Positions 1 to 47,216 of a DNA stretch of 47,216 nucleotides are shown here, piece after piece. The notes beneath the pieces were generated by a model. The model saw only the letters and a list, made by a program, of their open reading frames with translations, searched no databases and was not told where the DNA came from. The stretch covers positions 1 to 47,216 of the forward strand of contig JAMONZ010000028.1 of assembly GCA_027066315.1 (NCBI GenBank), in the 5' to 3' direction. The position numbers and the translations under genes are program-made. This DNA comes from Hyphomicrobiales bacterium. Lineage in GTDB: Bacteria; Pseudomonadota; Alphaproteobacteria; Rhizobiales; Devosiaceae. Positions within the stretch are counted from its first letter, which is position 1, and every line of letters starts with the position of its first letter.

Positions 1-208
1 AGGTGTTTGAAGACCCTGTTCCATCAAAAACATACTCTTTTGCTTCAAGTGCTAAAATGCCAATAGAGCCAGAAAAAGAAAAACTATTATCTTGCGGTTG
101 AGGAAAAATATCTGGCTGTATAAAAACATCAGCTGCATTTGCAACAGGAATAAAAATAGCTAAAATTGTCATGCTCGTAGCTAACGTATGGCAAATAGGT
201 TTAAGCAT
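1..208 (-). CDS. Omptin-like outer-membrane protease, N-terminal part (cut by window edge)
   Basis: This reading frame has no stop before base 1, so only the first 69 codons are present. It starts at an ATG (208-206) with a signal peptide: a hydrophobic stretch around residues 12-22 and a likely cleavage site after VANA near residue 25. The mature part contains FSGSIGILALEAKEYVFD, which resembles the first beta-strand of omptin-family outer-membrane aspartyl proteases (a Gly-Leu-x-Gly-x-x-KE-x-V-Y pattern). The catalytic residues lie outside the window, so activity cannot be judged. It is 15 bases downstream of a small secreted protein on the same strand and is probably co-transcribed with it. 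The family call rests on about 20 residues and is moderate; another beta-barrel protein is possible. Confidence 0.55.
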   Translation of the reverse strand, partial: MLKPICHTLATSMTILAIFIPVANAADVFIQPDIFPQPQDNSFSFSGSIGILALEAKEYVFDGTGSSNT

Positions 209-223
209 ATTTTTTTCCAAAGG

Positions 224-592
224 TTATCGTGATTGAATTGGGATTTGATTGGCAGTATTTTCTTGAGTAAAATTATCTAATTTTGGATATTTTTTTGCGA
301 TTGTTTTGCACCAAAGCTGAGCATTTGTTAAAGCAAGCGGCGCAAGGTCTAATATAAGATCATAATCGATGCTATTATCTTTTGAGCCTAGGGAAGCTCT
401 AAATATTATGGTGGCCTCAATGGTTTTTTTATTTAAAATACCATCTGCATTACCAGCATTAAAACCCAAAATATTCATTTGTTTTTGGACACAACTAATC
501 GCTGGTTGAGAGAGCATAGCTTTTGAAAAAGCGGGTGAATTAATAGACACAATAAAAAACCCAAATATTAAAATAATATGTTTCATCATCAT
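224..592 (-). CDS. Small secreted protein with a peptidoglycan-binding-like segment
   Basis: The 122-residue product has a clear signal peptide (MMMKHIILIFGFFIVSINS, probable cleavage near residue 23 after AFS). Residues 32-65 (CVQKQMNILGFNAGNADG followed by ILNKKTIEATIIF) fit the pattern of the three-helix peptidoglycan-binding domain: an N-terminal helix, Gly-x-x-x-G-x-x-D-G-x-x, then a helix with a Thr. Two cysteines, at about 34 and 94, could form a disulfide in the periplasm. It is predicted periplasmic, upstream of and on the same strand as the omptin-like gene. It is divergent from the dehydrogenase gene, with a 73-base shared promoter region (593-665). No enzymatic function is evident. 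Confidence 0.6.
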   Translation of the reverse strand: MMMKHIILIFGFFIVSINSPAFSKAMLSQPAISCVQKQMNILGFNAGNADGILNKKTIEATIIFRASLGSKDNSIDYDLILDLAPLALTNAQLWCKTIAKKYPKLDNFTQENTANQIPIQSR

Positions 593-665
593 AATAGATG
601 CTATTTTATTGAAACTATCTTAACTATGAACTAAAGATTTTTATTATCTTTATAAGGAGGCTGGA

Positions 666-1679
666 ATGAAGGCTGTCGGACTTACCCATTATCTACCCAT
701 ATCTGACCCCAACTCTCTTTTTGATTTTGAGGCAAAAAAACCATCTCCTAGATCGCATGATCTATTGGTCCAAGTTAAAGCTATTTCGGTAAATCCTGTT
801 GATACCAAAGTGCGTGCGCCAAAAGAATTGGTTGAAAGAGAGCCTAAAATTCTTGGTTGGGACGCAAGCGGAATAATTATTGCTGTTGGTAAGGATGTCA
901 CTTTGTTTAAAAAGGGTGATGAGGTTTTTTATGCGGGTGATATTACTCGACAAGGCTCAAATGCCCAGTTTCAAAATGTTGATGAGCGCATTGTTGGCCT
1001 TAAGCCAAAATCATTGAGTTTTGAGCAAGCAGCGGCTTTACCACTCACTTCTATCACTGCTTATGAGAGCCTTTTTGATCGCATGAAAATAGATTTTTCT
1101 GGATCAGACAAGGGTAAGTCAATCTTAATTATTGGAGGAGCTGGCGGAGTTGGGTCAATCGCTATTCAATTAGCAAAATTGGCAGGACTACACGTGATAG
1201 CCTCCGCTTCACGTCCTGATACTATTGCATGGGTAAAAGACCTCGGGGCTGATGAAGTTGTAAATCATCGACAAAAAATGAAGCCGCAAATTGTTGAACT
1301 TGGGTCTGAATATATTGATTACATCGCAATTTTTAATGATACAGATGGCCATTGGAATGATGTGGTAAAAATGATAAAACCGCAGGGGCATATTGTTAGC
1401 ATTGTTGAGAGCAAAGCACCGCTAGATATGAGTCTTATTCGTTCAAAATCGGTGAGCTTATCTTGGGAATTTATGTTCACTCGCTCAATGTTTGAAACAG
1501 ATGATATGATAAAACAGCATGAACTTTTGAATGAGGTTTCTAGTCTGATAGATGCCGGTAAAATCCGCACAACACTTGAAGTTTTGCTTACACCGATCAA
1601 TGCACAAAATCTCAAAAAAGCGCATGAATTACTTGAAAGCGGCAGAGCTAAGGGCAAAATTGTTATTGCTGGTTTTTGA
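666..1679 (+). CDS. Zinc-type medium-chain dehydrogenase/quinone oxidoreductase family protein
   Basis: The 337-residue protein of the MDR superfamily has an N-terminal GroES-like domain (ISVNPVDTKVR, ILGWDASGII) and a Rossmann domain with the nucleotide-binding motif GGAGGVGSIAIQLAKLAG near residue 157. SASRPDTIAWVKDLGADEVV follows, as in NADPH-dependent quinone oxidoreductases and the zinc-binding ADH YogA group. Catalytic zinc ligands are not evident, so it probably acts as a zinc-independent NADPH-dependent enone/quinone reductase; the substrate is unknown. A strong Shine-Dalgarno AAGGAGG lies just before the ATG. Its last 17 bases overlap the 3' end of recQ on the opposite strand, so the two genes are convergent and overlap tail to tail. 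Confidence 0.85.
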   Translation: MKAVGLTHYLPISDPNSLFDFEAKKPSPRSHDLLVQVKAISVNPVDTKVRAPKELVEREPKILGWDASGIIIAVGKDVTLFKKGDEVFYAGDITRQGSNAQFQNVDERIVGLKPKSLSFEQAAALPLTSITAYESLFDRMKIDFSGSDKGKSILIIGGAGGVGSIAIQLAKLAGLHVIASASRPDTIAWVKDLGADEVVNHRQKMKPQIVELGSEYIDYIAIFNDTDGHWNDVVKMIKPQGHIVSIVESKAPLDMSLIRSKSVSLSWEFMFTRSMFETDDMIKQHELLNEVSSLIDAGKIRTTLEVLLTPINAQNLKKAHELLESGRAKGKIVIAGF

Positions 1680-3489
1680 TAATATCTAAAAAATCTTTGC
1701 CATATTGTTCGAGTTTTTTCAGCCCAACTCCGTGAACGGCAAGCATTTCCTCTTCATTGCTCGGTAGTTTTTTGGCCATATCAATAAGCGATTTATCGCT
1801 AAAAATAACAAATGCTGGTTTTTTCTGCTCTTTAGCCAAAGCAAGCCGATATTCTTTTAAAGCGGCTAGAAGCTCGGTGTTGCAATCTTTTAAGTCAGGT
1901 GCAGTTTTACTTAACCCTGTCGAGCGTAAACTTGCCTTGCTTACAACAAATTCATCTCTTAACAGCACTGTTTTTTGTTTGCGTAAAACTTGCCAACCTG
2001 CATCAGTCACTACCCAACGATTAAATCTATTACTATCAATTTCAACCAAAGCAAGAGCATAGAGTTGGCGATAAATTGAACGCCACTCATTGCGAGAAAT
2101 ATCTTTTCCAATTCCAAATGTTGAAAGAATTTCATGCCCATGCTTTTGGCTCATCTCATTTTCTTCACCCAGTAAAATTGCAATAAGATGCTCCATGCCA
2201 AATAATTCGCCGCTTCTTATAATATTTGATAGAGCTTTTTGGGCATTTATTGTGCCGTCATGGGTTCTTACTTTTCCCGCACAAAGGTCACAATTTCCGC
2301 ATTGCTCAATCTCATCACCAAAATAGGCAAGTAAAATTATTCGTCGGCAAATTGGTGCTTCGCATAATGCAATTAAAGAACTTAATTTTTGATGTTCAAT
2401 TTGCTTTTGCTGATCGGGGGCATCGCTTTCATCAATCCAAATTCGATATTGTCTTATTTCATTTAATCCATAAAGCGTGTGGGTTGTGGCTGGTAGATTA
2501 TCACGCCCAGCACGCCCGATTTCTTGATAATAGCTTTCGATATTTTTAGGCAGATCCATATGGAAAACAAAGCGCACATCTGGTTTGTCAATTCCCATTC
2601 CAAAGGCAATTGTTGCAACAATAATTATGCCATCTTCACCCAAAAATATGTCCTGATTTTTTTCTCGTATGTCTTGGGCAAGCCCTGCATGATAGGCAAA
2701 TGCCTTAATGTTATTTTCATTCAAAAACTCTGTAGTTGCATCAACTTTCTTGCGTGATTGGCAATAGATAATTCCACTTTGATTTTGATGGTTTTTTAAA
2801 AATTCAAGTAATTGTTTTTTTGGATTATTGCGAGGGCTCATTGCAAGGCTAAGGTTTGGCCGGTCAAACCCATGTAAAAAAATCTTTGGCTTTGTGATGA
2901 ATAGTTTTTCTTCAATATCTTTTTGTGTTTGCTCATCAGCAGTAGCAGTAAAAGCAAGCATCTGCATTCTATTAGATCCAGAACCAAGCGCATCACGCAC
3001 CTTATCAATATGTTGATAATCTGGCCGAAAATCATGTCCCCAACGTGAAATACAATGCGCTTCATCAACTGCAATTGCAGCGATATTACATTGTTGTAAA
3101 AATTTAATAGTATCATCTCGTGCTAACCGCTCAGGAGAAATATATAATATTTTTATTGTGCCATTAACTGCAGCTTGGCTAATGTCTTGATTTTGTATCT
3201 GCGAATTTGCAGAGTTAAGAGCAGCGGCTTTTATGCCCAATTCACTTAATTGCAAAACTTGATCTCGCATCAATGCAATAAGTGGCGATATAACCAAGGT
3301 TAGTCCATTGTGCATTAAAGCAGGCAGCTGAAAGCATAAAGACTTGCCGCCCCCTGTTGGCATTATGGCTAGCAGGTCTTGCCCTGCCATTGCCGCTTTG
3401 ATTATTTCTTCTTGGCCGGCTCGAAATTTATCAAACCCAAATATGTTTGACAATAAGTTTAGAGCTTTAACACTCGAGTGGTTTTCCAT
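1663..3489 (-). CDS. recQ: ATP-dependent DNA helicase RecQ
   Basis: The product is a 608-residue 3'-5' superfamily 2 DNA helicase used in recombination and fork repair. Visible motifs are Walker A PTGGGKS (residues 44-50), DEAH (142-145) followed by CISRWGHDFRPDY, motif V/VI with QEIGRAGRD, a zinc-binding cysteine set (C-x-x-x-x-C, CGNCDLC), a winged-helix region, and a C-terminal HRDC domain ending near residue 605. The length matches E. coli RecQ (609). I chose the ATG at 3489 (MENHSSVKAL) over an upstream in-frame ATG at 3552, because 3489 overlaps the psuK stop in a TAATG junction and the extra 21 residues look nonconserved. Translational coupling to psuK is likely. Confidence 0.95.
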   Translation of the reverse strand: MENHSSVKALNLLSNIFGFDKFRAGQEEIIKAAMAGQDLLAIMPTGGGKSLCFQLPALMHNGLTLVISPLIALMRDQVLQLSELGIKAAALNSANSQIQNQDISQAAVNGTIKILYISPERLARDDTIKFLQQCNIAAIAVDEAHCISRWGHDFRPDYQHIDKVRDALGSGSNRMQMLAFTATADEQTQKDIEEKLFITKPKIFLHGFDRPNLSLAMSPRNNPKKQLLEFLKNHQNQSGIIYCQSRKKVDATTEFLNENNIKAFAYHAGLAQDIREKNQDIFLGEDGIIIVATIAFGMGIDKPDVRFVFHMDLPKNIESYYQEIGRAGRDNLPATTHTLYGLNEIRQYRIWIDESDAPDQQKQIEHQKLSSLIALCEAPICRRIILLAYFGDEIEQCGNCDLCAGKVRTHDGTINAQKALSNIIRSGELFGMEHLIAILLGEENEMSQKHGHEILSTFGIGKDISRNEWRSIYRQLYALALVEIDSNRFNRWVVTDAGWQVLRKQKTVLLRDEFVVSKASLRSTGLSKTAPDLKDCNTELLAALKEYRLALAKEQKKPAFVIFSDKSLIDMAKKLPSNEEEMLAVHGVGLKKLEQYGKDFLDIIKNQQ

Positions 3490-4385
3490 TATGGTTGCCC
3501 ACCTAATTTTGTAGTAGCGAGTGCGCCAAAGTGGTTTCCTTGAATAAGGCAATCATGCAAATTTTCTCCACCTTTTATCGCCCCAATAAAACCACCAAAA
3601 AAAGCATCTCCTGCACCCGTGCTATCAACTGCCTTAATTTTCTTTGCTTTAGCACTGGTGATTATTCCATCTTTATTGCCAGCGACTGAGCCATTTGCGC
3701 CCTGTTTAATTACAACCAAATCATAATTATAACTTAGCTGTTTTATCTGCTCTTCTAAATTTTGACTGCCCGCTAATAATGCAGCTTCCTCTTCATTTGG
3801 AAAAAACATTGCAGCACCCTTCGTCCAAACTAAAAATTGCTTCACTCCAACTTGGCGCAAAAAACTAAACGAAGCAGGATCAATAGAAAAAGGAATGTTT
3901 TTTTGTCTGGCTTGCTCTATTAATTTAAGTGCAACTTTACGAGGGCTAGTCTCAAAAAAGGCGTAGGCAGAAAGATGTAAAAGTGAAATATCATCAAAAA
4001 TATTTTTTTCAATATCATCAAGGCAAAGATTTATATTTGCACCTCTATCAGTAAAAAAACTCCGCTCACCATTCTCATCAACAAGCGTAACCAAATGCCC
4101 TGTTGGCAGGTTTTTATCACCAATAAAAACTGGTGTGATGTCTTTTTTTTCAAAATGATTTTGATAGTGACTTAAGTCATCTTGAGCAACTCGAGCTAAA
4201 AATTTAACAGGCACATTATTTTTACTTAGCCAAAGCGATTGATTAGCGGCTGACCCACCATTGTGTTGACTGATTTTAGCTCTTACGTCTGAGCCATGCA
4301 CCATTGCTCCTTTTGGGATAACGATTGTATCACGCATAATATCGCCAACGACCAAAACTCTATCAATCGTTGGCAGTTTTCCCAC
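3489..4385 (-). CDS. psuK: Pseudouridine kinase, PfkB family
   Basis: The 298-residue PfkB/ribokinase-family sugar kinase has an N-terminal glycine-rich motif (NGGSAANQSLWLS) and the C-terminal signature DSTGAGDAFFGGFIGA with the catalytic Asp. The adjacent gene encodes pseudouridine-5'-phosphate glycosidase, so the likely reaction is phosphorylation of pseudouridine to pseudouridine 5'-phosphate in the cytoplasm, the first step of pseudouridine salvage from RNA turnover. The start codon is GTG and shares one base with the psuG stop (TAGTG); the stop shares one base with the recQ start (TAATG). These single-base overlaps imply coupled translation of all three genes. The family assignment is firm; the substrate is inferred from context. 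Confidence 0.88.
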   Translation of the reverse strand: MGKLPTIDRVLVVGDIMRDTIVIPKGAMVHGSDVRAKISQHNGGSAANQSLWLSKNNVPVKFLARVAQDDLSHYQNHFEKKDITPVFIGDKNLPTGHLVTLVDENGERSFFTDRGANINLCLDDIEKNIFDDISLLHLSAYAFFETSPRKVALKLIEQARQKNIPFSIDPASFSFLRQVGVKQFLVWTKGAAMFFPNEEEAALLAGSQNLEEQIKQLSYNYDLVVIKQGANGSVAGNKDGIITSAKAKKIKAVDSTGAGDAFFGGFIGAIKGGENLHDCLIQGNHFGALATTKLGGQP

Positions 4386-5302
4386 TAGCTTTGATCCATA
4401 AAAGCCACAGCAATTTTGGCCGCAACTTTTGCATTATTATTAACCAGTGCAATATTTGCTTTTAGTGATTTTCCTTGGCTCATTTCAAATATGTTTTTGA
4501 GTAAAAATGGCGTAAGCTCTTTGCGAGATATGCCCTGCTTTTCTGCTTCCAAAATAGCCTTGCTAATATAGCCCTCAATTTCCTTTGCTTCCATCTCGTC
4601 CTTTTTAGGAATAGGATTGGCAATTAACACTCCAGCCATATCAAGTTGCCATTGCAATTTCAACATCTTGGCGATTTCTTTTGGTGTTTCAAAACTATGA
4701 TCTAGCGAAAATCCGCTTTTTCTAAGATAAAAAGCAGGGAAATCATTTGTTGCATAGCCAATGACAGGCACACCGTTTGTTTCAAGCACTTCCAAAGTTT
4801 TTGCAATATCAAGAATAGACTTTGCCCCCGCACAAACTACAGCCACAGGCGTGTTACTTAACTCATTTATATCGGCCGAAATATCAAATGTCTCACTTGC
4901 CCCACGATGCACCCCGCCAATTCCACCAGTCGCAAAAATCTTAATGCCAGCAAGTTCAGCAATAAACATAGTGGTTGCAACCGTTGTTCCTGCCATCTGC
5001 CCATTGCTCAAGATTGCCGCCATATCTTTGCGTGATGCCTTTGCCGCCTTATGCCCCTCTTTTGCCAAACGCTCCAAATTATCTTCGCTTAAACCTGCAA
5101 ACATCTTCCCGTCTAAAAGTGCAATAGTTGCTGGCACTGCGCCATTATCGCGCACTACTTGTTCAACTGATTTTGCCATGCTTAAATTTTGCGGATAGGG
5201 CATTCCATGCGTAATGATGGTGGATTCTAAGGCAACTATTGGTTTTTTGGCTAATATAGCGGTTTTTACTTCATCACTTATATTTAGATATTGTTTCATC
5301 AT
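4385..5302 (-). CDS. psuG: Pseudouridine-5'-phosphate glycosidase
   Basis: The 305-residue protein of the PsuG (indigoidine synthase A-like) family splits pseudouridine 5'-phosphate into uracil and ribose 5-phosphate, breaking a C-C glycosidic bond. Family motifs seen: VALESTIITHGMPYPQN near residue 23, GVHRGASETFDISADI, the catalytic-lysine region (ASRKDMA), and ANPIPKKDEM near residue 205. The length matches E. coli PsuG (312). It is the first gene of psuG-psuK-recQ on the minus strand. Two adjacent ATGs begin the frame, and no strong Shine-Dalgarno precedes them. A 20-base palindrome lies just upstream (5310-5329) and may be an operator or leader hairpin. Confidence 0.95.
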   Translation of the reverse strand: MMKQYLNISDEVKTAILAKKPIVALESTIITHGMPYPQNLSMAKSVEQVVRDNGAVPATIALLDGKMFAGLSEDNLERLAKEGHKAAKASRKDMAAILSNGQMAGTTVATTMFIAELAGIKIFATGGIGGVHRGASETFDISADINELSNTPVAVVCAGAKSILDIAKTLEVLETNGVPVIGYATNDFPAFYLRKSGFSLDHSFETPKEIAKMLKLQWQLDMAGVLIANPIPKKDEMEAKEIEGYISKAILEAEKQGISRKELTPFLLKNIFEMSQGKSLKANIALVNNNAKVAAKIAVAFMDQS

Positions 5303-5309
5303 TTTATTT

Positions 5310-5329
5310 TAGGCAGATACTTCTGCCTA
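5310..5329. promoter_or_regulatory. Perfect inverted repeat upstream of psuG
   Basis: TAGGCAGA and TCTGCCTA form a perfect 8-base inverted repeat around the loop TACT, 7 bases before the psuG start codon, in the 123-base region between divergent psuG and purU. On the minus strand it would lie in the psuG leader and could occlude the start region; as DNA it could be a dimeric repressor operator. On the plus strand it is followed by a T-rich tract, but no + strand gene reads into it, so a terminator role is unlikely. The function is inferred. Confidence 0.4.
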
Positions 5330-5425
5330 GCCTTTTGATTTTTTCCTAATAAAGTGACATAAACGCAAAAATCACTTTTGTTCAAATTCTATTTAAAAAA
5401 ACTCAAACAACAGTTTTAGGCAATC

Positions 5426-6280
5426 ATGAAAAACCAGCATTTCACAATTACCCTTTCTTGCAAAGATAAACCCGCCATTGTTGCAACTATTACAACAAAA
5501 CTTGCAGAAATGGGAGCAAATATTGCTCAAAGTGATCAATTTTGGGATAAATTAAGCGATAGGTTTTTTATGCGAATTGCATTTAATGCACCTGCAAGCC
5601 TTAGCGAAAAAACTATAAAAAATGAACTTAGTCCAATAATCAAAAAATTTGATATGGAAGCAGTTATAAATGATTGCTCAAATAAACCAAAAATAATTAT
5701 CATGGTTTCTAAATTTGACCATGCAATGAATAGACTTTTATATCAGATAAAAACTGAACGCTTAAATGCCCAAGTTGTGGCTATTATTTCAAATCATATC
5801 GAAGCAGGTAAAATTGCTGAATATGAGGGAGTAGATTTTTATCATTTGCCAATAACAAAAGACAATAAAAATGCCCAAGAAGCAAAAATCTTACAACTTG
5901 TAAAAACAACAGATGCAGATTTAATTGTGCTGGCTCGCTACATGCAAATTTTGTCAGATGATTTTGCAACAAAATTATTTGGCAAAATCATAAATATTCA
6001 TCATTCATTTCTACCATCGTTTAAAGGCGCAAAACCATATCATCAAGCCTTTGATAGAGGTGTAAAAATTATTGGTGCAACAGCCCATTATGTTACGGCT
6101 GATCTTGATGAAGGGCCAATTATTGAACAAGACATTGCTCATATCAATCATAGTTATGAGCCGAAAGAAATGATTGCACAGGGCGAAGATATTGAAAGCC
6201 GAGTTTTGGCACGAGCAGTAAAATTGCACCTTGAACATCGTGTAATGTTAAATGGCAAAAAAACGGTAGTTTTTGATTAA
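5426..6280 (+). CDS. purU: Formyltetrahydrofolate deformylase
   Basis: The 284-residue PurU hydrolyses 10-formyltetrahydrofolate to formate and tetrahydrofolate, balancing one-carbon pools. It has an N-terminal ACT domain (residues about 5-80, TLSCKDKPAIVATITTKLAE) and a C-terminal formyltransferase-fold domain with IINIHHSFLPSFKGAKPYH and ATAHYVTADLDEGPIIEQD. These supply the family's Asn, His and Asp catalytic residues. The length is close to E. coli PurU (280). It is monocistronic and divergent from psuG. The ATG is preceded by a modest AGG. Confidence 0.95.
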   Translation: MKNQHFTITLSCKDKPAIVATITTKLAEMGANIAQSDQFWDKLSDRFFMRIAFNAPASLSEKTIKNELSPIIKKFDMEAVINDCSNKPKIIIMVSKFDHAMNRLLYQIKTERLNAQVVAIISNHIEAGKIAEYEGVDFYHLPITKDNKNAQEAKILQLVKTTDADLIVLARYMQILSDDFATKLFGKIINIHHSFLPSFKGAKPYHQAFDRGVKIIGATAHYVTADLDEGPIIEQDIAHINHSYEPKEMIAQGEDIESRVLARAVKLHLEHRVMLNGKKTVVFD

Positions 6281-6647
6281 CCCTTTAACTAACTGAATAT
6301 CATGTTAGCCAACCCTAAATAAAAGACAATTTTATTTTTAACGATGAGAATCTAATTTTTGGCTAGTGGTGCTAAATTTGATAGTTAAATCAAAATTATG
6401 TCGATTAACAATATTGTGTGCCAGCAAATATTTATTATTATTTTGGTAGTGATTGGATATATTGCAGGGGTGTGTAATTAAGTGAGCCAAGATATTAATA
6501 GCTAGTAAGTGTAATAAAGAATAATACCTCCAACAAAAATTGGCGGCAATATAACATAATTTCACATAAATCATGAATAGCATTTTGCTAATATCCATGC
6601 TAGAATAATGATTAGTTATATCAGGGATAAAAAGGTAATAAGTTTTT
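6281..6647. other. Gene-free interval between purU and the polysaccharide locus
   Basis: This 367-base, very AT-rich interval contains no convincing gene. An 86-codon frame on the minus strand (6338-6598) has an implausible composition and no family resemblance. The only structure I see is the AT-only hairpin at 6317-6337 after purU. The right part presumably holds the promoter of the + strand glycosyltransferase, with an AAGG about 14 bases before its ATG. Confidence 0.5.
6317..6337 (+). terminator. Possible weak terminator after purU
   Basis: AAATAAAA and TTTTATTT pair perfectly (8 base pairs, loop GACAA) and are followed by more T residues, 36 bases after the purU stop. The stem has no G-C pairs, so termination would be weak. 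It could be simple AT-rich sequence. Confidence 0.3.
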
Positions 6648-7760
6648 ATGGCGCATCTAATTATTGTTGGTGCTTTCCCTCACTCGCTTATTAATTTTCG
6701 TGGTGACCTTATCAAGGCATTTATAAAAGCAGGTCACCGTGTAACTGCTATGTCTGCCCCTGCTACAAACGAGCAGATCGAACAAATTAAGGCATTAGGC
6801 GCAGAGTTTTATCCTTTTTTAATTAAGCGAAATAATTTAAACCCCCTTGATGATTTAAAGACACTTATCTCTTTATATAAAGCATTTAAAAAGTTAGCCC
6901 CTGATGCTGTTATTGCTTATACAATAAAGCCAGTAATTTGGAGTGGGTGGGCATTAAAATTTCTTCCAAAAATTCATTTTCACGCATTAATAACTGGTTT
7001 GGGGTATAGCTTTCAGCCAGTAAATTGGAGTCGTAAACTTCTACAAAACTTAGTAAGCATGCTTTATAAACACTCTCTTCATCGTGCAAAATCTGTTATT
7101 TTCCAAAATCCTGATAACCTAGAGCTTTTTGTTTCTTTAAACATCACAAAAAAAAACAAGTGCTATAGTGTGAATGGTTCTGGAGTTAACTTAGATTATT
7201 TTTCTTTTAGTGAAATATCAATAAAACAAACAAGGTTTTTACTAATTGCTCGCCTATTAATAGAAAAAGGTTTGTATGAGTTTGTTGAAGCTGCAAGATT
7301 AATCAAACAGAAATACCCGCAAGTAGAGTTGCAAATTTTAGGCTCAATTGATAGCTCACCAGACGCAATTTCGCTTAAAACTATAAAAAAGTGGGAAGAA
7401 GAGGGTAATGTTGAGTATTTAGGTGAAACAAAAGATGTAAGGCCATTCTTACGAGAGTGCAGTATATTTGTGCTACCATCATATCATGAAGGAATGCCAA
7501 GATCAGTTCTTGAAGCAATGGCAATTGGCAGGCCTATTTTAACTACAGATATTGCTGGTAGTCGTGAAACTGTAAAGAATAATGAGAATGGTTTTCTAGT
7601 TCCGCCAATGGATTCTAAAGCACTTGCAAATAAAATGGAATGGTTCATCTTGAATAAAGATAAATGGCAAATGATGGGCAATGCTAGCAGAAAAATAGCT
7701 AAAAAAAAGTTTGATGTGCAAACGATAAATAAGAAAATGCTTCAGATTATTGATCTTTGA
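6648..7760 (+). CDS. GT4-family glycosyltransferase
   Basis: The 370-residue GT-B fold glycosyltransferase has an N-terminal domain with the glycine-poor start MAHLIIVGAFPHSLINFRGD, and a C-terminal nucleotide-sugar domain with LLIARLLIEKGLYEFVEAA and the GT4 E-x7-E motif in PSYHEGMPRSVLEAMAIGRP, followed by GFLVPPMD. It resembles the WbpT/PglA-type transferases that add an N-acetylhexosamine or hexose to a lipid-linked acceptor on the cytoplasmic face. It is the only gene of the polysaccharide region on the plus strand and faces the polymerase-like gene at 7783, 22 bases away. The donor sugar and linkage cannot be read from sequence. Confidence 0.85.
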   Translation: MAHLIIVGAFPHSLINFRGDLIKAFIKAGHRVTAMSAPATNEQIEQIKALGAEFYPFLIKRNNLNPLDDLKTLISLYKAFKKLAPDAVIAYTIKPVIWSGWALKFLPKIHFHALITGLGYSFQPVNWSRKLLQNLVSMLYKHSLHRAKSVIFQNPDNLELFVSLNITKKNKCYSVNGSGVNLDYFSFSEISIKQTRFLLIARLLIEKGLYEFVEAARLIKQKYPQVELQILGSIDSSPDAISLKTIKKWEEEGNVEYLGETKDVRPFLRECSIFVLPSYHEGMPRSVLEAMAIGRPILTTDIAGSRETVKNNENGFLVPPMDSKALANKMEWFILNKDKWQMMGNASRKIAKKKFDVQTINKKMLQIIDL

Positions 7761-7782
7761 AATTAATATACCCTATAAACCA

Positions 7783-8943
7783 TTATTCCGTTTCGTGAGT
7801 ATATCTGTTTAAGTATTTAGCTTTTTTTCTGTATCGGACGTTAGCAATTACAGCTATTAAGAAAAATATTGATGGTAGTAACATTGTTTTTTGGCGTATC
7901 GAAATGCCCATATTGGCGGTAGTTAAGCTTAATAGTAACAATCCCGCAATTACGAATATTATATTAAAACGAACGGCTGCATGATTGCCGCTTGTAATAG
8001 TAAAAATCCCCATAGGAATGAATAAAAAAACTAACGATAAAAGAATTACGTTTTCAACAGAAACAACAAACCCTAAAACTCCACTTGTATCAATAAATAA
8101 TGGTCTAAACAAATATGAAAATAATTTCATAGGCAATCCCATATCCTTGATATTTATACTTGAGCCACCTCCTAGGTTTTGATCTTGACGGCCTAAAATA
8201 TACTCAATTATTCCACTAATTCCCACATCACTTCCAAGGCCAATATATTGCATTGTAAAATTAAAGGCAAAAAATCCTGCAATTGTGGCAACAATAGAGA
8301 AAGCAAATCTATGTATTATTTTAACATCTTTTGCGCTTGCTAGTGCAACAGAAGCAGCACCAACCATTAACAATGCTATATGAGGCCTGATAGTAAACAT
8401 GAGGACAATAGCAATTATAAACAAATGCTTTCGTTTTGTAATATTCATTAAAGCAAAAATTGCAAGGCAAATTGCAAAAAATGCTGGAGTATCTTTCCCA
8501 ATAGCAGAACTCCAAAAACTAAGACCAGGTAAGAATAAAATAATATATGGAATAAACTTCATATATCCTCGCCTATAAGGCCAAAGGCTTTTTAGAACAT
8601 TAGCGAGTAATAACAGGCCAAATAACCCAATAAAATTAAAGATTAAAAACGTATTAAACAGGCTTAGGTGTAGGTTATTGGTAAATATTTTAACAAAAGA
8701 AATTACAAAATAAGTGCCAGGTCGAAAGGTGTAGTCAATAATAAACGACTTCAAATAATACATACTTGAATCAGCCCCATAATCGAGCGACCAATGCCAA
8801 TAAAAAGCACAAAATGCGCTATGATATAAAAACAAAGAAAAGGGCAGCAATTTACCTAATCTCAAACGCTGCCCCATTGAAAAAGAGAAGAATAGCGTAA
8901 TCATCAATAATGAATATGTTGTAATTACATCTAAACTTGTCAT
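7783..8943 (-). CDS. Polytopic membrane protein, Wzy/EpsG-like polysaccharide polymerase candidate
   Basis: The 386-residue hydrophobic protein has roughly ten predicted membrane segments. A central polar loop (GRQDQNLGGGSSINIKDMG, around residues 249-267) and charged residues in other loops (DYGADSSMYY near 55) resemble EpsG/Wzy-type polymerases, which have large polar loops and low sequence conservation. It is the last gene of the minus-strand polysaccharide run, next to a flippase-dependent pathway, so it is the best candidate for the O-unit polymerase. No diagnostic motif exists for this family; the call rests on topology and context. Confidence 0.55.
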   Translation of the reverse strand: MTSLDVITTYSLLMITLFFSFSMGQRLRLGKLLPFSLFLYHSAFCAFYWHWSLDYGADSSMYYLKSFIIDYTFRPGTYFVISFVKIFTNNLHLSLFNTFLIFNFIGLFGLLLLANVLKSLWPYRRGYMKFIPYIILFLPGLSFWSSAIGKDTPAFFAICLAIFALMNITKRKHLFIIAIVLMFTIRPHIALLMVGAASVALASAKDVKIIHRFAFSIVATIAGFFAFNFTMQYIGLGSDVGISGIIEYILGRQDQNLGGGSSINIKDMGLPMKLFSYLFRPLFIDTSGVLGFVVSVENVILLSLVFLFIPMGIFTITSGNHAAVRFNIIFVIAGLLLLSLTTANMGISIRQKTMLLPSIFFLIAVIANVRYRKKAKYLNRYTHETE

Positions 8944-8955
8944 TTAATATCCCAA

Positions 8956-10158
8956 TTAATCAGGGTTTTCATTATTTTCCAGCCATGTTTGAAACGTTAA
9001 AATAGACACTAAGTGCTCAGACCAATTTCTCTTTCTAGATAAATGCTCCTCCCACTTTAAACGAACTGGCTTAGGATGAAAATAGCCTTCTTGACTTAAT
9101 CTCCTCTCATTTAATAATATCTCAGCCCACTCACGCAATGGGCCTCGCAGCCAATCGTCTAAAGGCACACCAAAACCCATTTTGGGGCGATCCAATAATT
9201 TTTTGGCACGTGACGATAAAGAACTTGTTTTAAAGACCATTAAGTTTGTGCATCTTTATATTTAATTGATTGAGGGCAAACTCCAGGCAAGTTCAACTAT
9301 AGATGATCAAAAAACGGCACACGTGTCTCCAATGACACTCCCATTGCCGCACGATCTACTTTAACTAAAATATCGTCAGGTAAATATGTTGCTAAATCTA
9401 AGGCCATCATTCGTTGAACATCATCTAGTCCTGTTAGATCAGGTTTATTATCTGTAAGTAAAGTAGCTGGCTCTACTCCTCCAATTACTAAAGATGCTGG
9501 GCCTTTGTGACTTGAAATTAGCCTATAATAGAGCTCCTCAGAGGATTTGCTTGTTAATAATTGAGACCCTTTATGTAATTTATCTCCAATAATACTGTAA
9601 CCCTTCATATTAGGAATATGCTTAATTTTATTATTAAAGGCTGGGTGCTGTTTTAGATCTTCAGTTCTGATCCAAATAAAAATGTATCACCTTGCCAACC
9701 ATAATAAAGAGGCTTTTTATTGCGCCCAAGTATTATAGTGTTATATTGACGACCCCAAACAGCAAATGCGAACACTCCTGTTGATCGCTTAATAGTTTCT
9801 TCAATTCCCCATGCTTCAAAGCCTGCTAGGAGAGTTTCTGTATCTGAGTGACCTCGCCATTTTGGAGCAGAGCTGCTTTTCTCCAACTCCAAACGAAGTT
9901 GTAAGTGATTATAAATTTCTCTATTAAATACAATTATATCTCTCTCACTTGCAGAGCTCATTGGCCGATGTCCAGCGGAAGAAAGGTCAGCTACAGACAA
10001 ACGGCGATGCTCACGATCTGCTCCTCTGCATCATGCCAGTACCCATCATCATCAGGGTCACGATGAGCAATTTTATCTACCATTCTTTTGAGTATATTCT
10101 TGCCATTATTTGTTGCAAGTTGGTTTTTTCCACCTAAATATCCTGCCAAACCACACAT
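8956..10158 (-). pseudogene. Broken asparagine-synthase-type amidotransferase (asnB-like), frameshifts plus internal deletion
   Basis: The sequence is recognisably one AsnB-family gene. An ATG at 10158 begins MCGLAGYLGG with the catalytic Cys2 and MVDKIAHRDPDDDGYW. A frameshift near 10005-10015 precedes RRLSVADLSSAGHRPMSSAS. The frame is lost again near 9656, after LFGSELKI. A third frame gives LKQHPAFNNKI and then jumps directly to GYSIIGDKLHKGSQ and SLETRVPFFDH, so most of the ATP-binding synthetase domain is missing. Further frame changes around 9240-9297 precede RPKMGFGVPLDDWLRGP. The total is 1.2 kb, against about 1.9 kb for an intact gene. Canonical FNGEIYNH reads FNREIYNH. In polysaccharide loci such proteins are thought to amidate uronic-acid carboxyls (as proposed for WbpS); that activity is surely lost here. 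Confidence 0.92.
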
Positions 10159-10163
10159 CAAAC

Positions 10164-10910
10164 TTAGTCTTTCTTGCCTGTTAAAAATCGCTTTCCATGT
10201 AATAAGTGAGAAGTGAATGACCTTGATAAGTTATGGTGTAATTTTGATTTCTTCGGAGCTTGATTAATTACATCTTCAAAATGGCAAAATTGATCTTTGT
10301 TCTTTTTTATGAACGTTAACAACTTTTTTATTTGCCCAGATGACATAGTATTAATGTGAACGCAAATAGTACAATAACCAAATCCAGAATTGATAGGAAA
10401 AGAGGTTAATTGAGGAACCAAAATAATTTTTTCTAAATAATATGGGAAAAACCCATAACCATCAGTTACTGCAATAAACGATAAGTTAGCAAGTGCTCTT
10501 ACAGTTGTAATATCAAATGAATGAGCAGGTGCCATGAAATATGGTTGCCATACTTTTTCTCTTTTCAAAATTTCTTTTCCATGTGCCAAGCGATTAGTTT
10601 GTTGTTTTAGAGAATGCCCAGCAAATTCTGATCGTTTATTTATTCCTAAAACACCAGAATTATGAGTATCATACACATGAAAAGTTCCATGCTGAGCTAT
10701 TGTATCTCCAAAAGAAGCCCATTTCCGTACCCATTCAAAAAAGTCATCTCTTTCTGGCTCAAGAGATAGTTTTTGATCCTTACAATCAGGTATTACACCA
10801 AGAATAGTGTTCACTCCAATTTTCTCAATCTCTGCTTTTAATGGTAAGAATTTGCTCCAAGCCATGCTAGGCGAAATGTCATCAAAGCGGAGAATAAACT
10901 GCGTACTCAA
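10164..10910 (-). CDS. DUF2334 polysaccharide-deacetylase-like protein
   Basis: The 248-residue protein begins with FILRFDDISPSMAW, typical of the DUF2334/NodB-like deacetylase superfamily, whose N-terminal Asp pair binds metal. A later segment, DTIAQHGTFHVYDTHNSG, supplies histidines in the position of the H-x3-H metal ligands, and YFMAPAHSFDITTVRAL resembles the third motif. A role in removing N- or O-acetyl groups from the local glycan is plausible. The start is TTG, overlapping the TGA stop of the upstream methyltransferase by four bases (TTGA), so the two are translationally coupled. It lies 5 bases upstream of the asnB-like pseudogene. Confidence 0.65.
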   Translation of the reverse strand: MSTQFILRFDDISPSMAWSKFLPLKAEIEKIGVNTILGVIPDCKDQKLSLEPERDDFFEWVRKWASFGDTIAQHGTFHVYDTHNSGVLGINKRSEFAGHSLKQQTNRLAHGKEILKREKVWQPYFMAPAHSFDITTVRALANLSFIAVTDGYGFFPYYLEKIILVPQLTSFPINSGFGYCTICVHINTMSSGQIKKLLTFIKKNKDQFCHFEDVINQAPKKSKLHHNLSRSFTSHLLHGKRFLTGKKD

Positions 10911-11542
10911 CGTTCAAACACCATCAAATTGCGAACTTCGTCAATATTCTCTATTATTGCTTTCACTTTAAAAGGAAGACCCTCTTCTATTAACTCTTTA
11001 GCATAATGATAGTAGAGATAGCCTGAGCTTTGTTGTTTTATTCCATCTATTAAAAGGTATTGGATATTGTTGGTTAGGTTAGAAGTGATCATATTCACCA
11101 AAGATTTTTTATCTATATTATGTGGCCAGTTCAATAATAATAATGTATCAAACCTATCACTACTTAACGTTTTAATATCTTCAAAACTACCCCTTTTGAA
11201 TGTAATTAGTTTTTCATTTCTAGCAAGATAACGAGCAGCATCAATAACCTTGCTGTCCTGATCAATGCCAAAATAGTGTAATTTATTGGGTTCTTGTAAA
11301 TTTCTTCCTATGTCACCCAACCCGCACCCAATTTCAACTACTCCATTTGAGTTAAGTGATTTAATGATACTAACTACTTTTTTTTTGTAAGGCCGACAGC
11401 AAAATGGAGCGGTAGCGTGCCATTCTTCAAACCCAAACTGTCTATGCATAATATACATATATAACCTGCTTGTTGCACAGCAAATCGTACCTTTAAATCC
11501 TAGAAGAGAAAATTTATCCCATAGTTTTTGAAAAAAACTCAT
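10907..11542 (-). CDS. Class I SAM-dependent methyltransferase
   Basis: The 211-residue Rossmann-fold methyltransferase has motif I VVEIGCGLGDIGRNL near residue 68, an acidic residue after the second strand (GIDQDSKVIDAARY) and DTLLLLNWPHNI at motif IV. It probably modifies a sugar or lipid carrier in the polysaccharide pathway. It overlaps the downstream DUF2334 gene by four bases and begins two bases after the stop of the GT4 gene at 11544. The N-terminal 60 residues contain several Cys and His residues with no known motif. The substrate is unknown. Confidence 0.75.
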   Translation of the reverse strand: MSFFQKLWDKFSLLGFKGTICCATSRLYMYIMHRQFGFEEWHATAPFCCRPYKKKVVSIIKSLNSNGVVEIGCGLGDIGRNLQEPNKLHYFGIDQDSKVIDAARYLARNEKLITFKRGSFEDIKTLSSDRFDTLLLLNWPHNIDKKSLVNMITSNLTNNIQYLLIDGIKQQSSGYLYYHYAKELIEEGLPFKVKAIIENIDEVRNLMVFER

Positions 11543-11543
11543 A

Positions 11544-12671
11544 CTAACTTTCTTTCCAAGCCTTGTTATATAGTTTTACTATACTATTGATATCAAAATT
11601 ATCAATGATGCGATTACGTGCAGCTTTTTTATATTGTTGCCACTCGCCTTCATTTTGCATAACCTCAAATGCCTTGGAAATTGCTTCTGCAAGCCTTAAT
11701 GGACTTTGCGCAGGTACAATCCATCCAGTTTTTCCAACTATAAATGCAGCATCTCCAACATCTGTGGCTACACAAGGAATGCCGCAAGCCATGGCCTCAG
11801 CCAGTACATTGGGAAAAGCCTCGCTGTAAGAAGATAATACTTTTAAATCAATAGCATTTAATATATCAGGGATGTCTCTTCTTTGCCCTAATAAAATAAT
11901 ATTATCTTCAACATCATTATTAGATACCCATTCTCTCAATTGTGCGTTCGCAAGTGTAATATTAGACCCGATGAGTATACAACGAAATGGAATGGACTTT
12001 TTTTTTAAGACTGAAAGTCCTGCTAATAGGTTAGCATGGTCTTTTTGTGGGTCAAAGCGAGCCACCATGCCGATAAGTGGCATGTTGTCCTCAATCCCCC
12101 ATTCATTTCTCAAACGTTTGCGAGCATCATTATTGATCTTAAAGTTGTCAAGGTTATAGCCATTTGGAATAGTGATGAATTTACTTGCCTTATATCCTAT
12201 TTGTTGATGTGATTTTACCGCTTCTTTTGAACAGCTAATAATAACACTAGGAATGAAGTATGATAATAAGGCATTAGTTCGAGCAATAATTCTCGTCAAA
12301 AATCCTAATCCTTCACTACTAAGGTTAGAATGGCGAATCCCCCAGTAAATACGTTTTATCCCAGCTAATCGTCCAACAATACCTCCTAGAAAATCTGCAT
12401 GGTACATCCAAGTTTGAATAATATCTGGCTTATTAGTGCGAATAATCTGCCATAATAACTTGACTGCTTTTAATAAAGAAAATATTCCTCGCTTCATGTT
12501 AAGGCAATATACTTCTACGTCGGATGAACGGAGCATTGCACCATATTTCCCCTCGCCCATCATTGATATAACAATATGATGATTGTCTTTATCATGTGTG
12601 CATAATCGGAACAAAACGCTCTCGGCACCACCGTCACCAAGACCAACAATTAGATGAAGAATTTTACTCAA
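11544..12671 (-). CDS. GT4-family glycosyltransferase
   Basis: The 375-residue GT-B enzyme begins ILHLIVGLGDGGAESVL, the glycine-rich acceptor-domain motif of the WbpH/WcaL/AmsK-like group. The C-terminal domain has LIGMVARFDPQKDHANLL and the nucleotide-sugar motif SYSEAFPNVLAEAMACG, followed by GIPCVATDVGDAA. It should add one sugar to the growing lipid-linked repeat unit on the cytoplasmic side of the membrane. The start codon is TTG; no ATG or GTG lies upstream in frame. The donor is unknown. Confidence 0.88.
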   Translation of the reverse strand: MSKILHLIVGLGDGGAESVLFRLCTHDKDNHHIVISMMGEGKYGAMLRSSDVEVYCLNMKRGIFSLLKAVKLLWQIIRTNKPDIIQTWMYHADFLGGIVGRLAGIKRIYWGIRHSNLSSEGLGFLTRIIARTNALLSYFIPSVIISCSKEAVKSHQQIGYKASKFITIPNGYNLDNFKINNDARKRLRNEWGIEDNMPLIGMVARFDPQKDHANLLAGLSVLKKKSIPFRCILIGSNITLANAQLREWVSNNDVEDNIILLGQRRDIPDILNAIDLKVLSSYSEAFPNVLAEAMACGIPCVATDVGDAAFIVGKTGWIVPAQSPLRLAEAISKAFEVMQNEGEWQQYKKAARNRIIDNFDINSIVKLYNKAWKES

Positions 12672-12697
12672 AATAAGATTTCATAATTAAACCTCGA

Positions 12698-13420
12698 CTA
12701 CTTGGTTAACAATACTACATTGGTGTGTAGAATGCCATATATAGTGGAAATGGCTGGAATAACATTGGATATACCTGATAGATAATTTGATGCTCTGCCA
12801 AATCCACGTCTTAAAAAAGAATGCTCAATATATTTATAATGATTGAAATGTTTTTTAAGGAACACTTGCATTTGCGCCCGTGTTTTATAGTTCGTACGCT
12901 TATCAATTAATCCAAAATTCTCTAGGGCAACTTCAGCTGCCGTGCCACTTTGCCCCACATACCTAAAACCTAAATTGGCCCATATTTTATAATAACGTTC
13001 TGAAGTAAACACTCCTCCAAAAGGAACATTAATATGTGGTTCAATAATCCTATATTTTGAAGGGAAAACATGAATTGAACAACCTCCTTTTTTTAGGACT
13101 CTGCTAGATTGCTTAAAAAAAACATCCAGATCCTGAACATGCTCAACTACTTGATTAGAAAAAACAAAATCAAATGAATTGTCAGGAAATGGTATCTCAT
13201 ATGGATCTTCAATAATTGGTAAAAATTTATTCTTAATATCTTCTCTAACTTCATACCCATAAGAAACTAAGTCCGTTCCCTTAACGTTGTATCCCTTCTC
13301 ATTCATCTCAAAAAGAAGGTTACCCTTTCCACATCCAACCTCCAGTACAGCCATGTCTTTAGTAAGCTTAACTCCTTCATCAGAAAGCATTCCAAGGTAT
13401 AACTCCAGTATTTTACTCAT
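12698..13420 (-). CDS. Class I SAM-dependent methyltransferase (Methyltransf_11 type)
   Basis: The 240-residue methyltransferase has motif I AVLEVGCGKGNLLFEMNEKG near residue 24 and the post-motif PDNSFDFVFSNQVVEHVQDL, typical of the Methyltransf_11/UbiE-like group, then SRVLKKGGCSIHVFPSKY. It is likely to act on a sugar or a nonsugar substituent of the surface glycan. It is the second methyltransferase of the locus, and the two alternate with glycosyltransferases, which suggests methylation tied to particular residues. It is separated from the next gene upstream by 117 AT-rich bases that show no gene. Confidence 0.75.
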   Translation of the reverse strand: MSKILELYLGMLSDEGVKLTKDMAVLEVGCGKGNLLFEMNEKGYNVKGTDLVSYGYEVREDIKNKFLPIIEDPYEIPFPDNSFDFVFSNQVVEHVQDLDVFFKQSSRVLKKGGCSIHVFPSKYRIIEPHINVPFGGVFTSERYYKIWANLGFRYVGQSGTAAEVALENFGLIDKRTNYKTRAQMQVFLKKHFNHYKYIEHSFLRRGFGRASNYLSGISNVIPAISTIYGILHTNVVLLTK

Positions 13421-13537
13421 CTAAATCCCTCACTAAAAATACGCTAAAAAGAAGATAAATTTTAATTAAATATAATAATATACAAACCTTAAAGTAAACA
13501 AATATTTCTATTTTTGGAATTTGTTTGGTTTTATTTA

Positions 13538-14611
13538 TTAAATTGAATTGATCATTTTAAGGTATTTTTTGTTCCAAGTAGTTCTAGAAAAATCCTTTTC
13601 AATTTTTATTATTGCTTGTTCTGACATTTTAACTCGCTCAGAAGCTGTAAGCATCATAGCCTTCATCATAGCTTTGCGAAGCCCTTTAGGGCTGTGATCA
13701 AAAAGAAATCCGTTTACCCCATCATCAACAATTAACTCCGCCCCACTTACCTTTGATACAATAGGAATTAGACCATAACTCATTGATTCTAGTAAAGAAT
13801 TATTCAAAAACACTATATCAGATGCAAGAACAAAAAAGGATGAGCTTAGATAGTATTTTCTAGGATCAACCCAGCCTTGTATTTCCAAGTTCGCTAATGA
13901 CTGCTCTTTTATCAGCTTGTGCTTTACCACTACCGATTTACTTGTCATAGTGTCATCAATGCCAATTAATATATTATTCGTTTTAGAAAATGATTTATTT
14001 TTAAGTATTTCAACCATCCATTCAGGGTATCTGAAATGCTTTAAACTATTGGCCCAAAGAAATGTAAATTCCTTTGTAACGTTGTTTCTTGAAGGCTTTT
14101 GAATTTCGATAGAGTTATGGATAAACTCCACTCTCTTTGCACCTAAAGATACAAGTTTGTCTTTAACATTCATATTTGGATAGAACTCACGATACCATAC
14201 TAAATCTGCATGTTGATAGCAAAAATCCATTGACCATCTTGTGAGTGTATCGACCCTCTGCCGTCTAAATATATCACCCCTCTCAACAACAATTACTTTC
14301 AAATTGAATAATTTGGCAAGGAGGATATAGTGAAATGCAAATCGCCCCCCAGGGTATACCTCAATATGCCTAAGTTTATTCTTATTTTTTAAAAAATATT
14401 TTATAATTTGCACCATTCTGCCAAGATAGCTTTTTGACAAAACATGAAGGCTAGCCCCCTTTGGAATATTTTCAATTGAGGTGCCATAGCGATCTGAAGT
14501 AAACACGTCAGAAGTAATTCCAATGGAATTTAAAAACAATACCTGATGAACATTCTTTTTCTCAAATGAATCAATGCCAAAAATACCTATATATCTTCGT
14601 TTATTTTTCAT
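13538..14611 (-). CDS. Glycosyltransferase, GT-B fold (GT4-like)
   Basis: The 357-residue protein begins with a conserved-looking YIGIFGIDSFEKKNVHQV rather than the classic glycine-rich loop. The C-terminal half has FVLASDIVFLNNSLLESMSY followed by GLIPIVSKVSGAELIVDDGV and NGFLFDH, the GT4 donor-binding region in which the first Glu of the E-x7-E pair is replaced (NNSLLESMSYG). This divergence is compatible with GT4 but makes activity slightly less certain. It is the most divergent transferase of the locus and probably adds a sugar to the repeat unit. Confidence 0.7.
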   Translation of the reverse strand: MKNKRRYIGIFGIDSFEKKNVHQVLFLNSIGITSDVFTSDRYGTSIENIPKGASLHVLSKSYLGRMVQIIKYFLKNKNKLRHIEVYPGGRFAFHYILLAKLFNLKVIVVERGDIFRRQRVDTLTRWSMDFCYQHADLVWYREFYPNMNVKDKLVSLGAKRVEFIHNSIEIQKPSRNNVTKEFTFLWANSLKHFRYPEWMVEILKNKSFSKTNNILIGIDDTMTSKSVVVKHKLIKEQSLANLEIQGWVDPRKYYLSSSFFVLASDIVFLNNSLLESMSYGLIPIVSKVSGAELIVDDGVNGFLFDHSPKGLRKAMMKAMMLTASERVKMSEQAIIKIEKDFSRTTWNKKYLKMINSI

Positions 14612-14647
14612 ATGACCTCAAACACTACAAAATTAACAAAATTAAAC

Positions 14648-15700
14648 TTAAAATAAATTTACCACTTTTTTTGCAGCATCCCCATCTCCGTATAGCGTAT
14701 TATTAAATAAATCTAAATTGGGAGAAAATAAAAAATCTCTGTCGCTAAGTTCTGTCACTAATTTATTTACCCCAAGCTCAACAAGCTCATTCCACTCTGT
14801 TTCTGTTCGCATTGTTAAGCATGGAACGCAATGAAAAAATGCTTCTTTTTGCACGCCTCCACTATCTGTTATTATTAAACTAGCATGTCGTTCAAGCATA
14901 ACCATATCTAAATATCCCACAGGTTTAATAATTAATACATTTTTTGGAATTGTTAAATTAAACAACTTAATTCGCTGGTGTGTGCGAGGGTGCATTGGCC
15001 AAACAATAGTTTTAGGTGCTTTTCCTAAGCTATCAAGAATTTGCTTTAGACGATCCTTGTTATCAGTATTTTCTTGTCTATGAATAGTGGCCAGTATAAA
15101 TTCTTTGGAAATTAAATTGTTGGTCGATAAAATAACACTTTTACTTTCTGCCCTTTTGCCAAAATACAAAGCAGCATCATACATCACATCTCCAACTAGG
15201 TGCACCTTGCTTTTATCAATATTCTCACGAGTGAGGTTCATGCCTGCGCTTTTAGTTGGCGTGAATAACAATGAACTGATGTGATCTGTTAATATACGAT
15301 TGATTTCTTCAGGCATCGCTCGATTAAAAGAACGCAAGCCAGCCTCAACATGTGCCACGCGAATATGTAATTTTGATGCCGCAATTGCTCCTGCTAGAGT
15401 TGAATCAGTATCGCCATAAACCAATAACCAATCAGGCTTTTCTAACAATAAAACTTCTTCAATTTTTTCTATCATTCGACCAGTATTCTGCCCATGCGTA
15501 CCTCCGCCAATACCAAGGTTATATGCAGGCGCAGGAATTTCTAATTCATCAAAAAAAACATCAGACATATTGATATCATAATGTTGACCTGTGTGAACTA
15601 TAACTTCTTTTATATCTGCTCGATATTGACGAAATGCTCTTGATACAACAGCAGCTTTAATAAATTGTGGCCGCGCGCCGATTATGGTGATAATTTTCAT
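14648..15700 (-). CDS. wbpI: UDP-N-acetylglucosamine 2-epimerase family (WecB/WbpI type)
   Basis: The 350-residue non-hydrolysing epimerase shows IGARPQFIKAAVVSRAF at the N-terminus, HTGQHYD, YGDTDSTLAGAIAASKLH, HVEAGLRSFNRAMPEEINR, THRQEN-type HRQENTD, and TDSGGVQKEAFF, with TEWNEL near the end. The set fits both WecB (UDP-GlcNAc to UDP-ManNAc) and WbpI (2-epimerase of UDP-2,3-diamino-glucuronate). MPEEINRILTDHISSLLF and the WbpB/WbpE neighbours favour WbpI, which would turn the gluco-configured 3-amino or 3-acylamino uronate into the manno form. The substrate remains an inference. It overlaps the upstream acetyltransferase gene by four bases. Confidence 0.75.
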   Translation of the reverse strand: MKIITIIGARPQFIKAAVVSRAFRQYRADIKEVIVHTGQHYDINMSDVFFDELEIPAPAYNLGIGGGTHGQNTGRMIEKIEEVLLLEKPDWLLVYGDTDSTLAGAIAASKLHIRVAHVEAGLRSFNRAMPEEINRILTDHISSLLFTPTKSAGMNLTRENIDKSKVHLVGDVMYDAALYFGKRAESKSVILSTNNLISKEFILATIHRQENTDNKDRLKQILDSLGKAPKTIVWPMHPRTHQRIKLFNLTIPKNVLIIKPVGYLDMVMLERHASLIITDSGGVQKEAFFHCVPCLTMRTETEWNELVELGVNKLVTELSDRDFLFSPNLDLFNNTLYGDGDAAKKVVNLF

Positions 15701-16305
15701 GATTTTATTTCTAATTTATTTAAAGGCTTGTCTTTCAAATGTCTTATTATCGTTGCTGGGTTTCCCGCTAGAACAACACTCCCCTTAGGAAAACTTTTTG
15801 TTACAATTGATCCAGCTCCTACAATTGTGTGAGGCCCAAGAACTACACCAGGCATTACAACTGCATTCATGCCAAGCCAAGATTTTTCGCCAATGATAAT
15901 ATCTTTTGCTTTTTCATGTTCATCAAGATTTTTAATAGAATGGTTCGCTGTTATAATTCCTACATTTGGCCCAATATAACATCCATGTCCCAAGAATATT
16001 CTACCGGCAAAATTTTGAAAATATGTTCCAGGTGACTGAAAGTTGTTAAGGTCATCAGGATGAAAATTTATATATTTAGGATTAGATATATAACAAGACA
16101 CTCCACATGGCCAAGGGATTTTCCTGTTAAACCCAAGTATTTTTTGAAACCAAATTCCTCTGATAGCCCATATCCAGCCAGAATAGCTTTTATCAAAATG
16201 ACGCCCAGATAAGTATTTCTTTTTATAAAACAACGATACGCTTAAGCGTAAAATTGGAATTATTATATTTTTTCTTGTTCTAATAATGTTGTGTATATTT
16301 AACAA
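15697..16305 (-). CDS. Left-handed beta-helix sugar O-acetyltransferase (WcaF/CysE-like)
   Basis: The 202-residue protein has hexapeptide repeats from about residue 100: IFLGHGCYIGPNVGIITANH, IIGEKSWLGMNAVVMPGVVL, TIVGAGSIVTKSFPKGS and AGNPATIIRHL. The catalytic histidine is plausibly in ITANHSI. This architecture matches the WcaF/NodL-type acetyl-CoA:sugar O-acetyltransferases. It is unlikely to be the missing WbpD, which has a different N-terminus and repeat order, but N-acetylation of an amino sugar cannot be excluded. The start is TTG, supported by a good Shine-Dalgarno (AAGGAAA) a few bases upstream. It is coupled to the epimerase gene by a four-base overlap. Confidence 0.8.
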   Translation of the reverse strand: MLNIHNIIRTRKNIIIPILRLSVSLFYKKKYLSGRHFDKSYSGWIWAIRGIWFQKILGFNRKIPWPCGVSCYISNPKYINFHPDDLNNFQSPGTYFQNFAGRIFLGHGCYIGPNVGIITANHSIKNLDEHEKAKDIIIGEKSWLGMNAVVMPGVVLGPHTIVGAGSIVTKSFPKGSVVLAGNPATIIRHLKDKPLNKLEIKS

Positions 16306-16368
16306 TTGAATTTCCTTTTATTTTTATCATAAGAATTCTTATCAAGAAAAAAATACTAAAGAGCAGAT

Positions 16369-17724
16369 CTAAATAAAATACAGAATAGTAAGTGCCAAAA
16401 ATACCCATAGAAGTATGATTGGTGTTGAAGAAATGATAACCTTTAAAAAATCGTATTTTTTTAAACCAGCATAATGACTAAAGATTAAAAGGCATATAGA
16501 ATAAAAGACTGCTCCAGAAATTGCATAACTTTCCGATAATGAATTTACTCCAAAAAAGCTCAGAGCACCAAAAATAAATGCAACACGAATTGCTAAACCA
16601 AAAATGGTTAGCCCCAATAGTGTTTTTTGGCGCCCTATAATATGCAATGACATAGATATAGGAGAAGAAAGAAATTGCATTACAAACCAAGGTGTCATCC
16701 ATCTAATCAGCTCGCCAGCTCTAGTCCATTCGTCACCAAAAACAAACCCGACTGCTGATGGTGAAAGAATGCCAAGAAAAATGATTGGCCCAACTCCAAC
16801 TTTAGCTAACATACTAAGCACTTTGATAGTTAATGCATCAAGGTGTCCTTTACTGTTTTCTTCTACTGCTTGAGAGTAATAGACTTTCCCAACGGATGAT
16901 CCTATCAATGTTAACGGTGTTTGCATTACTTTCATAGCCAATGCAAGAAGCCCAACTTCAACAATGCCAGCCTTGGCTGCAATAAAAATTATAGGAGCTT
17001 GAATAGACACTGAATTTGCTAAAACATCAAATGTTGAATATTTAGGATATCTATCATACACACGGGCTACTTTTAGCAATTCTTTCGGCGTAATTTGTTT
17101 TATGGCATCACGGCTGTCTGACATCATTTTTTTTGCTATTCTAAATGAACCTGCTCCAACCTTAGCGGTATGACCCAATAGTAACCCGATAATACCAAAA
17201 CCTAATAAGCCCAATAAAATTTGCACCGAAACTCCAATAATGGACTGGTCGATAGTGCTACTAGCAATTTGCGAGAAGTATTTTTTTCGAATAGCCCAAT
17301 AATGAAAAATAGAGTAAACACTCCCAGCTAAAACAGTAATTGGCAACAGCCATAAATAAGGATTAAGCTGCGGACTATTGATTAAATAAGCTATTTTGCT
17401 ACCAAATAAGGTAATGATAATAAAGATAACGGTAGATGTGACTAATGCACATATTAGCGCAATGCCAAACACATTCGCAGCCTCGTCATCTGATATAGCT
17501 AGCGGTATCGCAATTTCGTACCTTAACGATGCGATCCCCCCGACTATAGAAAACAAGGTTACGAATATTGCAAATGCTCCAAATTCCTGAGGACTGAAGA
17601 GACGTGTTATTAGCGGAAGAGCAATTATGTTTAATGCTTGGGCAAAAGCAGTTCCACTCGTTAATATGACCATCGCACGAAAGAAATCATTAGAAAATAA
17701 TTTCTTAATTTTTTTGTATTGCAT
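16369..17724 (-). CDS. wzx: Wzx-type oligosaccharide flippase
   Basis: The 451-residue integral membrane protein has about 12-14 predicted hydrophobic helices and the N-terminal pattern ILTSGTAFAQALNIIALPLI then TRLFSPQEFGAFAIF, diagnostic of the polysaccharide-transport (Wzx/RfbX, MATE-like) family. It would flip undecaprenyl-pyrophosphate-linked repeat units to the periplasm for polymerisation. Its presence marks the locus as Wzx/Wzy-dependent rather than ABC-transporter-dependent. It sits 8 bases downstream of wbpE. Confidence 0.9.
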   Translation of the reverse strand: MQYKKIKKLFSNDFFRAMVILTSGTAFAQALNIIALPLITRLFSPQEFGAFAIFVTLFSIVGGIASLRYEIAIPLAISDDEAANVFGIALICALVTSTVIFIIITLFGSKIAYLINSPQLNPYLWLLPITVLAGSVYSIFHYWAIRKKYFSQIASSTIDQSIIGVSVQILLGLLGFGIIGLLLGHTAKVGAGSFRIAKKMMSDSRDAIKQITPKELLKVARVYDRYPKYSTFDVLANSVSIQAPIIFIAAKAGIVEVGLLALAMKVMQTPLTLIGSSVGKVYYSQAVEENSKGHLDALTIKVLSMLAKVGVGPIIFLGILSPSAVGFVFGDEWTRAGELIRWMTPWFVMQFLSSPISMSLHIIGRQKTLLGLTIFGLAIRVAFIFGALSFFGVNSLSESYAISGAVFYSICLLIFSHYAGLKKYDFLKVIISSTPIILLWVFLALTILYFI

Positions 17725-17732
17725 TTGTTTAT

Positions 17733-18827
17733 CTAAATATCACTTTTCAATCCACCAACAATAACCCCCTGCACATTCTCACCCAAATATGGGTGCATTG
17801 GTAGGCTTAGTACTTTTTTTGCGGTTTGATGAGCGATTGGTGTTTTATTGTTGCACATATCTTTATAGGCTTTTTGTTCATTGATCGGAATTGGATAATG
17901 TATAGCTGTTGGAATACCTTGCTGGTTTAGTTTTTTACACACAAAGTCTCGATCTTCAACAAATATAGTATATTGTGCAAATATACTTGTGCGATCTGCT
18001 CGTTGTCGTACTCGCTTAATTTTCGCCTCATCAATCATTTTATTATAATGTGCGCCTATTTTTAGACGTGCTGCTATTTCTTCGTCAAAACATTCCATCT
18101 TGGCAAGAATAATAGCGCACTGAAGAGTATCCATGCGCCCACCAACTCCAATTCGAGTATGAACATAACGTTCGCTCTGCCCATGTACTCGTATTTCACG
18201 GCAGGCTTTTGCAAGGTCATCGTCATTGGTAAAAATTGCTCCGCCATCACCATAGCACCCCAAAGGCTTTGAAGGGAAAAAGCTGGTGCAACTAATTGCA
18301 GCAAGATTGCAGCTCTTTTTGCCTTTATACTCTGCCCCAAAACTTTGAGCCGCATCATCAATAACTATAAGATCATGCTTTTTAGCTATAGCGTTAATTT
18401 CGTCCATGTCTGCTGGCTGACCAAAAAGAGAAACTGGGATAATTGCCTTTGTGCGCTCTGTAATAGCGGCTTCAATCAAACTCGTATCAATATTGCATGT
18501 ATCAGCCTCAATATCTACAAAAACAGGTTTTGCCCCAAGCAAAACAATAACCTCAGCGGTCGCAACAAAAGTAAACGGAGTGGTTATAACTTCATCGCCT
18601 GGCTTTATACCAATAGCCATCAAACTAATGAGCAATGCCTCAGTGCCGCTTGATACAGTAATACAATGCCTTGAGCCAGTAAAGTCAGATAGCCGCTCCT
18701 CCAGCTCAGCCACTTCTGGCCCCATAATATATTTACCATGCTTAAGTACACGGCTCATTCGCTCATCAATTTGTTTTTTGATTTTATCTTGCTGGGCTTT
18801 TAGATCAATAAATTGGATATTACTCAC
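17733..18827 (-). CDS. wbpE: DegT/DnrJ/EryC1/StrS aminotransferase (WbpE/WlbC type)
   Basis: The 364-residue PLP-dependent sugar aminotransferase has FIDLKAQQDKIKKQID at the start, SSGTEALLISLMA for phosphate binding, VIDDAAQSFGAEY, and the PLP lysine in TSFFPSKPLGCYGDGGAIFT at about residue 187. These features match WbpE/WlbC, which transaminate UDP-2-acetamido-2-deoxy-3-keto-glucuronate to UDP-2-acetamido-3-amino-2,3-dideoxy-glucuronate with glutamate as donor. The immediate pathway partner WbpB/WlbA is encoded three positions upstream. The start codon is GTG. Confidence 0.88.
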   Translation of the reverse strand: MSNIQFIDLKAQQDKIKKQIDERMSRVLKHGKYIMGPEVAELEERLSDFTGSRHCITVSSGTEALLISLMAIGIKPGDEVITTPFTFVATAEVIVLLGAKPVFVDIEADTCNIDTSLIEAAITERTKAIIPVSLFGQPADMDEINAIAKKHDLIVIDDAAQSFGAEYKGKKSCNLAAISCTSFFPSKPLGCYGDGGAIFTNDDDLAKACREIRVHGQSERYVHTRIGVGGRMDTLQCAIILAKMECFDEEIAARLKIGAHYNKMIDEAKIKRVRQRADRTSIFAQYTIFVEDRDFVCKKLNQQGIPTAIHYPIPINEQKAYKDMCNNKTPIAHQTAKKVLSLPMHPYLGENVQGVIVGGLKSDI

Positions 18828-18882
18828 TTAATTTTCCTTCAGGGACAGATTATTAAAAATAACAATTATAGAGAGCTTATTG

Positions 18883-19548
18883 TCATCTTGCATGATACTT
18901 TTTGTATTCATCAAAAGCCTTTAGCATATCTGCTTCTTTTTTAATATTCATACGCATTGTTGCATTATTGGTTTCGTACTCATTGACTTTTTTATCAGCC
19001 AATAGTGAATCAAAATTCTGTAGCATCCACATTTCCATTTGATAATGTCGCACTGCAAGAGTTAAGATGTCATCTTCCAAAAAAACAGGAGTCTCGTAGT
19101 GATAAATAATTTCGCCAGCGTCAGCTTCTTCATTAATTATATGAAGTGTGTTTCCAAGCTGAATGTTTTTTAATATTGCCCACTTAAATGAGTCTAGCCC
19201 TCTAGATTTTGGAATTAAGCCAGAATGTACATTTAATATTTTACTAGAGCTTGCAAAGTCTTTATCAATTAAGTTAGAGCCGCAAACTATAAAATAGTCA
19301 TAATTATCAATTTGGCGTTTCCAATCTTCATATTTATGAAGTTGGTTTTTGTCTCGCAAAGATATGCTTTGTGCTGAACAGCCAACAAACTGCTCCGGTC
19401 TATGGGAAAAAAGAACTTTACGTGGCTCACGTTTTTTAAACGGCATAATCATAAAATCTATTTTATGTCGTCTTGAGGCCTGAAGGCCAAAATATACTTG
19501 TGCTGTCTTTATGTGAGGGTAATCATAAGTAAGAATACAGATTTTCAT
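18883..19548 (-). CDS. Formyltransferase-fold protein, probable sugar N-formyltransferase
   Basis: The 221-residue protein carries the methionyl-tRNA formyltransferase/PurN catalytic core: ILNVHSGLIPKSRGLDSFKW with Asn106 and His108, then HIINEEADAGEIIYHYETPV with Asp143. These match the Asn-His-Asp triad that activates N10-formyltetrahydrofolate in this superfamily. It lacks the tRNA-binding C-terminal domain of Fmt and is short, like the sugar N-formyltransferases of LPS loci. Its position between wbpB and wbpE, in the slot expected for the wbpD N-acetyltransferase, points to the 3-amino group of UDP-GlcNAc3NA as substrate. The family is confident; the substrate is inferred. Confidence 0.78.
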   Translation of the reverse strand: MKICILTYDYPHIKTAQVYFGLQASRRHKIDFMIMPFKKREPRKVLFSHRPEQFVGCSAQSISLRDKNQLHKYEDWKRQIDNYDYFIVCGSNLIDKDFASSSKILNVHSGLIPKSRGLDSFKWAILKNIQLGNTLHIINEEADAGEIIYHYETPVFLEDDILTLAVRHYQMEMWMLQNFDSLLADKKVNEYETNNATMRMNIKKEADMLKAFDEYKKYHAR

Positions 19549-19675
19549 GTTTGGTTTACCCGAAGAAAGTCAATAAATTTTGCTGAATTTTCAATTGAAT
19601 GTGCCAAATGCGAGTGCCATCACCAATTTTAGCCCCATCATCAACTATTGCAGTTTCATGTTTTTCATATCTCAA
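19545..19675 (-). pseudogene. Remnant of wbpD/wlbB N-acetyltransferase fused to the tail of another gene
   Basis: Directly after wbpB, a frame starting at a TTG (19675) reads HETAIVDDGAKIGDGTRIWH, the characteristic N-terminus of the WbpD/WlbB hexapeptide N-acetyltransferase. It then loses homology and stops at 19556 after 39 codons; the family is normally about 190 residues. In another frame, the last 17 codons (SIENSAKFIDFLRVNQT) end in a TGA that overlaps the formyltransferase ATG as ATGA, the usual coupling of adjacent genes. The simplest reading is a deletion that removed most of wbpD and most of a following gene, joining the two near 19600. No acetyltransferase activity can remain. Confidence 0.8.
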
Positions 19676-19677
19676 TG

Positions 19678-20757
19678 TTAATACTCCAATGGTAGAGATA
19701 TACGTTTACCATCACGAGCAGATAAATATAGTGCTATCAACAACTCTAGACTTTTAAGGCCTTCTCTTCCGTCAGTTTCTGGTGCAGCTTTTCCTTGTAG
19801 GGTTTTTATTACATTGTCATAATATAGAGGATGCCCAAATCCGTAAACACTGGTAGTTTCATAATTAGCATTTTTAATTTCCTCGTCTTCTGCTCTTTGG
19901 TCAGCAAACTCCCAATGTTCAATCTTATTAACTGCCATGCCACCAATTCTCACTGTGCCATTTTCACCCAATATAGTTATGCTTCCTTCAAAATTTTTGG
20001 GGTAAGCTAGCATGCTAACATTCAATGTGCCCATTGCACCAGAACGCCAACGAAGAGCCGCAACGCCACTATCCTCAACTTCAATATCCCTAGCTAAAGT
20101 GCCAGTAAAAGACATGACGCTTTCAACAGGGCCTATCAACCAATCTAAGAGGTCAATATAATGGCTTGCTTGATTCATAAATGCCCCACCGTCAAACTCC
20201 CAAGTGCCACGCCATTTAGCTTGATCGTAATAATCCTGAGGTCTTGTCCAAAAAACGTTTATTGCAACCGAATAAATTTTGCCAAATCGTTTTTTCTCTA
20301 TAGCCTGCTTAAGTAACTGAAGGGTGGCATTTCGGCGATTTTGTTTTACTACAAACAGGCTAACGCCAGCCTTGTCGCATGCTTCAACCATTGCAATTCC
20401 ATCACTCCAACGGGTTGCCATGGGTTTTTCAGTCATGACGTGGATACCACTTTGGGCAATTTGAATAGTTTGCTGGGGGTGCTGCCCACTTGGAGTTGCT
20501 AAAATTATACAATCCGCATTGGTTGACTTAAGCAAATCGTTAAGGTTGTTATGCCCTCTTGCTCCAGTTTCTTTTGCTGCATTATTTAATGCAACAGGAT
20601 TTGTATCACATACGTCGACTATTTCACAATTTTCTGAATGTGCTTTAATTGCGCCAAAGTGATTTGCAGAAATTCTTCCGCAACCCACGAGAGCAAAGCG
20701 GACTTTTCGATCTTTGATTACTTTTGTTATGCCTGTGTCAATAATATTGTTATTCAT
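19678..20757 (-). CDS. wbpB: Gfo/Idh/MocA oxidoreductase, UDP-GlcNAcA 3-dehydrogenase (WbpB/WlbA)
   Basis: The 359-residue NAD-dependent oxidoreductase has the Rossmann motif FALVGCGRISANHFGAI near residue 21, EKPMATRWSDG, and the WlbA/WbpB signature region VKQNRRNATLQLL, INVFWTRPQDYYDQAKWRGT and FDGGAFMNQASHYIDLLDWL. The family oxidises the 3-hydroxyl of UDP-N-acetylglucosaminuronate to give the 3-keto substrate of WbpE. The full length and conserved motifs indicate an active enzyme. It is followed at once by the wbpD remnant; its stop is 2 bases before the remnant's TTG. Confidence 0.9.
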   Translation of the reverse strand: MNNNIIDTGITKVIKDRKVRFALVGCGRISANHFGAIKAHSENCEIVDVCDTNPVALNNAAKETGARGHNNLNDLLKSTNADCIILATPSGQHPQQTIQIAQSGIHVMTEKPMATRWSDGIAMVEACDKAGVSLFVVKQNRRNATLQLLKQAIEKKRFGKIYSVAINVFWTRPQDYYDQAKWRGTWEFDGGAFMNQASHYIDLLDWLIGPVESVMSFTGTLARDIEVEDSGVAALRWRSGAMGTLNVSMLAYPKNFEGSITILGENGTVRIGGMAVNKIEHWEFADQRAEDEEIKNANYETTSVYGFGHPLYYDNVIKTLQGKAAPETDGREGLKSLELLIALYLSARDGKRISLPLEY

Positions 20758-20768
20758 AAATCTTGGCC

Positions 20769-21806
20769 TTAAATGTATTCATGCTTATTGAGAGAAATAT
20801 ACCAAGGCATAGCTTGCTCGATACCTTTAATAACAAAATATTGCGGATCATACCCTAACAGTTTTTTTGCTTTGTCAATATCAGCAAGAGAATGAAGAAC
20901 ATCGCCTGCTCTAAAATTTCTATAAATTGGTTTGCTAGTGTTTTTTTCAAGATTAAGTGTTGATATTTCATTTTGTAAGAGTTCGAATAGTTTATTAAGG
21001 CTTGTTTGCTCTCCAGCAGCAACATTATAAACTTGATTTAGGGCATTGTTCTTAGCAGTGGCAGCCAAAATATTCATCTGCACAGTGTTATCAATATAGC
21101 AAAAATCTCTGCTAGTTTCCCCATCGCCGTTGATAAAGACTTTATCGCCTTTAAGCATTGCGTCAATCCACTTGGGTATTACTGCTGCATAGGCTCCATT
21201 TGGGTCTTGGCGAGAGCCAAAAACATTAAAATATCGCAACCCAATAGTATTAAAACCATAGCATTTGGAAAAAACATCTGCATAAAGTTCATTAACATAT
21301 TTAGTCACTGCGTATGGGGATAAAGGTTTGCCAATATTATCTTCAGTTTTTGGTAGAGCAGGGTGGTCACCATAAGTAGAGCTAGAGGCCGCATAGGTAA
21401 AACTTTCAACCTTGGCATCACGTGCCGCCACCAACATATTTAAAAAGCCACTAACATTAGTTTCATTACTAGTTATTGGGTCTTCTAGCGAGCGTGGAAC
21501 AGAACCTAAAGCCGCTTGATGTAAAATATAATCAACATCTTTCACAGCCGTTTGACAATCTTCAAGGATACGAATATCGCCATTTATAAAGCGAAAATTT
21601 CCCCATTGTTGTTTTTCAACCAAAGATTTTACTTCATCTAAATTATGTTGATAGCCAGTTGCAAAATTATCCAAGCCAATAATTTTTTGATTTAGCTTAA
21701 GTAATGTTTCTAAAAGATTGCTACCAATAAAACCCGCCACACCCGTTAAAAGCCAAGTTTTTGGCTCTAACCTTAATTGTTCACATATCTTTTCGTATTT
21801 GTTCAT
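20769..21806 (-). CDS. tviC: UDP-N-acetylhexosamine(uronate) C4-epimerase, WbpP/TviC type
   Basis: The 345-residue short-chain dehydrogenase-type epimerase has the characteristic N-terminal extension before the NAD motif, [19 protein letters not shown] (residues about 19-37), then [19 protein letters not shown] with the catalytic Ser/Thr and [17 protein letters not shown] with the Tyr-x3-Lys pair. [20 protein letters not shown] also matches WbpP/TviC. With the TviB-type dehydrogenase next door, the likely reaction is UDP-GlcNAcA to UDP-GalNAcA, as in Vi antigen synthesis, or UDP-GlcNAc to UDP-GalNAc as for WbpP. It is 11 bases upstream of wbpB. Confidence 0.9.
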
Positions 21807-21827
21807 ACTGTGCTCAATAATAAATTT

Positions 21828-23105
21828 TCAAAGTCGCCCATGAGAATTTTGTTTCTCAAACAGCCCTTTTACATCATAGATGATAGCCTCTGATTTGCCA
21901 AATTCATGAATTTTAGAAATACCCATTTCCATAAATTCACGATGCCCGACAGCTAAAATAATTCCATCATAAACATTTTCATTGGGTGGGTTTTTCATAC
22001 AGGTAATCCCATATTCATGCTTTGCATCATCGATATTTACCCAAGGGTCATAGATGTCAACTATTGCATTATAATCTTTTAGGTGTGTAATGATATCGAA
22101 AACTTTGGAGTTGCGTAAATCAGGGCAGTTTTCTTTAAAGGTTAACCCCAAAATTAAAATGCGAGAGCCAACTACTGGAAGCCCGTTTTTCATCATTAGG
22201 TGGGCTGTTTGATCTGCAACAAAACGAGCCATTCCATCGTTAATGCGTCGACCAGCCAGAATAACTTCAGGGTGATAACCTACCTCTTGAGCTTTATGAG
22301 TTAAATAATATGGATCAACTCCAATACAATGTCCCCCAACAAGCCCTGGTTTAAATGGTAAAAAGTTCCACTTTGTTCCAGATGCTTCAAGTACCTCTAG
22401 AGTATCAATATTAAGTTTATTGAAAATAATTGCTAGCTCATTCATCAATGCAATATTAAGATCTCTTTGTGTATTCTCAATGACCTTTGCCGCCTCAGCT
22501 ATTTCAATTGAGCTTGTTTTATGCGTTCCCGCCGTAATGATTTCAGCATAAATTTTGTCAATTGCATCGGCGGCATCTGGTGTTGATCCAGATGTTACTT
22601 TTACAATTGTCGGCAAGCGATGCTCATGATCTCCTGGATTAATACGCTCGGGGCTATAGCCAACAAAAAAGTCTTTGTTAAAAACTAGACCAGATTCCTC
22701 TTCAAGGATTGGGACGCATACTTCTCTCGTGCAACCCGGATAAACAGTAGATTCATATATGATAATTGAGCTAGGGGTGATTATTTTACCAATAGCCTTT
22801 GTTGCGCTAATGAGCGGCGTTAAATCTGGCCGGTTTGCACCATCAATTGGCGTAGGAACAGTGATAATGAATATTTCGCATTGTTTTAAATCATCTATTT
22901 CACTGGAATAAGAGAGGTGTTTTACTTGTTTTAACTCATCGGTTGATACTTCAAGGGTATTATCAAGCCCACACTTTAGTTCAGCGATGCGGTTCTTATT
23001 TATATCAAAACCAATAACATTACGTTTTTTGCCAAACTCTACTGCTAAAGGGAGTCCAACATAACCAAGTCCAATTACAGCGATTTTTTTGCTATCTAAA
23101 TCCAA
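21828..23105 (-). CDS. tviB: UDP-N-acetylglucosamine 6-dehydrogenase, TviB/WbpO type
   Basis: The 425-residue UDP-sugar dehydrogenase begins [20 protein letters not shown] and has [40 protein letters not shown] and the active-site cysteine region [20 protein letters not shown], then [15 protein letters not shown]. This set matches TviB/WbpO, which oxidise C6 of UDP-GlcNAc or UDP-GalNAc twice using NAD. It is the first gene of the minus-strand operon and supplies uronate for both the TviC branch and the WbpB/WbpE branch. The start is a TTG with a GGA about 9 bases upstream; the only nearby upstream ATG is closed by a stop. Confidence 0.92.
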
Positions 23106-23322
23106 GTTAATTTCCAGTCATGATTATTGTATAAAATTTTTACCTAGTTTATAAATTGTGATATAGAAAAGTAACAATGAGAGTGAGTCTAAAATAAATT
23201 TTATATATTCTACATTTTGATGATTAAGAATATTTAGAATTATAATTCAAGTAAAATCGAACACCTCATTCAATTGCTTAAATACTTGACTCTTTAGCTA
23301 TTAAGTCACATAAGGTGAGAAT

Positions 23323-23415
23323 ATGGTGTTTTTGCATTTTGCGAATGCACCATTTTGTTATGAAAAAAGCTGTTTGAGGTCAATTGGGATATATTTTTCC
23401 ATAATTAAAGACTGA
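23323..23415 (+). CDS. Candidate 30-codon leader ORF upstream of rplU
   Basis: An ATG preceded by AAGGTGAG at a suitable distance opens a 30-codon frame encoding MVFLHFANAPFCYEKSCLRS and ten further residues, ending at TGA (23413-23415) inside the 9-base-pair hairpin. There is no homology I recognise and no coding-bias evidence, so it may be chance. Its placement, with its stop in the hairpin that precedes the rplU binding-site hairpin, is the reason to list it. Confidence 0.2.
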   Translation: MVFLHFANAPFCYEKSCLRSIGIYFSIIKD

Positions 23416-23432
23416 TAATTTATAATTATCAG
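23412..23432 (+). promoter_or_regulatory. Perfect 9-bp hairpin in the rplU leader
   Basis: CTGATAATT and AATTATCAG pair without mismatch around the loop TAT. It stands 54 bases upstream of the rplU start codon and is followed by a second hairpin. No T tract follows on the plus strand, so it is not a terminator; a leader-RNA element or a dimeric protein binding site is more likely. Confidence 0.5.
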
Positions 23433-23459
23433 CACCATAAGACGCATAAAAGAAAAAGG

Positions 23460-23477
23460 CTCTAGTAAAAACTAGAG
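23460..23477 (+). promoter_or_regulatory. Hairpin sequestering the rplU ribosome binding site
   Basis: CTCTAGT and ACTAGAG form a perfect 7-base-pair stem with an AAAA loop. The 3' arm contains most of TAGAGG, the Shine-Dalgarno of rplU, whose ATG is at 23487. When folded, the binding site would be masked. This is the geometry expected for translational control of a ribosomal protein gene; that it responds to L21 is an inference. Confidence 0.55.
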
Positions 23478-23486
23478 GTTAGATAG

Positions 23487-24152
23487 ATGTTTGCAGTTAT
23501 AAAAACTGGTGGCAAGCAATATAAAGTTGCCCCCAATGACGTTGTTCAAATTGAAAAACTTGAAGCAGAAGCTGGCGAAACAATTGTTTTTGACAATGTT
23601 TTAATGGTTGGTGCTGGTGCTGATGTTGAAATTGGTGAACCATTAGTTGAAGGCGCAAGTGTTGCGGCTGAGTTTGTTGAAACAAAAAAACAAAAAACTA
23701 TTATAATTTTTAAGAAAAAGCGTAGGCAAGGGTATCGCCGCCGTAATGGTCATCGTCAGATGCTCTCAACAGTAAAAATTCTTGAAATTCTTACTGACGG
23801 TAAAAAACCATCTGCTAAAAAAGCAGCTCCTGCTAAGGCAGCCGCTAAAAAAGACGCTCCTAAAGCTAAGGCTGCTGCAAAGGCAGATTTTATTGATGAC
23901 ATCAAGCTCATCTCTGGCGTTGGCCCTGCACTTGAGAAGAAATTAATCGCCGCTGGGGTTAAGTCGCTTAAAGATATTGCAGCATTCACAAAAGCAGATA
24001 TTGAGCGTGTTGACGTTGAGCTAAAATTTGGCGGTCGTATTGATCGTGAAGAGTGGATTGAGCAAGCAAAAGAATTAATTGCGGGTAAAGCACCACGTGC
24101 AAAAATTGACCAAAAAGCTGCTAAAGCGGCTGACGAAAAAAAGGATAAGTAA
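23487..24152 (+). CDS. rplU: 50S ribosomal protein L21 with C-terminal helix-hairpin-helix extension
   Basis: Residues 1-103 are a normal bL21 ([20 protein letters not shown], ending [20 protein letters not shown]). A Lys/Ala-rich linker follows from about residue 110, then a domain of about 60 residues ([20 protein letters not shown], then [20 protein letters not shown]) of helix-hairpin-helix type, and a second basic tail. The total of 221 residues is about twice the E. coli L21 length (103). Similar long L21 proteins occur in Hyphomicrobiales, so the extension is a lineage trait, not a frameshift. The gene precedes rpmA by 2 bases and is preceded by a structured leader. Confidence 0.95.
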
Positions 24153-24154
24153 AT

Positions 24155-24421
24155 ATGGCACATAAGAAAGCAGGCGGCTCGTCCCGCAATGGTCGTGATA
24201 CCGCTGGCCGTCGTCTTGGCGTTAAAAAATTTGGTGGTGAAACTGTAATCGCTGGCAATATCATCATTCGTCAACGTGGCACAAAATGGAATCCGGGTAC
24301 TGGCGTTGGTCTTGGAAGAGATCACACAATTTTTGCCCTTGTTGATGGCAATGTGACTTTTAGCAAGCGTGCAAATGATAAAACCTATGTGTCGGTAACT
24401 CCGGCAAAAGCAGCACAATAG
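24155..24421 (+). CDS. rpmA: 50S ribosomal protein L27
   Basis: The 88-residue bL27 begins [20 protein letters not shown]; the N-terminal AHKKAGGS tail reaches the peptidyl-transferase centre. The core [20 protein letters not shown] is canonical, and the length is standard. It forms an operon with rplU and is followed by a hairpin and then a strong terminator (24487-24521). Confidence 0.97.
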
Positions 24422-24440
24422 GCTTGGAATTAAAAACACT

Positions 24441-24465
24441 AAGCCGGAGATCAACTCCTCGGCTT
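24441..24465 (+). other. RNA hairpin after rpmA with an alternative upstream partner
   Basis: AAGCCG (24441-24446) pairs with CGGCTT (24460-24465), and GAG pairs with CTC after a 2-base bulge around the loop ATCAA. The same AAGCC could instead pair with GGCTT at 24421-24425, so two mutually exclusive folds exist just ahead of the terminator. It may simply protect the 3' end of the mRNA. Confidence 0.35.
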
Positions 24466-24486
24466 GACACTTATCAAAGCAGAATT

Positions 24487-24521
24487 AAGGGGAGCTAGAT
24501 CACTAGTTCCCCTTTTATTTT
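24487..24521 (+). terminator. Rho-independent terminator of rplU-rpmA
   Basis: AAGGGGAGCTAG and CTAGTTCCCCTT form a 12-base-pair stem (one G-T pair) with loop ATCA, and TTATTTT follows at once. The run of four G-C pairs at the base makes it strong. Transcription of the next gene (start 24532) would need read-through or its own promoter. Confidence 0.85.
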
Positions 24522-24531
24522 GGATAATGAT

Positions 24532-25065
24532 ATGAGAGATTTTTTTGATAGACTTCCCGAGCCAATAATTACCGAGCGTCTTATTTTGCGCTCTCCAGCA
24601 CTTGCTGATGTAGATGTGCTTGCCAATTTAGCAAATAATGTAAAAATTTATAAAATGTTGGCTCGTTTGCCTTACCCCTTTAAAGAAGAGCATGGGGTTG
24701 AGTTTATCAATGAAATTGCTCGCACAGATAATGAGCATGCCTATGCAATTATTAAAAAGAATGGTGATTTTATTGGTGTAATAAGTCTAGCAAAAACAGA
24801 TAACAATAAAGCTGAAATTGGTTATTGGCTAGGCGAGCCATTTTGGGATAAGGGCTATGCTAGTGAGGCAGTATTTGGGTTAATAAATGCAGCAAATGCT
24901 ACAGGCATCTGCCCTCCATTAGCTTCACGAGCGATTAGCGAAAACAAAGCCTCAATCAAAGTGCTTAAAAAGACTGGCTTTTCCATAGCCGACGAACGCA
25001 TTGATGATTGTGGTCAGCATAAAGGTATTATGGTGACTTATTTTAAATATGAGCAAAGAAAATGA
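24532..25065 (+). CDS. GNAT family N-acetyltransferase (RimJ/RimL-like)
   Basis: The 177-residue acetyltransferase of the Acetyltransf_3 group has the N-terminal pattern PEPIITERLILRSPALADVD, the GNAT core EIGYWLGEPFWDKGYASEAV with the acetyl-CoA loop, and ENKASIKVLKKTGF in the C-terminal part. A frame also opens at a TTG at 24520, but that lies in the terminator T tract, so I prefer the ATG at 24532. It overlaps the next acetyltransferase by four bases (ATGA). The substrate, protein N-terminus or small molecule, is unknown. Such a GNAT pair between rpmA and obgE is common in Hyphomicrobiales. Confidence 0.88.
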   Translation: MRDFFDRLPEPIITERLILRSPALADVDVLANLANNVKIYKMLARLPYPFKEEHGVEFINEIARTDNEHAYAIIKKNGDFIGVISLAKTDNNKAEIGYWLGEPFWDKGYASEAVFGLINAANATGICPPLASRAISENKASIKVLKKTGFSIADERIDDCGQHKGIMVTYFKYEQRK

Positions 25066-25595
25066 GCGAGATTAAAAGTAAGCGGTTAATCTTGCGCCAA
25101 CCAGTTCTTGATGATGCAAAATTTCTTGCAAAAGGGCTGGGGGACAAAGAGGTGGCAGAATATTTAACTGTTCCCCACCCCTATAATCTTGAAATGGCGC
25201 AAGAATGGCTTAAGCAAGATTTTGTCAACAAAAGTGCAAATGAAACCAGTTTTATAGTTGAAAAAAAAGATAAAACATTCATTGGTGGAATAGGTTTTAA
25301 TGAGCGAAATAATGTTACTTTTCTTTTTTATTGGATAGCAAAACAATATTGGGGGCAAGGTTTTGCAAGTGAGGCGACTTTAGCAGTCATAGAATGGTTT
25401 TTTAATGTTAGTGGGGAAGATATTATTTTTGCAGGAGCTTTTCATTTTAATGAGGCTTCAATTAAAATTCAGCAAAATTTAGGCTTTGAAAATATTGGCC
25501 AGACAAATAGATTTTGCCCTGCACGCAATAAGCAAGTAAAGAATATAGAAACAAGGCTTAATAGAAAAACCTTTTTAAGGATAAAGACAGTATGA
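25062..25595 (+). CDS. GNAT family N-acetyltransferase (RimJ/RimL-like), second copy
   Basis: The 177-residue protein has the same length and domain as its upstream neighbour: [20 protein letters not shown] at the start, [20 protein letters not shown] at the acetyl-CoA loop, and [17 protein letters not shown]. The pair looks like an old tandem duplication that has diverged. Four-base overlaps at both ends (with the first GNAT and with obgE) imply coupled translation with obgE, so its expression should follow the obgE operon. Confidence 0.88.
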
Positions 25596-26635
25596 AATTT
25601 TTAGATCAGGCACGAGTATTTATAAAAAGTGGGGCAGGCGGTGGTGGTGCTGTTTCTTTTCGGCGAGAAAAATATGTTGAATTTGGCGGGCCTGATGGCG
25701 GCAATGGCGGCAGGGGCGGCGATGTTATTGTAGAGTGTGTTGATGGATTAAATACGCTTATTGATTATCGCTTTATGCAGCATTACAAAGCGCAAACTGG
25801 CGTACATGGAATGGGGCGTGATCGATCAGGTGGTGATGGCTCTGATACAATTCTAAAAGTTCCAGTTGGTACGCAAGTATTAGAAGAAGATAATGAAACA
25901 ATAATTGCTGATCTTACAAAAGTTGGCCAGTCAGTTGTTTTGCTAGATGGTGGAAATGGAGGCTTTGGCAATGCACATTTTAAAACGGCTAGAAACCAAT
26001 CTCCCCGTCATGCAAATCCGGGGCTTGTGGGAGAAGAAAAATGGGTTTGGCTACGCCTAAAATTAATAGCTGATGCTGGTTTAGTTGGGCTGCCAAATGC
26101 GGGCAAGTCAACTTTCCTATCTGTTGTTTCTGCCGCAAAGCCCAAAATTGCAGACTATCCCTTTACTACTTTGCACCCAAATCTTGGCGTTGTAAAAATT
26201 GGCGAACATGATTTTGTCTTGGCCGATATTCCCGGATTGATTGAGGGGGCGCATGAGGGAAGTGGAATTGGCGATAGATTTTTAGGTCATGTTGAGCGAA
26301 CAGGGGCGTTAATTCATTTAATCGATGGCACTCAAGAAGATGTAGTTGAGGCATATAATATTATTCGAGGTGAGTTAAAAGCCTATGGTAATGGCTTGGA
26401 CGAAAAAGAAGAGATTGTTGTTTTAAATAAAATTGATGCCTTGAGTGATGAAGAAATATTAGAAAAACAAAAGGCCTTGAAAAACGCAACTGGCAAAGAA
26501 ATATTGTTGGTTTCTGGAGTAACGCACAAAGGTGTTGAGGCAGTGCTTTTTGAAGTTGTAAAAATAACCAAACAGGTAAAAAAGCAAAAGAGACAAGAAA
26601 ATGAAGAAGAAGATATTAAAGCATGGTCACCATAA
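25592..26635 (+). CDS. obgE: GTPase ObgE (CgtA)
   Basis: The 347-residue Obg GTPase acts in late 50S subunit assembly and stress control. The glycine-rich Obg domain is visible at residues about 1-158 ([37 protein letters not shown]), then G1 GLPNAGKST near residue 165, [12 protein letters not shown] at G3 and VLNKIDAL at G4. The C-terminus is short and Lys/Glu-rich ([16 protein letters not shown]), without the larger C-terminal domain of some Gram-positives. The start overlaps the preceding GNAT by ATGA. Confidence 0.97.
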
Positions 26636-26660
26636 ATTATTGTTTTTAATTGAGAGATAA

Positions 26661-27803
26661 ATGAGTGAAAATCTGCTAGGCCAATATAAGAGAATTGTAA
26701 TAAAAATTGGATCATCATTATTAATTGATGCCAAAGATTCCTCATTGCGCTCGAACTGGTTAAAAACCATTTCATCAGACATTGCAAAACTTAAGAACAA
26801 TGGTGTTGAAATTATCATTGTATCCTCTGGTGCTGTTATGCTTGGGCGAGGTGTTCTTGGCTTAAATGATAATATTTTACCGCTTGAAAAACTCCAAGCC
26901 AGTGCCAGTGTTGGGCAAATTGCACTTTTTCAAAAATGGGGTGAAAATCTTGGCTATCATGAAATAAATATTGGGCAGATTTTAATCACCCCAGATATTA
27001 CCGAGGAGCGTCGCCGTTATCTAAATGCCCGCACAACAATTCTAACCCTACTGGAGCTTGGGGTTGTGCCAATCATTAACGAAAATGATAGTGTTGCAAC
27101 GGCTGAAATTCGCTATGGTGATAATGATCGCCTAAGTGCAAGAGTAGCTAGCATGGTTGATGCTGATTGTTTGATAATTCTCTCTGATGTTGATGGGCTT
27201 TATACAGCTCCTCCACAAAGTGAAAAATTAAGTGAACATATTTCATTAGTAAAATCTATTACTCCAGAAATTGAAGCTATGGCTGGAGATGCAGCTTCTC
27301 ATTTAGCACGTGGCGGCATGAAAACTAAAGTTGAGGCGGCAAAAATAGCAACACTTTCTGGCACAGATATGATTATTGCCAAAGGGGCAGATTTAAACCC
27401 ATTATTGGCTTTGATGAGTGGAGCAAAACACACTCTTTTTAAGGCAGCTCAATGTAAAACTGTTGCAAAAAAACGTTGGATTTTAGGCACGCTACAGGCA
27501 AGCGGCCAGATATATATTGATGATGGTGCGGTTAGTGCTTTATCTAGGGGTAAGTCACTATTACCCATTGGAGTAGTTAGAATTGAGGGTAAATTTTCAC
27601 GAGGTGATGCAATTTCAATATTTGATAATTTTGGGGTTGAAATAGCTCGTGGGCTTGCTGGAATGAATATTCTTGATGCTAAAAAAACAATGGGTAAAAA
27701 AAGCAAAGAGATATTAAATATCTTTGATGAACCAAGGCGATCTGAATTAATACATGCCGATAATCTAGTGCTTTTAAACTCAAATGAAAAAGATAATAAA
27801 TAA
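26661..27803 (+). CDS. proB: Glutamate 5-kinase
   Basis: The 380-residue ProB catalyses the first step of proline synthesis, phosphorylating the gamma-carboxyl of glutamate. The amino-acid-kinase domain is clear: [18 protein letters not shown] at the start, [36 protein letters not shown], and [19 protein letters not shown] domain follows from about residue 285, as in the long ProB form. The last base of its stop starts the proA ATG (TAATG), so the two are coupled. Confidence 0.97.
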
Positions 27804-29077
27804 TGAGCAATGAAGAAAATTCAATTGAAATAAAAATGGCAGATATTGGCCAGCGAGCAAAAAAAGCTGCCAATATTTTGGCCATTACCTCAAAAGAGCA
27901 AAAAAACAAAGGCCTAATAGCTATGGCTTCTTCTTTACTTGTTGACCTGCCAACCATTCTTGCAGCCAATGAAAAAGATATGGAAAATGGGCGCAAGAAA
28001 AATCTCTCAAATGCCATTCTTGATCGGCTTTTACTTGATGAAGACCGCATAATTGCGATAGCTGATTCTATCATAGCAATTTCAAAATTGGCTGACCCAA
28101 TTGGTAAAAAAATAGCTCAATGGGACGTAGAATCTGGCCTACATATCCAAAGAGTAAGAACCCCGCTTGGTGTAATTGGAATTATCTATGAAAGCCGCCC
28201 AAATGTAACCGCAGATGCTGGCGCATTATGCCTTAAATCTGGCAATGCAGCAATTTTACGTGGTGGCTCAGATAGCTTTTATTCAGCTCATGCAATCCAT
28301 AATTCAATGGTAAAAGGGCTAAAATCTGCTGGCTTGCCAGTTGATGCAATTCAATTGATTGATACAATTAATAGAGATGCAGTTGGCGAAATGTTAAAGG
28401 GGATAAATGGCAATATTGATGTGATTGTCCCACGTGGTGGAGCGAGCTTAGTTGCACGTGTGCAGGCAGATGCTCGAGTGCCAGTATTTTCGCACCTTGA
28501 GGGGATTTGCCATTTATATATTGAAAAAACTGCAAATCTTAATATGGCGGTTGAAATTGCCCTAAACTCTAAAATGCGCCGCACTGGAATTTGTGGAGCA
28601 GCTGAAACCTTGTTGCTAGATAAGGCAGTTATTGACACTCATCTTGAGCCAATTTGCACTGCTCTGACTAATGCTGGTTGTGAAATTAGGGGTGATGAAA
28701 TTGTACAAAGTAAAATTGCTCAAGCTAATGCAGCCAGTGAACAAGATTGGTCAAGTGAGTATCTTGATGCAATAATATCAATAAAAATTGTTGATGGGGT
28801 TGATGAGGCAATTGAGCATATAGCGAAATATTCTTCGCACCATACTGAAGCCATAGTGGCTGATGATAAAAGCGTAGTTGATAAGTTTTTCACTCATGTT
28901 GATAGTGCAATATTAATGCATAATGCCTCAACCCAATTTGCTGATGGTGGTGAATTTGGCATGGGGGCTGAAATTGGTATTGCAACAGGTAAAATGCATG
29001 CCCGTGGCCCAGTCGGAGTTGAGCAGCTCACCAGTTTTAAATATTTAGTGCAAGGTAGCGGACAGGTTCGCCCCTAA
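27803..29077 (+). CDS. proA: Gamma-glutamyl phosphate reductase
   Basis: The 424-residue NADPH-dependent reductase of the aldehyde-dehydrogenase superfamily makes glutamate-5-semialdehyde from the ProB product. Motifs: [37 protein letters not shown], the catalytic cysteine in [17 protein letters not shown], and the C-terminal [20 protein letters not shown]. Length and motifs are complete. The start shares one base with the proB stop. Confidence 0.97.
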
Positions 29078-29079
29078 AT

Positions 29080-29715
29080 ATGAGAATTATAAAAGCCCAT
29101 CATCAAGAGCATATTGCTCGCATTACAAACCTTCCAGCTTCGGCAAGTGGCATGCGGATTGGTCTGTTTGGTGGTAGTTTTAATCCCCCTCATGCTGGGC
29201 ATCGCCTTGTTTCTAGGCAGGTGATGAAACGCTTAAATCTTGATGCTATTTGGTGGTTGGTATCACCCGGTAATCCACTAAAAAATCATGCTGAGCTTGC
29301 GCCTTTAAAAGAGCGAGTTGAGCAAGCACGCTCTTTAATCACTTTGCCAAATGTATATGCAACAGGCTTTGAAGCCGCTCATGGATTTACCTATAGTTTT
29401 GACAGTTTGTTATTTTTGAAAAAAACCCTTAAGGATAGAAAATTCATCTGGATTATGGGGTCAGACAATTTAAAGAATTTTCATAAATGGGAACGCTGGA
29501 GGTCAATTGCAGATCTAATGCCAATGGCAATTTATGCAAGACCAAATTCTGCTATTAACGCAACATTTTCAAAAGCTGCGATAAATTTGGCAAAATATCG
29601 AATAAATGAAGATGATGCAGCTCTTTTACCATTTATGCCTGCGCCAGCTTGGGTCTATTTACATGGTATAATGAGTCAAGAATCATCAAGTGCTATTCGA
29701 AATAAAAACTATTAA
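29080..29715 (+). CDS. nadD: Nicotinate-nucleotide adenylyltransferase
   Basis: The 211-residue nucleotidyltransferase of NAD biosynthesis converts nicotinate mononucleotide and ATP to deamido-NAD. It has the motif IGLFGGSFNPPHAGHRLVS with the ATP-binding His pair, WIMGSDNLKNFHKWERWRSI, and the terminal SSSAIR. About 23 residues precede the usual family start; Hyphomicrobiales NadD proteins often have this extension, so I keep the ATG just 2 bases after the proA stop. A more internal start at the ATG of GMRIGLFGG cannot be excluded. Confidence 0.93.
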   Translation: MRIIKAHHQEHIARITNLPASASGMRIGLFGGSFNPPHAGHRLVSRQVMKRLNLDAIWWLVSPGNPLKNHAELAPLKERVEQARSLITLPNVYATGFEAAHGFTYSFDSLLFLKKTLKDRKFIWIMGSDNLKNFHKWERWRSIADLMPMAIYARPNSAINATFSKAAINLAKYRINEDDAALLPFMPAPAWVYLHGIMSQESSSAIRNKNY

Positions 29716-29827
29716 GTTGCAAAATCCCAACAAAAAATTTAATATAAAAATGCTAAAAATGAATAATAGGATATAGTAAAAGCAAATGACACACGGGTTT
29801 CACCCAATGGCAAACGGAGCATTATAA

Positions 29828-30235
29828 ATGAGCCAAGAGCCGAGCAAAAGCAGCACAAAAAATCAGCCTGCTAAAAAACCAGCAAAAAAATCAAACAAAG
29901 TTCCCAAAATGATTGATGTTATCAGCAAAAGCCTTGATGACGCAAAGGGCGAAGATATTGTAGTTATTGATATTAGAGGTAAGTCAAGCATTGCTGATTA
30001 TATGGTGATTGCCTCAGGTAGAGTGCATCGTCATGTTGGTGCTATCGCAAATCAACTTTCGCGTGCATTACATGAAAATGGTTTTGATAAACCACGTGTT
30101 GAGGGATTAAATTCTTGCGATTGGGTTTTACTCGATGCGGGTGATGTGATTGTGCATGTTTTTAGACCTGAAGTGCGAGAATTTTATAATATCGAAAAAA
30201 TGTGGTCGGGTGAATTTAACGATGACAACAGCTAG
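29828..30235 (+). CDS. rsfS: Ribosomal silencing factor RsfS
   Basis: The 135-residue protein of the RsfS/Iojap family binds L14 and blocks subunit joining when nutrients are scarce. The conserved core is ISKSLDDAKGEDIVVIDIRG, SIADYMVIASGRVHRHVGAI and DWVLLDAGDVIVHVFRPEVR. A Lys/Pro-rich N-terminal tail of about 25 residues is present (KKPAKKSNKVPK). A good Shine-Dalgarno, CGGAG, lies 9 bases before the ATG. The 112-base gap after nadD includes a small GGGT/ACCC repeat and suggests a separate promoter or processing site. Confidence 0.95.
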   Translation: MSQEPSKSSTKNQPAKKPAKKSNKVPKMIDVISKSLDDAKGEDIVVIDIRGKSSIADYMVIASGRVHRHVGAIANQLSRALHENGFDKPRVEGLNSCDWVLLDAGDVIVHVFRPEVREFYNIEKMWSGEFNDDNS

Positions 30236-30245
30236 AATTTTTTAA

Positions 30246-30728
30246 ATGGAAATTGGTATAATAGCTGTTGGCCGATTAAAAAATGGCCCAGAGCGTGATT
30301 TGTTTTCTCGTTATTATGAGCGATCAAAAAAAAGCGCGAAACAATTAGGGCTAAGCGGTTTTAGCCTTAAAGAATTACCAGAATCACAACGTAAAAATAC
30401 TCAAGAGCGCAAAAGTGAAGAGGCAAAAGCTATTAGAAAAGCTCTGCCAACTGGCGCAATCACCATTGTGTTAGATGAGCATGGTAAATCAATAAGCTCA
30501 ACAGAGTTTGCATCAAAAATTTCAAGCTGGGCGGACGAGGGGAATTCGCTTTTGCAATTTATTATTGGGGGGGCAGATGGGCTGGAGAAGGATTTAATAA
30601 AAGAGGCCAGCCTTGTCATTGGTTTTTCTAAAATGACATGGCCGCATCAATTGGTGCGAATTATGTTAGCTGAGCAAATATATCGCACAACAACAATATT
30701 AAACTCTCACCCCTATCATCGCAGTTAA
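30246..30728 (+). CDS. rlmH: 23S rRNA pseudouridine-1915 N3-methyltransferase RlmH
   Basis: The 160-residue SPOUT methyltransferase modifies pseudouridine 1915 in helix 69 of 23S rRNA. The trefoil-knot motifs are visible: ITIVLDEHGKSISSTEFA, LLQFIIGGADGLEKDL, and the terminal MTWPHQLVRIMLAEQIYR with NSHPYHR. It follows rsfS by 10 bases, the common bacterial pairing. The length is normal. Confidence 0.96.
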   Translation: MEIGIIAVGRLKNGPERDLFSRYYERSKKSAKQLGLSGFSLKELPESQRKNTQERKSEEAKAIRKALPTGAITIVLDEHGKSISSTEFASKISSWADEGNSLLQFIIGGADGLEKDLIKEASLVIGFSKMTWPHQLVRIMLAEQIYRTTTILNSHPYHRS

Positions 30729-30811
30729 AACATATTTTTTTGTATTAATAATCTAAACAATAGTGATTGCTATAGTTTACATAAGTGATTCGGTATTAAA
30801 GGGTAATAAAA

Positions 30812-32101
30812 ATGGTGCGAATAAAGGCATCTTGGAAAAATATTATAAGCGCAATAATTTTATTGCCTGCTTTTACCTTTGTTATGCCCGTTTTTGCCCA
30901 AAATAATTCAGTTGAAATTACTGACCAGCTAGAGGAGATAAAATCCTCAATAAGTTTAAATGAAAATAGCATAAAAGATTTAGAAAAAGAAATATCTAAA
31001 CTTGATGGTAATAGAACAAAACAAAGTGCTGCGCTTATTGCTGCAGGTCAGCGCATAAAATTAGCTGAAATTGAAGCCGATGTAATTGAAGAAAATCTTA
31101 TTTCTTTGCTAAAACAACAAAGTATGATTGTTGACCGACTTGATGGAACAAATGTAGAAATTTCAAGTGTTTTAGGTGCGCTACAGCGTATTGGCCGCAC
31201 TCCTGCACCTGCTTTGATTGTAAATGCTGGGGACGCATTAAATTCAGCCAGAAGTGCATTATTAATTTCAGCAGTTTTGCCGCAATTACGCCAAAAAGCT
31301 GATGTTGTTAGTGTTGACTTGCAGTCTTTGTCAATAATTGTTCAAGAAGCTCAAATTGAAGAAGACCTTTTTACGCAAAGATTAAAAAGTTTAGCACAAG
31401 AGAGACTTCGTATTTCTTCACTTTTAAATGCTCGTGAAAAAGAACTGGTATCAGCAAATGATAGGTTGCAAAATCAAGTTAAGAATGCCAAAAAATTAGC
31501 TGAAGAAGCCAGCACTTTAGAAGGGTTGCTCAATGGATTATCGGCTAATAATGAAACCTCATCAGAAAACATAGTTTCTAGCTCAATTGACCCTGCTTTA
31601 ATTAATCCAGCTTTTGCAAATACTGCTCGAGATAAACCAGCTATTCCTTTTTCGCAATCAAAGGGATATTTAGAAATTCCTGCCGCTGGTGTGATTGTTA
31701 AAAAATTTGCCGATGATGATGGCTTAGGAGGCAAATCTAAGGGTGTTGCAATAACTACTAGAGCGCAAGCACAAGTTGTTGCGCCTAGTGATGGCTGGGT
31801 GATATATAAAGGAAATTACCTTAACTATGGCCAGATAATAATTATTGACCCAGGTGATGGATATACAATTTTATTAGCTGGGCTAAAAAGTGTAAATGTA
31901 GAAATGGGGCAATTTATTTTGCGCCAAGAGCCAATTGGAATGATGGGGGAGCGAGCAATATCTCAAGGAATTAATGTTACAAATAATACAAATGCTGGTC
32001 AATCTCGCCCAACGCTCTATATAGAGTTAAGAGAACAAGATATTCCTATAAATCCATCTATGTGGTGGAAAACTAAAAATCGTCAAACTGTAAGTGGATA
32101 A
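30812..32101 (+). CDS. EnvC-like murein hydrolase activator
   Basis: The 429-residue periplasmic protein has a signal peptide (hydrophobic residues about 9-28, cleavage near VFAQ), two long coiled-coil stretches (about 32-110 and 150-235) and a C-terminal LytM/M23-like domain (residues about 288-425, ending RPTLYIELREQ). The usual catalytic His in the HL-x4-V-x2-G-Q segment is replaced: the segment reads LLAGLKSVNVEMGQFI. The LytM domain is therefore probably non-enzymatic and activates amidases at the division septum, as for EnvC and NlpD. It overlaps the longest possible frame of ctpA, and co-transcription is likely. Confidence 0.85.
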   Translation: MVRIKASWKNIISAIILLPAFTFVMPVFAQNNSVEITDQLEEIKSSISLNENSIKDLEKEISKLDGNRTKQSAALIAAGQRIKLAEIEADVIEENLISLLKQQSMIVDRLDGTNVEISSVLGALQRIGRTPAPALIVNAGDALNSARSALLISAVLPQLRQKADVVSVDLQSLSIIVQEAQIEEDLFTQRLKSLAQERLRISSLLNAREKELVSANDRLQNQVKNAKKLAEEASTLEGLLNGLSANNETSSENIVSSSIDPALINPAFANTARDKPAIPFSQSKGYLEIPAAGVIVKKFADDDGLGGKSKGVAITTRAQAQVVAPSDGWVIYKGNYLNYGQIIIIDPGDGYTILLAGLKSVNVEMGQFILRQEPIGMMGERAISQGINVTNNTNAGQSRPTLYIELREQDIPINPSMWWKTKNRQTVSG

Positions 32102-32108
32102 TATAAAC

Positions 32109-33470
32109 ATGCGTCTTTTTTCATCTTTGCACAAATTTGCAACTTTAAGAACTATAGCACTAACAATACTATTTTTATCTAGTATTTTGCTTTTCCCAAG
32201 CCTCTCCTTGGCTCAAGAGAAAGAAAAAAAAGAGGAACAACAACCTCGTGATAGCGAAGAAATCTATGCGGATTTAGCTCTATTTGGTCAGGTGTTTGAT
32301 CGCATTAGGGCTGAATATGTTGATGTGCCAGACGAGAGAGAATTAATCAGAGCAGCAATTGATGGTATGCTGTCTTCACTTGATCCTCACTCAGGCTATC
32401 TTAGCCCACGCTCTTACGATGATATGATCCAAGATACATCGGGCGAATTTGGCGGTCTTGGCATTGAAGTAACAATGGAAGAAGGGGTAGTAAAAATAGT
32501 TGCCCCAATTGATGACACGCCAGCTTCTCGTGCTGGTTTATTATCTAATGATTATATTACAGAATTAGATGGCCAGCAGGTTCTCGGCATGACGCTTGAT
32601 GAGGCCGTTGGCATTATGAAGGGTCTAATTGGTACAAAAATTACTTTGACAGTTGTTCGCGAAGGTGTTGATGAGCCGCTTTCATTCGAGCTTACTAGAG
32701 ATACGATTTCTCTTCGTGCTGTTCGTCATGTAATTGAACAAGATATTGGTATTATCAGGCTTTCACGCTTTTCTGAGCAAGCCTATAGCGGAATAGAAAA
32801 AGCAATAAGAGATATTTATGATGAGCGTGATGGAAAAGCTCCAAAGGGTCTTATTCTTGATTTGCGCAATAATCCCGGTGGGCTTGTAGATCAGGCAGTA
32901 TTTGTGGCCGACGCCTTTCTTGATAAAGGTGCAGTTGTTTTAACACGAGGTCGATTAGAAGATGAAAGTGTGCGATATGAAGCAAAAACAGATGACCTTG
33001 ATCGTTTAATAAAAGATGTTCCTTTGGTTGTTTTAATCAATGGTGGCTCAGCATCATCGTCTGAAATTTTGGCAGGGGCTTTGCAAGATCAAAAACGAGC
33101 GACGCTAGTTGGCACTCGCTCTTTTGGTAAGGGAACGGTTCAATCAATTATCTCGCTTGGATCAAACGGTGCTATGCGTTTAACTACATCTCGCTATTAC
33201 ACTCCAAGCAACAGGTCTATTCAGGCATTGGGCATTACGCCTGATATTGAAATTTTCCAAGACGTGCCTGAGGAATTAAAAGGACGTGATGAAATTGTTG
33301 GTGAGGCTGCATTGCCAGGGCATATCAATGGTGAAGAAGAGCAAGAAACAACTGCTGGCTCGTCGGTTTATGTACCAGGGGATACCAGCTTGGACAATCA
33401 ACGAAATTATGCAATTAAACTTATTTTGGGTGAAGAAAGTAATGATGCTTTCCCACCTAAGAAAAAATAA
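32109..33470 (+). CDS. ctpA: Carboxy-terminal processing protease, S41 family
   Basis: The 453-residue periplasmic serine protease has a signal peptide (IALTILFLSSILLFPSLSLA), a PDZ domain (about residues 95-175, GLGIEVTMEEGVVKIVAPID) and a tail-specific protease domain with the catalytic Ser in NGGSASSSEILAGAL and Lys in RSFGKGTVQSI. I chose the ATG at 32109, which begins directly with the signal peptide, over an in-frame GTG at 32094 that overlaps the upstream stop. It degrades or trims envelope proteins. The acidic C-terminal tail after residue 405 is of low complexity. Confidence 0.93.
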   Translation: MRLFSSLHKFATLRTIALTILFLSSILLFPSLSLAQEKEKKEEQQPRDSEEIYADLALFGQVFDRIRAEYVDVPDERELIRAAIDGMLSSLDPHSGYLSPRSYDDMIQDTSGEFGGLGIEVTMEEGVVKIVAPIDDTPASRAGLLSNDYITELDGQQVLGMTLDEAVGIMKGLIGTKITLTVVREGVDEPLSFELTRDTISLRAVRHVIEQDIGIIRLSRFSEQAYSGIEKAIRDIYDERDGKAPKGLILDLRNNPGGLVDQAVFVADAFLDKGAVVLTRGRLEDESVRYEAKTDDLDRLIKDVPLVVLINGGSASSSEILAGALQDQKRATLVGTRSFGKGTVQSIISLGSNGAMRLTTSRYYTPSNRSIQALGITPDIEIFQDVPEELKGRDEIVGEAALPGHINGEEEQETTAGSSVYVPGDTSLDNQRNYAIKLILGEESNDAFPPKKK

Positions 33471-33482
33471 AATATGAACTAA

Positions 33483-33511
33483 ACCTAGCTCTTAAACAAT
33501 AGGGGCTAGGT
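33483..33511 (+). terminator. Hairpin between ctpA and the YibQ-like gene
   Basis: ACCTAGCTCTTA pairs with TAGGGGCTAGGT over 12 positions (two G-T pairs) around the loop AACAA, then ATTTATTATT follows. It is 13 bases after the ctpA stop and 25 before the next ATG. The T content after the stem is only moderate, so partial termination or mRNA-end protection is more likely than full termination. Confidence 0.5.
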
Positions 33512-33535
33512 ATTTATTATTGGGAACTAGAATAA

Positions 33536-34795
33536 ATGGCTGATGGAATTGATGAGCCTTTGGGAAAAGGTAAACAAAAAGGGAAAAATAGGCATGGTGA
33601 TAAACAAGCCAAGCTCGCTCGTGAGGGCTGGCGATCCTTGGTGCAGTTTCGATCAAAAAAACTACCCCTAACACGTATTATATTTGGTTTATTATTTGCT
33701 TTGCTTGCAATCATAATCGGCATAATTGTTCTAGTCGATGATCCAGATGGAGGTCGCCCAACAGCCTCTGTGCCAATTTTGAATTCTCCTGTGGCAAATA
33801 ATCAGGTTGCAATAGATGCCAGTGCGCCAATTGTTTCTGTTCAAGATGCACCACCACCACTTACTATTGATAATTCAACGCCAATAAATAATTCTGGAAC
33901 TTCAATTTCTATAATAACAATTGATGACAATTTGGCAGGTGATGGAAGTATTTCATCTATTGATACGCCCATAATTGGTTTGGGTGCATTAACTGATTTT
34001 GGGGTTTACCCTGATCTAGTTGAAGAAACACCAAATGGGCCCATACCCAAAATTGGGCCAAATGGCGAAACACCTCTTTCTTCATATGCTAGAGCTTCAA
34101 TTACTCAAGAGGCATCAAATGGAAAGACTTTAATTGCAATTGTTGTAAGCGGGCTTGGGTTAAGCGAAAGCGGAACAATTGATGCTATAGAAAAATTGCC
34201 CGACGCTGTGACATTAGCTTTTGCACCCTATGGGCGAACATTAAAACGAACAACTGCTGCGGCTAAAGATGGTGGCCATGAAATATTATTATCACTTCCA
34301 CTAGAGCCATTTGATTATCCAAAAAATGACCCCGGTCCACAAACTCTTTTAAGCGATCAACCAGCACGGGCAAATCTTGATCGACTATTTTGGCTTATGG
34401 GGCGTTTTGGAGGTTATATCGGAGTCATCAACCACATGGGTGCAAAATTTACAGCTTCAGCTGCTGACTTTAACCCAATTATGGAAGAGTTAGCTTTAAG
34501 AGGATTGGGCTATATAGACGATGGAAGTTCAAAACGTTCATTAGCTGCAAATTTAGCTGGTAATAATCGTGTCTCTTTTGGTTATGGATCTGTGCGAATT
34601 GATACAAATCCTTCTCGAGTTGCCATTCTTGATGCTTTGAGGCAACTTGAGCAAAAGGCTATCGCTAATAATGGGGCTATTGGTATTGCGCTGGCTCTTC
34701 CCATCTCAATTAATACAATCAATGAATGGGCAAAAACTCTAGATGATCGCAACTTTATTTTGGTACCAGCAAGTGCCATCATGAGCAAACCTTAA
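33536..34795 (+). CDS. Divergent polysaccharide deacetylase family protein (YibQ/DUF610-like)
   Basis: The 419-residue protein has a basic cytoplasmic N-terminus (about 50 residues), one membrane anchor (IIFGLLFALLAIIIGIIVLV, about 49-68), a Thr/Ser/Asn/Pro-rich linker to about 180, and a C-terminal domain beginning TLIAIVVSGLGLSESGTIDA with LAFAPYGRTLKR and INHMGAKFTAS, the pattern of the divergent polysaccharide deacetylase (YibQ) family. The order envC-ctpA-yibQ is a known conserved cluster, suggesting work in the cell wall. The canonical first Asp of the NodB fold is absent from VVSGLGLSES (Ser instead of Asp), so activity is uncertain. Confidence 0.82.
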   Translation: MADGIDEPLGKGKQKGKNRHGDKQAKLAREGWRSLVQFRSKKLPLTRIIFGLLFALLAIIIGIIVLVDDPDGGRPTASVPILNSPVANNQVAIDASAPIVSVQDAPPPLTIDNSTPINNSGTSISIITIDDNLAGDGSISSIDTPIIGLGALTDFGVYPDLVEETPNGPIPKIGPNGETPLSSYARASITQEASNGKTLIAIVVSGLGLSESGTIDAIEKLPDAVTLAFAPYGRTLKRTTAAAKDGGHEILLSLPLEPFDYPKNDPGPQTLLSDQPARANLDRLFWLMGRFGGYIGVINHMGAKFTASAADFNPIMEELALRGLGYIDDGSSKRSLAANLAGNNRVSFGYGSVRIDTNPSRVAILDALRQLEQKAIANNGAIGIALALPISINTINEWAKTLDDRNFILVPASAIMSKP

Positions 34796-34808
34796 AGCAG
34801 AAGATTTT

Positions 34809-35762
34809 ATGGCAAAACAATCACCTGAATTAAAAAGAGATATAATGCCATATCGTGACTGCGCGGGTTGTGTGGTTTTTAACTCAAAAGGGCAGGTCTT
34901 AATTTGTGAGCGTAAGTCCAAAAAACAAGGAAAGCATATCTGGCAATTTCCACAAGGGGGGATTGATAGCTTTGAAGAGCCAATTGATGCGGCTTTGCGT
35001 GAATTATATGAAGAGACATCTATCCGCTCGGTTTCTCTTCTTACGGCTGCGACAGATTGGATATATTATGATTTGCCAGATGAATATTTAGGCATTGCCT
35101 TAAAGGGAAAATTCCGTGGCCAGCGGCAAAAATGGTTTGCGTTTTTATTCGAGGGCAGCGAAGATGAAATTAACGTGATTAATCCAGCTAATGGTGAATA
35201 TGCTTCAGAATTTTCTAATTGGCGTTGGGAGAAGTTAAAAAAAACACCAAAACTCATCGTCCCTTTTAAGCAAGAAGCCTATAAGAAAATTGTATCTGCT
35301 TTTGAGCATATTGTCATAAACCTAAAAGAAAAATCTACGAAGGTTAAGGCGTTAAAAAGCAAACATTTAAATATGTGGGTGGAATTACGCCATAAATATT
35401 CACCTCAAGTTTCACGTAAAAACCATAGGGCTGAATCTCTTGCTCTCCTAAAGAGTAAAAAAGCAAAGTCTTTCGGCCTTTTCGAGGGAGATATTCTTAT
35501 TGGATTCGCTGAAGTTTATAAAAAGCAAGATGATGATGGCTCTGATATTGCTTGGCTAAATGGAATTTTTATAACCCAAGGCTATCGACAATGGGATTTG
35601 GATAAAAAACTACTTCAATCAGTTGAAAAATGGGCAAAAAAGAAAAATTTAAACAAGATAAATTCACAAGTATCATTGAATAATGAACGAGCAATTTCTT
35701 CACATATTGAGTTGGGTTTTGCAGAGGTTAAACGAGTGGTTAAATTTTCTAAACAGCTCTAG
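34809..35762 (+). CDS. rppH: RNA pyrophosphohydrolase RppH fused to an AAC(6')-like GNAT domain
   Basis: Residues 1-172 are a typical RppH: PYRDCAGCVVFNSKGQVLIC, WQFPQGGIDSFEEP and the Nudix helix RELYEETSI (residues 50-72), then GQRQKWFAFLF. RppH removes pyrophosphate from 5'-triphosphate RNA and so starts decay. Residues about 185-317 resemble aminoglycoside 6'-N-acetyltransferases: LNMWVELRHKYSPQ, IGFAEV, WLNGIFITQGYRQ, NERAISSHIELGFAEVKRVV. The acetyl-CoA loop, normally R-x-x-G-x-G/A, reads RQWDLDKK with no glycine, so catalysis is doubtful. The ORF is continuous, twice the usual RppH length, with a Lys-rich linker. It is the last gene before the atp operon, tail to tail. Confidence 0.85.
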   Translation: MAKQSPELKRDIMPYRDCAGCVVFNSKGQVLICERKSKKQGKHIWQFPQGGIDSFEEPIDAALRELYEETSIRSVSLLTAATDWIYYDLPDEYLGIALKGKFRGQRQKWFAFLFEGSEDEINVINPANGEYASEFSNWRWEKLKKTPKLIVPFKQEAYKKIVSAFEHIVINLKEKSTKVKALKSKHLNMWVELRHKYSPQVSRKNHRAESLALLKSKKAKSFGLFEGDILIGFAEVYKKQDDDGSDIAWLNGIFITQGYRQWDLDKKLLQSVEKWAKKKNLNKINSQVSLNNERAISSHIELGFAEVKRVVKFSKQL

Positions 35763-35785
35763 GGCAGAAATTTTCTACAAGAATT

Positions 35786-35811
35786 AAAAAAGGGCGCAAG
35801 GAATGCGCCCT
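35786..35811 (-). terminator. Rho-independent terminator of the atp operon
   Basis: AGGGCGCA and TGCGCCCT form a perfect 8-base-pair GC-rich stem around AGGAA. Reading the minus strand, a run of T residues (from 35791 downward) follows directly. It lies 30 bases beyond the atpC stop. On the plus strand the tract after the stem is TAAAATT, which is poor, so it mainly serves the atp side but may also limit read-through from rppH. Confidence 0.85.
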
Positions 35812-35841
35812 AAAATTACTTATTTTTAAAAACAATATATC

Positions 35842-36261
35842 TTAGAAGCCACTTGGCTTCATATTTTTTACTTCATCAGCAAAATTGTTAAATCCATCTA
35901 ATACTGCTTGAGCAACGCCAGTATCTTCATCATTTTTTGAAAGTTGCAACTGCTTCTTAGCATTTTCTATTTCTTGTTCAATTTGCTCAACAGAAAAATC
36001 GGCACTGGTTTTTGCAATTTCTGCCAAAATACTTACACCATCAGGTGAAACATCAACAAAACCACCACCAACATAAAAACTGCTATCGTCTTTATCTTGT
36101 ACAACTGTAACAAAACCTGGTTTTAAAATTGACATAAGCGGAGCGTGTTCACCCATTATTGTGAAATAACCCTCACTACCAGGAACGGTAACAGAATTTA
36201 CATCTTGTGAAAAAACAAGGCTTTCAGGCGATACAATTTCAACTTTTATAGCTTCAGCCAT
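35842..36261 (-). CDS. atpC: ATP synthase F1 epsilon subunit
   Basis: The 139-residue epsilon subunit has the N-terminal beta-sandwich (KVEIVSPESLVFSQDVNSVT, EGYFTIMGEHAPLMSILKPG, FYVGGGFVDVSPDGVSILAE) and a C-terminal helical region (VEQIEQEIENAKKQL). It links the rotor to the catalytic head and can inhibit ATP hydrolysis. It is the last gene of atpHAGDC and is followed by a strong terminator. Confidence 0.96.
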   Translation of the reverse strand: MAEAIKVEIVSPESLVFSQDVNSVTVPGSEGYFTIMGEHAPLMSILKPGFVTVVQDKDDSSFYVGGGFVDVSPDGVSILAEIAKTSADFSVEQIEQEIENAKKQLQLSKNDEDTGVAQAVLDGFNNFADEVKNMKPSGF

Positions 36262-36280
36262 AAGCTAATCCCTATATTAT

Positions 36281-37870
<1,590 letters not shown>

Positions 37871-38752
37871 CTAAAGTGCTTCCGCACCTGAAATAATTTC
37901 AATCAATTCTTTTGTAATTTGCGCCTGACGTTGGCGATTATAATTTAATGTTAGGCGGTTGATCATATCACCCGCATTGCGACTAGCATTATCCATCGCA
38001 CTCATTTTCGCGCCCATTTCGCCAGCACCATTTTCTAATAATGCACTAAAAATCTGCACCGAGATATTTCGTGGAAGCAAATCAGCTAAAATAGTTGCTT
38101 CATCTGGTTCATAATCATAACTAATAACATCATCAGAATTTGCATTCTCATCAACTTCTACTTTCGCAGGAATAAGCTGATGAGCAGTTGGTATTTGCGA
38201 TATTACTGATTTAAATTGTGAGAAAAATAATGTCGCAACGTCAATTTCACCACTTTCAAATAGACCAATAACTTTTTCGCCAATTGTTAGTGCGTCAGCA
38301 TAGCCAACTTTTTTTATTTCACGTAAAGAAATATGCTCAATGATATTATCTTTAAAACTACGGCGAAGATTATCATTACCTTTTTTCCCAATGGTAATAA
38401 TTTTTACATTTTTACCTCTAGCAAGAAGGTCATTGGCATGATCGCGAGCAAAACGAGCGATTGATGAGTTAAATCCACCACAAAGGCCACGCTCAGCTGT
38501 TGCAACAACTAACAAATGTGTTTGATCGCTACCAGAGCCACTTAATAGCTTTGGCGCATCATCACGAGTTGCATAAGCAGCACCAAGACCGTTGAGAACT
38601 TTGCCCATGCGAACGGCATAGGGGCGTGAGCTCTCGGCCGCTTCTTGGGCTTTGCGCAATTTAGCTGATGCAACCATCTGCATCGCTTTGGTGATCTTTT
38701 GGGTTGATTTAACCGAATCGATCCGAGTTTTAAGGTCTTTTAAAGAGGCCAT
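37871..38752 (-). CDS. atpG: ATP synthase F1 gamma subunit
   Basis: The 293-residue central stalk subunit begins [20 protein letters not shown] and [16 protein letters not shown]. The middle [20 protein letters not shown] and the C-terminal coiled-coil partner [20 protein letters not shown] are canonical. It rotates inside the alpha3-beta3 ring. Located between atpA and atpD as usual. Confidence 0.97.
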
Positions 38753-38791
38753 GAAGCCAATATTTCCTCAAAAATTATGTGCTTAAATTAT

Positions 38792-40899
<2,108 letters not shown>

Positions 40900-41011
40900 A
40901 CATGCTGTCCCAACAAATAAATGTTAGGTTGTTTATATTTTGCGCTGTCCCTAACACATGAAATACTCACCTAGCAAGTATTTAAAGTTAGGTTTTTGTG
41001 TAAATTTCTCT
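40900..41011. promoter_or_regulatory. Region upstream of atpH with repeats
   Basis: These 112 bases between priA (end) and atpH (start), both minus strand, should hold the atp promoter. They contain a 7-base inverted repeat AAATACT/AGTATTT (40961-40983), and GTTAGGTT occurs twice on the plus strand (40923 and 40987), with CCTAAC between. I cannot assign promoter boxes. The repeats may be chance in such AT-rich sequence. Confidence 0.3.
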
Positions 41012-43195
41012 CTAATGAAAACTCATAGGGTCAATATCGACCTGAACCTTGATATTTCCCTTAGGTTTGTTTGCAATTTTTAGCCAAAAGCGCACATATC
41101 CCGATAGGTCAAAAGTTTTTTCACTCTGTATTAAAATCCGCACCCTATAACGCCCTCTTATTAATGTAAGAGGGGCATCTGCTGGGCCAAATATCTTTAA
41201 ATCGTCTGAATTTTTTAAATTAGTTGGCTTTGGGGCTGACAATAATAACGAGCGGGCATAATTTGTTGCATCATCATGGCTTGATGCAGAAATTATTAAT
41301 GCCGCCAATCGCCCAAATGGTGGCAAGCCACCCTCTTTCCTCACTTTTATCTCATAAGCATAAAAAGCCTCAGAATCTTGCGCCTTCATTGCTAGCATTA
41401 CTGGGTGATCTGGAAAAAATGTTTGTAAATAGGCTTTTCCGCTTTTCTTTGCTCGTCCAGATCGCCCGCTTACCTGAGTTAGAATTTGAAAAGTTTTTTC
41501 TCCCGCCCGTGGGTCACCATGCGCTAACCCAAGATCAGCATCAATAACTCCAACCAAAGTGAGCATTTCAAAATGATGCCCTTTAGCAATTAATTGCGTT
41601 CCAATAATAATATCATAATCACCATTTTCAATTTCACTTAGACTTTGCTTAATCTGCTCAGGCGAGCCTAAATCTGAAGAAAGCACAATTTGACGAGCGG
41701 AAGGGAAAAGTTCCTTTACCTCTTGGGATATTCTCTCAATTCCAGGGCCAACAGGAGTTAAGCAATCTGGCTTTTCACATTGAGGGCATATTTTAGGCTT
41801 CGAAATTGTTTTTCCACAATGGTGACACATTAGTATATGCGCTTGGCGATGCTCTACCATCCAAGTTGAGCAATTTTCACACTGAAATTGATACCCGCAG
41901 GATCTGCAAAGTGTCATAGGAGCATAACCACGCCTATTTAAGAATAATAACACCTGCTCCTTACGTTTAATAGTTTTGTCTATCTCCTCAAGTAGAGCTG
42001 GCGCAATCCAATGCTCCTTTTGCGACCCGTCCTGCTTCATATCAATAATTTTTATATCTGGTAATTTTGCGTTCGCAAAGCGTGTTTTTAACAAAACATG
42101 TTGATATTTTTTGCTCAATGCATTGCTCTTACTCTCAATAGATGGAGTGGCAGAAGAGAGGATAATTTTAGCATCAGCAAATTTTGCCCTGACAATTGCC
42201 ATATCACGAGCAGAATAATTTATCCCATCAGATTGTTTATATGCCCCATCATGTTCTTCATCGACTACGATTAAACTAAGTTGATTAAAGGGTAAAAAAA
42301 GCGCAGACCTTGCGCCAATAACTACTCTTGCGCTTCCGTCCATTACGGCACGCCAAGTTTTTGAACGTTGGCTTGCGCTCAAGCCAGAATGCCATTGAGC
42401 AGGTTCAACCCCAAACCGTTTGGTAAAGCGTTTAATGAACATATTTGTAAGAGCAATTTCAGGTAAAAGAATAAGTGCTTGTTTTTCTGCCTTCAAACAA
42501 TCTGCCACCCGCTCAAAAAACACCTCTGTTTTGCCGCCACCCGTCACCCCATCAAGCAGAGTGACACAAAATCCCTCCTCTTGATTTCTTAGATTCTCTA
42601 AAGCGGCTTTTTGCTCTTTATTTAACTCAAGAGGTGCAAAGTCAGGGTCTGGGCTTTTGATGAATGCAGGTGCAGGCAAATCAACTTTGGCTAGCACCCC
42701 TTGCTCAAGCAAACCCTTAATCACCGAAGGACTAACTTTTGTTTCTTTAACAATGGCCGACTTTGACCAAGCCATGCCATTGGCTAAAAGATCAATAACT
42801 TTAGTGCGGGCATTTGTTTGCCGCTCAGCTTTTTTGCCTGACAATTGATATGCAGTGATTGGGCTTGGTTTATTTAATGATTTTATATCTGGCAAACATG
42901 CCCTTAACACCATGCCTTTTTTTGCCAATGTATAATCTGCAACAAAGTCTATTGTTTGCATTAATTCCTTTGAGAGGGGTAGGGTATCGAATTTTTTTGA
43001 AATGTCTTTTAAGCGATTATGGGCTTTATTATCTTTTGGTTTACCCCAGACCACTCCAAATACTTGACGAGTTCCAAGCGGCACTAAAACAATTGAGCCA
43101 ATAGTTAGCTCCATAGAAAATGGAACTTTATAGCTAAAAGGGGTATCAACCGCTACCCCAATCATTACCGCAACAATGTCACCTAAATCATTCAT
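41012..43195 (-). CDS. priA: Primosomal replication restart helicase PriA
   Basis: The 727-residue helicase restarts stalled forks. An N-terminal DNA-binding domain (TPFSYKVPFSMELTIGSIVL, VPLGTRQVFGVVW) is followed by Walker A LLDGVTGGGKTEVFF, the DEEH box LIVVDEEHDGAYKQSDG, two zinc clusters (CRSCGYQFQCENCSTW, CHHCGKTISKPKICPQC) and the helicase C motif TQLIAKGHHFEMLTLVGVID. The length matches E. coli PriA (732). It is divergent from xerC, with only 36 bases between starts. Confidence 0.96.
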   Translation of the reverse strand: MNDLGDIVAVMIGVAVDTPFSYKVPFSMELTIGSIVLVPLGTRQVFGVVWGKPKDNKAHNRLKDISKKFDTLPLSKELMQTIDFVADYTLAKKGMVLRACLPDIKSLNKPSPITAYQLSGKKAERQTNARTKVIDLLANGMAWSKSAIVKETKVSPSVIKGLLEQGVLAKVDLPAPAFIKSPDPDFAPLELNKEQKAALENLRNQEEGFCVTLLDGVTGGGKTEVFFERVADCLKAEKQALILLPEIALTNMFIKRFTKRFGVEPAQWHSGLSASQRSKTWRAVMDGSARVVIGARSALFLPFNQLSLIVVDEEHDGAYKQSDGINYSARDMAIVRAKFADAKIILSSATPSIESKSNALSKKYQHVLLKTRFANAKLPDIKIIDMKQDGSQKEHWIAPALLEEIDKTIKRKEQVLLFLNRRGYAPMTLCRSCGYQFQCENCSTWMVEHRQAHILMCHHCGKTISKPKICPQCEKPDCLTPVGPGIERISQEVKELFPSARQIVLSSDLGSPEQIKQSLSEIENGDYDIIIGTQLIAKGHHFEMLTLVGVIDADLGLAHGDPRAGEKTFQILTQVSGRSGRAKKSGKAYLQTFFPDHPVMLAMKAQDSEAFYAYEIKVRKEGGLPPFGRLAALIISASSHDDATNYARSLLLSAPKPTNLKNSDDLKIFGPADAPLTLIRGRYRVRILIQSEKTFDLSGYVRFWLKIANKPKGNIKVQVDIDPMSFH

Positions 43196-43231
43196 TATTA
43201 CTTATGATAGTATGGTTATAAAAATATTGAT

Positions 43232-44176
43232 ATGAGGAAAAGTAGTTTGAGCGATTTTTTACTTTATTGCGATGAAAAAACCAACAAGGTAATCCTATCT
43301 TGGCTTGGTGAAATAAAAAGCGTGCGTCGCTTGGCTAAGAATAGTCTTGAGGCATACCAACGTGATTTAAATCAATTCATTAGGTTTTTATCAAATCACT
43401 TTGCGCAAACTATTAGTTTAAAAATTTTACAAGATTTAAAGCCAGCTGATTTTAGGAGTTTTTTGGCCTATCGGCGCAATTGTGATGTTAGCTCACGCTC
43501 ATTAGCTAGGTCGCTTTCGGCCATAAAAAGTTTTTTTACCTATCTTGAACAGCAAAATATACTGAAAAACGAAGCGTTAAATATTATCCGTGCGCCAAAA
43601 ATTGGCAAAAGCCTGCCAAAAGCCTTAAGCGTTGATGAGGCTAAAAATGCAATTTCCTCAATAAAAAATATGGAAGAAACTCCATGGGTAATGGCTCGTG
43701 ATACTGCTGTGCTTTCTCTATGTTATGGGGCAGGGTTGCGAATTTCTGAAGCCCTTTCTTTAAGTCAAGCAGACATTGAAACAAGTGCAATGAGAATTAT
43801 AGGCAAGGGCAATAAAATGCGACTTGTGCCACTAATGGAACCGGTAGCAAAGGCGATAAAAACCTATCTCAAATTATGCCCTTTTCCTTTAAATTCAAAT
43901 GAGCCAATTTTTAAAGGTGTAAAGGGGGGTGTTTTATCAGCTCGCCTAGTTCAAAGGCGTGCAGAGCAATTACGCATAAATCTTGGCTTGCCCCCTTCTG
44001 CAACCCCTCATGCCTTGCGCCATTCATTTGCCACACATCTGTTAGCAAAGGGAGGTGATTTACGCACAATCCAAGAATTGCTCGGCCATGCCTCACTTTC
44101 TAGTACACAAATTTATACAAAAGTTGATAGTGAGCAATTGCTAAAAAGCTATAAAGAGGCTCACCCAAGAGGGTAG
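43232..44176 (+). CDS. xerC: Tyrosine recombinase XerC
   Basis: The 314-residue site-specific recombinase resolves chromosome dimers at dif with XerD. The N-terminal SAM-like DNA-binding domain (NSLEAYQRDLNQFIRFLSNH) precedes the catalytic domain with Arg in CYGAGLRISEALSLS, Lys in IIGKGNKMRLVPL, the HALRHSFATHLLAKGGDLRT box, LLGHASLSSTQ and the nucleophile Tyr in IYTKVD. All catalytic residues are present. The divergent pairing with priA is familiar in Hyphomicrobiales. Its stop codon lies inside a 14-base triplicate repeat. Confidence 0.93.
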   Translation: MRKSSLSDFLLYCDEKTNKVILSWLGEIKSVRRLAKNSLEAYQRDLNQFIRFLSNHFAQTISLKILQDLKPADFRSFLAYRRNCDVSSRSLARSLSAIKSFFTYLEQQNILKNEALNIIRAPKIGKSLPKALSVDEAKNAISSIKNMEETPWVMARDTAVLSLCYGAGLRISEALSLSQADIETSAMRIIGKGNKMRLVPLMEPVAKAIKTYLKLCPFPLNSNEPIFKGVKGGVLSARLVQRRAEQLRINLGLPPSATPHALRHSFATHLLAKGGDLRTIQELLGHASLSSTQIYTKVDSEQLLKSYKEAHPRG

Positions 44177-44208
44177 TGACAAGAGGCTAGTGACAAGAGG
44201 ATAGTGAA
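44167..44208 (+). repeat. Three tandem copies of a 14-base repeat carrying Shine-Dalgarno motifs
   Basis: The units are AAGAGGGTAGTGAC, AAGAGGCTAGTGAC and AAGAGGATAGTGAA, contiguous from 44167 to 44208. The first holds the last codons and TAG stop of xerC. The third ends at the base before the TTG start of the next gene and supplies its AAGAGG ribosome binding site at normal spacing. Each unit contains both a binding-site-like AAGAGG and a TAG or TGA. Slippage duplication of a single ancestral junction is the likely origin. Confidence 0.85.
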
Positions 44209-45132
44209 TTGATAAGGACTAATCAAAATAAACCAGCATGGCTTGGTTATTTAATTGGCATGTTAGGAGCTAGCTTTTTTGCAACTAAGGGTATTGTAAT
44301 AAAATTAGCATTATTAGAAAATGTTGATGCACTAACCACGCTTACTTGGCGAATGATTATTGCTGTGCCTTTTTTTGTTTTAATTGGCTATTTTGGATAT
44401 AAAAGCCGCAAGAAGAAAAATGTAAATTTTAACATTCCCCGTTCAGCCATAATTAAAACTGCTATATTAGGAATGGTTGGATATTATCTCGCCTCCTATC
44501 TTGATTTTGCAGGCCTTGAATATATCTCAGCCCAGTTTGATAGATTGATATTATTGACCTATCCATTTTTTGTGGTGATTTTTGGGGCAATATTTTTTAA
44601 ACGTGTGATTCGTTTTTCAATGATACTCTCATTGCTAATATCTTATGCAGGCCTTGCTTTGATTTTTGCCCATGATCTAAAACTTGCAGGTAATGATGTT
44701 ATAATTGGCGCATCATTAGTGCTTGGAGCGGCAGTTGCCTATGCTCTTTATCAACTTTTTGCAAAACCGCTGATTGATATAATGGGGGCAAGGTTATTCA
44801 CTTCAATTGCACTAACTTCGGCAGGCGTTGCGGTGATGATACATTTTTCTTTAACTCATGAAATAAGCGACTTATTGGTTTCGCATCGTGCAATGTGGCT
44901 TATGCTTGCTATGGGAACTATCTCAATGGTAATTCCTGCCTATTTAATCTCCACCTCTATTGGCATGATAGGGGCAGAGCCAACTGCAATCATGGGTAAT
45001 ATCTCACCTTTGGTTACGATATTTTTAGCAATTACAATTTTGGGTGAAGATTTTAGCCTCTGGCATGCAATTGGCTCTGCCTTCGTGCTATTTGGAATGT
45101 TTGCTTTTACCAACTCACAACTGCGTAAATAA
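44209..45132 (+). CDS. EamA/DMT-family membrane transporter
   Basis: The 307-residue protein has two EamA repeats of about five helices each (roughly 12-150 and 160-305). The first opens AWLGYLIGMLGASFFATKGI, with ALTTLTWRMIIAVPFFVLIG next; the second contains GASLVLGAAVAYALYQLFAK and ends GSAFVLFGMFAFTN. These are the drug/metabolite transporter signature segments. The substrate is unknown. The start is TTG, chosen because AAGAGG stands 8 bases upstream and the only later Met (residue 18) would cut into the first helix. Confidence 0.85.
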   Translation: MIRTNQNKPAWLGYLIGMLGASFFATKGIVIKLALLENVDALTTLTWRMIIAVPFFVLIGYFGYKSRKKKNVNFNIPRSAIIKTAILGMVGYYLASYLDFAGLEYISAQFDRLILLTYPFFVVIFGAIFFKRVIRFSMILSLLISYAGLALIFAHDLKLAGNDVIIGASLVLGAAVAYALYQLFAKPLIDIMGARLFTSIALTSAGVAVMIHFSLTHEISDLLVSHRAMWLMLAMGTISMVIPAYLISTSIGMIGAEPTAIMGNISPLVTIFLAITILGEDFSLWHAIGSAFVLFGMFAFTNSQLRK

Positions 45133-45263
45133 AGTACACATGTTGCCCATTAGGTATATATTTTTTCCATTAGCACAAATTTTACCAAAACCCTCTAAGG
45201 GTAAGTACTTAAGTTTTTAGAACTTCTCTAAACGCAAGCCTAGCCAAACAAATGGGATATTGT

Positions 45264-47216
45264 ATGATGCTAAAACTTCCTTCCTTAAAAATTGCACTAA
45301 AATTACCACTAGCCATTGTTGGTTCTGCATTTCTCGTATCGCTTGGTGTTGGTGTTGCTTCTTACACAATTTCAGCTGACTTAGTGTCTAAGCAAACGTT
45401 TAATGAATTACACGTCCTTGCAGTACAAAAAACTGATACCTTGACAAAATATTACAATGATGTCGCAAAAGATTTACGAATTACAGCTTCCTCAGAAAAT
45501 ATAAAGAAGGCAATAGACACTTTTTCATTCAACTGGGAAAAATTAGACGGCGATCCAACAGCTGAAATGCATAGGTTGTATATTGAAGAAAATCCGCACC
45601 CTTTAGGAGAAAAATATCTTTTAGATAATGGAACATCTCCAACAAAACAAAATAATTTGAAATATGTATCTTACCATTACACACATTCTAGCGTGCATCC
45701 GGGTTTACGCGCTCAAATGCTTGAAAATGGGTATCATGATATGTTCCTTTTTGATTTAAATGGCACTCTGGTTTATTCGGTTTCTAAGGAAAGTGATTTT
45801 GCGACAAATTTTAGCAAAAATGGAGGTCCGTGGGCAGATTCAGGTTTAGGAAAAGTTTTTCAAGAAGCAATAAAATTTGAACAAGCAGGGCAGATAGCTT
45901 TTAGTGAATTTGCTCCTTATGGCCCAAGTGGAAATGCTCCTGCCAGCTTTATGGCAACTCCTATATTTAACAAAAAAAATGTTCTTCTTGGGGTTATGGC
46001 TGTTCAACTTAATGTAGATGGAATTAATGCTCTATTGTCATCTCATGAGGGAATGGGTGAGACGGGTGAAACATTTTATGTCAATAATGATTTTCAGTTC
46101 CTATCTGATTCTTCTTTTACTGAGTTTAATGATGTTTTGGTAACAACATTTAACGACCCAGTTATTTCTAGTGCGCTTGAGGGAGGTAGTGGCGTTGGTA
46201 CTTCTTTTGCCTATCGTGATATGGAAACATTGGTAGCAGCTCAACATATGGAATTTATGGGAAATAAATGGGCTGTGGTTGCCGTTAAGGGAGCAAAAGA
46301 AGCCTTCTCTCCTTTAATCAAAATGCGCAACACAATTTTTTTAATAGGTGCTCTTTTACTTGGAGTTGCAAGTGTATTGGGATTCTTTCTTTCTCAATCT
46401 ATCTCTCGTCCACTTTTACGCCTAAATAAAACAATGGACGCTTTATCATTTGGTGATTTAGATGTTGATATTAAGGGTGCTAAGCGCAAAGATGAACTTG
46501 GTGATATGGCTCGTGCTGTTGAGATATTTAGGCAAAATGGACTGCTAGTAAAACAGCTTGAGAAAGATACACAAAAACAGCTCACTGTTGCTTTAGATCA
46601 CTCAGGTCAAATAAATGCAATTAGTAAGTCGCAAGCAGTGATTGAGTTTACTTCAAGCGGTGAAATTTTATGTGCTAATGAGAATTTTTTAAGCGTAACT
46701 GGTTATGTAATTGATGAAATAAAGGGACATCATCACTCTATGTTTGTTGATCCAGAGTTTGTTGCAAGCCCTGATTATAAGCTGTTTTGGGAAAAGTTGG
46801 GCAGAGGTGAATATGATGCTGGTGAATATAAGCGCATTGGGAAAGATGGTAGTCAAATATGGATACAAGCCAGCTATAACCCAATTTTTGGGTCAGACGG
46901 CAAGTTAACTAAGGTTGTTAAATATGCCATAGATATAACCAATCGTAAAAATGCGATGGAAATATTAAGCAAAAGCCTTGGGCATTTAGCTGATGGCGAT
47001 CTAGCTTCATCATATATTGATGTTGAATTATGTAAAGATTTTGAATCTGTTCGTTGCGCATTAAACAAAACTGTTGATCGCTTTTCTGACATAGTTGGTC
47101 AGTTGCGAGAAACCTCTGGCGGTTTAAAAACTGCGACTGGTGAGATTTTGGAGGGGGCGAATGATCTCTCTGATCGCACCACAAAACAGGCGGCAACGAT
47201 TGAGCAAACATCGGCG
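45264..47216 (+). CDS. Methyl-accepting chemotaxis protein with PAS domain (3' end outside window)
   Basis: This open frame of 651 codons runs to the window edge. A membrane segment at about 12-35 leads to a periplasmic sensor region of about 310 residues (Cache-like; FATNFSKNGGPWADSGLGKV, ASFMATPIFNKKNVLLGVMA). The second membrane helix is at about 353-375 (NTIFLIGALLLGVASVLGFF). A HAMP domain follows (SRPLLRLNKTMDALSFGDLD), then PAS (about 456-562, SGEILCANENFLSVTGYVID), a second HAMP-like stretch (LSKSLGHLADGDLASSYI) and the beginning of the signalling domain (DLSDRTTKQAATIEQTSA). It should feed CheA/CheW. The ligand is unknown. Confidence 0.9.
   Translation, partial: MMLKLPSLKIALKLPLAIVGSAFLVSLGVGVASYTISADLVSKQTFNELHVLAVQKTDTLTKYYNDVAKDLRITASSENIKKAIDTFSFNWEKLDGDPTAEMHRLYIEENPHPLGEKYLLDNGTSPTKQNNLKYVSYHYTHSSVHPGLRAQMLENGYHDMFLFDLNGTLVYSVSKESDFATNFSKNGGPWADSGLGKVFQEAIKFEQAGQIAFSEFAPYGPSGNAPASFMATPIFNKKNVLLGVMAVQLNVDGINALLSSHEGMGETGETFYVNNDFQFLSDSSFTEFNDVLVTTFNDPVISSALEGGSGVGTSFAYRDMETLVAAQHMEFMGNKWAVVAVKGAKEAFSPLIKMRNTIFLIGALLLGVASVLGFFLSQSISRPLLRLNKTMDALSFGDLDVDIKGAKRKDELGDMARAVEIFRQNGLLVKQLEKDTQKQLTVALDHSGQINAISKSQAVIEFTSSGEILCANENFLSVTGYVIDEIKGHHHSMFVDPEFVASPDYKLFWEKLGRGEYDAGEYKRIGKDGSQIWIQASYNPIFGSDGKLTKVVKYAIDITNRKNAMEILSKSLGHLADGDLASSYIDVELCKDFESVRCALNKTVDRFSDIVGQLRETSGGLKTATGEILEGANDLSDRTTKQAATIEQTSA

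What the first reader, a model, noticed from the sequence alone, without database searches (positions are those of the whole stretch)
34809..35762. RppH fused to an AAC(6')-like acetyltransferase domain with a broken acetyl-CoA loop
The Nudix half is a standard RppH. The second half follows AAC(6')-I proteins almost to the last residue (WLNGIFITQGYRQ, SSHIELGFAEVKRVV), but the R-x-x-G-x-G/A pyrophosphate loop is RQWDLDKK. An RNA-decapping-type enzyme joined to an antibiotic-acetyltransferase-like fold with a dead loop suggests a repurposed binding domain, perhaps for RNA, ribosomes or a protein partner. I know of no described RppH-GNAT fusion.
Basis: partly seen in the sequence, partly recalled or inferred. 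Interest (0 to 1): 0.75.

Follow-up and report, generated by a model that had tools for sequence, protein, structure and literature searches.

The report
RppH fused to AAC(6')-like acetyltransferase domain
In one genus of small-genome Hyphomicrobiales bacteria, the RNA-decapping enzyme RppH has fused with the acetyltransferase-like gene that sits right behind it in relatives, and in this one species the acetyltransferase half has lost its catalytic residues while keeping its fold.

Summary
ORF 34809-35762 is one 317-aa protein: RppH (well above the NCBIfam cutoff) plus an AAC(6')-like GNAT domain whose pyrophosphate loop reads RQWDLD. It is not an error or one-off: all five genomes of the genus carry the fusion (54-67% identity to the window), and none of the other family, order, class and phylum genomes sampled does. 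Six family relatives in four genera keep rppH and an AAC(6')-like gene separate, overlapping by exactly 8 nt (e.g. ATGGTTGA). The fused domain groups with that rppH-linked GNAT (moderate support), so the fusion most likely arose by a frame-shifting indel in a translationally coupled pair. The fully broken loop is specific to this species. Two fused relatives have the canonical loop (RQNGLG), and all four others keep the two key acids (AAC(6')-Iy Glu79, Asp115). Only the window protein lost both acids and the loop glycine. Its GNAT appears to evolve faster (omega 0.18 against 0.07, rough), but neutrality is rejected. So the fusion came first, with a probably working acetyltransferase; catalytic loss came later on one branch. 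It is a new domain architecture built from two known families; substrate and benefit are unknown.

The parts
34809..35762 (+). Fused gene: RppH plus AAC(6')-like GNAT, 317 aa, last gene of a run of co-directional genes
   Evidence: Single ORF; same fusion in 4 other genomes of the genus
34809..35318 (+). RppH (Nudix) half, aa 1-170
   Evidence: NF001938 201 bits, cutoff 116; Z 21.1 to E. coli RppH 4s2y
34956..35024 (+). Nudix box, aa 50-72, GGIDSFEEPIDAALRELYEETSI; Gly50, Glu56, Arg64, Glu65, Glu68 and Glu69 present
   Evidence: Direct reading; these residues invariant in the five fused proteins
35319..35345 (+). Linker, about aa 171-179, where the ancestral 8-nt stop/start overlap has been replaced by open frame
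   Evidence: Junction compared with six unfused relatives; low-confidence stretch in the model
35346..35759 (+). AAC(6')-like GNAT domain, about aa 180-317
   Evidence: PF00583 above gathering score; NF043067 88 bits, below cutoff; fold Z 17.6 to AAC(6')-Iy 1s3z
35559..35561 (+). Asn251 at the position of AAC(6')-Iy Glu79 (beta-bulge)
   Evidence: Glu in all 32 other aligned rows
35586..35603 (+). Degenerate pyrophosphate loop, aa 260-265, RQWDLD
35667..35669 (+). Gln287 at the position of AAC(6')-Iy Asp115 (proposed general base)
   Evidence: Asp in all 32 other aligned rows; role from PMC4964394

Best explanation
The protein is a genus-wide fusion of two genes that were probably already translationally coupled: rppH, and behind it an AAC(6')-like GNAT gene whose start overlapped the rppH stop by 8 nt. 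A frame-shifting indel at the overlap (net +5 nt, i.e. +2 modulo 3, relative to the unfused junction), with loss of the rppH stop, made one open frame. The RppH half should work as an ordinary RNA 5'-pyrophosphohydrolase. The GNAT half was probably a working acetyltransferase at fusion and still is in two or three sister species (substrate unknown). On the branch to the window species it lost its acetyl-CoA loop glycine, the beta-bulge Glu and the general-base Asp, so here it is most likely a folded but non-catalytic domain, kept under weaker purifying selection as a structural or regulatory tail of RppH. Shown: fusion, spread, residue losses. Supported but not proven: ancestry of the GNAT part, selection pattern. 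Inferred: RppH activity, loss of acetyltransferase activity, and any effect on RppH.
For: Fusion in 5 of 5 genomes of the genus and in no other genome of the 136 family, 397 order, 385 class and 398 phylum genomes sampled. Separate rppH and GNAT with an exact 8-nt overlap in G131, G118, G117, G103, G101 and G002. Fused plus adjacent GNATs are one side of a branch (UFBoot/SH-aLRT 80/96 and 81/91); fused alone 100/100 and 100/99. Residue table: all 32 other rows keep Glu79, Asp115 and the loop Gly; only the window loses all three. Graded drop in NF043067 score: unfused 114-139, G132 123, G133 and G135 113, window 88, G134 85. Codon models with a shared synonymous rate: RppH omega 0.042, GNAT background 0.066, window GNAT branch 0.176 (2dlnL 9.1); omega = 1 rejected (2dlnL 16.3). 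Unsaturated pair G133/G135: 21 synonymous and 9 non-synonymous codon differences in the GNAT. GNAT fold intact in the model: Z 17.6 to 1s3z, rmsd 2.2 over 132 residues.
Against: Support joining the fused GNATs to the rppH-adjacent ones is moderate, below the usual threshold. Synonymous sites are saturated on the long branches, so omega values are rough; with synonymous rates fitted separately per half the raised GNAT omega of the window branch disappears (0.075 against 0.066). An atypical loop does not by itself abolish acetyl-CoA binding. No activity or binding was measured.
Confidence: 0.6

Rival explanations
1. The window GNAT half is simply decaying: a passenger domain of a fused gene that has lost its use and will eventually be truncated.
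For: All three key features lost, lower profile score than most sisters and raised omega in the shared-rate model; the adjacent GNAT of relative G101 is already split by a frameshift, so this gene may be dispensable in places.
Against: The frame is open to the last residue; neutrality on the window branch is rejected in the shared-rate model (2dlnL 16.3); the domain is still above the Pfam gathering score.
Confidence: 0.2
2. The GNAT half is still an acetyltransferase with an unusual loop and changed substrate, working together with RppH.
For: AAC(6')-Ii works with the atypical loop R-K-N-Q-I-G, and some GNATs need no side-chain general base (PMC4964394); the fold is kept; sisters keep both acids.
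Against: Loop Gly and terminal Gly/Ala are both Asp, putting negative charge at the pyrophosphate site; Asp115 and Glu79 are lost together, at positions invariant in 32 other rows.
Confidence: 0.12
3. One reading: RppH was joined to an already dead GNAT used as a binding domain for RNA, ribosomes or a partner.
For: The window protein taken alone fits. RppH is known to be regulated by a binding partner, DapF, in E. coli (PMC4227774).
Against: Fused sister proteins have the canonical loop and both acids, so the domain was probably not dead at fusion.
Confidence: 0.07
4. Assembly or read artefact joining two genes.
For: The genome is a draft of 109 contigs.
Against: Five genomes carry it as intact frames at 54-67% identity to the window.
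Confidence: 0.01

Closest known systems
RppH, RNA 5'-pyrophosphohydrolase (Nudix; E. coli RppH, NF001938)
   Same: Whole N-terminal half, Nudix box acids, fold (Z 21.1, 35% identity to 4s2y)
   Different: The relatives compared are mostly single-domain proteins of about 165-200 aa; here a second domain follows
AAC(6')-Iy / AAC(6') group E GNAT (NF043067; 1s3z)
   Same: Domain length, fold and about 30% identity; unfused relatives keep loop, Glu79 and Asp115, fused sisters keep the two acids
   Different: Below the family cutoff; Trp22 lost in all fused proteins; loop Gly, Glu79 and Asp115 lost in the window protein; fused to RppH
rppH plus overlapping AAC(6')-like gene pair in G131, G118, G117, G103, G101, G002
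   Same: Same two genes in the same order
   Different: Separate genes with an 8-nt overlap in another frame
AAC(6')-Ie-APH(2'') bifunctional enzyme
   Same: An AAC(6') domain in a two-domain fusion (PMC4964394)
   Different: Partner is an aminoglycoside phosphotransferase; the AAC is N-terminal and active

Membership tests
RppH | Score above the curated NCBIfam cutoff | tested here: met
   NF001938 201.2 bits, cutoff 116
RppH | Nudix box acids Glu65, Glu68, Glu69 | tested here: met
   Invariant in the five fused proteins
RppH | RppH fold | tested here: met
   Z 21.1, rmsd 1.8, 151 aligned to 4s2y
RppH | RNA 5'-pyrophosphohydrolase activity | not testable with these tools
   Needs an enzyme assay
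GNAT superfamily | Pfam GNAT domain above gathering score and GNAT fold | tested here: met
   PF00583 37.3 bits, cutoff 20.7; Z 17.6 to 1s3z
GNAT superfamily | Q/R-x-x-G-x-G/A pyrophosphate loop | tested here: not met
   RQWDLD in the window; met in G133 and G135. Some working GNATs also depart from this consensus, so it is not an absolute requirement
AAC(6') aminoglycoside acetyltransferase | Score above curated cutoff | tested here: not met
   NF043067 88 bits, cutoff 140; the unfused relatives are also below it, three of them just below
AAC(6') aminoglycoside acetyltransferase | General base Asp115 and beta-bulge Glu79 (AAC(6')-Iy) | tested here: not met
   Gln and Asn in the window; kept in all 32 other rows
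AAC(6') aminoglycoside acetyltransferase | Aminoglycoside 6'-N-acetylation | not testable with these tools
   Needs an enzyme assay

The most novel reading that the evidence does not exclude
An acetyltransferase that was coupled to, then fused with, the RNA-decapping enzyme RppH acts in the same pathway (for example by acetylating RppH, an RNA-decay partner or a polyamine), and in the window species has become a pseudo-enzyme that regulates RppH in cis.
Probability: 0.2. Interest if true: 0.7.

Novelty: new variant of a known kind. Interest (0 to 1): 0.4.

Why it matters
It gives an ordered series of states for one gene pair: overlapping separate genes, fusion with an intact acetyltransferase, then catalytic loss. 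If the GNAT affects RppH, it would be another kind of RppH regulator beside DapF and could link acetyl-CoA to the first step of bacterial mRNA decay. Otherwise it is a clean example of fusion by frameshift in an overlapping gene pair of a reduced genome.

Tried and rejected
Artefact: rejected, five genomes. Fusion elsewhere in the phylum: none at the thresholds used; none on plasmids covering 80% of the query; none in viral contigs. These searches would miss RppH joined to a very different GNAT. Separate synonymous rates per half gave saturated, poorly determined omegas, so rates were shared. Biopython dN/dS failed. The first fold search was filled by RppH matches, so the GNAT was modelled alone. 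The long frame reading into rppH from upstream in G122 has only a Nudix match and was not taken as a fusion. G196 has rppH, a small gene of about 160 codons and a GNAT in a row, but its GNAT does not fall with the coupled clade. Papers: none on an RppH-GNAT fusion in the held library.

Full report
What is there. ORF 34809-35762 on the + strand encodes 317 residues without a stop. The first 170 residues are an RppH: NCBIfam NF001938 at 201 bits against a cutoff of 116, Nudix box acids present, and a predicted fold matching E. coli RppH at Z 21. Residues 180-317 are a GNAT domain above the Pfam gathering score, nearest by sequence and among the nearest by fold to AAC(6')-Iy and its kin, but well below the curated AAC(6') cutoffs.

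Not an accident. The window is contig 28 of a 2.0-Mb draft genome, 98.7% complete. Related records name the group: a Hyphomicrobiales metagenome bin and an Alphaproteobacteria bin hold two of the sister copies. All five genomes of the genus, each about 2.0-2.1 Mb, carry the fusion, at 54-67% identity to the window and in open frames. The other genomes of the family, mostly 3-5 Mb, do not, and neither do the other genomes among 397 of the order, 385 of the class and 398 of the phylum at the thresholds used (these samples overlap and each includes the window's own genome). The genes downstream of the fusion differ between the window, G134 and G132, so it has outlived local rearrangement.

Where it came from. 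In six family genomes from four genera an AAC(6')-like gene follows rppH directly. The overlap is 8 nt each time: ATGGTTGA, ATGGCTGA, GTGTCTGA or GTGCCTGA, in which the TGA is the rppH stop and the first codon starts the GNAT. That layout suggests translational coupling (inference). From the last conserved Phe of RppH to the first GNAT strand, the window and G133 have 42 nt against 37 in the unfused G117 and G131 (read), a change of +5, which is what brings the two frames together. In trees the fused GNATs are one clade (100/100), and fused plus coupled GNATs stand apart from the family's other AAC(6')-like genes with moderate support (80/96 and 81/91).

The broken loop. AAC(6')-Iy has loop R88-Q-R-G-V-A93, a beta-bulge at Glu79-Gly80 and a proposed general base Asp115 (PMC4964394). 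The loops of the fused proteins are RQNGLG (G133, G135), RHKGLS (G132), RQMGLD (G134) and RQWDLD (window). Glu79 and Asp115 are present in all 32 other rows compared, fused and unfused, and are Asn and Gln in the window only. Trp22 is lost in all five fused proteins. So the fused lineage changed first in the acceptor pocket, then at the end of the loop on some branches, and lost the loop glycine and the catalytic acids in the window species alone. A changed loop alone would be weak evidence, since AAC(6')-Ii functions with R-K-N-Q-I-G.

Selection. With a synonymous rate shared by the two halves, omega is 0.042 for RppH, 0.066 for the GNAT and 0.176 for the GNAT on the window branch (2dlnL 9.1); omega of 1 there is rejected (2dlnL 16.3). 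Distances are saturated and only five sequences exist; with separate rates the increase is not seen. At the one unsaturated distance, G133 against G135, the GNAT shows 21 synonymous and 9 non-synonymous codon changes, which indicates constraint. The simplest reading is a maintained fold with relaxed active-site constraint in the window species.

Mechanism. RppH activity is expected from conserved residues (inference). The GNAT was probably an amine acetyltransferase of unknown substrate (inference from retained acids). In the window species it is probably non-catalytic and acts, if at all, as a tail on RppH. E. coli RppH is regulated by direct binding of DapF (PMC4227774, title and abstract), so cis-regulation by an attached domain is conceivable, but no evidence here shows it. 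The two predicted models are of middling confidence (mean pLDDT 77 and 79), built on shallow alignments, and say nothing firm on how the halves are arranged.

Verdict. Real, genus-wide, apparently undescribed in the papers held, and of moderate interest.

Noticed in passing
window 36281-37846 (-): atpD (ATP synthase beta) has a Lys/Ala/Pro-rich N-terminal extension of about 45 residues, encoded by imperfect 15-bp tandem repeats.
   Followed up: no
L063 1203-1647 (G101): The rppH-coupled GNAT gene is split by a frameshift in this relative: a decaying gene or a read error.
   Followed up: partly
L064 858-2328 (G196): In another family rppH is followed by a small gene that looks like an isoprenylcysteine-methyltransferase-type membrane protein (by eye, not scanned) and then an AAC(6')-like GNAT, with an atpC-like gene convergent further on; possibly an independent association.
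   Followed up: partly
L035-L039, about 3800-4995: Bradyrhizobium genomes carry two RppH paralogues in tandem, about 41-49% identical to the window RppH.
   Followed up: no
window 44166-44207: Three copies of a 14-bp tandem repeat CAAGAGGATAGTGA at the end of ORF 43232-44176.
   Followed up: no
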